The position numbers and the translations under genes were made by a program. Source: Gammaproteobacteria bacterium (lineage in GTDB: Bacteria > Gemmatimonadota > Gemmatimonadetes > Longimicrobiales > Gaopeijiaceae). From it: a DNA stretch of 64,000 bases. This document shows positions 1-64,000 of this stretch, in pieces. The stretch lies in contig JAPPMM010000043.1 of NCBI GenBank assembly GCA_028819075.1, positions 1 to 64,000 on the forward strand. The letters are read 5' to 3'. The stretch's first letter is position 1, and every line of letters begins with the position of its first letter. Below the pieces are notes generated by a model. The model did not search any database. It was not told the DNA's origin and worked only from the letters and a program-made list of their open reading frames with translations.

Positions 1-151
1 CATCTTGGCACATCGCGATGCCGTCGGGAGGGGGCGACCACTCCATCGTACTTGTTCAGCCAGAGCGAGGAAGACGTCCACGGGAATGGTCCCGACCGTA
101 GCCTGACGACCTGGCTCTTGGCAACGTCAGCCTCCCCGGGGATCTCTCGGT

Positions 152-1804
152 TCACGGCTCAACCACGCTCTTCGCGTGTCTTGGGTAGAGGCTACTCAAG
201 TGTCGGTTCGCGGCCCGGGCGAGTAGAGTCCGGCGGGCTCTAAGGAACGCGAGGAAGTTGTCCACCTTCCATAGCTTCTCGTCCATTGGGATCCACTGGG
301 ACTCCAGAACCCTCGGATGTCGCTCGAGCACGAACCGGAAATAGCCGTGGCGGCCGATGCGGCGACGCACGGGGTCACTAGTGTCCTTGACATAGGGGGA
401 TGGTTCTGCCGGACAAGCCGCACCAATCCACTTGTCGCACCCAGGCGCTACGAAGCCGAGGTTCCCCAGAGCGTTGACTTGCGGTCGGGAGTACCCGACA
501 GCATAGAGTGCCCTCTTCGGAAAGATGGGGTGGACCTTCAGTTGGGCATCGCCGTCCGGCATGACCGCTCGAAGGTCGATTCCACTACAGAAATCCCTTG
601 CGCCGCCCGCGCGCGCCAGCCAGTAGAGAGTTGGATAGAGACGGGCCCCGATCGACCAGGAGTCGAAGTCGGCGGGCTCCACCTGCCGCCGACCCCACTT
701 GGTCCCTATGTCTCCGATCAACCGCTCAATCCCATCCATGGTGCCGTCCACCGACGCCAGATCTTGTTTGATGGCGGTCTCGGTCGAAGCGGAGAAGCGG
801 CCCCGCATCCCGGCCTGCAGAAACCAGTAGAGGAGCGAATCCCACTCCCACTCGTCGACGGGTTCCGGCCTGCGCAATTCCAAGTGGCGAACCATGACCG
901 GAAGCGCAAAGCGTCCGAACAGGACTCGGTCATGGTCCAGCCGCAGCCTGTGGTAGACGTGGTCCAAGCAGTGGCGCACATGATGGAAAGTGCGCTCCAG
1001 GCCGGCTCGTATCTCTTCGCGCGGAGCATCATGGAGTTGTCGAAAACCAGCCTCTCCGTTTGCGACCGCGTTCACACACCGAAGCAGCCAGCCCTCGGTA
1101 AAGCTGAATCCATAGTGGATTCGCAATCCCTTCAGCAAGCTCTGCATCTCCCCCTTTACATCGGGCCACTTGGCGGCGATCCGCGCCAGCGCAAGATCAC
1201 CGCTCGACAACTTGGTGCCCGCGCTGTTTAGGCGGTTGAATATGTCCAAGATCGTGCCAACGCTGTGGCCCTCATCGGTTATCTGCTCGATGTGCAGGTC
1301 TATGCCGGTTACGCCGAGTAGATGAAGCAGGCGGTTGTTGATCGTGATGAAATCGATGGGATCAAGCGTCTCGCCCGGGGCACCGAGCCTCTCGGCCAGC
1401 AAGTCGGCGAGTCCGCTAACCCCAGCCTTCATTACTCTGGTCACGTCGAACCAGAGTGGATCTTCCTTCATCTTGCTGGGCTGGAAGAACTCGAACCGCT
1501 CCTCTCCGGCGTGGAAATACAGGTCGGAGAATGGCTTTTCATCTCCGTTGAAGAAGTCCGGCACCTCGCCCTTGATTACCCCGTACAGCGAAGTCACGCG
1601 CTGTTGGCCGTCCAGCAGAAGTTCGGTAGGCCCTCCACGCTCAAGCGAGGTGATCCAGGTCAACAGGCTCCCCACCGGGTGTCTTCGGTAGAGCGAGTCG
1701 AAGAGCTCGCGTACCTGGCTCCGCTTCCACACGTACCCTCGCTGAAACGCGGGGAGGGTAATGTTGCCCGTTGCGACCTTGGCGAGGATGCCGGCGATCT
1801 TCAC
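152..1804 (-). CDS. DUF262 (GmrS-like) domain protein with HNH-like C-terminus
   Basis: This 550-residue protein starts at a GTG with GGGAG seven bases upstream. Residues 1-75 carry the DUF262/ParB-like signature: FQRGYVW near residue 19 and LLDGQQRVTSLYG at 63-75. A second conserved block, IFNRLNSAGTKLS, lies at 188-200. Near the C-terminus KVHPIFPKRAL (424-434) followed by N444 and N448 resembles the HxIFPK...N...N core of the His-Me finger nuclease half of GmrSD-type proteins. In this family the N-terminal half hydrolyses nucleotide and the C-terminal half cuts DNA; several members are anti-phage or modified-DNA restriction factors. The gene stands alone and is divergent from livG. By eye its codons are richer in A and T than those of its neighbours, which suggests recent acquisition. 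The fold assignment is good; a defence role is inferred. Confidence 0.8.
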   Translation of the reverse strand: MKIAGILAKVATGNITLPAFQRGYVWKRSQVRELFDSLYRRHPVGSLLTWITSLERGGPTELLLDGQQRVTSLYGVIKGEVPDFFNGDEKPFSDLYFHAGEERFEFFQPSKMKEDPLWFDVTRVMKAGVSGLADLLAERLGAPGETLDPIDFITINNRLLHLLGVTGIDLHIEQITDEGHSVGTILDIFNRLNSAGTKLSSGDLALARIAAKWPDVKGEMQSLLKGLRIHYGFSFTEGWLLRCVNAVANGEAGFRQLHDAPREEIRAGLERTFHHVRHCLDHVYHRLRLDHDRVLFGRFALPVMVRHLELRRPEPVDEWEWDSLLYWFLQAGMRGRFSASTETAIKQDLASVDGTMDGIERLIGDIGTKWGRRQVEPADFDSWSIGARLYPTLYWLARAGGARDFCSGIDLRAVMPDGDAQLKVHPIFPKRALYAVGYSRPQVNALGNLGFVAPGCDKWIGAACPAEPSPYVKDTSDPVRRRIGRHGYFRFVLERHPRVLESQWIPMDEKLWKVDNFLAFLRARRTLLARAANRHLSSLYPRHAKSVVEP

Positions 1805-1977
1805 TCAGTTACTCCCGCTTTGGTCAACAGAACGCCTGCCATGTTCCGATTGTCACGCGGGTGGGTGGCTCGGTCAAGAGTCGAATCAGCCCATGGGCAC
1901 ACCCTGTTTCGGAGTCGTGTTGTTCGGTCTATCCTTTTCGAACCGTCGCCCTTCGCCAATCGTTCTCAAGCCCGGCC
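1805..1977. other. Divergent intergenic region, DUF262 gene / livG
   Basis: These 173 bases separate the two outward-reading genes and should hold both promoters. The region is less GC-rich than the flanking genes. I could not find a convincing -35/-10 pair; TATCCT at 1930-1935 is a possible -10 for livG without a good -35. No hairpin or repeat stands out. Confidence 0.3.
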
Positions 1978-2817
1978 GTGCACCAACCAACACCTCTCCT
2001 CCAACTCAGCGGCCTCACCCTCCGCTTCGGGGGCGTGACCGCGCTCTCGGGGCTCAGCATGGAGGTGCGCGAGGCCGAACTGCTCGCGCTGATCGGGCCC
2101 AACGGGGCGGGCAAGACCAGCGTCCTGAACTGCATTTCCGGACTCTACCGCGCGCAGGAGGGGAGCATCACCCTGACCGGCCGCGACGGGACCTTGCACG
2201 CGCTCAACCGCCTGCCGCCGCACCGCATCGCCGCGCTGGGCGTCGCGCGCACCTTCCAGAACATCGAACTCTTCAAGCACATGACGGTGCTCGACAACCT
2301 CATGCTGGGCCGCCACGTGCACATGAAGGGCGGTGTGCTCAGCGGCGGGATCTACCTGGGCCGCCAGCGCCGCCGGGAGATCGAGCATCGGTGCTACGTG
2401 GAGGAGGTTATCGACTTCATGAACCTGGAGCCGTTGCGGAGCGCGGTGGTGGGCAACCTAGCCTACGGGAACCAGCGCCTGGTGGAGATGGCGCGCGCGC
2501 TGGCGCTCGACCCGCACCTCCTGCTGCTGGACGAGCCCACGGCGGGCATGAACGTCGAGGAGAAGGAGTCGATGGCGCGCTTCATCCTCGACGTGCACGA
2601 GGAGCGCGGCATCACCGTGGTGGTCATCGACCATGACATCGACGTGATCATGGACATCTCGGACCGGGTGGTGGTGCTGGACTTCGGGCGGCGGATCGCG
2701 CAGGGGAGCCCGGAGGAGGTCAGGAGCGACCCTGCGGTGATCGACGCCTACCTGGGGCACGCGCGGGGAGAGAACGAACCCGTGCGAGCGGAAAGACCAA
2801 CGTTACGTCAGGGTTGA
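1978..2817 (+). CDS. livG: ABC transporter ATP-binding protein, LivG family
   Basis: This is one of the two cytoplasmic ATPases of a branched-chain-amino-acid-type importer. The open frame extends further upstream, but similarity to LivG begins just after the GTG at 1978 (VHQPTPLLQLSGLTLRFGG), giving 279 residues. That start lacks a strong Shine-Dalgarno sequence. Walker A is GPNGAGKTS, the signature region reads YGNQRLVEMARAL instead of LSGGQ, as is usual in LivG, and Walker B is LLLLDEPTAG followed by a switch histidine in VVIDHDI. The LivG-typical insert (FQNIELFKHMTVLDNLM) is present. The stop overlaps the start of the acyl-CoA synthetase, so the two are translationally coupled. Confidence 0.93.
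   Translation: MHQPTPLLQLSGLTLRFGGVTALSGLSMEVREAELLALIGPNGAGKTSVLNCISGLYRAQEGSITLTGRDGTLHALNRLPPHRIAALGVARTFQNIELFKHMTVLDNLMLGRHVHMKGGVLSGGIYLGRQRRREIEHRCYVEEVIDFMNLEPLRSAVVGNLAYGNQRLVEMARALALDPHLLLLDEPTAGMNVEEKESMARFILDVHEERGITVVVIDHDIDVIMDISDRVVVLDFGRRIAQGSPEEVRSDPAVIDAYLGHARGENEPVRAERPTLRQG
2801..2815 (+). repeat. Copy A of a recurring CGTTACGTCAGGGTT motif
   Basis: The 15 bases CGTTACGTCAGGGTT lie over the last codons of livG. The core ACGTCAGGGTT recurs inverted at 10146-10156 and, with one mismatch over 15 bases, inverted at 21276-21290. All three copies sit at gene ends. The function is unknown and chance is not excluded. Confidence 0.3.
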
Positions 2818-4730
2818 GCGTGCCCCCACAACACTCTCGCGATACGCTCCCCGGCCTGCTCGCCCGACGAGCCGCGAGCCGCCCCGACGAGGTCGCGCTG
2901 CGCGAAAAGGAGTTCGGGATCTGGCAGGAGATCACCTGGACGGAGTACCTCGGCCGGGTACGGGCCTTCTCGCTGGGGCTGGCGGAGTTGGGCGCGGAAG
3001 AAGGGGACCGCATCGCGATCATCGGCGACAACCGGCCCGAGTGGATGATCGCCGAGCTCGCGGCCCAGGCGGCGGGCATCCTCCCTCTCGGGCTCTACCA
3101 GGACGCCATCGCGGACGAACTCGCCCGCATGCTGGAAGCCGCCGAGGCCCGCGTCGTGGTCGCGGAGGACCAGGAGCAGGTCGACAAGGTGCTGGAGGTG
3201 CGCGACCGGCTGCCCGGCCTGGAATACGTCGTGTATTACGATGCGCGCGGGATGTACGGGTACGAGGCGCCGGGGCTGATGTCGTTCGGGGAGATCGAGG
3301 CGCTGGGGGAGCGGCGGCACGAGCGATCGCCGCACGAGTTCAGCCGGCGACTCTCCGCAGTTCAGCCCGCCGACATCGCGCTGCTGTGCACGACTTCCGG
3401 CACGACCAGCATCCCCAAGCTGGCGATGCTCTCGCATGAGAACCTGATCGTGATGGCGTCCCAGTTGCGCACTGTGGATGCGATGAACCCGGGCGACGAA
3501 TTCGTGTCGTTCCTTCCGCTCGCCTGGATCGGTGAACAGATGGTGGCCGTGGCGAGCGGGCTTCTGGCGGGGTTCACGGTCAACTTCCCCGAGGAGACGG
3601 CGACCGCGCGCAAGGACATGCGTGAGATCGGGCCCGCTTTTCTCATGTCGCCCCCGCGCATCTGGGAGAACATGGTCTCGGACGTGCAGGTGATGGCCGA
3701 GGACACCACCCGGCTCAAGCGGTGGTTCTACGGCTGGGCCATGAAGCAGGGCGCGGCGACCGCCGAAGCGCGGTTTCGAGGACGGCGCATCGGTCCGGTC
3801 CGGCGCCTGGCCCATCGCCTCGCGGACTGGACGGTGTTTCACCCCATCCGCGACCAGCTTGGGCTCAACCGCGTCCGGCGCGCCTATACGGGAGGCGCCG
3901 CGCTGGGTCCCGACGTCTTCCGTTTCTATCACGCCATCGGGGTCAACCTGAAGCAGCTCTACGGCCAGACCGAGGTGTCGGGAATCTCGGTGGTGCACCG
4001 GGACGACGACATCCGCTTCCAGACCGTGGGGGTGCCGCTGCCCCGCACCGAGATCCGGATTTCGGACGAGGGCGAGATCCTCTGCCGGAGTCCCGCGGTG
4101 TTCCAGGGCTACTTCCGCAACCCCGCGGCCACCGCGGAGACGCTTGAAGACGGCTGGCTGCATTCGGGCGACGCCGGCTACTTCGACGAGAATGGCCACC
4201 TCGTCGTGATCGATCGCCTGGCCGACGTTATGAAGCTGGCGGACGGGACCCACTTCTCGCCGCAGTTCGTCGAGAACAAGCTCAAGTTCAGTCCCTACGT
4301 CGCCGAAGCGGTCGTCTTCGGGGGCGCCGGGGCTCCGTTCGTCACCGCGATGATCGCCATCGACATGGAGAACGCCGGGCAGTGGGCTGAGCGACACCGC
4401 ATTCCCTACACCACCTTCACGGACCTGGCGCGGCGGAGCGAGGTGTACGCGCTGGTCCGGGAGCACGTCGCTGAAGTGAACGAGGAGCTGCCCGAGGCCG
4501 CCCGCATCCATCGCTTCCTGCTTCTGCACAAGGAACTGCACGCCGACGACGCCGAGCTGACCCGCACGCGCAAGGTCCGGCGACGCCATATCGCGAACCG
4601 CTTCGCGGACATCATCGGCGCGCTGCAGAGGGAGGCCGAGTCGGTCACGGTAGCGACCGAGATCACGTATCAGGACGGGCGGACTGCCGCGGTGGAGCAC
4701 GATCTGCGCATCGAGACGATGGATACCTGA
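2814..4730 (+). CDS. Long-chain acyl-CoA synthetase (AMP-forming)
   Basis: This 638-residue enzyme activates a fatty or other carboxylic acid with ATP and CoA through an acyl-adenylate. The AMP-binding P-loop reads TTSGTTSIPK near residues 194-203, YGQTE lies near 383 and DGWLHSGDAGYFDENGH follows near 446. The C-terminal catalytic lysine region is shorter and less standard than in acetyl-CoA synthetases, as in FadD15/FACL-type enzymes. It starts with TTG at 2814, overlapping the livG stop, or with the in-frame GTG at 2820. Its place between livG and livH indicates that the imported substrate is probably an acid that is trapped as its CoA ester. The exact substrate cannot be read from sequence. 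Confidence 0.9.
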   Translation: MSVPPQHSRDTLPGLLARRAASRPDEVALREKEFGIWQEITWTEYLGRVRAFSLGLAELGAEEGDRIAIIGDNRPEWMIAELAAQAAGILPLGLYQDAIADELARMLEAAEARVVVAEDQEQVDKVLEVRDRLPGLEYVVYYDARGMYGYEAPGLMSFGEIEALGERRHERSPHEFSRRLSAVQPADIALLCTTSGTTSIPKLAMLSHENLIVMASQLRTVDAMNPGDEFVSFLPLAWIGEQMVAVASGLLAGFTVNFPEETATARKDMREIGPAFLMSPPRIWENMVSDVQVMAEDTTRLKRWFYGWAMKQGAATAEARFRGRRIGPVRRLAHRLADWTVFHPIRDQLGLNRVRRAYTGGAALGPDVFRFYHAIGVNLKQLYGQTEVSGISVVHRDDDIRFQTVGVPLPRTEIRISDEGEILCRSPAVFQGYFRNPAATAETLEDGWLHSGDAGYFDENGHLVVIDRLADVMKLADGTHFSPQFVENKLKFSPYVAEAVVFGGAGAPFVTAMIAIDMENAGQWAERHRIPYTTFTDLARRSEVYALVREHVAEVNEELPEAARIHRFLLLHKELHADDAELTRTRKVRRRHIANRFADIIGALQREAESVTVATEITYQDGRTAAVEHDLRIETMDT

Positions 4731-4734
4731 CTCT

Positions 4735-5607
4735 GTGGACATCTTCCTGCAACTGACGGTCTCCGGACTCAGCACGGGGATGATCTACGCCTTGGCGGCG
4801 GCGGGCTTCGTGGTCATCTACAAGGCCAGCGACGTCATCAACTTCGCCCAGGGCGACCTGCTCCTCCTCGGGACCTACCTGATCTTCTTCGCGGTGGCGC
4901 AGACCGGGCTGCCCTGGAGCGTGGGGGTCCTCGTGACCGTGCTGCTTGCCGTTGCGGTGGCCCTGGCGGTCGAACGCCTGGTGCTGCGGCCCCTGGTGGG
5001 CGAGCCCATCATCTCGATGATCATGGTGACCATCGGGCTGTCGTCGGTGCTCCGGGGCGCGATCAACGCCATCTGGGGCCCGAATCCGCGCGCGTTCGAG
5101 TCGTTCCTGCCCGCCGGCGACCTCGTCATCGGGCCGGCGGTGCTCTCGACGGCACGGGTGCTCTCCATCCCCATCGCGCTCGCGGTGCTGGCGGCGCTCG
5201 GGCTCTTCTTCCGCTACACCCGCGACGGCATCGCTATGCGCGCCATCGCCGACGACCAGCAGGCCGCGCTCAGCATGGGGATCAGCATTCCGCGCGTGTT
5301 CGGGGTTGCCTGGGGGCTGGCGGCCGCCTCGGCAGCGATCGGGGGCATCATGCTCGGCAACATCGTGGGGGTGAGCCCGAACGTGGCGGCCATCGGTCTG
5401 CGCGTCTTTCCGGTGGTGATCCTGGGCGGGCTGGACTCGATCAAGGGGGCCGTTGTCGGCGGCGCCATCATCGGGCTGCTGGAGGTATACGTCGGCTTTT
5501 ACGTGGGGCACGGGCTCAACCTGGTGGTCCCCTACCTGGTGCTCATCATGGTGCTGATGGTCCGGCCCTACGGCCTCTTCGGGAAGGAGATCATCGAGCG
5601 CGTATGA
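4735..5607 (+). CDS. livH: ABC transporter permease, LivH family
   Basis: This is an inner-membrane permease of 290 residues with about eight hydrophobic segments. The LivH landmarks are present: GMIYALAAAGFVVIYKAS at the N-terminus, INFAQGDLLLLG, GIAMRAIADDQQAA in the cytoplasmic coupling loop, and VVILGGLDSIKGAVVGG near the C-terminus. It starts with GTG five bases after the synthetase stop. It pairs with LivM to form the translocation pore. Confidence 0.93.
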   Translation: MDIFLQLTVSGLSTGMIYALAAAGFVVIYKASDVINFAQGDLLLLGTYLIFFAVAQTGLPWSVGVLVTVLLAVAVALAVERLVLRPLVGEPIISMIMVTIGLSSVLRGAINAIWGPNPRAFESFLPAGDLVIGPAVLSTARVLSIPIALAVLAALGLFFRYTRDGIAMRAIADDQQAALSMGISIPRVFGVAWGLAAASAAIGGIMLGNIVGVSPNVAAIGLRVFPVVILGGLDSIKGAVVGGAIIGLLEVYVGFYVGHGLNLVVPYLVLIMVLMVRPYGLFGKEIIERV

Positions 5608-5617
5608 GACTCTCCCC

Positions 5618-6691
5618 ATGAGCATGGAGTGCGGGGTCTTCCACACCCGCTACGAGTCCGACATGGGACTTCGGCCGCGGCCCGCACAGCGGATCCGGCT
5701 CGCGGCTCTCGCCCTCTTCGTGCTCGTCTTCCCCTTCCTGGCCAGCACCTACTGGCTGGATCTGGCCAACCAGGTGGCCATCGCCACCGTGGGCGCCATC
5801 GGACTCAACATCCTAGTGGGCTACACGGGCCAGATCTCGCTGGGCCAGGGCGCCTTCATGGCGATCGGGGCCTACACCGCCGGACTCCTGACCCTCAACT
5901 TCGGGGTCCCCTGGGGCGCGAGCGTGTTCTGCGCCTGCATTCTCACCGCCGTGGCGGGCACCTTCTTCGGGCTCCCTTCCCTGCGTCTCAAGGGCCTGTA
6001 CCTCGCCATTGCAACCCTGGCCGCGCAGGAGATCGTGGAGTGGGCGATGACCCACTGGACGGCAGTCACGGGCGGGACCGAGGCCATTGTCGTGCCCGCC
6101 CCGCGCCTGTTCGGCCTCCGCCTGAACAGCACCTTCAACTTTTACTGGCTGGCGGTACTCACGGCGGCCGGAACCGCGCTCTTCGCGGCCAACCTCTTCC
6201 GCAGCCGCATCGGCCGCGCCTTCGAGGCGGTGCGGGACCAGGACGTCGCGGCGAGCGTCATCGGGGTGGACGTCTTCCGCACCAAGCTGCTGGCTTTCGC
6301 GACCTCGTCGTTCTTCGTAGGGCTCGCGGGGGCGATGATCGCCTTCTACCGCAACATCGTCACCTGGGAGCGCTTCACGCTGAACACAAGCATCGTCTAC
6401 CTGGCGATGATCATCGTCGGCGGCCTGGGCTCGATCCGCGGATCGTTCCTGGGAGCGGCACTGATCACGTTGCTCCCGGCGCTGATCACCAACCTGGGGC
6501 GCGCCATCCAGGATACGGCTCCCGAGGCGGCTTCCCTTCTCCCCTACGCGCAGCAGGCGGTGTTCGGGATCGTGATCATCCTCTTCCTCATCTTCGAGCC
6601 CCGGGGACTGTCCAAACTGTGGGACAATGTGAAAGACTACTTTCATGTGTGGCCGTTTGCGTACCGGCGCGGCGAGAGCCGGGCTAATTGA
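5618..6691 (+). CDS. livM: ABC transporter permease, LivM family
   Basis: This is the second permease of the importer, 357 residues, with eight to ten membrane segments. Recognisable blocks are NILVGYTGQISLGQGAFMAIG, AFEAVRDQDVAASVIGVDVF (the EAA-like coupling loop) and MIIVGGLGSIRGSFLGA. The ATG at 5618 lies 10 bases after livH; an ATG at 5663 would drop a short polar leader and is equally possible because neither start has a strong ribosome site. The C-terminus (RGLSKLWDNVKDYF) is typical of LivM proteins linked to acid-CoA-ligase clusters. Confidence 0.92.
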   Translation: MSMECGVFHTRYESDMGLRPRPAQRIRLAALALFVLVFPFLASTYWLDLANQVAIATVGAIGLNILVGYTGQISLGQGAFMAIGAYTAGLLTLNFGVPWGASVFCACILTAVAGTFFGLPSLRLKGLYLAIATLAAQEIVEWAMTHWTAVTGGTEAIVVPAPRLFGLRLNSTFNFYWLAVLTAAGTALFAANLFRSRIGRAFEAVRDQDVAASVIGVDVFRTKLLAFATSSFFVGLAGAMIAFYRNIVTWERFTLNTSIVYLAMIIVGGLGSIRGSFLGAALITLLPALITNLGRAIQDTAPEAASLLPYAQQAVFGIVIILFLIFEPRGLSKLWDNVKDYFHVWPFAYRRGESRAN

Positions 6692-6703
6692 AGGAATGAG
6701 AAG

Positions 6704-7954
6704 ATGAGCGAGATGGACTGCGTGCACGCCGGGAACGGACGACGGGCGGTGGGATGGAGGAAGGCGCTGACGGAGGCTCGAGCGAAGAGGTGGGCCGCGG
6801 GCGTGGCGATGCTCCTTTGCGCCGCCTGCGGGGGCGACGGCGCCGAAGTGGACGACAACAGCATTACCGTGGGCGCCATCTTCGACCTGACCGGACCCAC
6901 GGCCGACGTCGGCACCGACTACGGTGACGGCGTGCGCGGCTTCGCCGACTGGATCAACGGGCAGGGGGGCATCGAGGGACGGCCGATCGACCTCATCTTC
7001 CAGGACTACGGATACCAGGTCGACCGCGCCGAGCAGCTCTACAGCCAGTTCGTGAGCGAGGGCGCGGTGATCTTCATGGGATGGGGCACGGGCGACACGG
7101 AGGCTCTGCGCATGCGCATCGCCGAGGACGAGATCCCTTTCAGTTCCGCGTCCCTGTCCCATCGGCTGGGGAATCCGGCCGAGGCCCCCTACAACTTCCT
7201 GCTGGCCACGACCTACAGCGACCAGTTCCGCATCGCCCTCGACTGGATCGCCACGAGCCACGGCGAGGGAACCCCGATCGTCGCGCTGATGCACAACGCG
7301 AGCCCCTTCGGGCTGTCGCCGGCGAACCAGGGCGGGATCGAGTTCGCCGAGACGCGGGGAATCGACCTCACGCTCTACGAGATGCCGCGCGGGGCGGTGG
7401 ACTTCACGGCCGAGCTCTCGCGCATCCGTCAGAGCGGCGCCCATTACGTCGTCTTCCAGAACACCTCCGGGCCGGCAGCGGTGGCGCTCCAGAACGCACG
7501 CAGCCTGGGGCTCGACGCCACCTTCTTCTGCCTCAACTGGTGCTCCAACGCGCAGGTCGTTCAACTGGCCGGAGAGGCGGCCGAGGGGCTCATGGGGACG
7601 ATGCCGTACGCGCCCCTGACGGTGGACGTGCCCGGGACGCGCGTGATTCACGACTATCTCGCCTCCAGGGGCGAGACCGCCGAGGGCAGGACCAATGCCT
7701 ACACCCAGGGCTGGTGGACCTTCGCGGCATTCGCCGAGGGGATGCGCCGGGTGCTGGCGGCGGGCCAGGAACTCACCGGGGCGAGTATCAAGGCGGCGCT
7801 CGAGACGCTGTCCGACTACGACATGGGCGGGGTGACCGCTCCCGTGACCCTCACTTCCACGGACCACCGCGGCTCCAAGGGGCTGCGCATCTTCCGGGTG
7901 GAGGGCGGGGTCTGGGTTCCGCTCACGGACTTCATCCAGGCGCCGGCGTCCTGA
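6704..7954 (+). CDS. ABC transporter substrate-binding lipoprotein, LivJ-like
   Basis: This 416-residue periplasmic binding protein (Peripla_BP_6 family) delivers substrate to the LivHM pore. The N-terminus has a basic region, a hydrophobic stretch and a lipobox LLCAAC near residues 37-42, so the mature protein should be a lipoprotein. The body begins ITVGAIFDLTGPTADVG and continues with INGQGGIEGRPI, the standard opening of Leu/Ile/Val-type receptors. AAGGAATGAGAAG precedes the ATG. It lies between livM and livF. The ligand is not predictable; the neighbouring CoA ligases suggest a carboxylic acid rather than an amino acid. Confidence 0.9.
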   Translation: MSEMDCVHAGNGRRAVGWRKALTEARAKRWAAGVAMLLCAACGGDGAEVDDNSITVGAIFDLTGPTADVGTDYGDGVRGFADWINGQGGIEGRPIDLIFQDYGYQVDRAEQLYSQFVSEGAVIFMGWGTGDTEALRMRIAEDEIPFSSASLSHRLGNPAEAPYNFLLATTYSDQFRIALDWIATSHGEGTPIVALMHNASPFGLSPANQGGIEFAETRGIDLTLYEMPRGAVDFTAELSRIRQSGAHYVVFQNTSGPAAVALQNARSLGLDATFFCLNWCSNAQVVQLAGEAAEGLMGTMPYAPLTVDVPGTRVIHDYLASRGETAEGRTNAYTQGWWTFAAFAEGMRRVLAAGQELTGASIKAALETLSDYDMGGVTAPVTLTSTDHRGSKGLRIFRVEGGVWVPLTDFIQAPAS

Positions 7955-7964
7955 GGGCGATGGG

Positions 7965-8822
7965 ATGACGGATTCGGCCTTCGGCCGGCGCGGCGCGGCG
8001 GAGTCGAATGGGCGCCCGGATGCAACGCCGCTCCTCAGCCTCAACAACATCGAAGTCCTCTACGACGACGTGATCCTCGTGCTGCGGGGATTGTCGCTCG
8101 AGGTGGCGGAAGGCAAGATCGCGGCTCTCCTGGGCTCCAACGGCGCGGGAAAGACGACGACCCTCAAGGCCATTTCGGGGCTGCTGTACGTCGAAGACGG
8201 CGAGGTCAGCGACGGGACCATCGTCTTCGACGGCGAGGAGATCCAGGGGATGGACGCCCACCGCATCGTGGAGAAGGGAGTCTTCCAGGTGCTGGAGGGA
8301 CGGCGGGTCTTCGAGCACCTGACCGTGCGCGAGAACCTGCAGGCGGGGGCGTACACACGCGGGACGCGGCGCGGCCTGAACGCGGAGACGGACAGGGTCT
8401 ACCACTACTTTCCGGCGCTGGCCGAGCGGCGCGGGCAGCTCGCGGGTCATCTCTCGGGCGGCGAGCAGCAGATGCTGGCGCTGGGACGGGCGCTGATGGC
8501 ATCTCCGCGCATGATGCTGCTCGACGAGCCCTCCCTCGGGCTGGCTCCGATGCTGGTTGAGAACATCTTCGAGATCGTGCGGCGCATCAATCGCGAGGAA
8601 GGGACCACGATTCTGCTGGTCGAGCAGAATGCACGCATCGCCCTGTCGGTGGCCGACTACGGCTACATCATGGAGGGAGGCCGGGTCGTGCTGGAGGGCG
8701 CCGCAGAGGAATTGCGCACCAACGAGGACGTGAAGGAATTCTACCTGGGGCTGGGCGATGGCGGACGGCGGTCGTACCGGGACGTGAAGCACTATCGGCG
8801 GCGGAAGCGGTGGTTGTCGTGA
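7965..8822 (+). CDS. livF: ABC transporter ATP-binding protein, LivF family
   Basis: This is the second ATPase of the importer, 285 residues. Walker A is GSNGAGKTTTLK, the signature is LSGGEQQMLALGRAL and Walker B is MMLLDEPSLGLAP; LVEQNA contains the position usually occupied by the switch residue. The Q-loop region (VFQVLEGRRVFEHLTV) and the basic C-terminal tail (DVKHYRRRKRW) match LivF proteins found beside PaaK-type ligases. It follows the binding protein by 10 bases. Confidence 0.93.
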   Translation: MTDSAFGRRGAAESNGRPDATPLLSLNNIEVLYDDVILVLRGLSLEVAEGKIAALLGSNGAGKTTTLKAISGLLYVEDGEVSDGTIVFDGEEIQGMDAHRIVEKGVFQVLEGRRVFEHLTVRENLQAGAYTRGTRRGLNAETDRVYHYFPALAERRGQLAGHLSGGEQQMLALGRALMASPRMMLLDEPSLGLAPMLVENIFEIVRRINREEGTTILLVEQNARIALSVADYGYIMEGGRVVLEGAAEELRTNEDVKEFYLGLGDGGRRSYRDVKHYRRRKRWLS

Positions 8823-8865
8823 AGGGCACGCCCGACATCGCACCGGGATTGAGGCCGAGGTCGTC

Positions 8866-10146
8866 GTGACGCGTCGCGATGCCGAGAGTCGCGGCTCCGT
8901 GCCGTCCGGGCGAGAACAGGACGCGGCGGCGGACTGGGACGCGCTGCAGGACCGGCTGGCGGCGCGGGCGGTCGCGTACGGGGCCGAGCACAGCACCGAG
9001 ATTGGTCACAGGTTGGCGGGCGCGGGGATGTCGCCCGGGGACGTCGCCGGGGTGGCCGACTTACAGGCGATCCCGGTCCTGGCCAAGGACGACCTGCCCG
9101 CCCTGCAGGCCGCCGACCCGCCCTTCGGAGGGATGCTCGCGGTGGCGGCCGGGTCGCTCGCGCGTATCTACCGTTCGCCGGGGCCGATCAGCGACCCGCA
9201 GGGGACCGGAGACGACTTCTGGCGCTTCGCGGCGGCCCTGCGCACCGCCGGCTTTCGCTCCGGCGATGTGGTGCTGAACAGCTTTTCGTACCACCTCACG
9301 CCGGGCGGCCTGATGCTCGACGGGGGACTGCGCGCGGCGGGGTGCACCGTGATCCCCGGGGGCGTGGCCGCCACCACCGCCCAGATCGAGGCCGCGCGCG
9401 CGGCGGGCGCCACTGGCTACACCGGCACGCCCCAGTTCCTGCTGACCCTGCTCGAGCGGGCGGAGGAGTCGGGCGAGCCGCTCGGGTTCGAGCGCGCGCT
9501 GGTGACCGGCGCGCCGCTGCCACCCTCGTTGCGCGCCCGCCTGCAGGACGGCTTCGGCGTGGACGTCTACCAGGCCTACGGGACCGCGGACACCGGCCTG
9601 CTCGGCTACGAGTGCGCCGAGAAGGACGGGTGGCACGTGGCGCCCGAGGTGGTGATCGAGGTCCTGGTGCCCGCCGACGACCGCTCGGCCGGGGAAGGAG
9701 AGGCGGGGCAGGTGGTGGTCACCAGCCCCAACGAGGTCTACCCTCTGGTTCGCTTCGGCACCGGCGACCTGTCTGCCTGGAAGCGCGCGCCCTGCCCGTG
9801 CGGCCGCCCCGGCCCCCGCCTGGCGGGCTTCCTGGGCCGGGTGGGGGAAGGCGTCAAGGTGAAGGGCATGTTCGTCCACCCCCGCGAGCTGGCGGCGGCG
9901 CTGGGGTCCGACCCGGCCGTGGCGCGCTACCAGGCGGTGGTGACCGCCGACGGCGCGCGGGACGTGTTCACCGTGCGAGTCGAGGCGGCCCCCGGGGCCG
10001 TGGTCGACAAGACCGCCCTCATCGCCCGCATCCGCGAGGCCGTGAAGATCCGCCCGGTCGTGGAGGTGGTGGGGGCCAGGGCCATCCCCGACGATGCGCG
10101 CGCGCTGGTGGACACGCGGGAGGAGTTGGCAGCGGGTTCAGGCTAA
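8866..10146 (+). CDS. Phenylacetate-CoA ligase (PaaK)-like adenylate-forming enzyme
   Basis: This 426-residue protein belongs to the PaaK branch of the ANL superfamily. The start is GTG. The expected T/S-rich P-loop near residues 103-115 is weakly conserved (RIYRSPGPIS, GTGDDFW). Later motifs are good: TGYTGTPQFL, QAYGTADTGLLGYEC near 236-250, RFGTGDLSAW near 303, CPCGRPGPRLAGFLGRVGEGVKVKG near 314-338 with the paired cysteines of the PaaK zinc-like site, then an AMP-binding_C_2 domain. It is 43 bases after livF and probably the last gene of the transporter operon. The substrate is likely an aromatic or related acid; this is inference. Confidence 0.85.
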   Translation: MTRRDAESRGSVPSGREQDAAADWDALQDRLAARAVAYGAEHSTEIGHRLAGAGMSPGDVAGVADLQAIPVLAKDDLPALQAADPPFGGMLAVAAGSLARIYRSPGPISDPQGTGDDFWRFAAALRTAGFRSGDVVLNSFSYHLTPGGLMLDGGLRAAGCTVIPGGVAATTAQIEAARAAGATGYTGTPQFLLTLLERAEESGEPLGFERALVTGAPLPPSLRARLQDGFGVDVYQAYGTADTGLLGYECAEKDGWHVAPEVVIEVLVPADDRSAGEGEAGQVVVTSPNEVYPLVRFGTGDLSAWKRAPCPCGRPGPRLAGFLGRVGEGVKVKGMFVHPRELAAALGSDPAVARYQAVVTADGARDVFTVRVEAAPGAVVDKTALIARIREAVKIRPVVEVVGARAIPDDARALVDTREELAAGSG

Positions 10147-10156
10147 ACCCTGACGT
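10146..10156 (-). repeat. Copy B of the ACGTCAGGGTT motif between convergent genes
   Basis: The minus strand reads ACGTCAGGGTT, identical over 11 bases to the copy ending livG at 2805-2815. It lies at the start of the 32-base gap between the PaaK-like gene and the convergent MscS-related gene. Confidence 0.3.
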
Positions 10157-10178
10157 TCCCCCAGTTCGCGTCCCCGGC

Positions 10179-10859
10179 CTACTCCGCCGGCGAGGAGAGG
10201 CGGTCGACCAGGTCGCTCACCCAGCGTCCTGCCAGGTCCTTGCAGCCCAGCCCGAAAGCCAGAGCCAGCGCAAAGCTGATGGCTCCGAGGATGATCAGGA
10301 AGGCATCCCCCACGAACTGGACCTGGAGCTGTTGCAGTGCCACCACGACGGCAAAGACGATAACCATGTACTGGACGAACTGCCCCAGCACCTCCGCCTG
10401 AGCGATGCCGGCGTTGCTGGCTACGGTGCGGACCGTAGCGGCCAGGAAACCGGCGGCCAGGATCCCCACGATCAAGACGACGATCGCCGTCACAATGGTG
10501 GGTAGGAAACCGACAAACCCCTGCAGCAACTGCGCGGTGGCGGTGAGCTGGAGCGCGTTGAGGGCCGCGACCAGCACGACGAGCATGACAAGCCAATATG
10601 CGATGGCTCCCAGCAGCCCGGAGAAGGTTCGCTGAATGCCTCCTCTGGACAGCATATCCGCGAGCTGGACCCTTTCCGCCAGACTGTCGGCCTTCACCGC
10701 CTCGAGAAGTCGGACGAGCACGCCCTGGATTACTTTCGCGATGATCCAGCCACCGACGAGAATCGCAACCACGGCCAACAGGTTTGGTACGAAGCCGACC
10801 AACTGCCCGATGAAGGTACGGACCGGATCCAACAGGATCGCATTCCAATCCATTTCCAT
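10179..10859 (-). CDS. MscS-related TM-helix-repeat membrane protein
   Basis: This protein of about 226 residues has four or more hydrophobic helices. It begins with a helix of the conserved TM-helix repeat family (LLAVVAILVGGWIIAKVIQG) found in mechanosensitive-channel-like proteins and repeats that pattern at VLIVGILAAGFLAATVRT. The C-terminal part (ISFALALAFGLGCKDLAGRW) resembles the MscS pore-lining helix, but the large cytoplasmic vestibule of full MscS channels is absent. I chose the ATG at 10859 because GGAGG sits eight bases upstream; ATGs at 10874 and 10991 extend the frame. A role in osmotic adaptation is plausible but unproven. It is convergent with the PaaK-like gene. Confidence 0.75.
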   Translation of the reverse strand: MEMDWNAILLDPVRTFIGQLVGFVPNLLAVVAILVGGWIIAKVIQGVLVRLLEAVKADSLAERVQLADMLSRGGIQRTFSGLLGAIAYWLVMLVVLVAALNALQLTATAQLLQGFVGFLPTIVTAIVVLIVGILAAGFLAATVRTVASNAGIAQAEVLGQFVQYMVIVFAVVVALQQLQVQFVGDAFLIILGAISFALALAFGLGCKDLAGRWVSDLVDRLSSPAE

Positions 10860-11118
10860 TTCGCCTGCCTCCATAGTCCAGGTGGTGCCCCTCCGGATGG
10901 AGTCATTATCGCGGGGAACAGGCCCCTGCCGCCAGCGCCCCATGAAGCCGGAACCCCGCCTCCGGACGAGCGCTGCACCCTCGATAGCCACGTTGTTCCT
11001 CGGGCTCTAGATTGGATTCGCCCTCCGGTGTAGGGTTGCGAGGGTGATGCCCGCGATGGGGGTCGGCCTTTCGGTCAGGACCTGCGGCGGGCGGGACACC
11101 CGCTTCCCGGAGCCCTCA

Positions 11119-13422
11119 ATGGTCGCGCCAACGGTAGCAAACACCGACGGAAGTCCGCCTCGCGGAGCGGCGACGACTCGCGCGTCCGCCCCCTCGGGCG
11201 AGCCCTCCGAGTCCGGTCACGGCTTCGGCACAGCCCCCGTCTTCCTGGCGTCGATCAGCACGATCCTGGGCGCCATCCTCTTCCTGCGGTTCGGTTACGC
11301 CGTGGGCCACGTCGGCCTGTGGGGCACGATGATGATCATCGTCATCGGGCACATGGTCACGATCCCCACGGTGCTGGCCGTCTCCGAAATCGCCACGAAC
11401 CGGCGCGTCGCCGGGGGTGGCGCATACTTCATCATAAGCCGCTCCTTCGGCACAACGATCGGCGGCTCGATCGGGATCGCCCTCTACCTGTCGCAGGCGA
11501 TCTCAGTCGCCTTCTACCTGGTGGCCTTCGCCGAGGCGTTTCAGCCGATCCTCCAGTGGATCGGGGGCAGATTCGAGGTCGCACTCGGTCTCCAGTGGGT
11601 CAGCGTTCCCGGTCTCGCCGTCCTGGTCGCTCTCATGCTGACCAAGGGTGCCGACCAGGGGGTGCGCGTGCTGTGGGTCGTGTGCGGCATCCTGGCAGCG
11701 GTCATCGGGGCCTTCCTGCTCGGATCGGGACCCGAGGAGATCCGGCCCGACGGACTCAACCTGACATCAACCATTGCAAACCCCGACGGGTTCGGCGTCG
11801 TGTTCGCCACCTGCTTCCCCGCCTTCACAGGCATGATCGCAGGCCTCGGGCTGTCGGGTGATCTCAAGAACCCGATGCGCTCGATCCCGCTGGGAACCAT
11901 CGGGGCGACCTTTGCCGGCATGGCCGTCTACGCGCTGGTGGCGATCAAGCTCGCGCAAAGCGCCACGCCGGACGCCCTGGCGGAGGACCAGTTCATCATG
12001 GCCCGCATCGCGCTCTGGGGCCCTTCCATATACATCGGGCTGGCCGCCGCGGCCTTCTCCTCCGCGCTCGGCTCCGTCATGGTTGCCCCGCGCACGCTGC
12101 AGGCGCTGGCCCGTGACCGCGTCTTCCCGGGTGGGAAGGTCAACGAACTCCTCGCTACCGGGCGGGGCGAGGCGGGCGAACCCATCAACGCCACCTACGT
12201 CTCCGTGGCGTTGGCAGCCGTGTTCGTGGCGCTTGGCGACATCGACTTCATCGCCCAGATCCTGAGCATGTTCTTCATGGTGACGTACGGCACCCTCTGT
12301 TCCGTGGCGTTCCTGGAGTACTTCGCGGGGAATCCGTCGTACCGCCCGACCTTCCGCTCCCGCTGGTACATATCGCTGATCGGCGCGGTGATGTGCGTGC
12401 TCATGATGATCCAGATGAGCGCCGTGTACGCGCTCCTCGCCATGGCGATCATGCTCGTCATCTACCTGGGGCTGAAGCGGTCGCGGCGCGGGGAACGGGA
12501 TCTGGCCGCGATCCTGCAGGGGGCGATGTTCCAGCTCGTCCGCAGGCTCCAGATCATGCTCCAGAAGAACCAGAGCGCGCAGCAGGATGGCGGGTGGCGC
12601 CCGTCGTTCGTGGCGCTCACGCAGTTCGGCGACCGCCGCGTGGCCCAGTTCGACCTGCTTCGGTGGATCTCCCATCGCCACGGCTTCGGCCACTTCGTGC
12701 AGCACATGAAGGGTGAGTATGCACTGGACACGGAGCTGGCGGCCCGCGCCCAGCTCACGAAGCTGGTGAAGCGTTCCGACCTCAGCCGGGCGGGGACCTT
12801 CGTCGACACACTGATCGCGCCCTCCTTCGAGAACGCGGTCACGCAGGCGCTCCAGTACCCCGGCATCTCGGGCCTGCCCAACAACAGCATTCTGCTGGAA
12901 TTCGACCAGCAGCACCCGGAGGAGATTCCGAGGCTGGAGCGGGCCATGCTCCTGGCGGCCTCATCCCGGTTCAACGTGGTAGTCCTGCGCTCCAGCACGT
13001 TCCGCTTCGGCTACCGCTCGTCGATCCATGTCTGGCTCACCCCGGAGACCCTGCCCAACGCGGCGATGATGCTGATGCTGGCCTACATCATCGTCGGTCA
13101 TCCCGAATGGAGAACCGCCGAGATCCGCGTGTTCGCGTGCATCGGCACGGACGGGGATGCGCATGAAGCCGACCGGTTGTCCGCGCTCGTCGACCAGGGA
13201 CGCCTGCCCATCGGGCGAAAGAACATCGAAACGCTGCCCGTCGAATCGCAGGCCAGGATCGAGTCCGAGGTGGAGTACCGGTCATCCGACGCGGATCTGG
13301 TGATCGCGGGGATTTCGGCGGAGCAGATGAAGGGGGGCAGCCTGACCGACGTTCTCCAAAGCCACAGGGCCGCGAACGACATCGTGTTCGTGCATGCCGT
13401 GGAAGAGATCGTCATCGACTGA
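11119..13422 (+). CDS. SLC12-like cation-chloride cotransporter / APC permease
   Basis: The ATG at 11119 has GGAG six bases upstream and gives 767 residues; an earlier in-frame ATG lies at 11044. Residues of about 35-460 form some twelve membrane segments of the amino-acid-permease fold. Blocks typical of SLC12 relatives are GTILGAILFLRFGY-like FLASISTILGAILFLR, SEIATNRRVAGGGAYFIISR, CFPAFTGMIAGLGLSGDLKNP and SSALGSVMVAPRTLQALARD. The remaining 300 residues are a soluble C-terminal domain, as in Na-K-Cl and K-Cl cotransporters. Predicted role: coupled movement of cations and chloride across the inner membrane. It sits next to an MscS-related protein and two anion permeases, which supports ion homeostasis. 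The precise ions are unknown. Confidence 0.85.
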   Translation: MVAPTVANTDGSPPRGAATTRASAPSGEPSESGHGFGTAPVFLASISTILGAILFLRFGYAVGHVGLWGTMMIIVIGHMVTIPTVLAVSEIATNRRVAGGGAYFIISRSFGTTIGGSIGIALYLSQAISVAFYLVAFAEAFQPILQWIGGRFEVALGLQWVSVPGLAVLVALMLTKGADQGVRVLWVVCGILAAVIGAFLLGSGPEEIRPDGLNLTSTIANPDGFGVVFATCFPAFTGMIAGLGLSGDLKNPMRSIPLGTIGATFAGMAVYALVAIKLAQSATPDALAEDQFIMARIALWGPSIYIGLAAAAFSSALGSVMVAPRTLQALARDRVFPGGKVNELLATGRGEAGEPINATYVSVALAAVFVALGDIDFIAQILSMFFMVTYGTLCSVAFLEYFAGNPSYRPTFRSRWYISLIGAVMCVLMMIQMSAVYALLAMAIMLVIYLGLKRSRRGERDLAAILQGAMFQLVRRLQIMLQKNQSAQQDGGWRPSFVALTQFGDRRVAQFDLLRWISHRHGFGHFVQHMKGEYALDTELAARAQLTKLVKRSDLSRAGTFVDTLIAPSFENAVTQALQYPGISGLPNNSILLEFDQQHPEEIPRLERAMLLAASSRFNVVVLRSSTFRFGYRSSIHVWLTPETLPNAAMMLMLAYIIVGHPEWRTAEIRVFACIGTDGDAHEADRLSALVDQGRLPIGRKNIETLPVESQARIESEVEYRSSDADLVIAGISAEQMKGGSLTDVLQSHRAANDIVFVHAVEEIVID

Positions 13423-13489
13423 CGCCCGAGGGCATCGAACTCCCGTTCCCGATCCGCACGGTCTGAATGCGGGATTGATCCGCGATGCC

Positions 13490-15835
13490 TCAGAACGGCC
13501 AGAACACCGGGATCACGAGCATGACCACCGCGAATACGACGGCGGTCAGCGGCAAGCCCACGCGCAGGTAGTCGGTGAACCGGTAGCCGCCGGGTCCCAT
13601 GACGAGAACGTTCGCCGGATGGGAGACGGGGCTGGCGAAGCTGGCCGACGCGGCCATCGCCGTAGCCATCATCAGAGGGTAGGGGGAGATGCCCAGGCTC
13701 TCCGCCGTGCCCAGCACGATGGGCGACATGAGGACCACCAGGGCCGCCGTCGGGATGACTTGCGTCGCTACGGAGGTAACGAGGAACAGGGCGCCCATGG
13801 CGGCGAGGGGCCCGAAGTCCCCGACCGTACGTACAACCGCTTCCGCCAGCAGCGCCGAAGCGCCCGCCTCCTGCAGCGCCACCCCCAGGGGAAGCATCCC
13901 GGCGATCAGGAAGACGGCCTGCCACTCGATGGACCGGTAGGCCTCCTCCATCGTCAGGCAGCCGAGGAGAACCATGAGGGCGGCGCCTCCCACCGCCGCG
14001 ATGGAGATCGGCAGCCATCCCAACAGGACGGGCCCCAGCGTAACGGCCAGGATCAGGGCCGCAATCGGCGCCTTGCGACGCCGGGGCGGCGTCTGCACAC
14101 CCTCGGTCAGCACGAGGAAGTTCGGATCCGAGGCGAGGACACGGAGGTTCTCGCGGGGTCCGTGAACGAGCAGCGCGTCGCCGGAGCGCAGCGGCATGTC
14201 GCGCAGTCCGGTTCGATGGGACCGCCCCTCGCGCCAGATCGCGAGCACCATCAGGCCGTACTTCCTGCGGAAGCTGAGCTGGCGGAGAGTTTGCCCTACG
14301 AGCCTGGTATGGGGTGAGAGGACGACCTCGGCGATCCCTATCTCCTCGGTCTCCAGAACGGAGCTCTCCTCCGTCCCTTCGGTCTCGACCTCGAGCTCCC
14401 GGAGTCCCTCCAGTGCGGACAACCCTTCGGGCCGGCCTCTGACGACCAGCAGATCCCCCGCCTGCAGGCGCTCGCCGGGCTCCGGCATCTCGATGGTGCG
14501 GCCTTCGCGGCCCACGCTGATCACCCACAGCCCCAGAGCGGCGCCCAACCCGCATTCCTTCAGCGTCTGGCCCGCCAGGAAGGAGTCGCGGGGCACCCGA
14601 ACCGCAAACAGTTCGTCCTGAAGGCTGTAGAGGTCGATGTGGTCGGCGGGAGCGACAGTCAGTGCCTCGTGTGTGCCCAGGTCTTCGACCTTGTCCGGCG
14701 GACCCTGGACCAGCAGCGTGTCGGCGGGCTGAAGCGGCACATCCTGCAAGGGACTCGGCAGGGACCTCCCGTCTCGCCGGATCGCCATCACGCGAACCCC
14801 GAAACGGACGGCGAAGTCCACGTCGCGGAGCGTCCGTCCCGTCAGCTCGGAGCCGCTGGGTACACCGACCTCCGCGATTTCGAATTCGGGAGCTTCCAGC
14901 ACCTTCACGCCCAGCCCCTCTTCCTCGATATCGAGCGCGGAACTCTCGCGCAGCCGGTCCAGCCGATCCATTGGCCCCTGAACGACGATCCGGTCTCCCG
15001 CCCGGAGACGGAAGTCAGGGCCGGGCGAGGGTCGGGGCCGCCCGTCACGGATGACGGTGATGGCCTGAAGTCCGGCCACGGACCCGAGCCGGATTTCACC
15101 AAGGCTCTTTCCCGCAAGCGGCGAGGCCTCGGGCAGCCTAAGGACCATGAACCGCTCGTTCAGCCCGTAGATGTCCGGCAGCACCCGTTCATCGTCTCCT
15201 TCGGGACCGTCGACCCGGATGCGGCGCTTCGGCAGCAGCCTGGGGACGGCCAGAAGAATGAAGACGAAGCCCGCCGCCATGACGAGCAGTCCCACCGGCG
15301 AGTAGTCGAAGAGCCCGAACGGCTCGAGACCCTCGTTGCTGAGCGCCTCCGCCACCAGAATGTTGGGCGGCGTGCCGATGAGGGTGGTCAAGCCACCCAG
15401 CAGGCACGCGTACGCGAGGGGCAGAAGAAGCCTCGAGGGCGGGATCCGGGTCTCTTTCGAGAGATCCATGATGACGGGGAGGAGAATCGCGGCCACGCCC
15501 ACGTTGTTCATGAAGGCGGATGCCACGCCGGCGGTCGCCATGATGACCAGGATGATGCGGGTCTCGCTTCCGCCCGCAAAGCGTATGACCTGGCGCCCGA
15601 CCAGGTTGGCTATGCCGGTGTGGGCGAGTCCCCCGCTCAGCACGAAGACGGCCCAGACGGTCACGACGGCCGGATTGGAGAACCCGGCGAGCGCCGCGGC
15701 CGGTTCGATGAGCCCGGTCACGGCGAGGAACACGAGCGTGAGGAGCGCGACCAGGTCCATTCGGAGTCGCCCGTGCATGAAGAGGACGACATCCACCACC
15801 AGAACCGCCAGAACGAGAACGAGGTCCACCGTCAC
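13490..15835 (-). CDS. SLC13-type anion permease with four RCK_C domains
   Basis: The GTG at 15835 has GGAGGT seven bases upstream and gives 781 residues starting MTVDLVLVLAVLV; the frame extends upstream but without a ribosome site. Residues 1-200 and about 590-781 are the two membrane halves of the CitMHS/SLC13 fold, with FMNNVGVAAILLPV and LIGTPPNILVAEAL in the first half and VIPTAALVVLM in the second. Between them lie four RCK_C (TrkA_C) domains at roughly 228-288, 317-378, 408-468 and 498-559, each ending in a variant of 'aGD.llVqG'. The usual number is two. Such proteins carry sulfate, dicarboxylates or similar anions. The start lies 119 bases from the divergent porin gene. Confidence 0.88.
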   Translation of the reverse strand: MTVDLVLVLAVLVVDVVLFMHGRLRMDLVALLTLVFLAVTGLIEPAAALAGFSNPAVVTVWAVFVLSGGLAHTGIANLVGRQVIRFAGGSETRIILVIMATAGVASAFMNNVGVAAILLPVIMDLSKETRIPPSRLLLPLAYACLLGGLTTLIGTPPNILVAEALSNEGLEPFGLFDYSPVGLLVMAAGFVFILLAVPRLLPKRRIRVDGPEGDDERVLPDIYGLNERFMVLRLPEASPLAGKSLGEIRLGSVAGLQAITVIRDGRPRPSPGPDFRLRAGDRIVVQGPMDRLDRLRESSALDIEEEGLGVKVLEAPEFEIAEVGVPSGSELTGRTLRDVDFAVRFGVRVMAIRRDGRSLPSPLQDVPLQPADTLLVQGPPDKVEDLGTHEALTVAPADHIDLYSLQDELFAVRVPRDSFLAGQTLKECGLGAALGLWVISVGREGRTIEMPEPGERLQAGDLLVVRGRPEGLSALEGLRELEVETEGTEESSVLETEEIGIAEVVLSPHTRLVGQTLRQLSFRRKYGLMVLAIWREGRSHRTGLRDMPLRSGDALLVHGPRENLRVLASDPNFLVLTEGVQTPPRRRKAPIAALILAVTLGPVLLGWLPISIAAVGGAALMVLLGCLTMEEAYRSIEWQAVFLIAGMLPLGVALQEAGASALLAEAVVRTVGDFGPLAAMGALFLVTSVATQVIPTAALVVLMSPIVLGTAESLGISPYPLMMATAMAASASFASPVSHPANVLVMGPGGYRFTDYLRVGLPLTAVVFAVVMLVIPVFWPF

Positions 15836-15954
15836 CAACCGGACCTCCCGGACGGCGAATCCAGGCTCAAGCGGAACCGTAAAGTCGTGATCGGCATTCC
15901 TTCGTTCCGGACCGATGTCGATAGCAGCCGTGTAGACGGTACCGTTTCCACAGG

Positions 15955-17325
15955 ATGACAACCATGGCGCCCCTGCTGCAAACAGTTCCCATCCTGGTCG
16001 CCGCCTTTGGTGGCGGCGGGACGATGCCGGCAGCCGCGCCTTCTCCGCAAGAGGCTCCGGCGAGCGGGTCTCCGGTGTTCTCGCTGTCGGGAGACCACCG
16101 CACCCGCTACGAGCGCCTGAGCAACCAGTTCCGTGCCGGTCTCGACGGCGTCGCCCGCGCGCTGATGCTCCGCACTCGGGTCTCTGCGGGGCTGGATGCG
16201 GGACACTTCAGGCTGCGGGCCGAGCTGCAGGACTCGCGGTCATATCTGGCGGACTCCGTAGCGGCCGTCACGACCTCCATGGTGAACCCGCTGGAGTTGC
16301 TGCAGGCCCACATCGAGATCCCGCTCGGTGACCGTTCCGGGCGTGGGAGCCGGAGCGTCCTGCGCGCGGGACGGATCACCATGGACATCGGCAGCCGACG
16401 CCTGATCTCGCGCAACCGCTTCCGCAACACGTCCGACGGCTTCACCGGGGTCGAGTGGCACTGGACAGGTCCGAACGACGGCCAGGTGCGCACGTTCTAC
16501 ACCCTGCCGGTAGAGCGAAGGGTTTCCGGCAACATCCTCGACAACGGTCCGCGTCTCGACAAGGAATGGAGCAACGTACGACTCTGGGGCGTTCATTTCT
16601 CGCGCCCGCGCCTTCCCTGGGGCGACCCGGGGGAGGTCTACTACTATGGCCTGGACGAGGCGGATGCTCCCGGGCTGTCCACCGCCGACCGGCATCTTCA
16701 CACCATCGGGGTCCGCTTCCATCGTCCCGCAACCATCGCCGGCTTCGACTACGAAATCGAGTCCGCGTTACAGTTCGGCCGATCCCGCGCCTCGAGGGCC
16801 GCGGCCGCGGATCTGACTCACGTCGCCCATCTTCAGCACATCGGCGCAGGATATACATTCGCAGTGCCCGGCACGCCCCGGTTGCAGCTTCAGTTCGACC
16901 ATGCCAGCGGCGACCGCGATCCGGCGGACGGCCGAAACAACCGCTTCAGCAGCCTCTACGGGTCGCGCTCGTTCGAACACGGACCCAGCGGCATTCACGG
17001 CGCCTTCGCCCGCGCCAACGTGACAACCCCCGGCATCCGACTGACGCTGGCGCCCCGGTCGGACCTCAACGTGATGGGCGCCGCGCGCGGCTACTGGCTG
17101 GCGTCCGCCGCAGACGAGTGGACGACGACGGGCATTGGCAACACCGGGGGAGCGTCCGTCCGGCACGTCGGCACCCTGTGGGAGTTCATCGGCGGGTGGG
17201 AGCTGGATGCGGCCCGCTTACGTCTGGAGGCGGGTCTGGTGCGACTCACCGCGGGCGCGCTGATGAAGAACGCGGGCAAGGGGAACGCGACCTACACCTT
17301 CGCACAGACCATGCTGTCATTCTGA
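15955..17325 (+). CDS. Alginate-export-family outer-membrane porin
   Basis: This 456-residue protein has a short hydrophobic leader (MAPLLQTVPILVAAFGGGG) ending near APSPQEAPA, then a beta-rich body with alternating hydrophobic residues and an aromatic C-terminus ending MLSF, as expected of an outer-membrane beta-barrel. FSLSGDHRTRYERLSNQFR, LRTRVSAGLDAGHFRLRAEL and RAGRITMDIGSRRLISRNRF match the alginate_exp (AlgE-like) family. Many members of that family are general porins rather than alginate exporters. ATGs at 15955 and 15964 are both possible; AGGA at 15952 favours the second. It lies between two SLC13 permeases and is divergent from one, so it may give their substrates access through the outer membrane (inference). 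Confidence 0.82.
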   Translation: MTTMAPLLQTVPILVAAFGGGGTMPAAAPSPQEAPASGSPVFSLSGDHRTRYERLSNQFRAGLDGVARALMLRTRVSAGLDAGHFRLRAELQDSRSYLADSVAAVTTSMVNPLELLQAHIEIPLGDRSGRGSRSVLRAGRITMDIGSRRLISRNRFRNTSDGFTGVEWHWTGPNDGQVRTFYTLPVERRVSGNILDNGPRLDKEWSNVRLWGVHFSRPRLPWGDPGEVYYYGLDEADAPGLSTADRHLHTIGVRFHRPATIAGFDYEIESALQFGRSRASRAAAADLTHVAHLQHIGAGYTFAVPGTPRLQLQFDHASGDRDPADGRNNRFSSLYGSRSFEHGPSGIHGAFARANVTTPGIRLTLAPRSDLNVMGAARGYWLASAADEWTTTGIGNTGGASVRHVGTLWEFIGGWELDAARLRLEAGLVRLTAGALMKNAGKGNATYTFAQTMLSF

Positions 17326-17337
17326 GCACCAGGGATC

Positions 17338-19116
17338 CTAACTGGGCCAGAAGAGCGGAATGAAGAGCGTGGCCGTAACGAGCAGGATGAGGTTGAGCAG
17401 GCCGCCCACCTTCACGAAGTCCATGAAGCGATATCCGCCCGGCCCGTAGATCATGACGTTCGTCTGGTACCCGAATGGCGTCACGAAGGAGGCCGACGCC
17501 CCGAACATGACCGCGATGAGCAGCGCGTACGGGTTCACGCCGCCCTGCGTGGCGGCCAAGATCGCGACCGGGGTGAGCATCACGGCCGTCGCCGCGTTAG
17601 AGACCACGGCGGTCATCACGGCGGTCAACAGATAGAAGGCCGCGATCAGTCCGATCTCTCCCAGCGGCGACGAGAGGGTCACCACCCATCCCGCGATCAG
17701 CTCCGCCGCCCCGGTGGTTTCGAGCGCCACGCCGAGCGGAATGAGCCCGGCCAGCACGAAGATGACCAGCCACTCCACCTCCCCGTAGATCTCCTCGATG
17801 TGCACGCAGCGCGTGAACACCATCAGGACCATGCCGGTGAGCGCGGCCGTCATGATGTCGAGCACGCCGAAGCTGGCGCTGAGCACGACGCCGGCCATGA
17901 TCGCCGCGGCTACGCCGGCCCGTGGCCTGTTCCCCGCGTCCGCCTTCACTTCCGCCAGCGGGACGAACCCGGGATCGTCGGCGAGGCGCTGGAGCGCGGT
18001 CGCCGTTCCCCGCACCAGAAGCAGATCGCCGACGCGGAACGAGATCCCCGCCAGCCTTTCCTGGACGGTGACACCGTGCTGCTGGATGGCGATCACCGCC
18101 GCATCGAAGCGCTGGGCGAAGTTCAGATCGCGGAGGGTCCGGCCCACAAGACTCGAGCCCGGCGCCACGAGGATCTCGACCAGCCGGCCGCGCCCGCCCG
18201 CCTGTTCGAGTTCATGCTCCTTCTGCTCCCTCGGGGTATCGAGCCGCTGCCGGCGCGCGAGATCGAGGAGGCGCTCGGCGGGCCCCTGCACGTACAGGAT
18301 GTCGCCCGGCCGTATGTGGCGGTCTCCGTGCGGCGCGGTGATCTCCTGGTCGCCCCTTTCGATGTCCAGCACCGTGACGCCATAGCGTTCGCCCCACCTC
18401 AACTGGGCCAGCGAGCGGCCGTTCGCGGGCGAATCCTCCGGGACGTGCAGTTCCGTGACGAAGCGGCGGACGTCGTACTTGGCAGACAGGTCCGGCGGCC
18501 GAAAGCGCCGCGGCAGCAGCACCCGGCCGGCGGTGAACAGATACAGCAGACCCACAGCCAGACTGATCAGCCCCAGCGGGGTGATCGAAAACATGCCGAG
18601 GGCGTCGTACCCGCGCCTCATCGCCTCGCCGTGCACGACCAGGTTGGTGGTGGTGCCCATCAAGGTGACCGTCCCCCCGAGAATCGAGACGAAGGAGAGC
18701 GGCATCAGATACCGCGAGGCCGGCTCCTTGGCCTGTTCGGCGAGCGCGAGGAACACGGGCATGAACACCAGCACAACTGCGGTGGTCATGAGAAAGGGGG
18801 AGAGGAACGCGCAGATGAGGCAGAGGACGAGCATGCGCGCGTACTTGCCGCCAAGGGGAGCGGTGCGCGCCCAGGCCCCGATGGCCGACACCAGGCCGGT
18901 CTTGCGGAGCCCCAGGCCGAGCACGAGCATCGAGCCGACCGTCACGGTCGCGCGGCTGGACAAACCCGATACCGCTTCGGCCGGCGTGACGATGCCGCTC
19001 AGCAGGAGAACGACCGGGACCGCGATGGCCACCTGGTCCACCCGGATCCGGTCGAGGGCGAACAGGACGAGCGCCGCCAGGGTGAGCGCGAGCACGAATG
19101 CGATGTCGAGCGTCAT
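17338..19116 (-). CDS. SLC13-type anion permease with two RCK_C domains
   Basis: The ATG at 19116 gives 592 residues. The protein has the CitMHS/SLC13 layout: an N-terminal membrane half with SGLSSRATVTVGSMLVLGLG, LMTTAVVLVFMP and LMGTTTNLVVHGEAM, two RCK_C domains at roughly 219-279 and 313-375, and a C-terminal membrane half with AVVSNAATAVMLTPV, the conserved SNAATA of the family. This is the standard architecture. It is a paralogue of the four-domain protein at 13490-15835. Its 3' end is 12 bases from the convergent porin gene. Sulfate, dicarboxylates and related anions are the known substrates of such permeases. Confidence 0.88.
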   Translation of the reverse strand: MTLDIAFVLALTLAALVLFALDRIRVDQVAIAVPVVLLLSGIVTPAEAVSGLSSRATVTVGSMLVLGLGLRKTGLVSAIGAWARTAPLGGKYARMLVLCLICAFLSPFLMTTAVVLVFMPVFLALAEQAKEPASRYLMPLSFVSILGGTVTLMGTTTNLVVHGEAMRRGYDALGMFSITPLGLISLAVGLLYLFTAGRVLLPRRFRPPDLSAKYDVRRFVTELHVPEDSPANGRSLAQLRWGERYGVTVLDIERGDQEITAPHGDRHIRPGDILYVQGPAERLLDLARRQRLDTPREQKEHELEQAGGRGRLVEILVAPGSSLVGRTLRDLNFAQRFDAAVIAIQQHGVTVQERLAGISFRVGDLLLVRGTATALQRLADDPGFVPLAEVKADAGNRPRAGVAAAIMAGVVLSASFGVLDIMTAALTGMVLMVFTRCVHIEEIYGEVEWLVIFVLAGLIPLGVALETTGAAELIAGWVVTLSSPLGEIGLIAAFYLLTAVMTAVVSNAATAVMLTPVAILAATQGGVNPYALLIAVMFGASASFVTPFGYQTNVMIYGPGGYRFMDFVKVGGLLNLILLVTATLFIPLFWPS

Positions 19117-19250
19117 GTCGCGTAGCTGCCTCTCACCTGTCGCGGCGCCAGTTCGCAGCTGTGCCGGCGCTTCTTCACGGCCGAGTATGGCCCGCCGCGG
19201 GCACCACACCGTACCTTGAACCCGGATTGGCGCGAACCCCGGAGGTTGCG

Positions 19251-20342
19251 ATGAAACACCTTTTCCCACCCCATGTTCATCCCGCTCGCAGGCTGGTCGT
19301 CCCGGGCCTGCTCGCTCTGGCTCTGTCACTACCGTTGGTGACAGTCTCCCCGGCAGCAGCCCAATCGGGCGATGTGCGCATCGTCCAGACGAATTCGGCC
19401 GGCGACAACGTGCACATCATCGACCCGGTCACGAACGAGGTCGTGCAGATCATCGAGGGGGTCCCGAAGGCGCACGGCGTTGCGGCGCAGGCGGACGGGA
19501 GCGTCCTCTATTTCAGCAACGAGATCCACCGCACGCTGGACATCGTGCCGACGGACGTCATGAAGGTCACGGAGCAGATCCCACTCTCCGGACGGCCGCA
19601 CAACATCGCCATCAGCAACGACGGTCGCACGGTGTACGCCGCGATCATTCAGGACTGCAGTTGCGTGGAAGTGGTGGACCTCGAGAAGGGCGAAGTGGTG
19701 AAGTCGATCGCGACGCTGGGGACGGTGCACAACGTGTTCATGTCGCCCGACGGGCGGCACGTCGCGGCGGGGATGATCGGCGCCCGCACCCTGACCATCA
19801 TAGACACCTCGATCGACGAGGCGATCTGGTCGCTCCATTTCAGCGGGCGCACCACGGGCGGCTACGCGGACGGAGGAGTGCGGCCCATGGCGTTCGAGAC
19901 GCATCCGGACGGTTCGACCTGGCGTCTGTTCATCCAGATCTCCAACTATCACGGCGTTTACGTGGTGGATTTCGCGCAGCGGAAGGTGGTGCAGAAGCTG
20001 GACATGCCGAGCCTCCCGATTTCGCGCGTGACCAACGACGCGCTGCAGGGATCGCCGGGCCACGGCCTCGCGGTCTCGCCGGACGGGCGCCAGCTCTGGT
20101 CGACGAGCAAGCCCAACGGGTACGTCTACGCGTGGTCGCTCCCTGATCTCGAGTACCTTGGGGGCGTCGAGGTCGGCCACATCCCCGACTGGCTGACGAT
20201 GACGCCCGACAGCCGCTACCTGTACGTGGCCAACGCCGGATCGAACGACGTTTCGGTCGTCGATACGCAGGAGATGAAGGAGATCGCGCGCATTCCGGTG
20301 GGCCAGGTGCCGAAACGCAACAAGACGGTGGTGTTCCCGTGA
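19251..20342 (+). CDS. Secreted YVTN-family beta-propeller protein
   Basis: The ATG at 19251 has GGAGG five bases upstream and is followed by a clear signal peptide (basic start, LVVPGLLALALSLPLVTV, then SPAAAQ). The 363-residue product consists of about seven repeats of the 40-residue YVTN type, for example RPHNIAISNDGRTVYAAI, TVHNVFMSPDGRHVAAGM and WLTMTPDSRYLYVANAGSNDVSVVD. It should fold as a seven-bladed propeller in the periplasm or outside the cell. Its stop overlaps the start of the cytochrome c gene (GTGA), so the two are probably co-translated. The propeller may be a binding or redox partner of the cytochrome; no catalytic motif is visible. Confidence 0.87.
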   Translation: MKHLFPPHVHPARRLVVPGLLALALSLPLVTVSPAAAQSGDVRIVQTNSAGDNVHIIDPVTNEVVQIIEGVPKAHGVAAQADGSVLYFSNEIHRTLDIVPTDVMKVTEQIPLSGRPHNIAISNDGRTVYAAIIQDCSCVEVVDLEKGEVVKSIATLGTVHNVFMSPDGRHVAAGMIGARTLTIIDTSIDEAIWSLHFSGRTTGGYADGGVRPMAFETHPDGSTWRLFIQISNYHGVYVVDFAQRKVVQKLDMPSLPISRVTNDALQGSPGHGLAVSPDGRQLWSTSKPNGYVYAWSLPDLEYLGGVEVGHIPDWLTMTPDSRYLYVANAGSNDVSVVDTQEMKEIARIPVGQVPKRNKTVVFP

Positions 20343-21262
20343 GCGGCGGCGGGCGGTCCAGTGCGGATGTATCGTCGCCCGATTGCGGCCGGGGTCGGAT
20401 CCGCGCACTGCTGGCGGGCAAGATCCTCGGGCGGTCCGGCTTGGCGCTTGCCATCGCACTCGTCGCGTCGGTTGCCGGCGCCGGCGAGGTCGCGGGCCAG
20501 ACGCCGCTGAGCTTCGAGGACTACCGCGCAACGGTCGAGCCGATCTTCCTGGCCGACCGCGGCGGATGGGGGCCGGGACGCGCGCCGTGCGCCACCTGCC
20601 ACGTCGAGCAGGGCACGCCCCTGCGCCTGCAGCAGCTGCGCGAGACCGCCGAGGGAGAGGTCTACTGGTCGGAAGAGGATTCCCGCAGGAACTTCGAGGT
20701 CGTCTCCCGCCTGGTCACCCCCGGGGACCCGGACCGCAGCCGGCTCCTCAGGCAGCCCCTCGCGGAGTCGGCGGGCGGTTCGCCAATCCATGTGGGCGGG
20801 AAATTCTTCGAATCGAAGGATGACCCGGAGTGGCGCGCGATGGCCGACTGGGTCGCGGCGGCGGATCGGGTCGAAGCCACCTTCGGACCGCGTCTGGACG
20901 CCGACTTTTTCCGTGACTGCGTGCAACGCGTCTTCCTCGACAAGCGCCCGGGCGACGTGGAGTGCGTCCACTGCCACGCTTCCGGCGTGCGCGGCTTCGC
21001 CCCGCCCGTCCCCGAGGGCCGCGACTTCTGGAACGAGGAGGAGACGCGGCGCAACTACGCGCTCGCGCGCCGTTACGTGGAGCCCGGCGAGCCGATGATG
21101 AGCCGGCTCTTGACGCATCCGCTGGCGCCCTCCGCGGGAGGAGACTACTTCCACGGCGGCCCCCGCCGCTGGGCATCGACGGAAGATCCCGAGTGGCAGA
21201 TGCTGGCCGCCTGGGTGCGCGGCGAAACGCCCGCGTGCGTGGTCGGCGAGGGCGATCGCTGA
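20339..21262 (+). CDS. Periplasmic di-heme c-type cytochrome with two tandem repeats
   Basis: This 307-residue protein starts at a GTG that overlaps the propeller stop. A hydrophobic segment (GLALAIALVASVAGAG, about 34-49) forms an export signal. Two c-type heme sites are present: CATCH at 84-88 and CVHCH at 209-213. The protein is an internal duplication: residues of about 58-175 and 186-297 share the order heme motif, W(S/N)EE..RRN, a 'PG(D/E)P..SRLL..PLA.SAGG' block, and a 'DPEW..(M/L)A.WV' end. The repeats resemble the planctomycete-type cytochrome domain, but I cannot name a family exactly. It is likely an electron carrier or a redox subunit acting with the propeller. Confidence 0.82.
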   Translation: MSGGGRSSADVSSPDCGRGRIRALLAGKILGRSGLALAIALVASVAGAGEVAGQTPLSFEDYRATVEPIFLADRGGWGPGRAPCATCHVEQGTPLRLQQLRETAEGEVYWSEEDSRRNFEVVSRLVTPGDPDRSRLLRQPLAESAGGSPIHVGGKFFESKDDPEWRAMADWVAAADRVEATFGPRLDADFFRDCVQRVFLDKRPGDVECVHCHASGVRGFAPPVPEGRDFWNEEETRRNYALARRYVEPGEPMMSRLLTHPLAPSAGGDYFHGGPRRWASTEDPEWQMLAAWVRGETPACVVGEGDR

Positions 21263-21275
21263 CGCGCCCAAGGCA

Positions 21276-21298
21276 AACCCTTACGTAACGGCAGGGTT
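21276..21298. repeat. Inverted repeat AACCCT...AGGGTT downstream of cytochrome gene (copy C)
   Basis: AACCCT at 21276-21281 and AGGGTT at 21293-21298 form a six-base stem with an 11-base loop, 13 bases after the cytochrome stop. The left part read on the minus strand, CGTTACGTAAGGGTT, matches the livG-end motif at 2801-2815 in 14 of 15 bases. There is no T-run, so a simple intrinsic terminator is not supported. Confidence 0.4.
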
Positions 21299-21437
21299 GC
21301 AAGGTCCGCCCTGTTTACGTTGCAGATAAGGACATGTAACTGTTGTGTGCGGGATCGCTTGCGTCCGGTACCGGGATCGGATCAATTCCGGTTCCGCACC
21401 ACCCCGCGCCAACCTTACCCCGAGCCAGGGTGCCTCC

Positions 21438-22835
21438 ATGAAGCGCTGCATCGGTAGCTTCCGCTCGATTTCGGCGAACGCTGACAGTCCCGTTCGCGGC
21501 CACGCGACCCTCGTCCCGGCAGTCGCGATCCTCGCCTTGGCGATTCCGGTCCTCACGAACATCGCTGCGCCCGAGCACCTGGCCGCCCAGCAGCCCATGG
21601 GCATGTACTCGGGCCCCACGGTCCTGCGCGCCGCGCGCCTGCTGGATGTGGAAACGGGCGAGATGCACCGGGACGCCGTGGTGGTCGTCGAGGACGGGCT
21701 CATCACCGCCGTGAATCCGGCGTCCGTCCCCGACGTCATGCACGACATGGACCTGGGCGACGTCACGCTGCTGCCGGGCCTGATCGACACCCACACCCAT
21801 CTCGCCATGCAGATCAGCGCGACCTCCTTCACGGACGCCGTGACCCGGACGGAGGCGCACGCAGCCTACAACGCGGTCAAGTACGGGGACATCACCCTGC
21901 GCGCGGGGTTCACCACGGTACGCGACTATGGCGGCGACGTGACCGTCGAACTCGGGCGGGCGGTGGAACGTGGCGACATCATCGCGCCCCGCGTGATCCC
22001 GTCGCGCAACCCCCTGGGCATCACCGGGGGCCACTGCGACGTCACGGGCTTCGCGCCCGGCATCCGCGAGGGCGGCCCGGAGGAGGGCATCGCGGACGGA
22101 CCCTGGGAGGTGGTCGAGGCGGTCCGCTACCAGATCAAGCACGGCGCCCAGGTGATCAAGACCTGCGCCACCGCCGGCGTCCTGTCGATGGAAGGCCCGG
22201 TGGGCGCCCAGCAGTACACGCTGGAGGAGCTGACCGCCATGGTCGAGGAGGCGGCCCGTCACGGGATCAAGGTCGCCGCGCACGCGCACGGCCCGGAGGG
22301 CATCCTGGCCGCGGTCCAGGCTGGCGTGGCGTCCATCGAGCACGGGTCGATCCTCACCGACGAGATCATGGACCTGATGATCGAGAAGGGGACCTACCTG
22401 GTACCGACGACCTACCTGGTCGACCGGATCGCTCTCGACCAGTTGCCGCCCCTGGTGCGTGCCAAGGCAGAGGAGATCACCCCGCTCGCGCGCCAGAGCC
22501 TGCAGCGGGCCATCGACCGCGGCGTCCCGATCGCCTTCGGTACGGACGCGGCGGTCTTCCCGCACGGCGAGAACGCCGGCGAGTTCGGCATCTATGTCGG
22601 GATGGGGATGAGCGAACTGGACGCCCTCCGCACCGCGACCATCCATGCCGCCGATCTGCTCGACACCCCCGACCGGGGCCGCTTGGCCGCGGGCATGCTC
22701 GCGGACATCATCGCCGTGCCCGGCAATCCGCTCGACGACATCGATGTGACGAAGGATGTTCGGTTCGTGATGCTCGGCGGGCGGGTGATCAAGCATGTCG
22801 TCGGCGGGCGCGACATGCACTCGATGGGACGATGA
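21438..22835 (+). CDS. Exported amidohydrolase (imidazolonepropionase-like)
   Basis: The ATG at 21438 gives 465 residues with an export signal (TLVPAVAILALAIPVLTNIA). The metal-dependent hydrolase landmarks are intact: LLPGLIDTHTHL supplies the HxH pair, HAHGPEG and SIEHGS supply the later histidines, and FGTDAAVFPHGENAGE supplies the catalytic aspartate. The lysine ligand is probably in YQIKHGAQVIKT. Family members hydrolyse N-acyl amino acids, dipeptides or cyclic amides; the closest functional label is a periplasmic prolidase or Xaa-Arg/Xaa-Pro-like dipeptidase, but I cannot choose. It is followed within 11 bases by the acyl-CoA dehydrogenase. Confidence 0.88.
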   Translation: MKRCIGSFRSISANADSPVRGHATLVPAVAILALAIPVLTNIAAPEHLAAQQPMGMYSGPTVLRAARLLDVETGEMHRDAVVVVEDGLITAVNPASVPDVMHDMDLGDVTLLPGLIDTHTHLAMQISATSFTDAVTRTEAHAAYNAVKYGDITLRAGFTTVRDYGGDVTVELGRAVERGDIIAPRVIPSRNPLGITGGHCDVTGFAPGIREGGPEEGIADGPWEVVEAVRYQIKHGAQVIKTCATAGVLSMEGPVGAQQYTLEELTAMVEEAARHGIKVAAHAHGPEGILAAVQAGVASIEHGSILTDEIMDLMIEKGTYLVPTTYLVDRIALDQLPPLVRAKAEEITPLARQSLQRAIDRGVPIAFGTDAAVFPHGENAGEFGIYVGMGMSELDALRTATIHAADLLDTPDRGRLAAGMLADIIAVPGNPLDDIDVTKDVRFVMLGGRVIKHVVGGRDMHSMGR

Positions 22836-22846
22836 GCCGGTGAGTG

Positions 22847-23995
22847 ATGGTCTCCCTCCACGATGAGCTTCGCGCCGGCGTCCGGTCGCTCTGCGCGCGC
22901 TTCGACAACGATTACTGGCGGGCCTCGGACGAAGCCCGCGCGTACCCGCACGAGTTCGTCGACGCGCTGACCGAGGCCGGATACCTGGCGTGCCTCATCC
23001 CCGAGGAGTACGGGGGGATGGGGCTCGGCATCCGGGAGGCGAGCGTCATCCTGGAGGAAATCAACCGCTCCGGCGCCAACTCCGCCGCCTGCCACGCGCA
23101 GATGTACACGATGGGCACCGTGCTGCGGCACGGCTCGGAGGAGCAGAAGCGGCGTTTTCTGCCGGGGATCGCTTCCGGCGAACTTCGGCTGCAGGCCTTC
23201 GCCGTGACCGAGCCGGATGCCGGCTCCGACACCACCCGCATCCGCACCTTCGCCGAGAGGCGAGGGCCCAAGTATGTCGTCACGGGACAGAAGGTCTTCA
23301 TCTCGCGGGTGCGCCAGTCCGATCTCATGATCCTGCTGGCGCGCACCACGCCGCTGGACGAAGTGGAGAAGCGCACCGGTGGCCTCTCGGCGTTCATCGT
23401 GGACCTGCGCGACGCCGGGGACGCGCTCCGGGTGAAACCCATCGACACCATGATCAACCACGAGAGCTGCGAGGTCTTCTTCGATGGCGTCGAGGTGCCG
23501 GCCGGGAATCGGATCGGAGAGGAGGGCCGGGGCTTCCGATACATCATGTCGGGGATGAACGCGGAGCGCATCCTGCTGGCATCAGAGTCGGTGGGGGACG
23601 GGCTCTACTTCGTGGACCGGGCATCGGAGTACGCCCGCTCCCGGCACGTCTTCGACCGGCCCATCGGAGCGAATCAGGGCGTGCAGTTCCCGATCGCCGA
23701 CGCGTACATGGACGTGCGCGCGGCAGCCGCGGTCCGGGACCAGGCGGCCCGGGACTTCGACGAGGGCGAGACCCGTGGCGACGGCCCCAACATGGCCAAA
23801 TACCTCGCCTCGCGCGCGGCCTGGAAGGCGGCCAACGCAGCCATGGACGCCTTCGGCGGCTGGGGGATGGCGGCCGAATACGGAATCGAGCGCAAGTTCC
23901 GCGAGGCCCGCCTCTACCTGATCGCCCCGGTCGCGAACAACCTCGTGCTCAGCCATGTGGCGACCCACCTGCTGGGCATGCCGAGATCGTTCTAG
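22847..23995 (+). CDS. Acyl-CoA dehydrogenase
   Basis: This 382-residue flavoprotein introduces a 2,3 double bond into an acyl-CoA. Visible motifs are LIPEEYGGMGLGIREASVIL, FAVTEPDAGSD (the flavin/adenine region), VTGQKVFISR, VEVPAGNRIGEEGRGF and the C-terminal helix set DAFGGWGMAAEYGIERKFRE. The ATG at 22847 is preceded in frame by GTG at 22844; no strong ribosome site separates them. It leads a run of three coupled CoA-ester genes (dehydrogenase, CitE-like lyase, MaoC-like hydratase), which suggests successive steps on one substrate. Confidence 0.9.
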   Translation: MVSLHDELRAGVRSLCARFDNDYWRASDEARAYPHEFVDALTEAGYLACLIPEEYGGMGLGIREASVILEEINRSGANSAACHAQMYTMGTVLRHGSEEQKRRFLPGIASGELRLQAFAVTEPDAGSDTTRIRTFAERRGPKYVVTGQKVFISRVRQSDLMILLARTTPLDEVEKRTGGLSAFIVDLRDAGDALRVKPIDTMINHESCEVFFDGVEVPAGNRIGEEGRGFRYIMSGMNAERILLASESVGDGLYFVDRASEYARSRHVFDRPIGANQGVQFPIADAYMDVRAAAAVRDQAARDFDEGETRGDGPNMAKYLASRAAWKAANAAMDAFGGWGMAAEYGIERKFREARLYLIAPVANNLVLSHVATHLLGMPRSF

Positions 23996-24007
23996 AGGAT
24001 GCGAACG

Positions 24008-24928
24008 ATGAACGACGGAGCAGGCGCAACGGAAGGGCCAGGGATGGCCGGGCATTCCCATGCGCGGCTTGGCTGCCGCTCGATCCTGTTCGTTCCGGGA
24101 TACCGTCCGGACCGCTTCGGCAAGGCGCTGGCGGCCGGGGCGGACGCCGTGTGCATCGATCTGGAGGACGCGGTGCCTCCGCAGCGGAAGGTGGTGGCGC
24201 GTGAAGCGGCCGTGCGCTTCCTGGCAGAGCGGGCGGCCGGAAGGGCCCGGAGCGCTGGCGGCCCGCCCCACCTCATCATTCGCATCAACGACCCCGAAAC
24301 GAACCTGGGGCAAGCGGACGCGGAAGCGCTCCGCGGCGTTCGTCAACCCGACGCGTTCATGATCCCCAAAGTCAGAACCGCAGCAGGAGTACGCCGCGCA
24401 GCTCGGCTTCTCCACGATGGTGCGCCGCTGTTTGCCCTCATCGAAACGGCGCTCGGACTCGAGAAGGCGGCGGACATCGGGCAGGCGTCGCCGGCCGTCG
24501 CCGGGCTGGTTTTCGGCGGCTTCGACCTGGCCCTCGAACTGCGCGCCGACCCCAGCTGGGAGCCGCTTCTCTACGCGCGCTCGCGCATAGTGCACGCCGC
24601 CGCGTTGAGCGGACTGGACGCCATCGACATGCCGTCGGTCGATTTCGGTGAGATGAGGCGCCTGCGTGAGGAGGCCGGCAGGGTTCGTCTCCTGGGATTC
24701 GCGGGAAAGATGGCCATCCATCCGGTGCAGCTTCCGGTCATTCACGAGGTGTTCACCCCTTCGGAACTCGAGGTCGAGCGAGCTCTCCGCATTCTGGACG
24801 CGGACAGGGAGGCGGGCGGAGGCGCGGTCGCGCTCGAGGGCCGCATGGTGGACCGGCCGGTCGCCGAGGTGGCGCGGCGCGTGCTGGCCCGTGCGCGCGC
24901 GGCCGCCAGCCGAGAGGCACGCAAGTGA
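24008..24928 (+). CDS. CitE-like CoA-ester lyase (HpcH/HpaI family)
   Basis: This 306-residue protein belongs to the HpcH/HpaI aldolase family in the CitE/malyl-CoA lyase branch. RSILFVPGYRPDRFGKALAAG and ADAVCIDLEDAVPP form the N-terminal half, followed by IIRINDPE, FALIETALGLE (Mg2+ ligand glutamate) and LLGFAGKMAIHPVQL, a family hallmark. The ATG at 24008 is preferred to 23999 because AGAGG lies nine bases upstream. Enzymes of this group cleave malyl-, methylmalyl- or citramalyl-CoA into acetyl-CoA and an oxo acid. Its stop overlaps the GTG of the hydratase gene, and that pairing resembles itaconyl/mesaconyl-CoA hydration followed by citramalyl-CoA cleavage. Confidence 0.87.
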   Translation: MNDGAGATEGPGMAGHSHARLGCRSILFVPGYRPDRFGKALAAGADAVCIDLEDAVPPQRKVVAREAAVRFLAERAAGRARSAGGPPHLIIRINDPETNLGQADAEALRGVRQPDAFMIPKVRTAAGVRRAARLLHDGAPLFALIETALGLEKAADIGQASPAVAGLVFGGFDLALELRADPSWEPLLYARSRIVHAAALSGLDAIDMPSVDFGEMRRLREEAGRVRLLGFAGKMAIHPVQLPVIHEVFTPSELEVERALRILDADREAGGGAVALEGRMVDRPVAEVARRVLARARAAASREARK

Positions 24929-25908
24929 AGGAATCAGCGGTGCCGACCGAAGGTGAGAGGCGCACGCGGGTGCACACCGACATTCTCGCGCCCGGGCCGG
25001 CCCAGGCCATGCTCGGTCTGCTCGACCGCGATCCGCGCGCCATCTCGGAGGGCGGTCGCCTCCCGCTGGGATGGCACTGGCTCTATTTCAGACAGCCCTG
25101 CCGTGCTTCCCGTCTGGCGCGCGACGGACACGAGGTGCGGGGGGACTTCATGCCCGACATCGACCTGCCCCGGCGCATGTGGGCGGGCGGAACGCTCCGG
25201 TCGCTGCGGCCGGTTGCCCTCGGTGAGCGGGCCGAACTCAGATCGGAGATCGTGAGCATCACCGAGAAGCGGGGGCGGAGCGGCCGGCTCGTGTTCGTGA
25301 CCGTGGGCCACACGGTCCTGCAGGGGAATCGCCGGTGCGTGGAGGAGGAGCAGGTGATCGTCTACCGGGAGGCCGCGCCTCGCCCGGCTGCTGCGACCGC
25401 CCGGCCTCAGGCCGCCCGGCAGAAGGCGGTCGCACCCGGCAGAGGAGGCGGTACAGCCGTTGCGGCGGGCGCCGACGATATGGCGAGCGGCAGCGGGGGG
25501 CGTGTCGATCTGGCCCCCGAATGGACCGGGACCTTCCTCCCCACCACGGTCACCCTCTTCCAGTTCTCGGCCCTGACCTACAACGGCCACCGCATCCACT
25601 ACGACCATCCCTACGTCACGCAGCAGGAAGGCTATCCCGGGCTCCTGGTGCATGGACCGCTGACCGCGCTTCTCCTCCTGGATGCCGCCCAGCGACACAG
25701 CCCGCGCCGGGTGAGACAGTTCCGCTACCGGGCGCTGGCGCCGCTCTTCGTGGACCAGCCGATCGCGCTTGCGGGCCACGGGCCACCCGCCGGCGCGGAC
25801 GGATCCGGTCCACAGCAGGAGCGCATCGTGGAGGCGCTCGCCCCGTCCGGCGCGGTCGCGATGCGCGGGTGGGTGACCAGGACTAGTGCTTCGAGGCCAG
25901 CAGAATGA
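24925..25908 (+). CDS. MaoC/FAS1-like dehydratase, mesaconyl/itaconyl-CoA hydratase type
   Basis: This 327-residue double hot-dog protein starts at GTG 24925 with GAGAGG seven bases upstream and overlaps the CitE-like gene. The N-terminal half (LPLGWHWLYFRQP, MWAGGTL) is the FAS1-like dehydratase domain. The C-terminal half has FSALTYNGHRIHYDHPYV and GYPGLLVHGPLTALLLL, carrying the catalytic Asp/His typical of MaoC hydratases and of mesaconyl-C4-CoA hydratase. Between them is an unusual Ala/Arg/Gly-rich linker at about 150-190. Predicted reaction: reversible hydration of an enoyl-CoA such as mesaconyl- or itaconyl-CoA. No CoA-transferase is nearby to complete a known itaconate operon. Confidence 0.83.
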   Translation: MKESAVPTEGERRTRVHTDILAPGPAQAMLGLLDRDPRAISEGGRLPLGWHWLYFRQPCRASRLARDGHEVRGDFMPDIDLPRRMWAGGTLRSLRPVALGERAELRSEIVSITEKRGRSGRLVFVTVGHTVLQGNRRCVEEEQVIVYREAAPRPAAATARPQAARQKAVAPGRGGGTAVAAGADDMASGSGGRVDLAPEWTGTFLPTTVTLFQFSALTYNGHRIHYDHPYVTQQEGYPGLLVHGPLTALLLLDAAQRHSPRRVRQFRYRALAPLFVDQPIALAGHGPPAGADGSGPQQERIVEALAPSGAVAMRGWVTRTSASRPAE

Positions 25909-25951
25909 GCATCCGCTGATATCCATATGCTACTCTTGGATTATCGAACGC

Positions 25952-25965
25952 CAGCGCTTGCGCTG
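25952..25965. promoter_or_regulatory. Palindrome upstream of mazEF, candidate autoregulatory operator
   Basis: CAGCGC TT GCGCTG is a perfect six-base inverted repeat with a two-base centre, 51 bases before the mazE ATG in a locally A/T-rich gap. TTGCGC at 25958 and TATCTA at 25980 have a 16-base spacing and could be -35/-10 boxes overlapping it. MazE-MazF complexes normally repress their own promoter through such sites; the assignment is inferred. Confidence 0.45.
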
Positions 25966-26015
25966 CGACACCATCGGGATATCTATTGTATATTCCTACC
26001 GCAAAGGAGATCATC

Positions 26016-26255
26016 ATGGGTGCCCGATCACACATCGCCAAGTGGGGGAGCAGCCTCGCCATCCGCATTCCCAAGCCCGTCGCGGAGCAATGGGGCGTCC
26101 GCGAGGGTTCGAGGATCGATATGGTGCCGCACGGCGACCAGCTCGTAATGAGCAAGAGAGCCTACGATCTGACCGAGCTGCTAGCCCGAATGTCGCCGGA
26201 GACGCTCCACGGGGAAATCGATACCGGACCTGCGCAGGGTAGAGAGGAGTGGTAG
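26016..26255 (+). CDS. mazE: MazE-family antitoxin (AbrB/SpoVT fold)
   Basis: The ATG at 26016 has AAGGAGA five bases upstream, so the upstream in-frame ATG at 25986 is unlikely. The 79-residue product begins with the swapped-hairpin DNA-binding motif IAKWGSSLAIRIPKPVAEQWG, as in MazE, and its acidic tail (LTELLARMSPETLHGE) would wrap around the toxin. It binds DNA at its own promoter and neutralises MazF. It overlaps mazF by seven bases. Confidence 0.92.
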   Translation: MGARSHIAKWGSSLAIRIPKPVAEQWGVREGSRIDMVPHGDQLVMSKRAYDLTELLARMSPETLHGEIDTGPAQGREEW

Positions 26256-26596
26256 ACGGTCCACACCCGCCGGACACCGGGGACATCGTCTGGCTCGCCT
26301 TCACCCCCCAGGTGGGTCACGAGCAGGCCGGGCGCCGTCCGGCGCTGGTGCTCAGCCCCAGGGACTACAACGGCAGGAGTGGTTTGGCGCTCTTCTGTCC
26401 GATCACATCCAGCCGGAAGGGTTATCCCTTCGAAGTCGTGCTGCCGGCGACGGGCAAGGTCACCGGTGTGGTCTTGGCGGACCAGATCAAGAGCCTGGAC
26501 TGGCGAGCCAGGCGAGCCCGATTCGCATGCAGAGCCTCATCCACGGCCCTGAGCGAGGTACTGGCCAAGCTCTCGGTTCTTCTGAGCCCGCCGTGA
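26249..26596 (+). CDS. mazF: MazF-family endoribonuclease toxin
   Basis: This 115-residue toxin starts at a GTG inside the last codons of mazE, directly after AGAGGA. It shows the PemK/MazF core: GDIVWLAFTPQVGHEQAGRR, PALVLSPRDYN, FCPITSSRKGYPFEV and VLADQIKSLDWRARRA. The Arg and Ser/Thr of the catalytic pocket are in place, so it should be an active mRNA interferase, with sequence specificity unknown. Its overlap with mazE enforces coupled synthesis. Confidence 0.93.
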   Translation: MVDGPHPPDTGDIVWLAFTPQVGHEQAGRRPALVLSPRDYNGRSGLALFCPITSSRKGYPFEVVLPATGKVTGVVLADQIKSLDWRARRARFACRASSTALSEVLAKLSVLLSPP

Positions 26597-26653
26597 GCAG
26601 TCGCCGGATTGCGTCCGACGCGTTGATGGTCTCCAAATGACCGTCGCCCCTCC

Positions 26654-28030
26654 TTACTGCAGCCCGATCCCCAGCGCGACCCAGATCGCCACCATGCCGA
26701 TGGCGACCAGCCCCAGGTAGAGGGGCCCCACGTAGCGGATCCAGTCCTCGTAGCGAATCTTCGCGGACGCCAGGATCGCCATCAGCGCCCCGTTGGTGGG
26801 GGTGAGCAGCTCGCACAGCCCGGCGCCGTACTGGTATGCGAGCACGGTCACCTGGCGCGACATGCCGAGCAGGTCGGAGAGGGGCACCAGCACCGGCATG
26901 GTCAGCACGGCCTGCCCGCTCACGCTGGGGACCGGCACATGGATCGCCGCCTGGGCCGCCACCATCCCGAAGGCGGACGCCAGTACCGGCAGCCCCTCCA
27001 GGGGCGTGAACAGCCCGTGCACGATGGTGTCCACGACACGGCCGTCCTGCAGCACCACGTAGATGGCGCGCGCGAAACCGATCAGCAGGGCGGCGAAGGT
27101 CATCTCGCGGAAGCCGCGCAGGTAGGCCTCGGTGGTACCGGCCACGCCGAGCCCCGCCAGAACGCCCACGATCACGCCCATGATGAAGAAGGCCGCCGAG
27201 AGCTCGTTGAACCCCCAGCCCCACAACAGCATGCCGATGACCGCCAGCCCGAAGGCAGATCCCACCAACGCGAAGATCCCCCAGTCCGAGGCGCGTACGC
27301 CTTCGCCTTCATCGCCGCCCTCCGCCGGCTCCTCCATCCCGGCCCCGGCCCCATCCCCGGCCTGACCTCGATCCCGCGTCCGGTGCGCATAGCGCATGGT
27401 CATCGCAATCCAGAACCCGAGCGCGATCAGCAGAAACACGATCCGGAACAGCGCGCCCGAGGCCAGCGGCAGCTCCGCAAGCTGTTGCGCGATCGCCACC
27501 TGGAAGGGGTTGATGGGGCTGAAAGCGGAACCCACGAACGCGGCCCCCGCGCTCATCGCCACCGCCACCATCGCGTTGAAGCCGAGCCGGCGCGTGAGGA
27601 TCAGCAGCACCGGAATCAGCGGAATGATCTCCTCCTGCAGGTTCTGGACGACGCCGCCTATGGCGAAGGGAACGGCCACCACCGGGATGATGAGCAGATC
27701 CCGTCCCTGCAGCGCCCGGGTCAGCGACGTCACGCCCCGCCGGAGCGCGCCGGTCGCGTCCACGACCGTGAAGGCGCCGCCGATCAGGAAAACGAGGAAG
27801 ATGATGTCGGCCGCGTCGATCATTCCGCGCGGCAGCGCGACCATGGCCTCGAAGAGGTTCACCGGATTGGGCTCGACCTCCTCGTATGTTCCCGCGACGA
27901 CCACGACGCGCCCGGTCGCCTCGTCGTCTCGGCGCTCGTACTCGCCGGCGGGCAGCAGATAGCTCGCGGCGGCGGCAAGAATCACGCCGGCCGTCAGCAG
28001 CACCAGGGGATGGGGGACGCGAAGCTTCAT
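26654..28030 (-). CDS. YfcC/DcuC-type permease
   Basis: This inner-membrane permease of 458 residues has about twelve hydrophobic segments and belongs to the C4-dicarboxylate anaerobic carrier-like family (YfcC). The start HPLVLLTAGVILAAAASYLLPAGEY is typical, as are VPFAIGGVVQNLQEEIIPLIPV, GSAFSPINPFQVAIAQ and GAGLCELLTPTNGALMAILA. A charged, glycine/glutamate-rich cytoplasmic loop lies near residues 225-245. It is the last gene of a three-gene run behind a secreted amidohydrolase and a lipoprotein hydrolase, three bases after the latter. That context suggests import of a peptide or acid released by those enzymes. Confidence 0.87.
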   Translation of the reverse strand: MKLRVPHPLVLLTAGVILAAAASYLLPAGEYERRDDEATGRVVVVAGTYEEVEPNPVNLFEAMVALPRGMIDAADIIFLVFLIGGAFTVVDATGALRRGVTSLTRALQGRDLLIIPVVAVPFAIGGVVQNLQEEIIPLIPVLLILTRRLGFNAMVAVAMSAGAAFVGSAFSPINPFQVAIAQQLAELPLASGALFRIVFLLIALGFWIAMTMRYAHRTRDRGQAGDGAGAGMEEPAEGGDEGEGVRASDWGIFALVGSAFGLAVIGMLLWGWGFNELSAAFFIMGVIVGVLAGLGVAGTTEAYLRGFREMTFAALLIGFARAIYVVLQDGRVVDTIVHGLFTPLEGLPVLASAFGMVAAQAAIHVPVPSVSGQAVLTMPVLVPLSDLLGMSRQVTVLAYQYGAGLCELLTPTNGALMAILASAKIRYEDWIRYVGPLYLGLVAIGMVAIWVALGIGLQ

Positions 28031-28033
28031 CGC

Positions 28034-28783
28034 CTATCTCCCTTCCATCCACTGCACCAGCGCATCCTGCGCGACGATCAGCACATGGCCCTGTCCCGGA
28101 AGGATGTCGAGCGTGACCTCCGCTCCCGCGTCCTGCAGGCGCTCCGCCGTGGTCTCCGATCCCTCGACCCAGCGGGCGTCGCCCTCGCCCACCATCATCC
28201 AGACGGGCACCCCGGCCAGCGATTCCAGCGATTCCTCGCCCGCGTAGCGCCCCGGCATCGCGATGATGCCTCCGACACGGTCCGGTACCGCAAGCGCCGC
28301 GTGGAAGACCCCGATCCCGCCCGCGGACGCGCCCGTCATGACGATGTCGGCGGACGCACCCGCGAAGTTCTCGTCGATCCAGCCCATCACGGCGGACATG
28401 ACGGCCGTTGCGTCCTCATCCAGATCCGGGCCGTAGGTCTCCACGCCGACGACCGCGTATCCCACCGCCGGCGCCGCCTGGTCCCAGTACGAATCGATCA
28501 GTCCCAGCAAGAGGCTCGCATCGCCCGCGCCCCACGGGAACGCCACCACGACGCCCATTGGAGCCACCTCCGGGCGCACGACGGCGATGCTCACGTCGGA
28601 CCCCGACTCCATCGGCAGCCGGATCCACTCCGGAAACTGCGGTAGCTCGGGCGCGATGCCGTTGTCGGCTCCGCAGGCGAGGGCAAGCGTGACGAGGGAC
28701 GCCGCGAGAGCCCCGGCACGCGGAACCGTGCGGGGCTGGACCGGCTGAAGCTGGCCCGTGCGGGCCCGGCCCGGCCCGGTCAT
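28034..28783 (-). CDS. Alpha/beta-hydrolase lipoprotein
   Basis: The ATG at 28783 overlaps the stop of the upstream amidohydrolase (ATGA) and gives 249 residues. GALAASLVTLALACGAD is a lipoprotein signal with the modified cysteine about residue 37. The hydrolase fold is shown by GVVVAFPWGAG, the nucleophile elbow MTGASAGGIG, MMVGEGDARWV with the acid, and GQGHVLI with the histidine, so a complete Ser-Asp-His triad is likely. It resembles small esterases and dienelactone-type hydrolases. It is probably anchored at the periplasmic face and acts beside the amidohydrolase. Confidence 0.82.
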   Translation of the reverse strand: MTGPGRARTGQLQPVQPRTVPRAGALAASLVTLALACGADNGIAPELPQFPEWIRLPMESGSDVSIAVVRPEVAPMGVVVAFPWGAGDASLLLGLIDSYWDQAAPAVGYAVVGVETYGPDLDEDATAVMSAVMGWIDENFAGASADIVMTGASAGGIGVFHAALAVPDRVGGIIAMPGRYAGEESLESLAGVPVWMMVGEGDARWVEGSETTAERLQDAGAEVTLDILPGQGHVLIVAQDALVQWMEGR

Positions 28784-31700
28784 CGGCTCCCCCGGTCCCA
28801 GTAGCCCACAGGCCGGTTGTCCATCCGCCAGGCGTCCGGGTCGACCCACCAGTGCTCCCCGTACGGCTCCCGGCCGGGCCACACTTCGTCGAGCGTGAGC
28901 GCGTCCCGCACGATGCCCCCCTGCACCACGTACATGATGTCGGTGGTGTTGCGGATGTCGTCCAGCGGGTTCGAGTTGAGCACCAGCAGATCCGCGAGCT
29001 TGCCTTCCTCGATCGAGCCGATGTCCGCCTCGGCGCCCAGGAACACCGCGCCGTGCAGGCTCGCGACCTCGAGCGCGGTCATCGGGTCCGTGGCCGACTC
29101 GACCATCCAGATCTCCCAGTGGGAACCGATGCCATGGGCCTGCCCGTGCGATCCGATCGCGCCCCAGCCGCCCGCCTCGATCACGTCCATCATCCCCAGG
29201 GCGATGAGCGGGAAGCTGTAGTCAGTGTCGGGACGCTCCCAGCGCCGGCGCATGTGGGGGATGACCTGGCGCCAGGGCAGCCATTCGCGCTGCTTCGGGT
29301 CAAGCCAGACCTCGCTCTCCGCGAAGAAGAACTCCTCGTTCCAGGGCCCGATCCCGCCCACGATGAAGGTGGGCGAGTAGATGGCGCCCGTCTCGCCCAG
29401 GAAACGGCTGAGATCGCGGTACATGGGCAGGTAGGTCATGGGATGCTCGAACGCCGTCTGGCCATCCATGATCATGCCGATGGTGTACGGGGTGTCGTTG
29501 TTCTCGGAGGTGACCATCAGCCCCTTCCGGCGGGCGATGTCCGACACCCACTGGCGCTGGTCGCGGCGGGGCTGCAGGTACTGCTTGAGTGCGGTGGCGC
29601 CCCACGATGCCAGGCGGTTGATGTTCTGCTCGGCGACCTCGTAGCTGGTCAGGTCGTTCTGGCGGGCGGCGTCGCCGCGGTAGAGGGGATCGCCGGTGGA
29701 GTAGGTCCGCGGTCCCACCACTTCGCCAGCCCGGATCAGCTCCGCGCTGGCGAAGACGTTCTGCGACCACATCGAGTTGTCGAGGTTGGTCGTGACCCCG
29801 TAGGCGAGATAGATGGCCGACTCGAAGTCGCGCCTGGGGATGAGCCCCTTGTGCTCGCGGTAGTGGTGTGCGTGCATGTCGATGAAGCCGGGGACGATGG
29901 TCTTCCCGGTCATGTCCATGGTCCGGTCGGCCCCGGAGACGTCGCAATCGCCGACGCAGGCGATGCGGCTGCCCTCGATGAGCACCGTGCCGCTCTCGTG
30001 CACGGCGCGCTCGTCGAGGGTGACGACGCGCGCGTTCGTCAGGGCGAGGGTGCCGGAGGGGATGCGCCGATCGACGCTGAGGCGGATGGCCATGGTGTCG
30101 GTGGCCGCTGTCGCTACGTCGTGCACGAAGAAGGACTGGCCGCTCCCGAATTCCAGCCGGTCGTTGTCGAGCCAACGCGGAAAGAGGCCTCCTTCGGTGG
30201 TCAGCCGCGTGACCGGGACGGGGGCGCCGGTCTTTTCGAGCGCCACCGGCCCTCCTCCCGCGCCACCCGGTGGCAGCGGGGCCCAGAAGACGTTGTCGCC
30301 CTCCTGAAAGGCCACCCGGTCGCCGCCGGGCGACACGACGAACTCGTCGCCGTAGGGGATGGTGGCGTGCACGCGCGGGCCGGAGCCGTCCGGCGCGATC
30401 GACATTAGGGCGGTGACGTTGTCGCCGTCTTCCGCCTCGTGTCCCGCGGGGAAATGGATGCGCCCCTCGGGCCCGAAGGAAGCGCGCGTGATCTGGCGCC
30501 TGTTGCCGAGCAGCCCGCCGGCGCCGCTGGGGATGGTGGTGATGCGCTCCTGCGCACCTCCCGCCGTGGCGACGCGCCAGAGCTCCCAATACGGGTTCTG
30601 GGTCGCGGACCGGGCCCGGGAGGCCGCACCGCTCCCCCGGGTCACCACGATCTCGGAGCCGTCGGGCGCCCACACCGGATGCACGTACTCCGAGGGTGAG
30701 GTGGTCAGCTGCTCGGGGGCGCCGCCGCCGGACGGTATCTTCCAGACATGGCCGCCCTCTCCCCCCTCCCAGGTGGTGTAGGCCACCCACCGGCCATCCG
30801 GCGACCAGGCTGGCGAGTACTCGAAGGGGCCGTCCCCGGACGTGAGCCGGGTGGGGGCGCCCCCTCCGGCCGGCGCGAGCCAGATCCTCCCCACGGCTTG
30901 GAAGGCGACGCGCGAGCCATCCGGCGAGAGGGCGTACCAGCGGAGCATCTTCGCATCGAAGGGCCCGTCGTCGATGCGGAAGTTCGCGCGCGTCATCTCC
31001 GAGACGGTGCGTTGTACGCGGGCCGAGAAGGGCACGGTGGTCACGTCCCCGCTGGCCACCTCCAGCCTGTGGATCTTCCCTCCCTGGGTGATGACGATGC
31101 CGGAGCCGTCCGCCGTCCAGCCGTAGCCGGGCAGGATGCGGAGCGTCTTGATGCCCTCCGCGTTGTCGACCGTGATCGGGTCCATCGCCACGTGCTCGCG
31201 TCCCGTGTCCAGATCCCGGATCCAGAGCGCGGTGCGCGGCCCGAAGGTGTGGCCCCGGTAGGAGATGGTGCCCCCCGCGATACGCCGCGCGAAGGCCAGG
31301 TGGCGGCCGTCGGGGGAGATCTCGGCGGCGTACGCGCTCCCGCTCGAGGCGCGCACCTGCTGGGCCGCAGTGCCGCTGGTGATGTTGACGATCTCGCCGC
31401 TCGCCAGATCCTTGCGCCGCACCTGCCAGTGGCCCGCGAGGGCGTCGCGGCCCTGGAGCCCGGACGGCCCGGTGTAGACATGGAAGTAGAGGTAGCGGCC
31501 GTCGCTCGAGGGCGAGGGCCAGGCGGCCTGGGGCTGGTCGCCCACGACCTCAAGCCCGCCGCCGCCGTCCCGGTGGTACATCCAGATGCCCCCGCCGCCG
31601 CCGCCCGGCGTGGTGTTCTGGCGGCGCACGAAAATGTAGTTGCCGTCCGCCGACCACGCCGGCTCCACCGCCCGTATGGCGCCATCGACGAATACCGGGC

Positions 31701-32166
31701 GCGGGTTCGACCCGTCCGCGTCCATGACCCACAGGTTGTTCTGCCCCTCCCGGTCGCTTATGAAGGCGATCGTCGACCCGTCGGGCGAATACCGGGGGTG
31801 GTAGTGGGTGGCCACCCCCGTGCCCCCGGTGAGCAGCTCGGCCTCGCCCCCGCCATCCGCCGGAACGCGGTAGACATGGCCCAGCAGATCGAAGGCGATC
31901 CAGCGGCCATCGGGCGAGATGTCCATCGACATCCACGTCCCTTCTTCCGTGGTGAAGTCGATGTCGCGGGTCTCGCCCCGGGCCAGGGTCACGTCCCATT
32001 CATCGTCATCCCCGCCCCCGGCTTCCTGGGCAGCGAGAGAAACGCCGGGCACCAGGACCGCGACGAGGATGACCGCGAGCCCGGCAGGACCACGCCGGGC
32101 TGCCCGCGAAGCGGCCACGCCGGTGAACGACGATCGGATCGTGGGAAAAGGACGGATGGGGCGCAT
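28780..32166 (-). CDS. Secreted TolB-like propeller / amidohydrolase fusion
   Basis: This 1128-residue protein has GGGAG seven bases before its ATG and an N-terminal signal (GLAVILVAVLVPGVSLAAQ). Residues of about 60-680 hold repeated WD40-like/TolB blades such as MDISPDGRWIAFD, HPRYSPDGSTIAFISD and SPAWSPDGRWVAYTTW. Residues of about 710-1128 form a metal-dependent amidohydrolase: LTNARVVTLDE, IVPGFIDMHAHHYREHKG with the HxH pair, SENNDTPY, HPMTY and IGSHGQAHGIGSH. This architecture is known among secreted peptidase/amidase-like enzymes. It is first in a coupled operon with a lipoprotein hydrolase and a permease. Confidence 0.9.
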   Translation of the reverse strand: MRPIRPFPTIRSSFTGVAASRAARRGPAGLAVILVAVLVPGVSLAAQEAGGGDDDEWDVTLARGETRDIDFTTEEGTWMSMDISPDGRWIAFDLLGHVYRVPADGGGEAELLTGGTGVATHYHPRYSPDGSTIAFISDREGQNNLWVMDADGSNPRPVFVDGAIRAVEPAWSADGNYIFVRRQNTTPGGGGGGIWMYHRDGGGGLEVVGDQPQAAWPSPSSDGRYLYFHVYTGPSGLQGRDALAGHWQVRRKDLASGEIVNITSGTAAQQVRASSGSAYAAEISPDGRHLAFARRIAGGTISYRGHTFGPRTALWIRDLDTGREHVAMDPITVDNAEGIKTLRILPGYGWTADGSGIVITQGGKIHRLEVASGDVTTVPFSARVQRTVSEMTRANFRIDDGPFDAKMLRWYALSPDGSRVAFQAVGRIWLAPAGGGAPTRLTSGDGPFEYSPAWSPDGRWVAYTTWEGGEGGHVWKIPSGGGAPEQLTTSPSEYVHPVWAPDGSEIVVTRGSGAASRARSATQNPYWELWRVATAGGAQERITTIPSGAGGLLGNRRQITRASFGPEGRIHFPAGHEAEDGDNVTALMSIAPDGSGPRVHATIPYGDEFVVSPGGDRVAFQEGDNVFWAPLPPGGAGGGPVALEKTGAPVPVTRLTTEGGLFPRWLDNDRLEFGSGQSFFVHDVATAATDTMAIRLSVDRRIPSGTLALTNARVVTLDERAVHESGTVLIEGSRIACVGDCDVSGADRTMDMTGKTIVPGFIDMHAHHYREHKGLIPRRDFESAIYLAYGVTTNLDNSMWSQNVFASAELIRAGEVVGPRTYSTGDPLYRGDAARQNDLTSYEVAEQNINRLASWGATALKQYLQPRRDQRQWVSDIARRKGLMVTSENNDTPYTIGMIMDGQTAFEHPMTYLPMYRDLSRFLGETGAIYSPTFIVGGIGPWNEEFFFAESEVWLDPKQREWLPWRQVIPHMRRRWERPDTDYSFPLIALGMMDVIEAGGWGAIGSHGQAHGIGSHWEIWMVESATDPMTALEVASLHGAVFLGAEADIGSIEEGKLADLLVLNSNPLDDIRNTTDIMYVVQGGIVRDALTLDEVWPGREPYGEHWWVDPDAWRMDNRPVGYWDRGSR

Positions 32167-32297
32167 GGATGTTCTCCCGGGGTCGAGGAGTCGCGTTCTT
32201 CACCAGCGGCGAGCCTGAGGCTCTCCACCCCGCGTGGGGGGTGGCACCTCTGGAGATAGAGCGCGGGCAGCTTCCCGAGCAAGGTGGATCCGTGTGC

Positions 32298-33374
32298 CTA
32301 CTCCCTCCCGCGCCGGCGCCGAAGCGACGCCCGCCGCTGCCGGTAGCTCGCGTACGCCCCGGGATGGTCCTCGGTGGCGCGCGCGGGCTCGGAGAAGGCG
32401 GTCAGGTGCAGTGCCGTCTCCTGATGGACCAGCGCCCCCGCGATCGCGCCCCTCGCCACGATCCCGACGTCATGCCCCAGCGCGACGGCCGGGTGAATGT
32501 CGAACGCCCCTTCCCGCAGACGGTCCACGAAGGCGCGCGCGTCCTCCGGCTTTGCAGCCCCGTCTCGAGCCGGCGGCCGCTCCATCGCGTCGATGGCGTA
32601 GCTGCGCACCAGCTTGGGGAAGAAGGCCGCGAATGTCTCGTGCCTGTCGAAGAGATCCATGCCGAACTGGCGCGGACCGGTGACGAAGATGGCCCCGACC
32701 TGACCGGACTCCAGGGACAGCTTCTCGACGTATTCGTCCAGCGTGCCCTCATGGCGCTCGTAGATCGCGCTCATCGCCTCGGTGGGCGAGTGCGCCTCCA
32801 TGCGGGCGGCCTTCTCGCTGAGGTCGTCCCACACCGCGCCCTGGTCGGAGCGCCGCGTCCCGCTGGTGCGCATCGATTCCTGCACGCCGCGGAGTCTCGC
32901 CGCGCGCCCGCGGCTGTACTGCACCCGCTCGGTCACCGCGAAGTCGGGCCGGCTGTAGCTCCAGCGCCCGGCCTCCACGCACGACACCGGAATGGTTGTG
33001 GTGCGCTTGGCCGGCACCAGCAGCGTGAGGTTCGCGATGCGGTTCTGCTTGGCGCCCACCAGCTCCTCGCCGTCGACGATGAGCACGTCGGAGTCGGACC
33101 GGTTCTCGACCGCGAGATTGGGGACGCTGCCCTCGTTCTGCACTTCGCGCACGGAAACCAGCCCGGAGCTAAGTCCCTCCTCTAAAAGCACATAGCGGAC
33201 GGTGCTCCGGAGATCCGAGGACAACGGGAAAACGGTCAACCCCGCGAAATGCGTGGGCTTTCCGATCGAGAGGCTGGACAGCGCGGTCCTGGCGCTGGAG
33301 ATGGGGGTTTCGCTGGTGCGGGCGGTGGGTTCAGTGGTGCGGGCGGTGGGTTCGGCGGGGGATCGATGGCGCAT
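32298..33374 (-). CDS. ARPP-1 domain protein
   Basis: The ATG at 33374 has AAGGAGA eight bases upstream and gives 358 residues. An upstream in-frame ATG at 33407 lies within the control repeats and is rejected. After a short Thr/Pro/Glu-rich leader encoded by a 21-base tandem repeat, the protein shows the ARPP-1 family core: HFAGLTVFPL, VLIVDGEELVGAKQNRIAN, VSCVEAGRWSY and AIYERHEGTLDEYV. A biochemical function for this family is not established to my knowledge. No signal peptide is visible, so it is probably cytoplasmic. It is divergent from a MerR regulator and has a near-consensus promoter, implying strong but controlled expression. Confidence 0.85.
   Translation of the reverse strand: MRHRSPAEPTARTTEPTARTSETPISSARTALSSLSIGKPTHFAGLTVFPLSSDLRSTVRYVLLEEGLSSGLVSVREVQNEGSVPNLAVENRSDSDVLIVDGEELVGAKQNRIANLTLLVPAKRTTTIPVSCVEAGRWSYSRPDFAVTERVQYSRGRAARLRGVQESMRTSGTRRSDQGAVWDDLSEKAARMEAHSPTEAMSAIYERHEGTLDEYVEKLSLESGQVGAIFVTGPRQFGMDLFDRHETFAAFFPKLVRSYAIDAMERPPARDGAAKPEDARAFVDRLREGAFDIHPAVALGHDVGIVARGAIAGALVHQETALHLTAFSEPARATEDHPGAYASYRQRRASLRRRRGRE
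33315..33353. repeat. 21-base tandem repeat in ARPP-1 leader
   Basis: GGTGCGGGCGGTGGGTTC occurs at 33315-33332 and again at 33336-33353, a 21-base period. On the minus strand it encodes two copies of a 'EPTART(T/S)' unit. The period is a multiple of three, so copy-number change would keep the frame. Confidence 0.8.
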
Positions 33375-33393
33375 GATCGTGTCTCCTTGTATA

Positions 33394-33411
33394 TTGTCAG
33401 TAATCACCAGT
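33394..33411 (+). promoter_or_regulatory. Operator-like repeat 1, TTGTCAG-N4-CACCAGT
   Basis: The 18 bases TTGTCAGTAATCACCAGT match the copy at 33454-33471 in 14 invariant positions, with only the four central bases differing in order. This copy lies between the predicted ARPP-1 transcription start and its ribosome site, a position suited to repression. A third TTGTCA begins at its last base (33411). Confidence 0.7.
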
Positions 33412-33418
33412 TGTCATC

Positions 33419-33447
33419 AGTATACAGACTCGGTTGGCCCATGTCAA
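33419..33447 (-). promoter_or_regulatory. Near-consensus sigma70 promoter for the ARPP-1 gene
   Basis: On the minus strand TTGACA (33447-33442) is followed after exactly 17 bases by TATACT (33424-33419). The predicted start of transcription is near 33412, about 38 bases before the ATG and just ahead of AAGGAGA. This is the strongest promoter I could read in the window, in an A/T-rich gap. Confidence 0.75.
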
Positions 33448-33453
33448 CAGTAG

Positions 33454-33471
33454 TTGTCAGATTACACCAGT
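33454..33471 (+). promoter_or_regulatory. Operator-like repeat 2, TTGTCAG-N4-CACCAGT
   Basis: TTGTCAGATTACACCAGT lies just upstream of the ARPP-1 -35 box and 53 bases before the MerR ATG. It starts exactly 60 bases after repeat 1. Its TTGTCA could also serve as a -35 for the MerR gene. The adjoining CATGTCAACAG/TAGTTGTCAG is an imperfect inverted repeat. Confidence 0.7.
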
Positions 33472-33523
33472 AAACGACACTTGAAGCGGGCGAGCAGACG
33501 CCGGCGGTCCTGAGAGGCAGAGA

Positions 33524-34387
33524 ATGGGCAGCTACACCACGAGCGAGCTGGAGCGCGACACCGGGTTCGGCCGGAGGACGATCGCGTACTACGTGCAGGA
33601 GGGCCTGCTTCCGCGGGTGGGCCGGCGAGGGCCGCGCACCCGCTATCCCGAGCTGGTGCGGGATCGGCTCCTCTTCATTCGCCGCGTGCGCGAGGCCGAG
33701 GCGGAGAGCGAGATCCGGCCGGTGCCCCTCCGCGAGCTGCGCGAGCTGTTCGAGGCCCTGCCCCCCGGGCTGGTCGCGAGCGTCGCCGCCGGCGATACCC
33801 CGATGACCTCCGACATCGTCTCGCTCGCGTCCCTCGAGCAACGCTCCATGGTCGACCGGGTGGCCGCGCTCAGGAAGCGGCTCCTGGCCCAGGGGCCCGC
33901 GCCAATGCCCGCGCCCCCGTTCACCGAGGACCGGACGCCCGACCTGCGGACCATGGAAGAGCTCGAACCCCAGGGAGACATAGACGACCTCGCGGTGGCT
34001 ACGCCGCGGGACATCGAGGAGCCCGGCGCGATGTACCTGGCCGCCCCTCGGCCTCCGGCATCCCTGTTCGAGGACGACGTGGCGGCCGACGCCGCTGACC
34101 GGCATCCGAGCACGGGCGATCCGGACGAGGAAGCCGATACCCTCGCGAATCAGCTGTCCTGGGTGCTGAATGAGCTGCGGTCCCAGGCCCGGCGGCGCCG
34201 CGAACTCGCTCCGGACTCCATCGACACCTGGTCGCAGGTCGAAGTCAGTTCCGACATCCGGCTCTCGATCCGGGGGATGGCGGATGAGGACGCGTTCCTC
34301 CTGCGCGTCGCCGGCCGCCTGCTGCGGCAGGTGCTGGAGAGCCGCAGTTCGCTTGTGGAGCGAACCCCGGGCGAACCCGGCGAGTAG
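33524..34387 (+). CDS. MerR-family transcriptional regulator
   Basis: This 287-residue regulator begins with the MerR winged helix-turn-helix: SYTTSELERDTGFGRRTIAYY followed by VQEGLLPRVGRRGPRTRYP. A helical segment follows (about 50-85), then a long acidic and proline-rich region and a C-terminal domain (LSIRGMADEDAFLLRVAGRL) that I do not recognise and that may sense the effector. There is no cysteine cluster of the metal-sensing MerR kind. It is divergent from the ARPP-1 gene and the shared 149-base gap holds two repeated operator-like sites, so it probably controls that gene and itself. Confidence 0.85.
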   Translation: MGSYTTSELERDTGFGRRTIAYYVQEGLLPRVGRRGPRTRYPELVRDRLLFIRRVREAEAESEIRPVPLRELRELFEALPPGLVASVAAGDTPMTSDIVSLASLEQRSMVDRVAALRKRLLAQGPAPMPAPPFTEDRTPDLRTMEELEPQGDIDDLAVATPRDIEEPGAMYLAAPRPPASLFEDDVAADAADRHPSTGDPDEEADTLANQLSWVLNELRSQARRRRELAPDSIDTWSQVEVSSDIRLSIRGMADEDAFLLRVAGRLLRQVLESRSSLVERTPGEPGE

Positions 34388-34421
34388 CCGCCGGACCGGC
34401 GGGGAGCGGGGCCTCAAGGCC

Positions 34422-35342
34422 GTGGAGCCGAGCCGCGGTCTGACCGCGATCGCGGTGGAGAGCGCCTGCCGCGCGATCGGCCTGGATTTCGCCGACGTCC
34501 TGAGCGCGCGCCCCGTCGGAGGCGGATGCATCAACCAGGGCACCGCCCTTCGCACCACCCGGGGCGACTTCTTTCTCAAGTGGAACCGGCAGGCGGATCA
34601 TCGCTTCTTCGGCGTGGAGTCCGAAGGCCTGGAGACGCTGGCCGCCTCGGGCTCGGTGCGGGTGCCGTCCGTCATCGCCGCGAGCGGGCCCGGGGACGAG
34701 GTCGCCTGGCTGCTCCTGGAGTGGATCGAGGAGGGCCGGCCCGACAGAAGGAGCTGGATCCGGCTGGGCCGGGAGCTGGCCGCGCTGCACCGGGGTGCGG
34801 ACCCGGGCGGGCCGGATGCCCGCTTCGGGTGGAGCGGCGACAACCTGATCGGATCGCTGCCGCAGCCCAACGGGTGGAGCGACGACTGGGCCGGCTTCTG
34901 GGCGGAGCGGCGCATCCGTCCGCTGGCGCGGGAGTTGCGTGAGCGAGGCGCCCTCTCTGCCGCCCAGGCGAACATCGTGGAAGCGGTAGCCAGGCGCGCA
35001 GGCGAGCTCGTCAGTCCCGCGGCGGCGGCCGACGGCCCTTCCCTCCTCCACGGCGACCTCTGGTCCGGCAACGTCCTCTTCGCCCGCGACGGCGCGCCCG
35101 TGCTCATCGATCCGGCGGTGTACGTCGGGCACCGCGAGGTGGACCTGGCCATGGCCGATCTTTTCGGCGGCTTCTCGGGGGCCTTCCGCGAGGCCTACGA
35201 GGATGCCTGGCCGCTCCAGCCGGCCCATCGGCGACGGCGGCCCGCGTACCAGCTCTACCCGCTGCTGGTGCACGCACGGCTCTTCGGAGGCGGCTATGCG
35301 GCGTCCGCGGCAGCCGCGGCCAGGGCGGCGCTGGGGGGATAG
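34422..35342 (+). CDS. Fructosamine/ketosamine-3-kinase-like protein
   Basis: About 306 residues from the GTG at 34422, 34 bases after the MerR stop. The aminoglycoside-phosphotransferase-like fold is shown by VGGGCINQGTALRTTRGDFFLK with the ATP-binding lysine, LLLEWIEEG, LAALHRG, and the catalytic and metal sites LLHGDLWSGNVLF and IDPAVYVGHREVDLAMADLFG, which are hallmarks of the fructosamine kinase family. Members phosphorylate sugar adducts on proteins or small amines so that they fall off. The start is uncertain because only AAGG lies upstream. It shares a direction with MerR but may have its own promoter. Confidence 0.87.
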   Translation: MEPSRGLTAIAVESACRAIGLDFADVLSARPVGGGCINQGTALRTTRGDFFLKWNRQADHRFFGVESEGLETLAASGSVRVPSVIAASGPGDEVAWLLLEWIEEGRPDRRSWIRLGRELAALHRGADPGGPDARFGWSGDNLIGSLPQPNGWSDDWAGFWAERRIRPLARELRERGALSAAQANIVEAVARRAGELVSPAAAADGPSLLHGDLWSGNVLFARDGAPVLIDPAVYVGHREVDLAMADLFGGFSGAFREAYEDAWPLQPAHRRRRPAYQLYPLLVHARLFGGGYAASAAAAARAALGG

Positions 35343-35431
35343 GGACACGTGCCCCGTCGTTTCGCCCGGTCCGCTCCAACGGCATATCATCCTTGCTGAG
35401 GTACGAGCGGCAAACTCCCCCGGGAGGCAAG

Positions 35432-36682
35432 ATGCGATTGACGCGGGTCGGTGTGGTCTTCTTGACGGGTGCTCTTGCGTCGGGGCCTCTCGCCCTGTCG
35501 GGACAGGACGGCGTGCCGCGGGTCACGCTCGCGGAAGCGCTGGAAGCCTTCGGCGAGAACAGTCCCGCGCTGCGCATCGCCCGGGCCGAGGCGGCCGGGA
35601 TCGCGGGGCGGGCGCGCCAGTCGCGCGGCTACGCCAACCCCGCCTTCTCGCTCCTGCGCGAGGATCTGAGTCGTTCGGGCGAAGATTACTGGGAAGCGAC
35701 CGCAGGGCTGATGCAGCGGATCGAATGGCCGGGTCGCACCGTGGCCCGCGGAGTGGCTGCCCGCCACACCGTCACCGGGGCCGAAGCCCGGTTTCGAGCG
35801 GACTCGCTGCAGCTGGTCTTCGCCGTCCGCGAGGCCTATGTGCGCGCTTGGCTCGCGGAGGAGGCGGAGCGCACCATCGGGCAGGCCGCGGAGATGATCC
35901 AGGGGGTCACGCGCGCGGCGGAGCAGCGCCTCGAGGCGGGCGACATCTCGGGGTACGAAACCCGTCGTCTGCGCCTTGGCCGCATTCAAGCCGAGAAGGA
36001 TGAAGCGGATGCGGAGCTGCGCGCCCGCGCCGCCCGCAGGCTGCTGGCGTCCCTTGTCCTTCCGGAAGTTTCCCTGCACGAGCTGGGACCCGCGGATGCG
36101 ATAATCGGCGTTCCGCCCGCCATCGCCTCCGGGAGCGCCCTCGATGCCCTTTCCCGGCGTCCTGATCTGGAGGCGGCCGCGCGGGAGCTGGACGCGGCCC
36201 GAGCCCAACACCGGGTCGCGAACCTGGAGTGGGTGCCCGATCCCACCGTGAGCCTGGCGTACAAGGAGCACGCGGACGGCTTCAGGGGCGCGACGGTCGG
36301 CGTGGACCTGCCCCTGCCGATCTTCAACCGGGCCGGGGGTGCCCGCGAAGAGGCCGCCGCGCGCGAATCGGCGGCCACGTCTGGCCTGGACCTCCTCCGC
36401 CGCCAGGCCGAACTCGACCTCGTCGATGCGTCCGATCTGTACTCGGTCGCGCGTGAGCGCCTGGAGGTCACGGGCGAGGGGCTGTTGGCGGAATCCGAGG
36501 TTGTGCTCTCATCGGCGCGGGTAGCGTATGATGAAGGCGAGATGACGCTGGTGGAGTTCCTGGACGCAACGGGGGCCTTCAGGGATGCCCGGCTCAGCGC
36601 GCTCACCCTGCGGGCGGAAGCCTGGATCGCCTACTACAACCTGGTGCGCGCCATGGCTGGCGGCCCCGGGGAGGAATCATGA
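35432..36682 (+). CDS. TolC-family outer-membrane channel (CzcC/CusC-like)
   Basis: The ATG at 35432 has GGGAGG four bases upstream. The 416-residue product has a signal peptide (TRVGVVFLTGALASGPLALSG) and the two long helical-hairpin repeats of outer-membrane efflux proteins, with VTLAEALEAFGENSPALRIA at the start, DPTVSLAYKEHADGFRGATV in the middle and YDEGEMTLVEFLDATGAF near the end. It provides the outer-membrane exit for the adaptor and RND pump that follow. Its stop overlaps the adaptor start (ATGATGA). Confidence 0.9.
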   Translation: MRLTRVGVVFLTGALASGPLALSGQDGVPRVTLAEALEAFGENSPALRIARAEAAGIAGRARQSRGYANPAFSLLREDLSRSGEDYWEATAGLMQRIEWPGRTVARGVAARHTVTGAEARFRADSLQLVFAVREAYVRAWLAEEAERTIGQAAEMIQGVTRAAEQRLEAGDISGYETRRLRLGRIQAEKDEADAELRARAARRLLASLVLPEVSLHELGPADAIIGVPPAIASGSALDALSRRPDLEAAARELDAARAQHRVANLEWVPDPTVSLAYKEHADGFRGATVGVDLPLPIFNRAGGAREEAAARESAATSGLDLLRRQAELDLVDASDLYSVARERLEVTGEGLLAESEVVLSSARVAYDEGEMTLVEFLDATGAFRDARLSALTLRAEAWIAYYNLVRAMAGGPGEES

Positions 36683-38280
36683 TGAGGGCGGATGGGGTGG
36701 CGCCGGTGTCGGCGGTCTTGATTGCGCTGGTGTCCGGGGTCGCGTCGGCCCTGGTGTCGAGGGTCAAGACTGCGCTGAGGCCCGGGCTCGCCGTCGTGCT
36801 GGTGTTCGGGACCGCCGCGCTCTGGCTCATCGGCTGCGGTCCGGGCGTGGACGAACTTCCGCCGGAGCCCGATCAGGCCTTTGCCGGGGGCGCGGTGGTG
36901 ACCCACTGGACCGACGCGCTCGAACTCTTCGTCGAATACCCCCCTCACGTTCGCGGGCTGGCGGGCGACGTGTGGGCCATCCACCTCACCTGGCTCGCGG
37001 ACTGGTCGCCCGTCGAGGGCGGCAGCCTGACGCTGGCGCTGCAAGGACCGGGAGGGGCGCGTGAGGAAATCGTCATGCCCGCGCCCGCCCGGGCAGGCGT
37101 CTTTACGACAGCTCCGGTGCTGCCGGCCGCGGGCATCTGGCGCGCCGACCTCACCCTCTCGGTCGACGGCCGGGAGTACCCGGTCCCGGTGGGCGAACTC
37201 GAGGTCTTCGAGAGCGTGGACGCCCTGCTGCCGGACGAGGAGGTGTCGCCTCCGGGCCTGATCACGCTGCTCAAGGAGCAGCAGTGGGTGATGCCCTTCG
37301 CGGTGGCGGCCGCGGAAGAGAAGAGTATCCCCCGTTCGATTCCTGCCGCGGGAGAAATCGTCGCGCCCGCCGACGGCCTCGCGCACGTCTCCGTGCCGGT
37401 CACCGGCCTGGTGGTCGTGCAGGGTCCCACGCCCGCTCCGGGGGATCGGGTCGCCGCGGGGCAGACGCTCGCGCTGATCGCGCCCACCAGCCTGGACGAC
37501 TCCTTCGCGCGCATGCAGGTGCGGGTGGCGCACGCCGAGCGGGAGGCGGCGCGCGCAGAGCGGCTGTTCGCCGCGGAGGCCGTCCCGGAACGCCGCCTGC
37601 TGGAGGCGCGGCACGAACTGGAAGTAGCGCGCGCGGCATTCGCGGCCGTAGGCGGGATGGAGTCGCCGGAGGGCGATGAGGCCGCGCACCTGTATGCGCT
37701 GCGGAGCCCCATCGGCGGGGTCATCGCGGAGCGCCATGTCGCCCCCGGCGAGCAGGTGGAAGCGGGCGCGCATGCGTTCACGGTGGTCAATCCGGCGACC
37801 CTCTGGTTTATCGCCCGGCTGCCGGCACGGGAGGCCGCGGCGGCGGGCGGGGTGCGGCAGGCGTGGTTCACGGTCGAGGGTGCGGACGCGATCCACACCA
37901 CCGACAGGGTGGTCTCCACCGGGACGGTCATCGACCCCGAAACCCGCACCCTGCCGCTGCGCTTCGCCGTCGACAACCCGAGCGGCACGCTCAAGGTGGG
38001 CATGCTCGCCGAGGGGCGGCTGCTCACGGGAGAGCCGGTCACCGGCGTCGCCGTCCCGTCCGCCGCGATCCAGGACGAAGACGGGCTCGGGGTCGTCTAC
38101 GTCGAAGTCGGCGGAGAGAGCTTCCAGCGCCGGGTGGTCGAGGCGGGGCCATCCGACGGGGCCTGGACCCTCGTCACCGGCGTGGCGAGCGGCGAGCGGG
38201 TGGTCACCGAGGGCGCCTACCAGGTGTTCCTCGCGTCGCTGGGCGAAGCAGACCTCGCCGACCACGGCCACACGCACTGA
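36679..38280 (+). CDS. RND efflux periplasmic adaptor with N-terminal Ig-like extension
   Basis: This 533-residue protein is a lipoprotein by its WLIGCGPG lipobox (Cys about 53). Before the adaptor core lies an extra beta domain of some 150 residues (THWTDALELFVEYPPHVRG, VWAIHLTWL, AGIWRADLTLSVDGREYPV), similar to YtkA/FixH-like domains. The adaptor core follows: a lipoyl/barrel-sandwich half (EIVAPADGLAHVSVPVTGLV), a short alpha hairpin with many Arg/Ala/Glu residues, and the second half with YALRSPIGGVIAERHVAPGEQV. It joins the inner-membrane pump to the TolC-type channel, probably for a metal ion. Confidence 0.87.
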   Translation: MMRADGVAPVSAVLIALVSGVASALVSRVKTALRPGLAVVLVFGTAALWLIGCGPGVDELPPEPDQAFAGGAVVTHWTDALELFVEYPPHVRGLAGDVWAIHLTWLADWSPVEGGSLTLALQGPGGAREEIVMPAPARAGVFTTAPVLPAAGIWRADLTLSVDGREYPVPVGELEVFESVDALLPDEEVSPPGLITLLKEQQWVMPFAVAAAEEKSIPRSIPAAGEIVAPADGLAHVSVPVTGLVVVQGPTPAPGDRVAAGQTLALIAPTSLDDSFARMQVRVAHAEREAARAERLFAAEAVPERRLLEARHELEVARAAFAAVGGMESPEGDEAAHLYALRSPIGGVIAERHVAPGEQVEAGAHAFTVVNPATLWFIARLPAREAAAAGGVRQAWFTVEGADAIHTTDRVVSTGTVIDPETRTLPLRFAVDNPSGTLKVGMLAEGRLLTGEPVTGVAVPSAAIQDEDGLGVVYVEVGGESFQRRVVEAGPSDGAWTLVTGVASGERVVTEGAYQVFLASLGEADLADHGHTH

Positions 38281-38293
38281 CGAGTACCGGCTG

Positions 38294-41200
38294 ATGACCC
38301 CGACGCCCGCCGAACGGGAGCGGACCGGCCTCCTCGACGCGGTGGTCGGCGCCTCGCTCCGGCACCGGCTGCTCACCGTCGGCGCCGCGGCGATTGCACT
38401 CGCCGGTGGGGGATGGGTCGCGGCGACGCTTCCCGTCGACGTCTTTCCGGACCTCACCGCCCCGACCGTCACGGTGCTCACCGACGCCCACGGCCTGGCG
38501 CCCGAGGAGGTCGAGAGCCTGGTGACCTTCCCGCTCGAAACCGCGGTCAACGGAGCCCCGGGCGTGCGCCGGGTGCGGTCCAGCTCGGCGCAGGGCATCA
38601 GCATCGTGTGGGTGGACTTCGACTGGGGCACGGACCTGTTCCGCGCGCGCCAGATCGTGAACGAGCGGCTCCAGCTCGCGGTTGCGCAGCTCCCCGACGA
38701 CGTGACGGCTCCCGTCCTGGCCCCGGTCAGCTCGATCATGGGCGAGATTCTGCTGGTCGGCATGACCGCGCCGGAAGGGCAGCTCATGGAAGCCCGCACC
38801 GCGGCGGACTGGACGGTGCGGCGTCGTCTGCTGGCCGTGCCGGGCGTGTCGCAGGTGGTCCCGATCGGGGGCGAAGTACGCCAGTACCAAATCCTGGTAG
38901 ATCCCGGCCGGATGCGGGCATACGGCATCGCGCTCGACGAGATTCTCGCCGCCGCCGAAGCCTCGAACCGCAACGTGTCGGGCGGCGTCTATCGCTCCGG
39001 AGGCCGGGAAGTCCTCATCCGGGGCCTCGGGCGCGCACGCGGCCTGGAGGAGATCGGCCTCACCGTGGTCGCGGTGCGCGACGGCGTGCCCGTGCTGATC
39101 GAGGATGTCGCCGACGTGCGCATCGGCCCGAAGATCCGCTTCGGAACCGCCGCGGTGAATGCCGAGCCCGCCGTCATCCTCTCGATCCAGAAGCAGCCCG
39201 GCGCCAACACGCTTGAGCTGACGGAGCGGGTCGACGCCGAGCTGGACGCCATCGAGGCCGAGCTTCCGGCGGGGGTCTCATTCGCGCGGGCCATCTTCCG
39301 CCAGGCGGACTTCATCTCGCTGGCCGTGGAAAACGTGGTCGAGGCGCTCCGCGACGGGGCGGTGCTCGTCGTCGTCATCCTGTTCCTTTTCCTCTGGAAC
39401 CTGCGCACGACGGTCATCTCGGTGCTGGCGATTCCCCTGTCGCTCGCGCTGGCCGTGATCGCCCTGCTGCTGCTCGGGGGCACCATCAACACGATGACCC
39501 TGGGGGGGATGGCCATCGCCATCGGCGCCCTGGTCGACGACGCCATCATCTTCGTGGAGAACGCCTACCGGCGGCTGCGCGGCAACCGGCAACAGCCGGA
39601 GGACAGGCGGCAGCCGACGCTGCCGCTGATCCGGTACGCGGCGCGCGAGATGCGCGACCCGATCGTCAATGCGACCATCATCATCACCGTGGTGTTCGTG
39701 CCGCTCTTCTTCCTGTCCGGGGTGGAGGGCCGCATGCTGCGCCCGCTCGGCCAGGCCTACATCGTGGCCATTCTGGCCTCGCTGCTGGTGGCGGTGACCG
39801 TGACTCCGGTGCTCTGTTCCCTGCTCCTGTCGGGCGATCGCTCGCTGGCCAGGAAGCAGGAGCCCTGGCTGCTGCGCGGGGTGCAGCGCGTCTACGGCAA
39901 CCTGCTGGAATGGACCCTGCGCCGCTCCGGTGTGGTGGTGGCGGGGGCAGGCGTGCTGCTGCTGGGCACCCTGGCCGTGATTCCCTCGCTGGGGGGCGAG
40001 TTCCTGCCGCCGTTCCGGGAAGGTTCGCTGACCATCTCGGTGGTGAGCCTGCCGGGCACTGCGCTCGCCGAGTCGGACGCGATCGGGGCGCGGGTGGAGC
40101 GGCGCCTGCTGGCCCATCAGGCCGTGGTCTCCACCTCGCGCCGGACCGGGCGGGCGGACCTGGACGAGCACGCGCAGGGCCCCAACGCCTCCGAGATCGA
40201 CGCGCGCCTGGACCTGGACGACTACGACCTGGACGATGTCCTGGCCGAGCTGCGCGCCGACCTCACCGGGTTTCCGGGCACCAGCATCACGGTGGGTCAG
40301 CCCATCGGACACCGCATCGACCACATGCTCTCCGGGACGCGTGCCGCCATCGCGGTGAACCTGTTCGGGCCCGAGCTGCAGCCCCTGCGCGACATCGCGG
40401 GGGAGATCGAGGCCGTCGCCGGACAGGTTCCCGGCCTCGTGGACATCGCCGTCGAACGGCAGGCGGACGTGCCGCAACTCCAGGTTCGAGCCGACCGCCG
40501 CGCCATGGCCCGCTACGGCGTCACCCCGGGCTCGCTGACGGCCGCTGTGGACGTGGCGTTCCAGGGCGAGGAGGTCTCGCTGATCCGCGAGGGTCAGCGC
40601 GCCTTCGACCTGGTGGTGCGCTACGCCGAGGAACACCGCGCGGACGCCGATGCCATCGGAAGCACGCTGGTGTCGACGCCGGCGGGGGCCACCGTCCCGC
40701 TTTCGCAGCTCGCCTCCGTCGTGCCGGCGCGCGGTCCCAACACCATCAGCCGTGAAAACGTCCAGCGAAAGATCGCGATCAGCGCCAACGTGGCCGACCG
40801 CGACGTGGTAAGCGCGGTGACGGAGCTGCAGGAGAAAGTCGCGGCGGAAGTGGCGCTGCCGCAGGGGTACTCGCTTCAGTACGGCGGCCAGTTCGAGAGC
40901 GGACAGGCGGCCACCCGAAGCATCACCATCCTCTCGTTCTTCTCCATCGCGGCGATCTTTCTGGTGCTGCTGCGGGCCTTCGGCAACATCCGCACGGCGG
41001 TGCTGCTCATGGCCAACCTGCCGCTGGCGCTCGCGGGCGGCGTCGCCGCGGTGATGCTCATCGGAGGCGCCATCAACGTCGCCACCCTGGTCGGTTTCAT
41101 CACCCTGTTCGGCATCGCGGTGCGCAACGGGATCCTGCTGGTGAGCCGCTACCAGCACCTGTGCGGGCACGGCCTTCCCCTCCCGAACGCCATCCGGCGC

Positions 41201-41419
41201 GGATCCGCGGAGCGGCTCAGCCCGATCGTGATGACCGCGCTCACCACCGGGCTGGCGCTGATACCGCTGGCGCTCGGCATCGGCGAGCCCGGCAAGGAGA
41301 TTCAGGCTCCGCTCGCGGTCGTCGTGCTCGGGGGCCTGACCACCTCGACCTTCCTCAACATGTTCGTCATTCCCGCGCTCTTCCTGCGGTATGGCCGATT
41401 CGGGAAGGAAGCGCGCTGA
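38294..41419 (+). CDS. Heavy-metal-type RND efflux pump (CzcA/CusA superfamily)
   Basis: The frame is open far upstream, but the homologous start is the ATG at 38294, 13 bases after the adaptor, giving 1041 residues. It has the RND layout of twelve membrane helices and two large periplasmic loops. In TM4 the proton-relay segment reads AIAIGALVDDAIIFVEN, which lacks the first aspartate of CzcA and resembles CusA-type pumps. However, the periplasmic region reads ISVVSLPG where CusA has YMPSTLPG, and RIDHMLSG replaces RIDMLSTG, so the copper/silver methionine pattern is not conserved. The exported ion is therefore uncertain. Confidence 0.9.
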   Translation: MTPTPAERERTGLLDAVVGASLRHRLLTVGAAAIALAGGGWVAATLPVDVFPDLTAPTVTVLTDAHGLAPEEVESLVTFPLETAVNGAPGVRRVRSSSAQGISIVWVDFDWGTDLFRARQIVNERLQLAVAQLPDDVTAPVLAPVSSIMGEILLVGMTAPEGQLMEARTAADWTVRRRLLAVPGVSQVVPIGGEVRQYQILVDPGRMRAYGIALDEILAAAEASNRNVSGGVYRSGGREVLIRGLGRARGLEEIGLTVVAVRDGVPVLIEDVADVRIGPKIRFGTAAVNAEPAVILSIQKQPGANTLELTERVDAELDAIEAELPAGVSFARAIFRQADFISLAVENVVEALRDGAVLVVVILFLFLWNLRTTVISVLAIPLSLALAVIALLLLGGTINTMTLGGMAIAIGALVDDAIIFVENAYRRLRGNRQQPEDRRQPTLPLIRYAAREMRDPIVNATIIITVVFVPLFFLSGVEGRMLRPLGQAYIVAILASLLVAVTVTPVLCSLLLSGDRSLARKQEPWLLRGVQRVYGNLLEWTLRRSGVVVAGAGVLLLGTLAVIPSLGGEFLPPFREGSLTISVVSLPGTALAESDAIGARVERRLLAHQAVVSTSRRTGRADLDEHAQGPNASEIDARLDLDDYDLDDVLAELRADLTGFPGTSITVGQPIGHRIDHMLSGTRAAIAVNLFGPELQPLRDIAGEIEAVAGQVPGLVDIAVERQADVPQLQVRADRRAMARYGVTPGSLTAAVDVAFQGEEVSLIREGQRAFDLVVRYAEEHRADADAIGSTLVSTPAGATVPLSQLASVVPARGPNTISRENVQRKIAISANVADRDVVSAVTELQEKVAAEVALPQGYSLQYGGQFESGQAATRSITILSFFSIAAIFLVLLRAFGNIRTAVLLMANLPLALAGGVAAVMLIGGAINVATLVGFITLFGIAVRNGILLVSRYQHLCGHGLPLPNAIRRGSAERLSPIVMTALTTGLALIPLALGIGEPGKEIQAPLAVVVLGGLTTSTFLNMFVIPALFLRYGRFGKEAR

Positions 41420-41588
41420 AAACAGCCGGACGGCGCCCGACTCGCTGCGGCTGGCACGCTGTGAGCGCCTTGGCAGGCGCCAACTCCCGATTTGCGGTGT
41501 CCGTGTGACCCGAACAAATACCGAATTACGGGGTAGGAGGAGGTGAGCCAGTAACCGATCTTCCCAGAGCCCCCGGAATCAGACCACC

Positions 41589-43106
41589 ATGTCCTCTGCC
41601 TCCGCCACACCAGTCGCACTCGCCCCAGTTCCTCCTTCGCCCACTCCTTCCACCTCAGGCCAGCCCGCCGCGAGTCCGCTCGTCCCAACCGCGCCCGCTT
41701 CTATTACGCCCATTCCCGCCGCAGTCGCCCCTGTTGCGCCCATCTCCAAAGGGTTCAGCCCCGATCTCGATCCGCTCGGCGACGAGATCGCCCTTCTCTG
41801 CGCCCACATCACCGCCGCCACCTACCGGCTCCTCTGCCTGCTGAAGGTCTACGACGAAGAGGAACGCTGGCAGGGATTCCGCTCCTGCGCCCACTGGCTC
41901 TCCTGGCGCACCGGCATCTCGCTCGGTCCCGCCCGCGAGAAGATGCGCGTGGCCCGCTGCCTCCCCTCCCTGTCCCTGATCCCCGAAGCCTTCGCCAGGG
42001 GAGAGCTCTCGTACTCGAAGGTGCGGGCCCTGACGCGCATCGCCAACCCGGAAAACGAAGAGAAAATCCTCGACTTCGCACGCCACGGCACCACCGCGCA
42101 CGTGGAGCGCATGGTCCGGCATTGGCGCTGCCTGGACCGGGGCGACGCCTCGGAGGCCGCCCGTGCGGAGCGCCGCGGCCTCTCGGTGTGGCTCACCGAC
42201 GACGGCAGCTATGAAGTGCGGGGCCGCCTCAACCCGGAGGTGGGCGCCCTGCTCCTCAAGGCGCTCGAGGTCGCGGAAGGCCGGCTCTACCGCGCCGAGC
42301 GCAGCGCCGGGACCGAGCACCGGACCACGCCGCTACAGCGTCGAGCCGACGCCCTGGGGCTGTGGCTCGAGGAGCGCGTGCAGCCTCAGGTACAGCTCGT
42401 GATGCACTCGTTCCAAGGGGAGGAGCAGGAGAAGCGGGAGGAGCATCAGAAGCAGGAGGAGCAGGAGCAGGAAGTGTCGGCCCCGCTGGTCACCGAGGAC
42501 GGCTCGAGCGTTTCAGCTGAAACGTCTTCGCGGCTCGCATGCGATGCCGAAGTCGTGCCCATCGCGCGTGGGGCAGACGGTTCCGTGCTGGATGTCGGGC
42601 GTCGCCGGAGGACGGTGGGCTGGAGGCTGCGCAAGGCCCTCGAGGCCCGCGACGGCGGGTGCCGCTTCCCGGGATGCGACTCGCGCGCGCGCATCCACGC
42701 CCATCACATCACGCCATGGGCCGAGGGTGGAGAGACCGCGATGGACAACCTGGTGCTCCTGTGTCCGTTCCACCACCGCGCGGTCCACGAAGGGGGATGG
42801 CGGGTGGAGATGGACGAGTGGGGAGCCCCGCGCTTCCTCAAACCCCAGCGCGTTCCGCTGCCGATGGTGCCCGCCTCCCCGGACATCGGCGGCCTGGTGC
42901 CCCGCGGCGCCGCGACGGCACGTCCGATGTCTTCGCGGACTTTCCCGGTGTCGTCGGCGCAGGACTTCGGTCTGACCCGCTGGCACGGACAGGACGGCAT
43001 CGACGCCTGGACCGGGGACTCGCTGTGGACGGGCGAACGCATCGACTGGGGCTATGCGATGTTGTGCCTCTGGACGGATGGAGATGAGGTCGCGCGAGGG
43101 ACGTAG
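41589..43106 (+). CDS. DUF222 / HNH endonuclease domain protein
   Basis: This 505-residue protein has a Pro/Ala/Ser-rich start, a DUF222 domain (about 60-230: YDEEERWQGFRSCAHWLSW, GPAREKMRVARCL, FARGELSYSKVRALTRI), a Glu/Gln/Lys-rich low-complexity spacer near 275-300, and an HNH nuclease site (GCRFPGCDSRARIHAHHITP, GGETAMDNLVLLCPFHHRAVH) with all expected His, Asn and paired Cys residues. The family (13E12-like) is often multicopy and is presumed mobile or self-propagating. No intron or inverted repeats are visible around it. GGAGGAGG lies about 50 bases upstream of this ATG, too far to act as its ribosome site, so the start is uncertain. Confidence 0.88.
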   Translation: MSSASATPVALAPVPPSPTPSTSGQPAASPLVPTAPASITPIPAAVAPVAPISKGFSPDLDPLGDEIALLCAHITAATYRLLCLLKVYDEEERWQGFRSCAHWLSWRTGISLGPAREKMRVARCLPSLSLIPEAFARGELSYSKVRALTRIANPENEEKILDFARHGTTAHVERMVRHWRCLDRGDASEAARAERRGLSVWLTDDGSYEVRGRLNPEVGALLLKALEVAEGRLYRAERSAGTEHRTTPLQRRADALGLWLEERVQPQVQLVMHSFQGEEQEKREEHQKQEEQEQEVSAPLVTEDGSSVSAETSSRLACDAEVVPIARGADGSVLDVGRRRRTVGWRLRKALEARDGGCRFPGCDSRARIHAHHITPWAEGGETAMDNLVLLCPFHHRAVHEGGWRVEMDEWGAPRFLKPQRVPLPMVPASPDIGGLVPRGAATARPMSSRTFPVSSAQDFGLTRWHGQDGIDAWTGDSLWTGERIDWGYAMLCLWTDGDEVARGT

Positions 43107-43157
43107 GGAGACACTGGCCACCCCTGACCCTTCGTCTACACCGGCGGAAGTTCGGAC

Positions 43158-46100
43158 TTAATGCAGGATGTTGCGTGACTTGAGATGGGCGGCTACGGCG
43201 CCAATCATCAGGGGGCGGATGCGATAGCTGCGCCAGGCTGCGTTGCCTCCCACCGCTTCCTCCACCGAAGGCTTCTCGCGGGCCGCGGTTGGGACCTTCT
43301 CGATCACCCGGCACTCTTCCAGTGACCGGAGGATGTGCAGGCTCTCGGCACTCGAGCTTCGGGCCACGTCAGAGTATTCACCGACGGTCACGGTTCCGTG
43401 CTCGAGGATGGCCTTGAGGGCGAAGCTCTGCTCCCGGTCCAGGTTCTCGATGCCCGACTCCAGCGTGCTCAGCGGCTGCACGAGGAGGCTTCCCGCAGTC
43501 GAAGCGAAGTCCGCCGAGCGCAACCAGTAGAACAGCGCCAGACGGGGAGATCCCCGGGAAACGCGGTGAAGACGCTGGAAAAAGTCGGATTCGATGAGCC
43601 CTTCCTGCTTGCCCGAGCCCCGCAGCCGTCGCGCCCGGCGCCGCAGTGTCGCTCCACGGTCGTGTGGTTCGGCGAAGCGCAGAGGAAGCCCGCTCAGCCG
43701 GTGCCGGGCCAGAACCGCCTGGCGCAACGCTTCGGGGGAAAGTTCCCCCATAGTGACCCGCTCGACGTCGTGGACGAACGCGGGGGCGCGCTTCTCGACC
43801 AGCTGCCAGGCAGTCGAGGTGACGACTGTGAGCCAGAACACCCTCGATTCGGTGCGCGACATGAAGGTCAGGAGCAGCTCGAACAGCCTGCCTCCTCCGG
43901 GCGCACGCATGTGAAGATGTTCCGTCGCCTCCAGGACGGCGAAGGAGGGAACCGACCCCGACGGCGCCTCCAGCACCCGGTCCGCGAGCGAGTCGAGGTC
44001 AGGCGCATCCCCAAGCCCCAGCCATCCGGCCACGCGCCCCGCAAGGTGCGCTTCCGTTCGCACGCGGGTGGTGAACCTCTGCCGTACTCCGCCCGGAGCC
44101 TCTTCGGCAAGGTGGCTTGTGACGACATTCAGGAAGCTGGTCACGCCAGCGCCGGGCGATGCGATGACGACGAGGGACCTGGCCTCGCCGGTGGCTCGCC
44201 GCGCCCACGCCGACGCCACCGCGGCCAGGGCGTCCTCGCGCCCCGCGAGCAACCGTGCATCCGTCAGCGGTTCCAGCGAGAAGAGGCGCCTGTAGACGAC
44301 CGGAAGCGCAGCCGGGTACTCGTCTGCGTACGCGAGGGCGTGCTCGCGGCGGTCGACGACGGTCCGGGCGGATGGACCGAGGCCCATCGTTGCGCTGAGC
44401 GGCCGAAGGAACCCCAGGGCCCACGACACGGCCGCGGCGCCGCGAGCCGCGGCCTGGCCCGACAGCCGGCGCGTCTGCTTCCATGCGCGTGCGAGCCCGG
44501 CCGACAGAACTGTGCGAGCCTCGAGATAGCCCGCCGTCATACGGTCCGCGGTCGCCTGCTCGAACAGCTGGCGCGATCCGCTGGCGATCTCGGCAGCGAC
44601 CCTGTGCTCCGCCGCTGCCAGCGCCTCGCGCAGGACTTCGCGCGCCGCGGCAGCCTTGTTGCCGGCGCGGGCGAGACCGTTGACGACCAGCGCGGCGGGA
44701 TCCGGGGCATCGGGACCGCCCCGCTCCTTCGCCTCCGCGACCGCGGCCTCGTAGCCGTATCCCGACACCTCCCGGAGCTCGACGACCTCCGAGCGAATCC
44801 GGTACATGGCTTCACGGATCGCCGAAGGCGCGGCCTGCATCCGTTCCCGGCGCAGGAGATCGAACGCGTGCAGGAAGGTCTCGCGCAGGCGCACGGTGCG
44901 GGGGTCCGACCCCGGTTTTCTCGGGGGATCTCCGGGCGCCGGAATGTCGTGAAGGGCCAGGGCCCCGGGCATTCGCTCGCGAACCTCGCCCAGACCGTGG
45001 ATCGTCTCCTCGACGGAGGCAGTCAGCGTCTCGAACACGGCACCGGGCTCCGGCAGGCCGCCCTGGATGTGCGCGAGCGCCGCATCGGTGTGCTGTCGCT
45101 CGGCCTCCAGCATCGCGACCAGATCTTCTCCGCCGGCCGAAAGGCTTGCCGCCCGCTCCCTGCCCCGGCTCAGCTCGGCCGCGACTTCAGCAAGAACCGC
45201 ATCCGCGTCGCGGATGGCATGCGACCAGTCGCCGCGCAACTCGCCGAGAATCCCCTCGATGTCACCGCGCATCGCGGCCAGACTCCGGTACAGCTCCAGC
45301 CGGGCCGCTGCGCCCTCCGCCCAGGCATCCCATCGCATGGCCAGCTCCCGCTGGCGTCCGGGGCCCGGCCGACTGGATGGCGGATCGGCTGCGAAGGTGC
45401 CGGCCACCGCAACCGAGGCGGCCAGGGATGCCTCCAGTTGCCCGAAGTCGGCGCTCCGAGCGCTCCCGGAAGCCCGTTCGACCTCGTCTACGAGCGCCTG
45501 CAGTTCGCTCTGCAGCCGCGCTCCGGCGGCGTGCCGGGTGGGCGTCTCGGCAGCCGGCGGCTCCTCCGCGACGGAGTCGGCGGAGGGTGTGGATTCATCG
45601 GCCGGGAGAGCCGGCTGCAACACGGCGGCCGCCCAGTCGGCCCACGCGCGCTCGAGGCGCCCGAGCCATTCGGCCCGGTCGTGCTGGCTCCGGCGGAAGG
45701 CGTTCGCCTGGTCGCGAAGCACCACCTGCTCGAGGTGCTGGCGGGCCAGCCGGGCCACCGGGACGCGGCGCAACCGGCCGCGCCAGACCACCGGGCCCAG
45801 CACGCGCGCGGCGGCTCGCTTGATCCAGCGTACGGGCCCAACCCCCGGAAATCTCGCGACGGGCGGACGGGCAGCCGGCGCCTGCAGCATGGCAGGCAGC
45901 TCGGCCGCCGCCGCGCGCGCATTATCCCGGGCCGAGGCCAGCGATTCTTCCAGCTCGGTGGCAGTGGCGCCGGCGGCGAGGGCGGCGCGCAGGGGCTCGA
46001 TGACCTCATCGGCGACCGCATCCCGGTATTCCGCGAGCGCCCCGGGCACATCCTGCTTTCCCTCGCCGGCACTCGCGTCCCGGCTCCCGTCACCCGCCAA

Positions 46101-46349
46101 CACCTCCCGCTCTACACGTCCGGCATTCGCATCCTCCCGCCCCTTGCCGTTCACCGCGGCGAGTGCCCGCCCGTGCGCAGCAGCCGCCTCCTCCAGCACG
46201 CGGCGGATGGGCAGCCACACGTCCGCTTCGTAGCGCCCCCAGACCTCCGCGAAGGGCTCGTGTACGGCAGCGGAGATACGGGCGGCGATGGCGGAGTCCG
46301 CGGACACGCCTTGCGCGGTCCCGGGTGTGTTGGCCGCAGGGTCGCTCAT
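43158..46349 (-). CDS. Large coiled-coil protein with degenerate STAND/AAA-like NTPase and C-terminal winged helix
   Basis: I do not recognise this 1063-residue protein as a named family. Residues 1-630 are Ala/Glu/Arg-rich, largely helical and probably coiled-coil. A hydrophobic patch lies at 637-657. From 690, LAGREDALAAVASAWARR and SLVVIASPGAGVTSFLNVV form an STAND/AAA-like core. Its Walker A is altered: the invariant lysine is V736 and the first glycine is A730. SFAVLEATEHLHM (802-814) is a Walker-B-like strand with Glu for Asp, and VFWLTVVTSTAWQL resembles a sensor strand. Residues 973-1020 look like a winged helix (ILEHGTVTVGEYSDVARSSS). Its ATG overlaps the stop of the MscS gene, so both are translationally coupled. 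Confidence 0.65.
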   Translation of the reverse strand: MSDPAANTPGTAQGVSADSAIAARISAAVHEPFAEVWGRYEADVWLPIRRVLEEAAAAHGRALAAVNGKGREDANAGRVEREVLAGDGSRDASAGEGKQDVPGALAEYRDAVADEVIEPLRAALAAGATATELEESLASARDNARAAAAELPAMLQAPAARPPVARFPGVGPVRWIKRAAARVLGPVVWRGRLRRVPVARLARQHLEQVVLRDQANAFRRSQHDRAEWLGRLERAWADWAAAVLQPALPADESTPSADSVAEEPPAAETPTRHAAGARLQSELQALVDEVERASGSARSADFGQLEASLAASVAVAGTFAADPPSSRPGPGRQRELAMRWDAWAEGAAARLELYRSLAAMRGDIEGILGELRGDWSHAIRDADAVLAEVAAELSRGRERAASLSAGGEDLVAMLEAERQHTDAALAHIQGGLPEPGAVFETLTASVEETIHGLGEVRERMPGALALHDIPAPGDPPRKPGSDPRTVRLRETFLHAFDLLRRERMQAAPSAIREAMYRIRSEVVELREVSGYGYEAAVAEAKERGGPDAPDPAALVVNGLARAGNKAAAAREVLREALAAAEHRVAAEIASGSRQLFEQATADRMTAGYLEARTVLSAGLARAWKQTRRLSGQAAARGAAAVSWALGFLRPLSATMGLGPSARTVVDRREHALAYADEYPAALPVVYRRLFSLEPLTDARLLAGREDALAAVASAWARRATGEARSLVVIASPGAGVTSFLNVVTSHLAEEAPGGVRQRFTTRVRTEAHLAGRVAGWLGLGDAPDLDSLADRVLEAPSGSVPSFAVLEATEHLHMRAPGGGRLFELLLTFMSRTESRVFWLTVVTSTAWQLVEKRAPAFVHDVERVTMGELSPEALRQAVLARHRLSGLPLRFAEPHDRGATLRRRARRLRGSGKQEGLIESDFFQRLHRVSRGSPRLALFYWLRSADFASTAGSLLVQPLSTLESGIENLDREQSFALKAILEHGTVTVGEYSDVARSSSAESLHILRSLEECRVIEKVPTAAREKPSVEEAVGGNAAWRSYRIRPLMIGAVAAHLKSRNILH

Positions 46350-47614
46350 CGCGCGTCGGGCCTACGGGAGGCAGTCGCTTCCGGCGGTTCGACCATCGGA
46401 TACCAGTCGCGCTCCGGCGTGAGCCCCGCGGCGCGGAAGCCGTCGCGGGCGCGCTCGGTGATGTCGCTCTGCATCAGGAACTCGAAGCGGGGATCCAGCA
46501 CGTAGGCCCTCACCCTCACGCGGGTGACGAAGGTGGTGCGGAACTCGTCTCCGACGAGCACCACGATGGGCTTGTTCAGGAAGACGTACCGGGAAGTCAC
46601 CGCCGCCTCGAAGGCGATCTCCCTGGCCTTGCGCTCGTCCACCCGTCCCGGCAGGTAGAGATCGGTCACGACCTGGCAGTTCAACTGCCCGGCGTTGGCG
46701 TTGGCGACCTGCTCCTCCACGACCTGGGAGTTGGGCACCGTCACCAGGTTGTCGTCGGCGGTCACGATGCGCGTCGACCTTAGCCCGATCGACACGACCT
46801 CTCCGTAGGTTCCCCCGACGGAGATCTTGTCGCCCACCTGGAAGGGCTGGTCGAAGACGACGATCAGGCCCCCGAACACGTTCTTGAGCAGGTCCTGCGC
46901 GGCGATGCCGAGCGCCAGGCCCAGGGCGGCGCTCGCCGCGAGAAGCCCCTGGGCGTCGACCCGGAAGACGGTGCGCAGGATGAGGTAGGCCGCGATCCCC
47001 CACAGCGCCATGCGCGTAATGGGGATGAGCCACTTAAATGTCAGGCGGCGCCTGACGCTCCGTTCGGCCAGCGTCTCGAGGACCCATGCCAGCGCCCGGA
47101 TCAGGAAGTGAAATACGACGATGATGACCAGCGACCAGAAGATGCCCACCCCGAGACTCCGGACTTCCTCGGTCGCCTCCTCCAGATCGAGGGCGCCGAC
47201 GGCGGTGTCGGCCGGAGCCGCAGCCACTGCGCCGCCCTGCTCCATCGCGTCCAGCCGGGATAGTATCAACTCCTGCGCCACAGTGATATCACTCAGTTGG
47301 GCGGCGAGGGAGTCGAGCGTCGCCTGGGATGGCGGAGTCTCCTGCTCGGCACCCGCCTGCGGCTGAGCACCAGCCACCGCGTCAGCCTCCGGATCCTCGG
47401 CGAGCGCCGCGCCCGGCTCCGTCTGTTGCTCCGGTGCACCCGCTTCGGCGCCAGGAACGGCAGGCTGCTCCGTCCCTGTGATCACGACCGTGCCGGACTC
47501 CGAGTCCATCGGCGAAGGATCCGCGCACGCCGCCACGACCAGCGGGACCATGATCCAGCCGGCGGCACGCAAGAGAAGGCGCGCGGCGTCGCTTTTCGCG
47601 TCTCGTTCGGGCAT
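46346..47614 (-). CDS. MscS-family mechanosensitive channel with lipoprotein-like N-terminus
   Basis: From the ATG at 47614 the product has 422 residues; a GTG at 47650 could add 12. Residues 13-30 look like a lipoprotein signal (GWIMVPLVVAAC, Cys30). An Ala/Glu/Gln-rich periplasmic segment of about 110 residues follows, then three membrane helices with the MscS pore helix (GLLAASAALGLALGIAAQDL, then LKNVFGGLIVV) and the cytoplasmic beta domain VGDKISVGGTYGEVVSIGLR. An N-terminal lipobox on an MscS channel is unusual. The gene lies 63 bases after cusA on the same strand and is coupled at its 3' end to the 1063-residue protein. Confidence 0.85.
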   Translation of the reverse strand: MPERDAKSDAARLLLRAAGWIMVPLVVAACADPSPMDSESGTVVITGTEQPAVPGAEAGAPEQQTEPGAALAEDPEADAVAGAQPQAGAEQETPPSQATLDSLAAQLSDITVAQELILSRLDAMEQGGAVAAAPADTAVGALDLEEATEEVRSLGVGIFWSLVIIVVFHFLIRALAWVLETLAERSVRRRLTFKWLIPITRMALWGIAAYLILRTVFRVDAQGLLAASAALGLALGIAAQDLLKNVFGGLIVVFDQPFQVGDKISVGGTYGEVVSIGLRSTRIVTADDNLVTVPNSQVVEEQVANANAGQLNCQVVTDLYLPGRVDERKAREIAFEAAVTSRYVFLNKPIVVLVGDEFRTTFVTRVRVRAYVLDPRFEFLMQSDITERARDGFRAAGLTPERDWYPMVEPPEATASRRPDAR

Positions 47615-47677
47615 TTGTCGGCGACGGCTCTCCGGGAAACTGCGGACCACTACATTACCCGCGCCCGCGTTGCGCGC

Positions 47678-50600
47678 CTACCCCCGCCCCTCCGGCAGCC
47701 CGCGCGCCTTCCACAGGTAGAAAACAACCGGGAAGAGCAGCAGCACCACGGCGCCCGAGGTCACGACCCCTCCGACCAGGGGCGCCGCGATCCGCTTCAT
47801 GACGTCGGCGCCCGCGCCCGCGCTCCACATGATCGGCATCAGCCCGAGCACATCGGTGGCGATGGTCATCATGATCGGCCGGACCCGCTTGATGGAGCCG
47901 CTTCGAATCGCATGCGCCAGCGCGGCGCGGTCCTTCAGCAGTCCGCGGTCGCGGTAGTCGCGCAGCGAGATGTTCAGGTAGAGCAGAAACACGATCGCGG
48001 TCTCGGCATAGAGGCCGGCCAGCGCGATGATCCCGATCCAGACCGCGATGCTGAGGTCGTAGCCGAGGATGTAGAGCAGCCAGAACGAGCCGGCGACCGC
48101 AAACGGAACGCCCAGCAGCACGAGGCAGGTCTCCGCCGCGGACCTGTTCGCCAGGTAGATCAGGACGAAGATCAGCAGGAGGGTCAGCGGAATCACGTAC
48201 ATGAGACGCCGTTCGGCGCGCTCCAGATACTCGTATTGCCCGCTCCACGCGATGGTGTATCCGGGCGGCGGAACGACCCCGGCCGCAACCGCCTCGCGCG
48301 CCGTCTCCACGTAGCCGCCGATATCGACGTCGCGCAGGTCGACGTACACCCAGGCGTTGGGCTTGGCGCCCTCGCTCTTGATGCTCGGGGGACCGACCAC
48401 GTATTCCATGCCGGCCAGCTGTCCCAGCGGCACCTGGTGACCCTGGGGCGTCGTCACCAGGACGGCGCGCAGCGCGGGCAGATCGTCCCGCAGTTCCCGG
48501 CTGTAGCGCAGGTTGACCGGATAGCGCGTGAGACCTTCGACCGTCGTCGTCACGTTCATCCCGCCGATCGCCGTCCGGATCACCTCCTGCACGTCCCTCA
48601 CGGTGAGTCCGTGGCGGGCGATCGCCTCGCGGTCGATGGAGAAGTCGAGGTAGTTGCCGCCCATCACCCGGTCCGCGTACACGCTGGCGGTCCCGGGAAC
48701 GCCGCGCAGCACATCCTCGATCTCCCGCCCCAGCCTCTCCAGCTCGGTCAGATCGGGACCCGCGATCTTGATGCCCACGGGCGTGCGGATTCCGGTCGAG
48801 AGCATGTCGATCCGGCTCCGGATGGGCATGGTCCAGGCGTTGGTGAGCCCCGGAATGCGGAGGGCCGCGTCGAGCTCCTCGATGAGCCTCTCGGGCGTCA
48901 TCCCCTGCCGCCACTGGTCGCGGGGCTTCAGCGCGATGGTGGTCTCGAGCATGGACAGGGGCGCGGGATCTGTTGCCGTTTCCGCCCGCCCGACCTTGCC
49001 GAAGACGTGCTGGACTTCGGGAAAGGTGTAGATGATGCGGTCCGTCTGCTGCAGGATCTCGCGCGCCTCGGTGATGGAGACTCCGGGGAGAGTGGTGGGC
49101 ATGTAGAGCAGGTCGCCTTCCCACAGCGGCGGCATGAACTCCGACCCCAGACGCGACAGCGGCACGATGGTCGCAGTCAGTCCGAGCACGGCGGCGGCGA
49201 GGACCCAGGTCCGGAAACGCAGCACGAACCCGAGAACCGGCCAGTACGTTCGTGCCAGCTGCCGTCCGAGCGGGGTGCTCGATGGCCGGCGGATCCTCCC
49301 GCGCACCCAGTAGCCCACCAGCACCGGAACGAGCGTCACCGACAGGAGCGCAGCGGACGCCATCGCGTAGGTCTTGGTGAAGGCGAGCGGCTTGAACAGC
49401 CGCCCCTCCTGCGCCTCGAGGGTGAAGACCGGCATGAACGACACGGTGATCACCAGGAGCGCCACGAACAGCGACGGGCCCACCTCGCGCGCCGCCGAGG
49501 CGACGATCTCCCAGTGCGGCCTCCGGCCCCCGTCGCGGGCGAGGTGCTTGTGGGCGTTCTCGACCATCACGATCCCTGCGTCCACCATCGTTCCGATCGC
49601 GACCGCGATCCCGCCCAGGGACATGATGTTGAGCGTCAGCCCCTGCATCCGCACCACGATCAGCGCCATCAGGATCCCCACCGGCAGCGCGATGACGGCC
49701 ACGAGGCCGCTGCGCAGGTGGAACAGGAAGACGAGGCACACCAGGCCCACGATCGCGAGCTGCTGCGCGAGGCTCATGCGGATGCTCCCGACCGCCCGGT
49801 CGATCAGTGCGCTCCGGTCGTAGGCCACTTCGATCTCGACGCCCTCCGGCAGTCCCGGCGTGATCTCCGCAAGCTTGTCCTTCACGTCCCGGATCACCCG
49901 CCGCGTGTCCGCGCCGGACCGCACCACGACGATGCCGCCGACCGTCTCCCCTTCCCCGTTCCACTCCGCGAGGCCGCGGCGGCCCTCCGGTCCCAGGCTC
50001 ACGCGCGCCACGTCCTCGAGCAGGATCGGCGTCCCGTCGGCGCTCACGCCGAGACCGATCCGGCGAATGTCGTCCACCGACCGGATGTAGCCGAGGCCGC
50101 GAATCATGAACTCCCGCTCGGCGACCTCGATGAGGCCGCCCCCGACATCGCTGTTGCTCTCCTGGATGGCGGAGCGGATGGCCGAGATGGACAGGTCGTA
50201 GGCGCGCAGCCGGTTCGGATCGACCGTGATCTGGTACTGGCGCACGAACCCGCCCACGCTCGCCACTTCCGAGACCCCGGGCACCGCGGTCAGCTCATAC
50301 CTGAGGAACCAGTCCTGGATCGAGCGCAGCTCCCCAAGGTCGTGGCGGTCGGACCGGAGCGCGTACACGAAGGCCCAGCCGACTCCGGTGGCATCGGGTC
50401 CGAGCCTGGGCGTGATACCCGGCGGGAGCTGCTCGGAGAGGGAGTTCAGGTACTCCAGAACCCGGCTTCTGGCCCAGTAGAGGTCGGTTCCCTCCTCGAA
50501 GATCACGTACACGAACGACACCCCGAAGAACGAATAGCCGCGCACCACCTGGGCGAACGGCGCCGCCAGCATCTGGGTGGCGACGGGGTAGGTGACCTGA

Positions 50601-50788
50601 TCCTCGACGATGCGCGGGGCCTGGCCGGGATACTCGGTCTGGATGATGACCTGCACGTCCGAGAGATCCGGAATGGCGTCGATGGGGGTGCGGGACAGCG
50701 AGAAGACGCCCGCCAGCACGACGGCGAGGGCGCCGACGAGGATCAGGGGCCGGTTCCTGATGGAGCCGTTGATGATGCGCGCGAGCAT
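47678..50788 (-). CDS. cusA: Copper/silver RND efflux pump CusA
   Basis: This 1036-residue inner-membrane pump has GGAGGT six bases before its ATG. Similarity to CusA is strong throughout: the TM4 segment AVAIGTMVDAGIVMVENAHK, the periplasmic YMPTTLPGVS, VFGKVGRAETATDPAPL, TTIALKPRDQWRQGMTPE and RIDMLSTGIRTPVGIKIAG. The methionines in YMPTTLPG and RIDMLSTG coincide with CusA Cu(I)/Ag(I) ligand positions. It exports Cu(I) and Ag(I) from periplasm and cytoplasm through CusB and CusC, whose genes lie upstream in the same operon. Confidence 0.95.
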   Translation of the reverse strand: MLARIINGSIRNRPLILVGALAVVLAGVFSLSRTPIDAIPDLSDVQVIIQTEYPGQAPRIVEDQVTYPVATQMLAAPFAQVVRGYSFFGVSFVYVIFEEGTDLYWARSRVLEYLNSLSEQLPPGITPRLGPDATGVGWAFVYALRSDRHDLGELRSIQDWFLRYELTAVPGVSEVASVGGFVRQYQITVDPNRLRAYDLSISAIRSAIQESNSDVGGGLIEVAEREFMIRGLGYIRSVDDIRRIGLGVSADGTPILLEDVARVSLGPEGRRGLAEWNGEGETVGGIVVVRSGADTRRVIRDVKDKLAEITPGLPEGVEIEVAYDRSALIDRAVGSIRMSLAQQLAIVGLVCLVFLFHLRSGLVAVIALPVGILMALIVVRMQGLTLNIMSLGGIAVAIGTMVDAGIVMVENAHKHLARDGGRRPHWEIVASAAREVGPSLFVALLVITVSFMPVFTLEAQEGRLFKPLAFTKTYAMASAALLSVTLVPVLVGYWVRGRIRRPSSTPLGRQLARTYWPVLGFVLRFRTWVLAAAVLGLTATIVPLSRLGSEFMPPLWEGDLLYMPTTLPGVSITEAREILQQTDRIIYTFPEVQHVFGKVGRAETATDPAPLSMLETTIALKPRDQWRQGMTPERLIEELDAALRIPGLTNAWTMPIRSRIDMLSTGIRTPVGIKIAGPDLTELERLGREIEDVLRGVPGTASVYADRVMGGNYLDFSIDREAIARHGLTVRDVQEVIRTAIGGMNVTTTVEGLTRYPVNLRYSRELRDDLPALRAVLVTTPQGHQVPLGQLAGMEYVVGPPSIKSEGAKPNAWVYVDLRDVDIGGYVETAREAVAAGVVPPPGYTIAWSGQYEYLERAERRLMYVIPLTLLLIFVLIYLANRSAAETCLVLLGVPFAVAGSFWLLYILGYDLSIAVWIGIIALAGLYAETAIVFLLYLNISLRDYRDRGLLKDRAALAHAIRSGSIKRVRPIMMTIATDVLGLMPIMWSAGAGADVMKRIAAPLVGGVVTSGAVVLLLFPVVFYLWKARGLPEGRG

Positions 50789-50800
50789 GAGGGACCTCCG

Positions 50801-52237
50801 TCAGCGGCCGGGCGGCATGCCGGAGGCCGCGCCGGGCATCGCCCCAGGCGGCCCGGGCATCTCGCCGTGCTCCATCTCGCCGTGCTGCATCTCGCCGTCC
50901 GCAGCAGGCTGCCCGGTTTCCGCGCCGCTCAAGAGCTGCGAGATGGCGGCCTTGAGGTTGGCGTCGGCGTCGATGAGGAACTGGGACGAGACGAGGACCT
51001 GCTCACCCGGGGTCAGCCCGGACGTCACCTCCTGCATGCCCTCGCTCTCGGTTCCGAGCAAGACCTCGCGGGGCTCGAACACGCCCTCGCCCCTGGCCAC
51101 GATCACCACCGCGCGGGTTCCGCTGTGCAGCACCGCCTCGGCCGCCACCATCACCGCGTCGGAAGCGCCGCTGGCCCGCGCCGTCACGTCGACGTACATC
51201 CCGGGCCGGAGCCGCAGGTCGGCGTTGGCCACCTCCACGAACGCCGTGAGCGTCCGAGTCTGCGTATTCACCGCGGGACGAAAGAAGAGGATGCGCCCGT
51301 CCCAGCGGCGGTCGGGAAACGCGTCCGCCTCGATCTCCACGGCCTCGCCTTCGCCCACATGCCTGAGATCGTCCTCGTAGAACTCGGTCTCGGCCCAGAG
51401 CGTGGAGTGGTCTGCGATCTTCAGGACCGTCATTCCGGGCGAGATCCGCAACCCTTCCATCGAGTCGCCCATCTTCTCGACGATGAAGCCGGTGGCGGGC
51501 GAGAAGACCCGGACCGTGCGCGCGACCGCCCCCGACTCGGCGAGCGCGTCGATCTGCGCCTCGGTCATGTCCCAGTACAGCAGGCGCTCCCGGGTCGCCT
51601 CCAGGAGGGACTGCGCGCGCTCGATGGCTTCCGGATAGGCTCCGCCGTCCCGCAGGCGCCCGACGTACTCCATCGCCCCGACGAACTCGCGCTGTGTCGA
51701 GACCAGTTCCGGGCTGTAGATCTCGAAGAGCACGTCGCCCCTCGCGACCGTCTCGCCCACGTTGTTCACGCTGGCCTGCTCGATCCAGCCCTCGTACTTG
51801 GTCTGGACCGAGACCACCCGCTCCTCGTTGTGCGCCAGGATGCCGACCGTGCGGATGAGGACGGGGAGCGAGCCGCGATGAACCTCGGCCGTGCGAACGG
51901 CAAAGTTCTGCAGGAAGCTCGGACTCACCCGGACCTGACCGTCCGCGAGACCCTCGTCCGCATAGACCGGAACCAGCTCCATCCCCATCGGGGACCTGCC
52001 CGGGCGGTCGGAGGTGTAGTTCGGATCCATCGGTGCTCGCCAGTACAGGATCCTGCGTTCGCCCGCGGGCGCGGCCTGTCCTCCGGGCGCGAGGGCTCCG
52101 CTTTCGCCGGCTCCGGCCTGCGCCTCGTTCATCGGCTCCCCGGGCAAGATGCGCATCAGCAGCAACGCACCGCCGGCGCCAATCGCGACGCCCAGCGCCA
52201 CGACTGCGGTCAGCTGAAGTCTCTTCGTGTTCCTCAT
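50801..52237 (-). CDS. cusB: CusB-type periplasmic adaptor with Met/His-rich tail
   Basis: This 478-residue adaptor has an N-terminal membrane anchor (LTAVVALGVAIGAGGALLLM) and then the heavy-metal-binding segment ILYWRAPMDPNYTSDRPG followed by SPMGMELVPVY, typical of CusB proteins. The core contains the barrel-sandwich halves (TKYEGWIEQASVNNVGETV; VFSPATGFIVEKMGDSMEGL). The last 30 residues are a Met/His-rich tail with three GEM units (GEMQHGEMEHGEMPG), a likely extra Cu(I)/Ag(I) site. It is 12 bases before cusA and its start overlaps the cusC stop. Confidence 0.94.
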   Translation of the reverse strand: MRNTKRLQLTAVVALGVAIGAGGALLLMRILPGEPMNEAQAGAGESGALAPGGQAAPAGERRILYWRAPMDPNYTSDRPGRSPMGMELVPVYADEGLADGQVRVSPSFLQNFAVRTAEVHRGSLPVLIRTVGILAHNEERVVSVQTKYEGWIEQASVNNVGETVARGDVLFEIYSPELVSTQREFVGAMEYVGRLRDGGAYPEAIERAQSLLEATRERLLYWDMTEAQIDALAESGAVARTVRVFSPATGFIVEKMGDSMEGLRISPGMTVLKIADHSTLWAETEFYEDDLRHVGEGEAVEIEADAFPDRRWDGRILFFRPAVNTQTRTLTAFVEVANADLRLRPGMYVDVTARASGASDAVMVAAEAVLHSGTRAVVIVARGEGVFEPREVLLGTESEGMQEVTSGLTPGEQVLVSSQFLIDADANLKAAISQLLSGAETGQPAADGEMQHGEMEHGEMPGPPGAMPGAASGMPPGR

Positions 52238-53577
52238 GATCCCTCCTCGCCCGGAGATGACGGTTCCTCCTCCGGAAAGGCCGAGCCGATGGCTCGTTCC
52301 ATGTCGGCCAGCGCCTTCATGTAGTCGGCGCGTATGCGCGCGAGGCCCAGACGGACGTCCAGCAGGACCGCCTCGCTGTCCAGCAACTCGAGCACGCCCG
52401 TGACTCCGGCCGAATACGCCTCCTCGGTGGCGCGCAGGGCCTGCTCCGCCTGCGGGACCAGCGCGCGCTCGAAGAGGGCCAGCTGCCCTTCGATGGTGGT
52501 CAGGCGGAACGCGGTCGAACGGACAGCGAGCGCCACCCCGTTTACCGCGTCCCGGTACGCTTCCTCGGCCGCGGTGAGGCGCGCGGCAGCCTCGCGCATG
52601 CCCGCGTCGTAGCTGGACCTGAAAACCGGAATGCTCGCGCCGAGGGTGAGACTGTAGGTGTCGCGCCCGTTGTCCGGGGGCGGGTCGTTGCGGCCCGCGT
52701 CGTCGCGCCGGTCGAGAACGCTGCCCCAGGCGAGGCCGACGGAGAAGTCGGGCCGGTAGCGTCGACCTGCGAGGCGGACGGCCCGTTCGTTGCTCTCGAT
52801 CCGCAGCCGGGCCGACCTCACCTCCGGCCTGGCGCCGAGCCCGGCTGCCCGCAACCGCTCATCGTCAATGTTGGCAGGCGGACGTTCCCCCACCTCGATC
52901 ATAGGGATGGGGGCGTCCACGGGCCGATTGGCGAGGATGTTGAGCGTGGCCTCGAAATCGGTCCGCTGCTGCAGGAGTTCCTGCCGGCGGCTCAGGACAC
53001 GCGTGACTTCCGCCTGAAGTTTGAGAACGGCCTGCTGCTGCCCGAAGCCCTGCGAGTAACGCGCCTGGGCGAGGGCCTCGTAGTGGAGGAGGAGCTGCTC
53101 TTCCTCTCCGGTGATGCGGAGCGCTTCATCCAGGTAGGCGAGGTCGTAGTAGGCCAGCTTTACCTGCCGCACCACTTCGGCCGCCTGCCGCCTGTAGGTC
53201 TCCCCGCGACTCTCGGCCTCGGCCTCGGCGATGTCCCTTCGGTCCGACAGCGTCCCGAACCAGGGGAATGCCTGGCTGAGCGACACGCCGGAGGTCTGCG
53301 GCCCGACCCGGGTCTGGGGCCCCCGCAGGTGCTGGGTGAAGGCGACCATCGGATTCGGGAGGGTCCCCGCCTGCGGGACGCGGGCGCGCGCGGCCTGCAC
53401 GTCCGAGAGTGCTCCGCGTACACGCGGATTGCCCTCCAGCGCTTCCGCGATGAGCGCGGCCAGCGTGGGATCGCCGTTGTTCGCATAGGCCGGCGTCTGC
53501 GCCGTGACGCCCGCCGGTCCCAGGGGATCCGAGAGTGCGATCGCCAGCGCGACCGCCAGGATCCGCTTGATAGACAT
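52234..53577 (-). CDS. cusC: CusC-like TolC-family outer-membrane channel
   Basis: This 447-residue protein has a signal peptide (RILAVALAIALSDPLGPAGV) and two TolC-type repeats, with LIAEALEGNPRVRGALSDV, SLSQAFPWFGTLSDRRDIAE and YSAGVTGVLELLDSEAVLLD as recognisable blocks. GAGG lies five bases before the ATG. It forms the outer-membrane exit of the CusCBA system; its stop overlaps the cusB start. Confidence 0.9.
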   Translation of the reverse strand: MSIKRILAVALAIALSDPLGPAGVTAQTPAYANNGDPTLAALIAEALEGNPRVRGALSDVQAARARVPQAGTLPNPMVAFTQHLRGPQTRVGPQTSGVSLSQAFPWFGTLSDRRDIAEAEAESRGETYRRQAAEVVRQVKLAYYDLAYLDEALRITGEEEQLLLHYEALAQARYSQGFGQQQAVLKLQAEVTRVLSRRQELLQQRTDFEATLNILANRPVDAPIPMIEVGERPPANIDDERLRAAGLGARPEVRSARLRIESNERAVRLAGRRYRPDFSVGLAWGSVLDRRDDAGRNDPPPDNGRDTYSLTLGASIPVFRSSYDAGMREAAARLTAAEEAYRDAVNGVALAVRSTAFRLTTIEGQLALFERALVPQAEQALRATEEAYSAGVTGVLELLDSEAVLLDVRLGLARIRADYMKALADMERAIGSAFPEEEPSSPGEEGS

Positions 53578-53776
53578 GTAGACCTCGCCATCAGGATGTC
53601 GATACGTCCCGTGAGGGGATGCCCGGGTGCGCGGCGGCCGTCCCGATGCGATCCGGGACAGGCTTCACGCCTGACGGGCCGTCGTCCGACTGCGGGAAGT
53701 GCCGCCTCCGGGTGCGGAGACGCGTGCGCGAGTCAGGGAGCCTTCACGGGTTGCGCCCCGAACGGAGCGCGGACGG

Positions 53777-54142
53777 TCAGGCGAGGGGGCGAGGTGGGGG
53801 CGTTTCGACGCCCATTGCCACCGCGACCGGGATGGGCGCGATGTAGAGATTCGCCTGAAGGGAAACGGCCGGCAGACGAACCAGGTTGGCCGTCTGCGCA
53901 GGTCGCGCGGAGGCGGCGCTGCAGGCCGCCAGGATCATCAGGCACCCGCCGCCGTCACCGTCGTGCTCCCCGTGCGAGGTCGCCGGCGTCTCCTCGGTGG
54001 AGAAGTGGTCGTGGCCGGCGTGGGTCGGGGCGGGCTGGTGGCCCTCGAGCATGGGCACGGGCGCACCCATGTCACAACGGAGCGCGACCAGCTGGGACCA
54101 ACACAGGGCCGCGAGGGCGAATACGGCTACGGTGCGGCGCAT
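53777..54142 (-). CDS. Small secreted Cys/His-rich protein upstream of cusCBA
   Basis: This 121-residue frame starts at the ATG at 54142 with a signal-like stretch (RRTVAVFALAALCWSQLVAL) followed by CDMG, a His-rich segment (HQPAPTHAGHDHF, then TSHGEHDGDGGGC) and a second cysteine pair. Similar small proteins often precede copper or divalent-metal efflux genes and may bind or sense metal in the periplasm. I do not recognise a named family. It is 199 bases upstream of cusC on the same strand. Confidence 0.7.
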   Translation of the reverse strand: MRRTVAVFALAALCWSQLVALRCDMGAPVPMLEGHQPAPTHAGHDHFSTEETPATSHGEHDGDGGGCLMILAACSAASARPAQTANLVRLPAVSLQANLYIAPIPVAVAMGVETPPPRPLA

Positions 54143-54174
54143 GAACGCAATGTGCGCCGGGAACCGGCGGAGCG

Positions 54175-54789
54175 TCAACAAGGCGATGCTCGGGTCAGCC
54201 GCCCCCCACCCCCCGGAAGGTACTTCGCCGGAATCGGGTGGTCGGGTCCCTCGCCGAGCCAGAAGATCGACACCACCCACCAGCGCGACCCGTCGTTCAT
54301 CAACTGAATGGAGTTGATGCCGCGCGTGAACGGCTCCGGGTCGCTCGCGCTCCTGCGCGACTCGTAGGTGCTGAACACGTGCGCGATGACGCCGTACTCC
54401 TCGGTCAACCGGTGTATCTCCACCTCGTGGAAGCCGTTGGCCTCGAGCGACTCGCCGGCCACCTCCGCGTACTCGTCGGGGGTGATCACCCTGCGCGCCC
54501 AGGTGGACCCGCCGCCGGGACGTCCCATCGGGCTGAGGGTCGCGCCCGGCACGAACAGCGACCGGAAGCGGTCCCAGTCGCGGGCCACGCCCGCGTCGCC
54601 GGAGATGACGTCGTAGACGGCCGTGATGATGGCGTCGATCGACGCGACGTCGGCCGGGTCGGCGGCGGGCTGCTGAGCGGTGGCGGGGGTTGGCGCCAGG
54701 GCAGCCACCACCCCGGTCACAAGGACCAGGGTGGTTAGCCATGCCACGGAGACGGGGCGGCCTGGAGGACGTGGGCGCGTAACGGTCAT
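54175..54789 (-). CDS. Secreted NTF2-like (SnoaL/DUF4440-type) protein
   Basis: The ATG at 54789 gives 204 residues with a signal peptide (SVAWLTTLVLVTGVVAAL, cleavage near ATAQQP). The mature part fits the NTF2-like cone fold: IDAIITAVYDVISGDAG, DWDRFRSLFVPGATLSPMG, and the strand pair FTRGINSIQLMNDGSRWWVV. Members include small hydrolases, isomerases and binding proteins; no catalytic set can be assigned. It follows the amidohydrolase gene by 49 bases. Confidence 0.82.
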   Translation of the reverse strand: MTVTRPRPPGRPVSVAWLTTLVLVTGVVAALAPTPATAQQPAADPADVASIDAIITAVYDVISGDAGVARDWDRFRSLFVPGATLSPMGRPGGGSTWARRVITPDEYAEVAGESLEANGFHEVEIHRLTEEYGVIAHVFSTYESRRSASDPEPFTRGINSIQLMNDGSRWWVVSIFWLGEGPDHPIPAKYLPGGGGRLTRASPC

Positions 54790-54838
54790 GGGTGCGGATC
54801 CGTGATTGGGAACGCCGGGCAAGTCCGGCAGTTCGAGG

Positions 54839-56209
54839 CTACATGATCACCCGCCGCATGTACTGCCGGACCTTCTCCATGTACTTCTCGAAGAAGTGCT
54901 TCTGGATGTCGTTCATGTCGAGCTCGCGGCCCTGGATGTAGGCCTGCTCGATGTCGCTGGTCATGTCGAGCGGCGTGCCCGTCGTGATGAGGAAGGTCGC
55001 CTGCTTGCCCGGCTCCAGGGAGCCGACCCGGTCGTCGAGCCCCAGGAACTGCGCCGGGTTGATGGTCACCGCCCTCAGCGCCTCGTCCTCCGGCAGCCCG
55101 AACGCAACCGCCACCCCCGCCTCGAAGGGCAGCCGGTTCGAGTAGAGCGATCCCGACCCTCCCGAGATCGCGAAGCGCACCCCCGCCGCGTGCAGGCGCG
55201 CCGGCATCGAGTACGCGCCGTCGTAGCCCTCGTAGTCCCGCCCAGGGGCGGCCATTGTCGACGTCAGGATGACGGGGATGTCCTCGGCGACCAGGCGGTC
55301 CGCCACGTGGATGGCGTCACTGCCGCCGCGGATGACGATCCTGAGGTTCTCCTCCTGCGCCCAGGTGACGGCGTCGTTGATCTGCGCCGCGCCGTCGGCC
55401 GCGACTACAACCGGAAGCTCCTCGTCGAAGACCGGCATCATCGCCAGATAGCGCGAGTCGCTCCGTACCTCCTCGCCGGCAGCGACCGCGTCCCGATAGG
55501 CCCGCGCCTCGGCGAAGAAGCTCTTGAGCTGCTGGACCTGCTCCTCGTAGCTCGGAGGGTCCTCCTGCTGACCAAAGCCGAACCCGCCGAAGCCACCGAA
55601 GCGGCGGGGGTTCGGGTTGGGCCAGTTCACGTTGAGCGCCGCGGCCGACTGCATCGACATCTCTTCCCAGCTCCAGCCCTCGAGGGCCATCGCCGAGGAC
55701 ATGCCGGAGACGAGGCCGCCGTCGGGGGTGGTGAGCGTGGTGAGCACGCCGGCCGAACGGGTCGTGCCGATGTGCCGGCTCTCGGCGTTCACGGCGACGT
55801 CCGCGCGCACGTTCGGGTTGAAGTCACCCAGTTCATTGATGTCGTTGGACACCCCGACCGCCCCGATTTCTGCGATCCCCACCGTGCTGTAGGCGTCGAT
55901 GAGCCCGGGATAGATGTGTTTTCCGGTCGCGTCCACCACTCGGGTGCCTTCCGGAATCTCCAGATCGGCGCCGACCGCGGTGATCACCCCGTTCTCGAAG
56001 AGGATCGTCCCGTTCTCGATGACACCGCTGGTCACCGTGTGAATTGTCGCCCCCTGCAAGGCCATCGGCTCGGCCTGCGGGGGCACCGTCATCCGCACCT
56101 GGGCCTCGATGGCCGCCGGCGCTAACAGCCATAGGGCCAAGGCCGTGCAGGCGGTTCTGCCCGCCCGTGCCCAGGTTCCCTTCCTCGCCCGTCGCTCCGT
56201 CGTCGTCAT
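54839..56209 (-). CDS. Amidohydrolase-family protein lacking the HxH metal motif
   Basis: The ATG at 56209 overlaps the stop of the upstream amidohydrolase and gives 456 residues with a signal peptide (TACTALALWLLAPAAIEAQ). The fold is clear: ALQGATIHTVTSGVIENGTI, HIYPGLIDAYSTVGIAEI, IRGGSDAIHVADRL, and the closing DDRVGSLEPGKQATFLI. However, the canonical DxHxH after PGLID is replaced by DAYSTVG, and later histidine ligands are also missing, so metal-dependent hydrolysis in the usual way is unlikely. A Gly/Phe-rich insert (RRFGGFGGFGFGQQ) lies near residue 200. It may form a complex with the coupled two-domain protein. Confidence 0.85.
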   Translation of the reverse strand: MTTTERRARKGTWARAGRTACTALALWLLAPAAIEAQVRMTVPPQAEPMALQGATIHTVTSGVIENGTILFENGVITAVGADLEIPEGTRVVDATGKHIYPGLIDAYSTVGIAEIGAVGVSNDINELGDFNPNVRADVAVNAESRHIGTTRSAGVLTTLTTPDGGLVSGMSSAMALEGWSWEEMSMQSAAALNVNWPNPNPRRFGGFGGFGFGQQEDPPSYEEQVQQLKSFFAEARAYRDAVAAGEEVRSDSRYLAMMPVFDEELPVVVAADGAAQINDAVTWAQEENLRIVIRGGSDAIHVADRLVAEDIPVILTSTMAAPGRDYEGYDGAYSMPARLHAAGVRFAISGGSGSLYSNRLPFEAGVAVAFGLPEDEALRAVTINPAQFLGLDDRVGSLEPGKQATFLITTGTPLDMTSDIEQAYIQGRELDMNDIQKHFFEKYMEKVRQYMRRVIM

Positions 56210-59205
56210 CAGTTTCTCTCCATCTGAGCGTTCTGGCCGCCGTTCTCCACGGACAGGATGGCCTGGATGAGCTGCGTGCGTTCCTGTTCGATCCGGTCCC
56301 GCATCGCCGCGTCCTCCTCGAGCGAGAAGTACCGGCGGCCATCGATCCATGTCTGCTCGGCGCGCGAGAACTGTGAGAGCGGGTTGCCGCTCCAGATCAC
56401 GAAGTCGCCGTCCTTGCCGGCTTCCAGCGAGCCGACCTGGTCGTGGATCGCCACGGCCTCCGCCGCCTGGTTGGTCACGGTCGAGAGCGCCTGCTCGGGG
56501 GTGAGCCCGGTGCGGAGGAGCTTGCCGGCCTCCCAGTTCATGCGGCTGGCGATCTGGCTGTTGTCCGAGTGCAGCGAGGTCACGACTCCCGCCTCGATCA
56601 GGATGCGGGCGTTGTACACCGTCGCGTCGTAGGCCTCCATCTTGAAGGCGCCCCAGTCGCTCCAGACGACCGCTGCGACCCCGGACGCGGCGAGCTCGGG
56701 CGCGATCTTGTAGGCCTCGACCCCGTGCTGCAGCGTCTGGACCCGGAACCCGAACTCCTCCGCCAGCCGAACCAGCGCGAGGAACTCGTCAGCGCGATAG
56801 CCGTGCGACGAGATAAGCAGTTCCTGGTTCAGGATGTCGAGGATGGCCTCCATGCGCAGGTCGCGCCGCGGGGGCAATCCCTCCTGGTTCTCCTCCCACT
56901 GCTGCCACTCGCGCTCGTAGTCGCGCGCGGCCATGAAGTGGTCGCGGATGATCTCCTGCACCCCCATGCGGGTGTCGGGATAGCGGCCCTGACGCCGCTT
57001 CGGGTTCTCGCCCAGCGCGAACTTCACGGTGCGGGGCGCGTTCTCTAGCTTGAGATCCTCGGGCAGCAAGCCCCAGCGCATCTTCACGAAGACGTTCTCG
57101 CCCCCGATCGGGTTCGCGGACCCGTGCTTGATGTGCGCGGTGGTGAGCCCGCCGGCCGCCTGCCGGTACATCCAGATGTTGTTGTGGGTCACGACGTCGC
57201 CCATGCGCACTTCGGGGACGATCGCGAAGCCGCTCTCGTTGACGGCGCTCACGCCCGAGTGGATGTGCGGATCGATCATCCCCGGCGTGACGTGCTTGCC
57301 GCTCGCGTCGATCTCCACAGCGCCGCCCGGGGCGTCGAGATCCATGCCGACCGCCTCGACCGTTCCGGCGCGCACCAGGAGGTCGGCGCCTTCGATGATT
57401 CCCTGCGGCCCCTGGGTCCAGACCGTCGCGTTGCGCACCACGACTGCGGCGGGCTGTTCAGGGATCGAGGTGCGCCCATAGTCCATCATGGGCCGGATGA
57501 AGGGCAGGTCGATTTCAGGCACGTCCATAGCGACGGTGCCGCGCGCCGGGCCCTCGAAGGGTTCGCTGCGGATGCCGCGGAAGGACGGGTCCGCCCCATT
57601 GGGAAGCGAGGTCCATCCGAAGAAATCGTCGCCGCGCACCGAACCGGACAGGAGCGCCATGCCCTGATAGCCGAGCACCTCGCCGTTGAAGCGGACGTCG
57701 ATTCGGCCGGTTTCCGCGACCGCGGTGGCCGATTCGAGGTCGATCCGCGCGCCGCCCGGAAGGTCGGGCCCGGTGCTGGCGATATCGAGGTAGCCGCGCA
57801 GCCGGTTCAACGGACCCTCGAGGACGAGAACGGCTTGGAAGCCCCACTCGTCGTCCGAGGCGATCTCCCAGCTTCCGCGCGGATCGATCTGGGCCGGGCG
57901 GGTCACGCCGTAGACCCTTCCCTGCACCCATACGTCGCGGACCGTCGCCTCCTCGGCGAAGAGGTCGCCCTCGCTCACGATCAGGTTGGCCACCTTGCCC
58001 TCGGCGATGGTCCCGTGGGTCCGATCGATGCCGAGCCAGGAGGCCGGCGTGGTGGTGAGCGCCGCCAGCGCATCGTCCGCCTCGAGCCCCCGCGCCACCG
58101 CGACCCGCAGATTGGGCAGGAACTCGTTCAGCGACGAGAGGCCGTCGGTTGTGATGGCGAAGCTGACCCCGGCATCGGACAGCTGCGCCGGGCTGGTGGG
58201 CGCCAGATACCAGTGGCGCAGATCGGCGAGCGAGGCATCGAGCGCCGCCCCCGGATGGCCCACGTCCGGGGCGTCCGGGAAATCGAGCGGAACGATGAGG
58301 GGCTCGGTGCGCCCCCGAAGCACGTCGATGAGCCTGTATTCCAGGCCGTTCCCCCGGTACCACGCATCGAGCCCGAACTCCGACGCGAGATTATGCGCGC
58401 GCAGGTATTCCTCCTCGCTGCCGGTCTCGAAGATGACCGGCTGATCGCCGTCCGTCGCGTCTTCGAGCGCCGCCAGCGCCTCGCTCGTCTCCGGGGGCAG
58501 GAAGGCACGGCCGCTCGCCTCGTAGGCGTCCCAGGCGCGCTCGTACCAGTCGGCGTCCATGAACGTCTGCTTCATGAGCGAGATCGTGCCCATGGCGGAG
58601 TTGGGATACGATCCGCCCAGCTCGAAGGAGCGCTGGAAGCCGATGGCCTGGGCGATGTCGGGGCGCAGCACCCGGTCGCGCACGCCCTCGTCCCCGAGGG
58701 TGACCAGCGAGGCGGTGCCCCGGAAGATGCCCTGGCTGGGGACTGCCAGCGCCGCGCCGAACCCCTGCGAGCGGAGCGCCGCGCGCCGGCCGGCGTCATC
58801 CTGCAGGTTCCGCGTCGTGGAGAACCACGCGCGCACCTGCGGATTCCAGTGCGTGGGACCGACGTCGCCGCCCTCCGGCACCTCGTCCATTCCCAGGTCC
58901 GCGTGCGCGTCGATGAATCCCGGGTATACCGTAAGCCCCTCGAGATCCCAGACGCGCGCGCCCGCCGGCGCGTCGCCGCCCCCGACTTCCTGAATGAGGC
59001 CGTCGCGGATCACGATCGTCGCGTCGTCCATGACCTGTCCCGGCCCGGTCACCACCCGCGCCCCCACCAGCGCGTGGAATCCGGTGCCGTTGTCGCGCAT
59101 GCCCTCGATCGGCTGGGTCCGGGTCGCCTGCTGGGCCCCGATACCCGTGGCCAGGACGGCCGCGAGCCCCATCGTGCAGAGTATCGCCTTCACAGAACCC
59201 CCCAT
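56209..59205 (-). CDS. Two-domain secreted amidohydrolase fusion
   Basis: The ATG at 59205 has AGGGGTG seven bases upstream and gives 998 residues with a signal peptide (KAILCTMGLAAVLATGIGA). Two amidohydrolase-like domains are fused. The first (about 25-440) has VYPGFIDAHADLGMDEV, where the second histidine of HxH is aspartate. The second (about 590-975) has VTPGMIDPHIHSGVS with an intact HxH, GLTTAHIKHGSANPIGG, LISSHGYRADE, LQHGVEAYK and SLHSDNSQIASR, so it is probably the catalytic one. It is followed directly by the metal-motif-lacking paralogue. Confidence 0.88.
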   Translation of the reverse strand: MGGSVKAILCTMGLAAVLATGIGAQQATRTQPIEGMRDNGTGFHALVGARVVTGPGQVMDDATIVIRDGLIQEVGGGDAPAGARVWDLEGLTVYPGFIDAHADLGMDEVPEGGDVGPTHWNPQVRAWFSTTRNLQDDAGRRAALRSQGFGAALAVPSQGIFRGTASLVTLGDEGVRDRVLRPDIAQAIGFQRSFELGGSYPNSAMGTISLMKQTFMDADWYERAWDAYEASGRAFLPPETSEALAALEDATDGDQPVIFETGSEEEYLRAHNLASEFGLDAWYRGNGLEYRLIDVLRGRTEPLIVPLDFPDAPDVGHPGAALDASLADLRHWYLAPTSPAQLSDAGVSFAITTDGLSSLNEFLPNLRVAVARGLEADDALAALTTTPASWLGIDRTHGTIAEGKVANLIVSEGDLFAEEATVRDVWVQGRVYGVTRPAQIDPRGSWEIASDDEWGFQAVLVLEGPLNRLRGYLDIASTGPDLPGGARIDLESATAVAETGRIDVRFNGEVLGYQGMALLSGSVRGDDFFGWTSLPNGADPSFRGIRSEPFEGPARGTVAMDVPEIDLPFIRPMMDYGRTSIPEQPAAVVVRNATVWTQGPQGIIEGADLLVRAGTVEAVGMDLDAPGGAVEIDASGKHVTPGMIDPHIHSGVSAVNESGFAIVPEVRMGDVVTHNNIWMYRQAAGGLTTAHIKHGSANPIGGENVFVKMRWGLLPEDLKLENAPRTVKFALGENPKRRQGRYPDTRMGVQEIIRDHFMAARDYEREWQQWEENQEGLPPRRDLRMEAILDILNQELLISSHGYRADEFLALVRLAEEFGFRVQTLQHGVEAYKIAPELAASGVAAVVWSDWGAFKMEAYDATVYNARILIEAGVVTSLHSDNSQIASRMNWEAGKLLRTGLTPEQALSTVTNQAAEAVAIHDQVGSLEAGKDGDFVIWSGNPLSQFSRAEQTWIDGRRYFSLEEDAAMRDRIEQERTQLIQAILSVENGGQNAQMERN

Positions 59206-59287
59206 TTTGTCACCCCTGCGTGAATCGCCTCGTGTCCAAAGCCCGACCGGCCCACCTGAGCCCGTCGGGACCGAGCAATACTGATGA

Positions 59288-60625
59288 CTAGTCTTCCCGT
59301 GGCGTCCGGTCAATTCGGTTTCGCGGATCCTGATCGGACGGCGCGCGAGAACCACGGGGCAGAGTCCTGGAATCGGGCCCCGGGGCCCGCGCGGACCTGG
59401 GCAGCGTGTCGCGCCCCATCTCGGCTGCGGAGGCCGCACGAGGGAGCGCAGCGCGGGCTTCGAGCCTCCTGACCGCGGCCGCGACCGCCGGCCCCGCAGC
59501 CTCCTGTGAGCCGGTCCTCCTCAGCACTTCGCGGAGCCGGGGGAGCGCTTCCACGGCGTGGATCCCGGCGAGCGCGTTGGCCGCGTGCGTCCCCGAGGGC
59601 CCCTCGAGCGCACCCCCCAGGGCAGCGACCATCTGCGCCCTGTACGCTCCGTCGTCGGCCTTGAGAGGCCCGAGATCGCCGCGGAGCGCCGCGAGGACGA
59701 CGTCGACCCGATCCCCTGCGCCCAACTGCCTCAACGCCCCCGCAACCCTCTGCTGAACGGGTTCGCCGTCCGCGTCCCGGGTGTCACCCAGCAGGGGGAT
59801 CAGGCGACCGATCGCATCCGTGTGCCCAATCGCCGCGAGTGCTTCGATCGCCCGGGCCCTGAGCAGCGCATCCTCGTCCCGGAGGACCGACGAGAGGGCC
59901 GGAACGGCTGCCGGATTCCCCAGCCGTCCGAGCGCGGCTGCCGCATCGCGGCGGGGTCCATCGCCCTCCCACAGGAGGTACTTGTCCTTGATCTCGCCCC
60001 CGGGCGCGGACAGGCGCCGGATGTGGATCTCCACATCATCCTCATAGGCCTCGCCTTCGTGACACAGTTCCTGCAGGACTTCGGCGAAGAGGTCGAAGAG
60101 AGTCCGCAGCCGTGCCAGGTCCTTGATGACGCCGGTCGACTGGAAGTGGAGTTCGTCCACACCCGCGGGGAACTTGCTCCGCCATCCTTCGTGGGCCTTG
60201 ACCGAGAGTCGAATCTTCGGCTGGGCGGAGATGAGGCGGCGGATCTTTTCATTGTCGAAGAAGCGCCGCACGCGTCCGGGCGCATTGCCCTTGATCACGA
60301 AGTCCTCGTCGAAGCGGGGATGGCCAACCTCGATGTCCTGCATGCCCAGCCCCTTCCCCAGGTCGCTGAAGAGGCTCGCGCGGTAGATCTCGAACCTGAA
60401 ACCTTCCGGATTGAAGTAGGGAGCCCGGAGGCGGGTGTAGGTCTGGCTCGACTGGCCGGTGCTCACCGTGAAGGTATCGAGCGTGATGATCCAGTCGTCG
60501 GCGCGAGCCTGGACGGCGGTAGGCGTGAAGAGGTCTCCTTCATGGAAACGGCCGCCCACCTCACCCGAGAGCTGCTGCCAGATCTCCTTCCGGCTCGGCC
60601 CGAAGAGGGACTTGAGGAAGCTCAT
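59288..60625 (-). CDS. HEAT-repeat protein coupled to Hsp70-like ATPase
   Basis: This 445-residue protein starts at an ATG overlapping the Hsp70-like stop. Residues 1-215 form an uncharacterised domain (SFLKSLFGPSRKEIWQQLSG, WIITLDTFTVSTGQSSQTYT) that I cannot assign. Residues of about 225-380 are HEAT/PBS-lyase-type repeats (RRDAAAALGRLGNPAAVPAL, LRARAIEALAAIGHTDAIGR, LPRLREVLRRTGS). The last 60 residues are Arg/Pro/Ser-rich and disordered. There is no signal peptide. The tight coupling suggests it works with the Hsp70-like protein, perhaps as a scaffold or client adaptor. Confidence 0.78.
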   Translation of the reverse strand: MSFLKSLFGPSRKEIWQQLSGEVGGRFHEGDLFTPTAVQARADDWIITLDTFTVSTGQSSQTYTRLRAPYFNPEGFRFEIYRASLFSDLGKGLGMQDIEVGHPRFDEDFVIKGNAPGRVRRFFDNEKIRRLISAQPKIRLSVKAHEGWRSKFPAGVDELHFQSTGVIKDLARLRTLFDLFAEVLQELCHEGEAYEDDVEIHIRRLSAPGGEIKDKYLLWEGDGPRRDAAAALGRLGNPAAVPALSSVLRDEDALLRARAIEALAAIGHTDAIGRLIPLLGDTRDADGEPVQQRVAGALRQLGAGDRVDVVLAALRGDLGPLKADDGAYRAQMVAALGGALEGPSGTHAANALAGIHAVEALPRLREVLRRTGSQEAAGPAVAAAVRRLEARAALPRAASAAEMGRDTLPRSARAPGPDSRTLPRGSRAPSDQDPRNRIDRTPRED

Positions 60626-62214
60626 CGCAATCGCACCACCGGGTGTTTGACCTTGAGGTCGGTCTTGCGCAGCAGATCGTGCACGGTAACGCACAGCCAG
60701 CGGTTCTCGTCAACCGAGTAGGTGACGCGCAGCCGGGGCGCCGTGCCCCTGCCGGGCGGGTTCAGCGGCAGCGCCGGATCGGCCTCGTTGAGGCACAGGC
60801 AGAAGGCCCGCTCGCCCGCGATCCGGGGCGTGAAGTACCGCGAGCCGTTCGGGCGTTCGGTCCACTCGACCGGACGCCCGGCGACCCGCCCCACCTCGCA
60901 AACGAACAGGTTGATGTGCTGCTGACCATCGAATCCGGGGGCGTAATAGCGCGTCACGAAGTTGTCGGCCGTCGGAAAGCAGGTGCCGCCGGGGATCAGC
61001 AGCTCGTACTCGGCCTCTCCGCCATCGTCGGGCAGCAGGCGAAGCGCGTAGTCGTGGTAGATGAAGTCCTGGACGTGCGCGCCTCCCGCGTAGATGCACG
61101 CACCCCGCGCGACGCTCGCGAAGGGGAGCCACTCCCGCACCTTCTCCCGCCCGAGCACGTCGCCCACGACATTGCGTACTTCGGGAAGCAGGGTGGATCC
61201 GCCCTCAAGGATCACGTCGTCGATCTCGTCCCGCGGGACGCCGTGCCGGGTGCGGAGTTCGGTGAGCAGGGCGTCCAGGAGTTCCCGCATGCGCGCGTAC
61301 AGCCCGTTCTCGGCGAGAATGTCGTGCAGCACGTCATAGTCAAGCGTGCCGAACGACTCGTTGCGGAAGGTGAAGTCGCCCTCGCTCCCGGCGCTCGCGA
61401 GCAGCTTCACGCGCTCGGCCTCCCACCGGAGCGCCACCTCCCACTCGGGCCAGTCGTGCAGCGCCGAGGGCACGAACCGCTCCAGAATCCAGCCGTCGAC
61501 ATCGTCGCCGCCGAGTTCCACGGCCTGCTTCGCCAGGACCTCCGCCCGCCCGGTCTCCATCGTCCGCGCGCCGTGAGTGCGGACCACGGCGGCCTCCATC
61601 GATCCGCCCCCGAAGTCGAAGGCCACCAGGGTGGTGGGGCGTCCGACGTCCACCCCGTAGCCGAGCGCGGCCGCGACGGGTTCGTCGAGCGTCCGGAACA
61701 CGACCCCGGTCGGCCGGCCCCGCAGGCGCGCCCAGACGCGCTCCCACCAGCCGCGCCGCTTCAGGCCCCGGACGATCGCCTGCAGTTCGGCCCGGTACGT
61801 CTCGTAGAAGCCGCTGGGCGTGGCGATGGTGATATCGGCGACCTCTTCGTCGAAGCGCGCCTCGAGCGTGTGGATGACCTGGCGGAGGAAGAGCGAAGCG
61901 ATATCCTGGGCGGTGAAGCTCCTCCCGCCCACGCGCGCCATGGCGCGGCCGCTCTCCATCCCGAGATGGCGCTTGAAGCCGCGCGCGAAGCCCGCCGCCT
62001 GCCCGTCCCAGTTGTAGGTGACGGCTTCCTGGCCGATCAGGACCTTGTCGCCCTCCCCGTCCATGACGCATACGCAGGACGGCATGACGGGCGTCTGAGT
62101 GACGGGTTCGAGCTTCGCGAGGTCCGGCAGGTTGAGGATGTGCGGCCGGCCCGAGCGGTCCTCGCAGATGGTCGTGTTGGAGGTGCCGAGGTCGATGGCC
62201 CAGTGGGTTGGCAT
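60622..62214 (-). CDS. Hsp70-family actin-like ATPase
   Basis: From the ATG at 62214 the product has 530 residues; an ATG at 62232 would add six, and neither has a clear ribosome site. The Hsp70 nucleotide-binding domain is complete: HWAIDLGTSNTTI (phosphate 1), ITIATPSGFYETY, TLDEPVAAALGYG (connect), AFDFGGGSMEAAV (phosphate 2) and VILEGGSTLLPEV (adenosine). The substrate-binding half is shorter than DnaK's, with LLIPGGTCFPTADN and beta strands but no long lid. Such non-canonical Hsp70s are usually dedicated to a local partner, here the coupled HEAT-repeat protein. Confidence 0.88.
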   Translation of the reverse strand: MPTHWAIDLGTSNTTICEDRSGRPHILNLPDLAKLEPVTQTPVMPSCVCVMDGEGDKVLIGQEAVTYNWDGQAAGFARGFKRHLGMESGRAMARVGGRSFTAQDIASLFLRQVIHTLEARFDEEVADITIATPSGFYETYRAELQAIVRGLKRRGWWERVWARLRGRPTGVVFRTLDEPVAAALGYGVDVGRPTTLVAFDFGGGSMEAAVVRTHGARTMETGRAEVLAKQAVELGGDDVDGWILERFVPSALHDWPEWEVALRWEAERVKLLASAGSEGDFTFRNESFGTLDYDVLHDILAENGLYARMRELLDALLTELRTRHGVPRDEIDDVILEGGSTLLPEVRNVVGDVLGREKVREWLPFASVARGACIYAGGAHVQDFIYHDYALRLLPDDGGEAEYELLIPGGTCFPTADNFVTRYYAPGFDGQQHINLFVCEVGRVAGRPVEWTERPNGSRYFTPRIAGERAFCLCLNEADPALPLNPPGRGTAPRLRVTYSVDENRWLCVTVHDLLRKTDLKVKHPVVRLR

Positions 62215-62285
62215 GGATGAATCTACTGTCATGACGTATGGTGTCGAGTTCGCCGAGGATTGCGGGCCAACCAGGATCACAGGCG

Positions 62286-63017
62286 ATGGCCGGACACAAC
62301 TCCGATCGGGAAGCTGCGGACCAGGGCACACGGATGAGCGGTTCGGGGATCCCCGTGGGACTGCTCATCGCGGTGGTGATCGGCCTGCTGGCGCTGCTCG
62401 GCATCGGTACCCGCTACTACGTCCACGGGGACGTGAACGCCATCCATTGCCTGTTCAGTGTGTTCTTCTCGACCAATCTCCTGATCTGCTACTGGGAGAT
62501 GTGCCTGTTCTTCCGCAGGGACCATGTCGCGGCGCGCGCGCAGCATTGGCGCCAATGGCGGCGTGAAACCGGCCGCACCCCGGCGGTCGAATTCCTGACC
62601 GCCAGGGTTCCGCTGCGCCGGATCCTGTCGCCGACGGTCTGGGCCGACGTCTGGGCGACGTACTCGATGATCGATTCGGCGTACGAGGAGCGCGGCAGCT
62701 TCGGCTTCGCTGCAGACGTCGGCAACGGGTTCGTGACGCCCATTCCGACATTGCTCCTGTACGCGGCGTATACCCTCGAATCTCTGTCCGCCATCGTGGC
62801 CGGGATCATCGGGGCGATGCTCTTCTGGCAGTGGGTCTACGCGTCGTCGCTCTACTGGGTCAGCTTCTTCATGGCCCGGAAGCACACCCGCCTCACCAGG
62901 CGTGAACTCTTCGTCTACGTGCTCGGGCTCAACGCCGTCTGGGTGTTGATTCCGATGTTCGGCCTGTACGTGTCCGTTCGTCTGATTCTCGACGGCGCCT
63001 ACGGCGTTCTGGGATGA
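62286..63017 (+). CDS. Multi-pass inner-membrane protein of unknown function
   Basis: This protein of about 243 residues has at least five hydrophobic segments: VGLLIAVVIGLLALLGIG, CLFSVFFSTNLLICYWEMCL, a segment near 150-170 (LLLYAAYTLESLSAIVAGII), one near 180-200, and VLGLNAVWVLIPMFGLYVSV. I do not recognise a family; aromatic-rich motifs such as WQWVYASSLYWVSFFMARKH are striking. ATGs at 62286 and 62334 are both possible. It is divergent from the Hsp70-like gene with about 71 bases between, so the two may share regulation. Confidence 0.65.
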   Translation: MAGHNSDREAADQGTRMSGSGIPVGLLIAVVIGLLALLGIGTRYYVHGDVNAIHCLFSVFFSTNLLICYWEMCLFFRRDHVAARAQHWRQWRRETGRTPAVEFLTARVPLRRILSPTVWADVWATYSMIDSAYEERGSFGFAADVGNGFVTPIPTLLLYAAYTLESLSAIVAGIIGAMLFWQWVYASSLYWVSFFMARKHTRLTRRELFVYVLGLNAVWVLIPMFGLYVSVRLILDGAYGVLG

Positions 63018-63020
63018 ACT

Positions 63021-63056
63021 GGACATCACTGGTGACTGGTCATATAATATGTCCAT
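63021..63056 (+). promoter_or_regulatory. Promoter and overlapping operator of the Phd/PIN toxin-antitoxin pair
   Basis: TGGACA (63021-63026) and a perfect TATAAT (63044-63049) are separated by 17 bases. A perfect seven-base inverted repeat, TGGACAT (63021-63027) and ATGTCCA (63050-63056), encloses them, with a smaller palindrome TCACTGGTGA at 63027-63036 in the spacer. The layout suits autorepression by the antitoxin-toxin complex. Confidence 0.75.
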
Positions 63057-63078
63057 ATCATGCTAGGAGGATGAAGCC

Positions 63079-63336
63079 ATGAAGACACACCCGAAGGCGC
63101 AGGAGAGCACGGCGCCGCCCCGGAGGATCGGCGCGGCGCGATTCAAGGAGCAGTGCCTCGCGTTGCTGGATCGGCTCGGTCCTGACGGCCTGGTGATCAC
63201 CAAGCGAGGCAGACCGGTCGCGCGGGTGTTGCCCTACGATCGGGACTCGGCCAGCCTGATCGGCAGTCTGCGGGACAAGCTCGAGATCCGGGGGGATATC
63301 ATGTCCACGGGGATTCGCTGGGACGCGGAGTGCTGA
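63079..63336 (+). CDS. Phd/YefM-type antitoxin
   Basis: This 85-residue protein starts at the ATG at 63079 with AGGAGG about nine bases upstream. The motif RIGAARFKEQCLALLDRL, then GLVITKRGRPVARVLPY, is the prevent-host-death DNA-binding fold. The tail (SLRDKLEIRGDIMS) would bind and block the PIN toxin. It overlaps the toxin gene by seven bases and probably represses the promoter at 63021-63056. Confidence 0.92.
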   Translation: MKTHPKAQESTAPPRRIGAARFKEQCLALLDRLGPDGLVITKRGRPVARVLPYDRDSASLIGSLRDKLEIRGDIMSTGIRWDAEC

Positions 63337-63692
63337 ACCTCGACACGCATATCCTCATCTACGCCCTGCGCGGAGAACTGGCCGAAAGCGAGCGGCAATT
63401 GCTCGCCGAAACGCAGTGGTCGGTCTCCTCCATCGTCTTCTGGGAGATCGCGAAGCTCAACCAACTGGGCCGGGTCGGGGTGGACCTCGACGACCGGGAC
63501 GTGGTCCGGGCCCTGAGTCGCATCCGCTCGTGGCCGATCGATCTGGCAGTGGCCCGCGCCTCGGCCCGTCTGGATTTCAGGGGCGATCCGGCCGACGAGA
63601 TCATCGCGGCGACCAGCGTCGTCCACGGAATCCCGCTCGTCACGCGGGACGCCGTGATTCGCAGGTCAACGCTCGTCCCACTGGCTCTTTAG
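63330..63692 (+). CDS. vapC: PIN-domain ribonuclease toxin (VapC family)
   Basis: This 120-residue toxin starts at a GTG inside the antitoxin's last codons. The acidic catalytic set of PIN nucleases is visible: D5 in LNLDTHILIYAL, E39 in IVFWEIAKL, D86/D89 in RGDPADEIIAAT and D107 in LVTRDAVI. It should be a Mg2+-dependent RNase that is held inactive by the upstream antitoxin. Its target RNA is unknown. Confidence 0.93.
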   Translation: MLNLDTHILIYALRGELAESERQLLAETQWSVSSIVFWEIAKLNQLGRVGVDLDDRDVVRALSRIRSWPIDLAVARASARLDFRGDPADEIIAATSVVHGIPLVTRDAVIRRSTLVPLAL

Positions 63693-63708
63693 CCCGCAGG
63701 GAAGAGCC

Positions 63709-64000
63709 ATGCTCCACGGGGCGAGACACGGATGGGTAGAGGTCGTCGCCGGCGTCATGTTCAGCGGCAAGTCCGAGGAGCTGATCCGGCGCGTGCGGCG
63801 CGCGCTCATCGCCGGAAGGCGGGTGCAGCTCTTCAAGTCGCACCTGGACGACCGCTACGGCGGCCAGTTCCGCATCTCGTCGCACGACGGCCGCCAGATC
63901 GACGCCGAGCCCGTCTCCAACTCCGTGCAACTCGCCGAGAAGGTCCGTCCGGAGACGCAGGTCCTCGCCATCGACGAGGCCCAGTTCCTGGATGACGGCA
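63709..64000 (+). CDS. tdk: Thymidine kinase, N-terminal part (cut by window end)
   Basis: The ATG at 63709, 16 bases after the PIN toxin and just downstream of GGGAAGAG, opens a frame that runs off the window after 97 residues. The P-loop is GVMFSGKSEELIRR (G15-K21-S22), followed by FKSHLDDRYG and the lasso/Walker B region VLAIDEAQFLDD (D89, E90). This matches bacterial type II thymidine kinase, which phosphorylates thymidine in the salvage pathway. The zinc-binding cysteines and the rest of the enzyme lie beyond the window. Confidence 0.93.
   Translation, partial: MLHGARHGWVEVVAGVMFSGKSEELIRRVRRALIAGRRVQLFKSHLDDRYGGQFRISSHDGRQIDAEPVSNSVQLAEKVRPETQVLAIDEAQFLDDG

Follow-up and report, generated by a model that had tools for sequence, protein, structure and literature searches.

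In the genome of a Candidatus Palauibacter (Gemmatimonadota), the 64,000-nucleotide stretch of DNA analysed here (the window) carries an MscS-family channel gene whose stop codon overlaps the start of a gene for a large helical AAA+ protein. This partner gene abuts one dedicated MscS subfamily in 86 of 86 loci with readable flanks, in either gene order. We consider it probable that the two genes form a module dedicated to ion flux, in which a cytosolic AAA+ protein acts on an inner-membrane MscS channel. The 86 loci are the non-SLC12 loci with a sufficiently long contig, and they comprise 59 in which the channel gene comes first and 27 in which the ATPase gene comes first; the homologues that stand without an MscS gene are all SLC12-like fusions, so that the linkage claimed in a preliminary description of this DNA recurs in other genomes. 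Homologues of the partner occur in Gemmatimonadota, Rhodothermia (including Rhodothermales) and Acidobacteriota. An orthologue is present in all other searched genomes of the species and genus of the window and of a second genus (g25), and the distribution elsewhere in the order and class is patchy.

The partner and the MscS subfamily, which was delimited at E 1e-40 such that MscS paralogues of the same genome fall outside, are associated across genomes as well as within loci. Both were found in 45 of 154 genomes of the window's order, with 4 genomes having the AAA gene only (contig ends), 1 the MscS gene only (a truncated contig that still bears the partner start) and 104 neither. The corresponding numbers are 83, 2, 3 and 108 for 196 Rhodothermia genomes and 11, 2, 0 and 284 for 297 Acidobacteriota genomes; of the two AAA-only Acidobacteriota, one is flanked by an MscS gene that misses the cut and the other has an SLC12-like fusion. 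Fisher tests that ignore relatedness give p <= 3e-18. The distances of MscS and partner are correlated (r 0.90 overall and 0.88 in the non-redundant channel-first set, shared ancestry being ignored), to which common descent contributes. No third gene was conserved across the loci beyond subclades: AAA and MscS alone recur, and any further ORFs seen repeatedly are local neighbours or frames antisense to GC-rich genes. The Balneolales-type loci L249-L251, L254 and L255 have a secreted or lipoprotein peptidase-like gene (~550 aa, HEVAHG motif) after MscS, and several of them an N-acetylmuramoyl-alanine-amidase-like gene upstream.

Both genes of the window pair lie on the minus strand. The channel gene (46346..47614) encodes 422 aa from an ATG at 47614, which is the start kept in same-genus relatives, a GTG at 47650 being a possible alternative. 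The partner gene (43158..46349) encodes the 1063 aa given in the preliminary description. The coupling proposed there is seen as an ATGA overlap at 46346..46349, in which the TGA that ends MscS (46348-46346) shares bases with the ATG of the partner (46349-46347), and a 4-base xTGA overlap is found in the majority of Gemmatimonadota loci and in one Rhodothermales locus. The two proteins are probably made together. Ahead of the pair and on the same strand lies a CusCBA-like RND efflux operon (OMF, MFP and RND genes, 47678-53577), which leads into the MscS gene, the RND stop and the MscS ATG being 63 bases apart; as this arrangement is conserved inside the genus only, co-transcription of the pair with the metal-efflux genes is a possibility here. 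A DUF222/HNH endonuclease gene (41589-43106, plus strand) is convergent with the partner gene in most same-genus genomes, and in the neighbourhoods compared both the RND and the HNH genes are absent outside the genus. Long open frames on the plus strand opposite the pair (43335-46505) and opposite the RND gene (47297-52324) are ascribed to the composition of GC-rich coding DNA. Several of the Palauibacter-related genome records L103-L106 are labelled Gammaproteobacteria.

The channel is a clear member of the MscS family (PF00924, E 8e-22, 77.5 bits against a cut-off of 20.2), with the Pfam match to the pore and beta domain at 46694..46894 (minus strand). Profiles match the structures of MscM, MscK, YnaI and MscS, the PDB MscS/MscM matches spanning the membrane helices into the cytosolic domain, and the pore-lining TM3 and the cytosolic alpha/beta domain align throughout the subfamily. 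With E. coli MscS, YnaI, MscK and MscM (PDB 2oau, 7uw5, 11so) the window channel shares the pore helix, the beta domain, three membrane helices and an N-terminus outside, but it belongs to a distinct subfamily and, unlike these channels, has an obligate AAA+ gene partner; to our knowledge none of MscS, YnaI, MscK and MscM has one. The window genome holds three MscS genes, of which only the one in the window falls in the partnered subfamily. Within the genus the channel core is under stronger purifying selection (omega 0.10-0.13) than the AAA core of the partner.

The N-terminus of the channel bears the lipoprotein-like signal that had been noticed earlier (47525..47614, minus strand): the lipobox VVAAC fits the PROSITE-type pattern and ends at Cys30 counted from the ATG (codon 47527-47525), where lipidation is predicted. 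A lipobox after a hydrophobic stretch is found in 44/59 channel-first loci versus 1/27 ATPase-first loci, and this predicted signal characterises the channel-first clade. Between the lipobox and the first membrane helix lies an Ala/Glu/Gln/Pro-rich segment of ~120 aa (47165..47524, minus strand), predicted to be periplasmic. The long Ala/Glu/Gln segment that had been reported ahead of the pore is thus real, though poorly conserved (omega 0.32-0.46), and it is missing from the Acidobacteriota MscS. It is the lipobox and this long periplasmic segment that mark the channel-first clade within the subfamily. Judged from the sequence, lipobox and three membrane helices together would place the N-terminal side of the channel in the periplasm and its cage in the cytosol.

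The partner is far less easily classified. Its sole Pfam match is a sub-threshold one to AAA_16, no NCBIfam or PADLOC family matches it, a phmmer search of the PDB found no sequence relatives, and profile matches to PDB entries were at chance level only; similarity to ClpB/Hsp104 profiles and to nSTAND1 and AAA_16 is weak. An AlphaFold2 model built from 47 homologues (pLDDT 80.9) has helices from residue ~18 to 654, followed by an alpha/beta P-loop domain, a lid and a winged helix. The N-terminal part (residues 18-660; 44370..46298, minus strand; pLDDT 81.6 and pTM 0.75 when modelled alone) is predicted to be an array in which long helices run antiparallel, with two small beta-hairpins. Of the giant coiled-coil protein in the preliminary description, the long helical stretch stands, at ~640 residues, and the single coiled coil gives way to a helical-bundle array. 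No structural relative of this array was found in the PDB (best Foldseek E 0.15), and internal duplication of the region was rejected (hhalign probability 19%). Partner versions of ~450 aa at L252-L254 consist of the AAA core and the winged helix without most of the helical array, and still adjoin MscS.

The core and lid (residues 683-965; 43455..44303, minus strand) are predicted to form an AAA+/STAND-like P-loop fold, in agreement with the P-loop previously assigned to residues 700-960. The best Foldseek match is Cdc6/Orc1 (2qby, E 7e-6), with further matches to ORC, RFC and TnsC and lower ones to an NLR resistosome; target-normalised TM-scores for the ORC and RFC matches, mostly 0.3-0.5, indicate similarity at the level of the fold. 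A C-terminal winged helix (residues 970-1058; 43176..43442, minus strand) is supported both by the model and by an ORC/Cdc6 alignment that covers it, and is followed by a conserved NILH motif (43161..43172, minus strand; RNILH or RNLL in relatives). One same-genus genome has a stand-alone 114-residue copy of the winged-helix region ~5 kb downstream (L028, 16529-16897, plus strand). Alignment bears out the earlier reading of the Walker motifs: Walker A is degenerate (SPGAGVTS, 44136..44159, minus strand, in the context ASPGAGVTS), with Val736 in place of the lysine (codon 44144-44142) and no match to the GxxxxGK[ST] pattern, and the Walker B strand (43929..43943, minus strand) ends in Glu807. 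Walker B of the window partner carries E807/E810, and Glu or Asp is found there in 47/47 aligned sequences. The P-loop core, lid and C-terminal winged helix are thus common to the partner and to the ORC/Cdc6 and clamp-loader AAA+ proteins (2qby, RFC), from which it differs in its ~640-residue helical N-terminal array and in that its genes accompany channels and transporters rather than DNA replication.

The loss of the lysine follows the order of the genes. At channel-first loci lysine occupies the Walker position in 0/59, the residue being V, I, R, L, T, M, H or A, with one gap; at ATPase-first loci the GSGK[ST] lysine is present in 26/27 readable sequences, the exception being L257 with R. 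L091, which resembles an ATPase-first locus with Val, was left out as a fragment at a contig end whose MscS neighbour is unrelated (52 bits). On a core tree computed without the Walker columns the channel-first loci group as a single clade (SH-aLRT 100), which means that the change of gene order and that of the lysine coincided in one event. The tree thus offers no independent repeats of lysine loss, and the link between order change and lysine loss lacks replication. Within the genus the AAA core remains under purifying selection (omega 0.23-0.28) despite the loss. The disabled NTPase site of the preliminary description accordingly holds as regards the missing lysine, but applies to the channel-first clade and not to the ATPase-first loci, which keep GSGK[ST]; the partner of the channel-first clade is most likely non-hydrolysing, as its Walker A suggests, and most likely serves as an assembly or adaptor subunit. 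Degenerate AAA+ subunits are common in ORC and clamp loaders, where they play such a part.

More distant relatives of the AAA+ core are fused to membrane transporters. Three Acidobacteriota proteins of ~1500 aa combine a CPA-type Na+/H+-exchanger domain (PF00999, E 3e-17 to 2e-21) with the helical-AAA part, and an MscS gene follows each directly (L212, 5991-10472, minus strand; L213, 6221-10744, minus strand; L214, 3282-7649, plus strand). In Gemmatimonadota, Rhodothermia and Acidobacteriota, proteins of ~1700 aa carry an AA_permease/SLC12-like domain (E about 1e-48) and a homologous core with Walker GK[ST], and have no partnered MscS neighbour (L100, 2626-7896, plus; L102, 1791-6854, minus; L216, 6290-11428, minus; L247, 170-5419, plus; L248, 5580-10643, minus). 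The AAA+ core is common to the partner and to the CPA- and SLC12-fused proteins, and the helical array of these fused proteins is weakly similar. The fusions argue for a cytosolic module that serves ion transport, and they speak against a role in defence or in transcription control. Since the partner has no signal or membrane helix, and the fused relatives put the module behind the last membrane helix, it would be cytosolic.

The protein most likely works in the cytosol as an AAA+ companion of ion channels and transporters, tuning flux in osmotic or ionic stress. For the MscS-AAA+ pair we infer physical contact, an oligomer, an effect on gating and a stimulus. The AAA+ protein would probably assemble through its ORC-like core, make contact with the channel or the membrane by way of its long helical N-terminal array and, under osmotic or ionic stress, determine the moment or the extent of channel opening. 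The switch would be ATP binding and hydrolysis in the ancestral, ATPase-first form; in the channel-first clade the partner would be structural, a non-hydrolysing assembly or adaptor subunit. It is also conceivable, and we put it forward tentatively, that one helical-AAA+ module governs ion content through three unrelated transport superfamilies, namely MscS as an operon partner and CPA and SLC12-like transporters as a fusion, having become the non-hydrolysing subunit of a lipid-anchored channel in Gemmatimonadota and Rhodothermales.

Among other explanations, a chaperone-like AAA+ factor for the assembly or insertion of the channel, and not a regulator of open channels, would fit the strict one-to-one pairing, the overlapping genes, the AAA+ fold and the weak ClpB/Hsp104 profile similarity; we regard it as unlikely, because the hydrolysis lysine is lost in the largest clade and, as far as we know, other MscS channels need no factor of this kind. 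A mere accident of operon structure, with no joint function, could be read from the position of the pair behind a same-strand RND efflux operon in this genus, but is hardly credible when the RND genes are not kept beyond the genus, the pair is kept in two orders and three phyla, and adjacency in 86/86 loci and the co-occurrence samples contradict it.

The winged helix might also suggest a DNA-binding regulator that reads an operator of the channel gene, all the more as known ORC/Cdc6-like members bind DNA. Such a domain is normal in ORC and STAND ATPases, however, and promoter binding is improbable for cores fused behind antiporter or SLC12-like membrane domains, which makes this explanation very unlikely. 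We give equally little credence to a STAND-type anti-phage or suicide system, in which the AAA protein would sense invasion and open the MscS pore such that the cell dies. The fold similarity does include NLR resistosomes, the helical region is large and a membrane pore is a possible effector; against this, the pair is in every searched genome of two genera, homologues on plasmids or phages were not found, PADLOC has no match for the window proteins and weak ATPase-level matches only for relatives, channel and partner diverge in parallel, the core is fused to CPA and SLC12-like transporters, and the switch lysine is lost throughout one clade. An inactive NTPase core does occur in iSTAND systems (Kaur et al., 2020, PMC7159879), and relatives of the partner show weak nSTAND1 and AAA_16 similarity. 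The partner loci differ from nSTAND1/iSTAND NTPases in having no recurring vWA, MoxR or effector-domain genes and an MscS channel as neighbour; an iSTAND ternary conflict system was rejected, the vWA and MoxR partner genes being missing and only AAA and MscS recurring. The term "MscS" is absent from the text of PMC7159879.

A functional parallel to our preferred reading, a cytosolic module acting on ion flux, may be the KCC/SLC12 cotransporters, for which PMC8280820 describes a regulatory nucleotide-binding cytoplasmic domain. These are ion transporters controlled via cytoplasmic parts and linked to cell volume, and some of the distant relatives found here have an SLC12-like membrane domain; by comparison, the modules reported here are bacterial and their cytoplasmic part also has an AAA+ domain. 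Searches of the open-access full-text literature gave no description of an MscS-AAA pair. Together with the lack of a Pfam, NCBIfam or PADLOC family for the partner, this agrees with the suggestion that the system was undescribed. The parts belong to known superfamilies; the claim of newness concerns their combination, in which one MscS subfamily and two transporter superfamilies have an obligate AAA+ partner in common.

MscS channels are usually seen as self-sufficient tension valves. A partner kept beside an MscS subfamily, and its transporter-fused cores, suggest that a shared AAA+ machine governs channels and transporters in some bacteria; if such a general governor of ion flux is real, mechanosensitive channels would have in it their first dedicated NTPase partner. 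One clade has kept the ATPase site and the other has lost it with the protein still under selection, a natural experiment that makes the role of ATP directly testable. The pair points to a previously unrecognised control of ion flow in cells.
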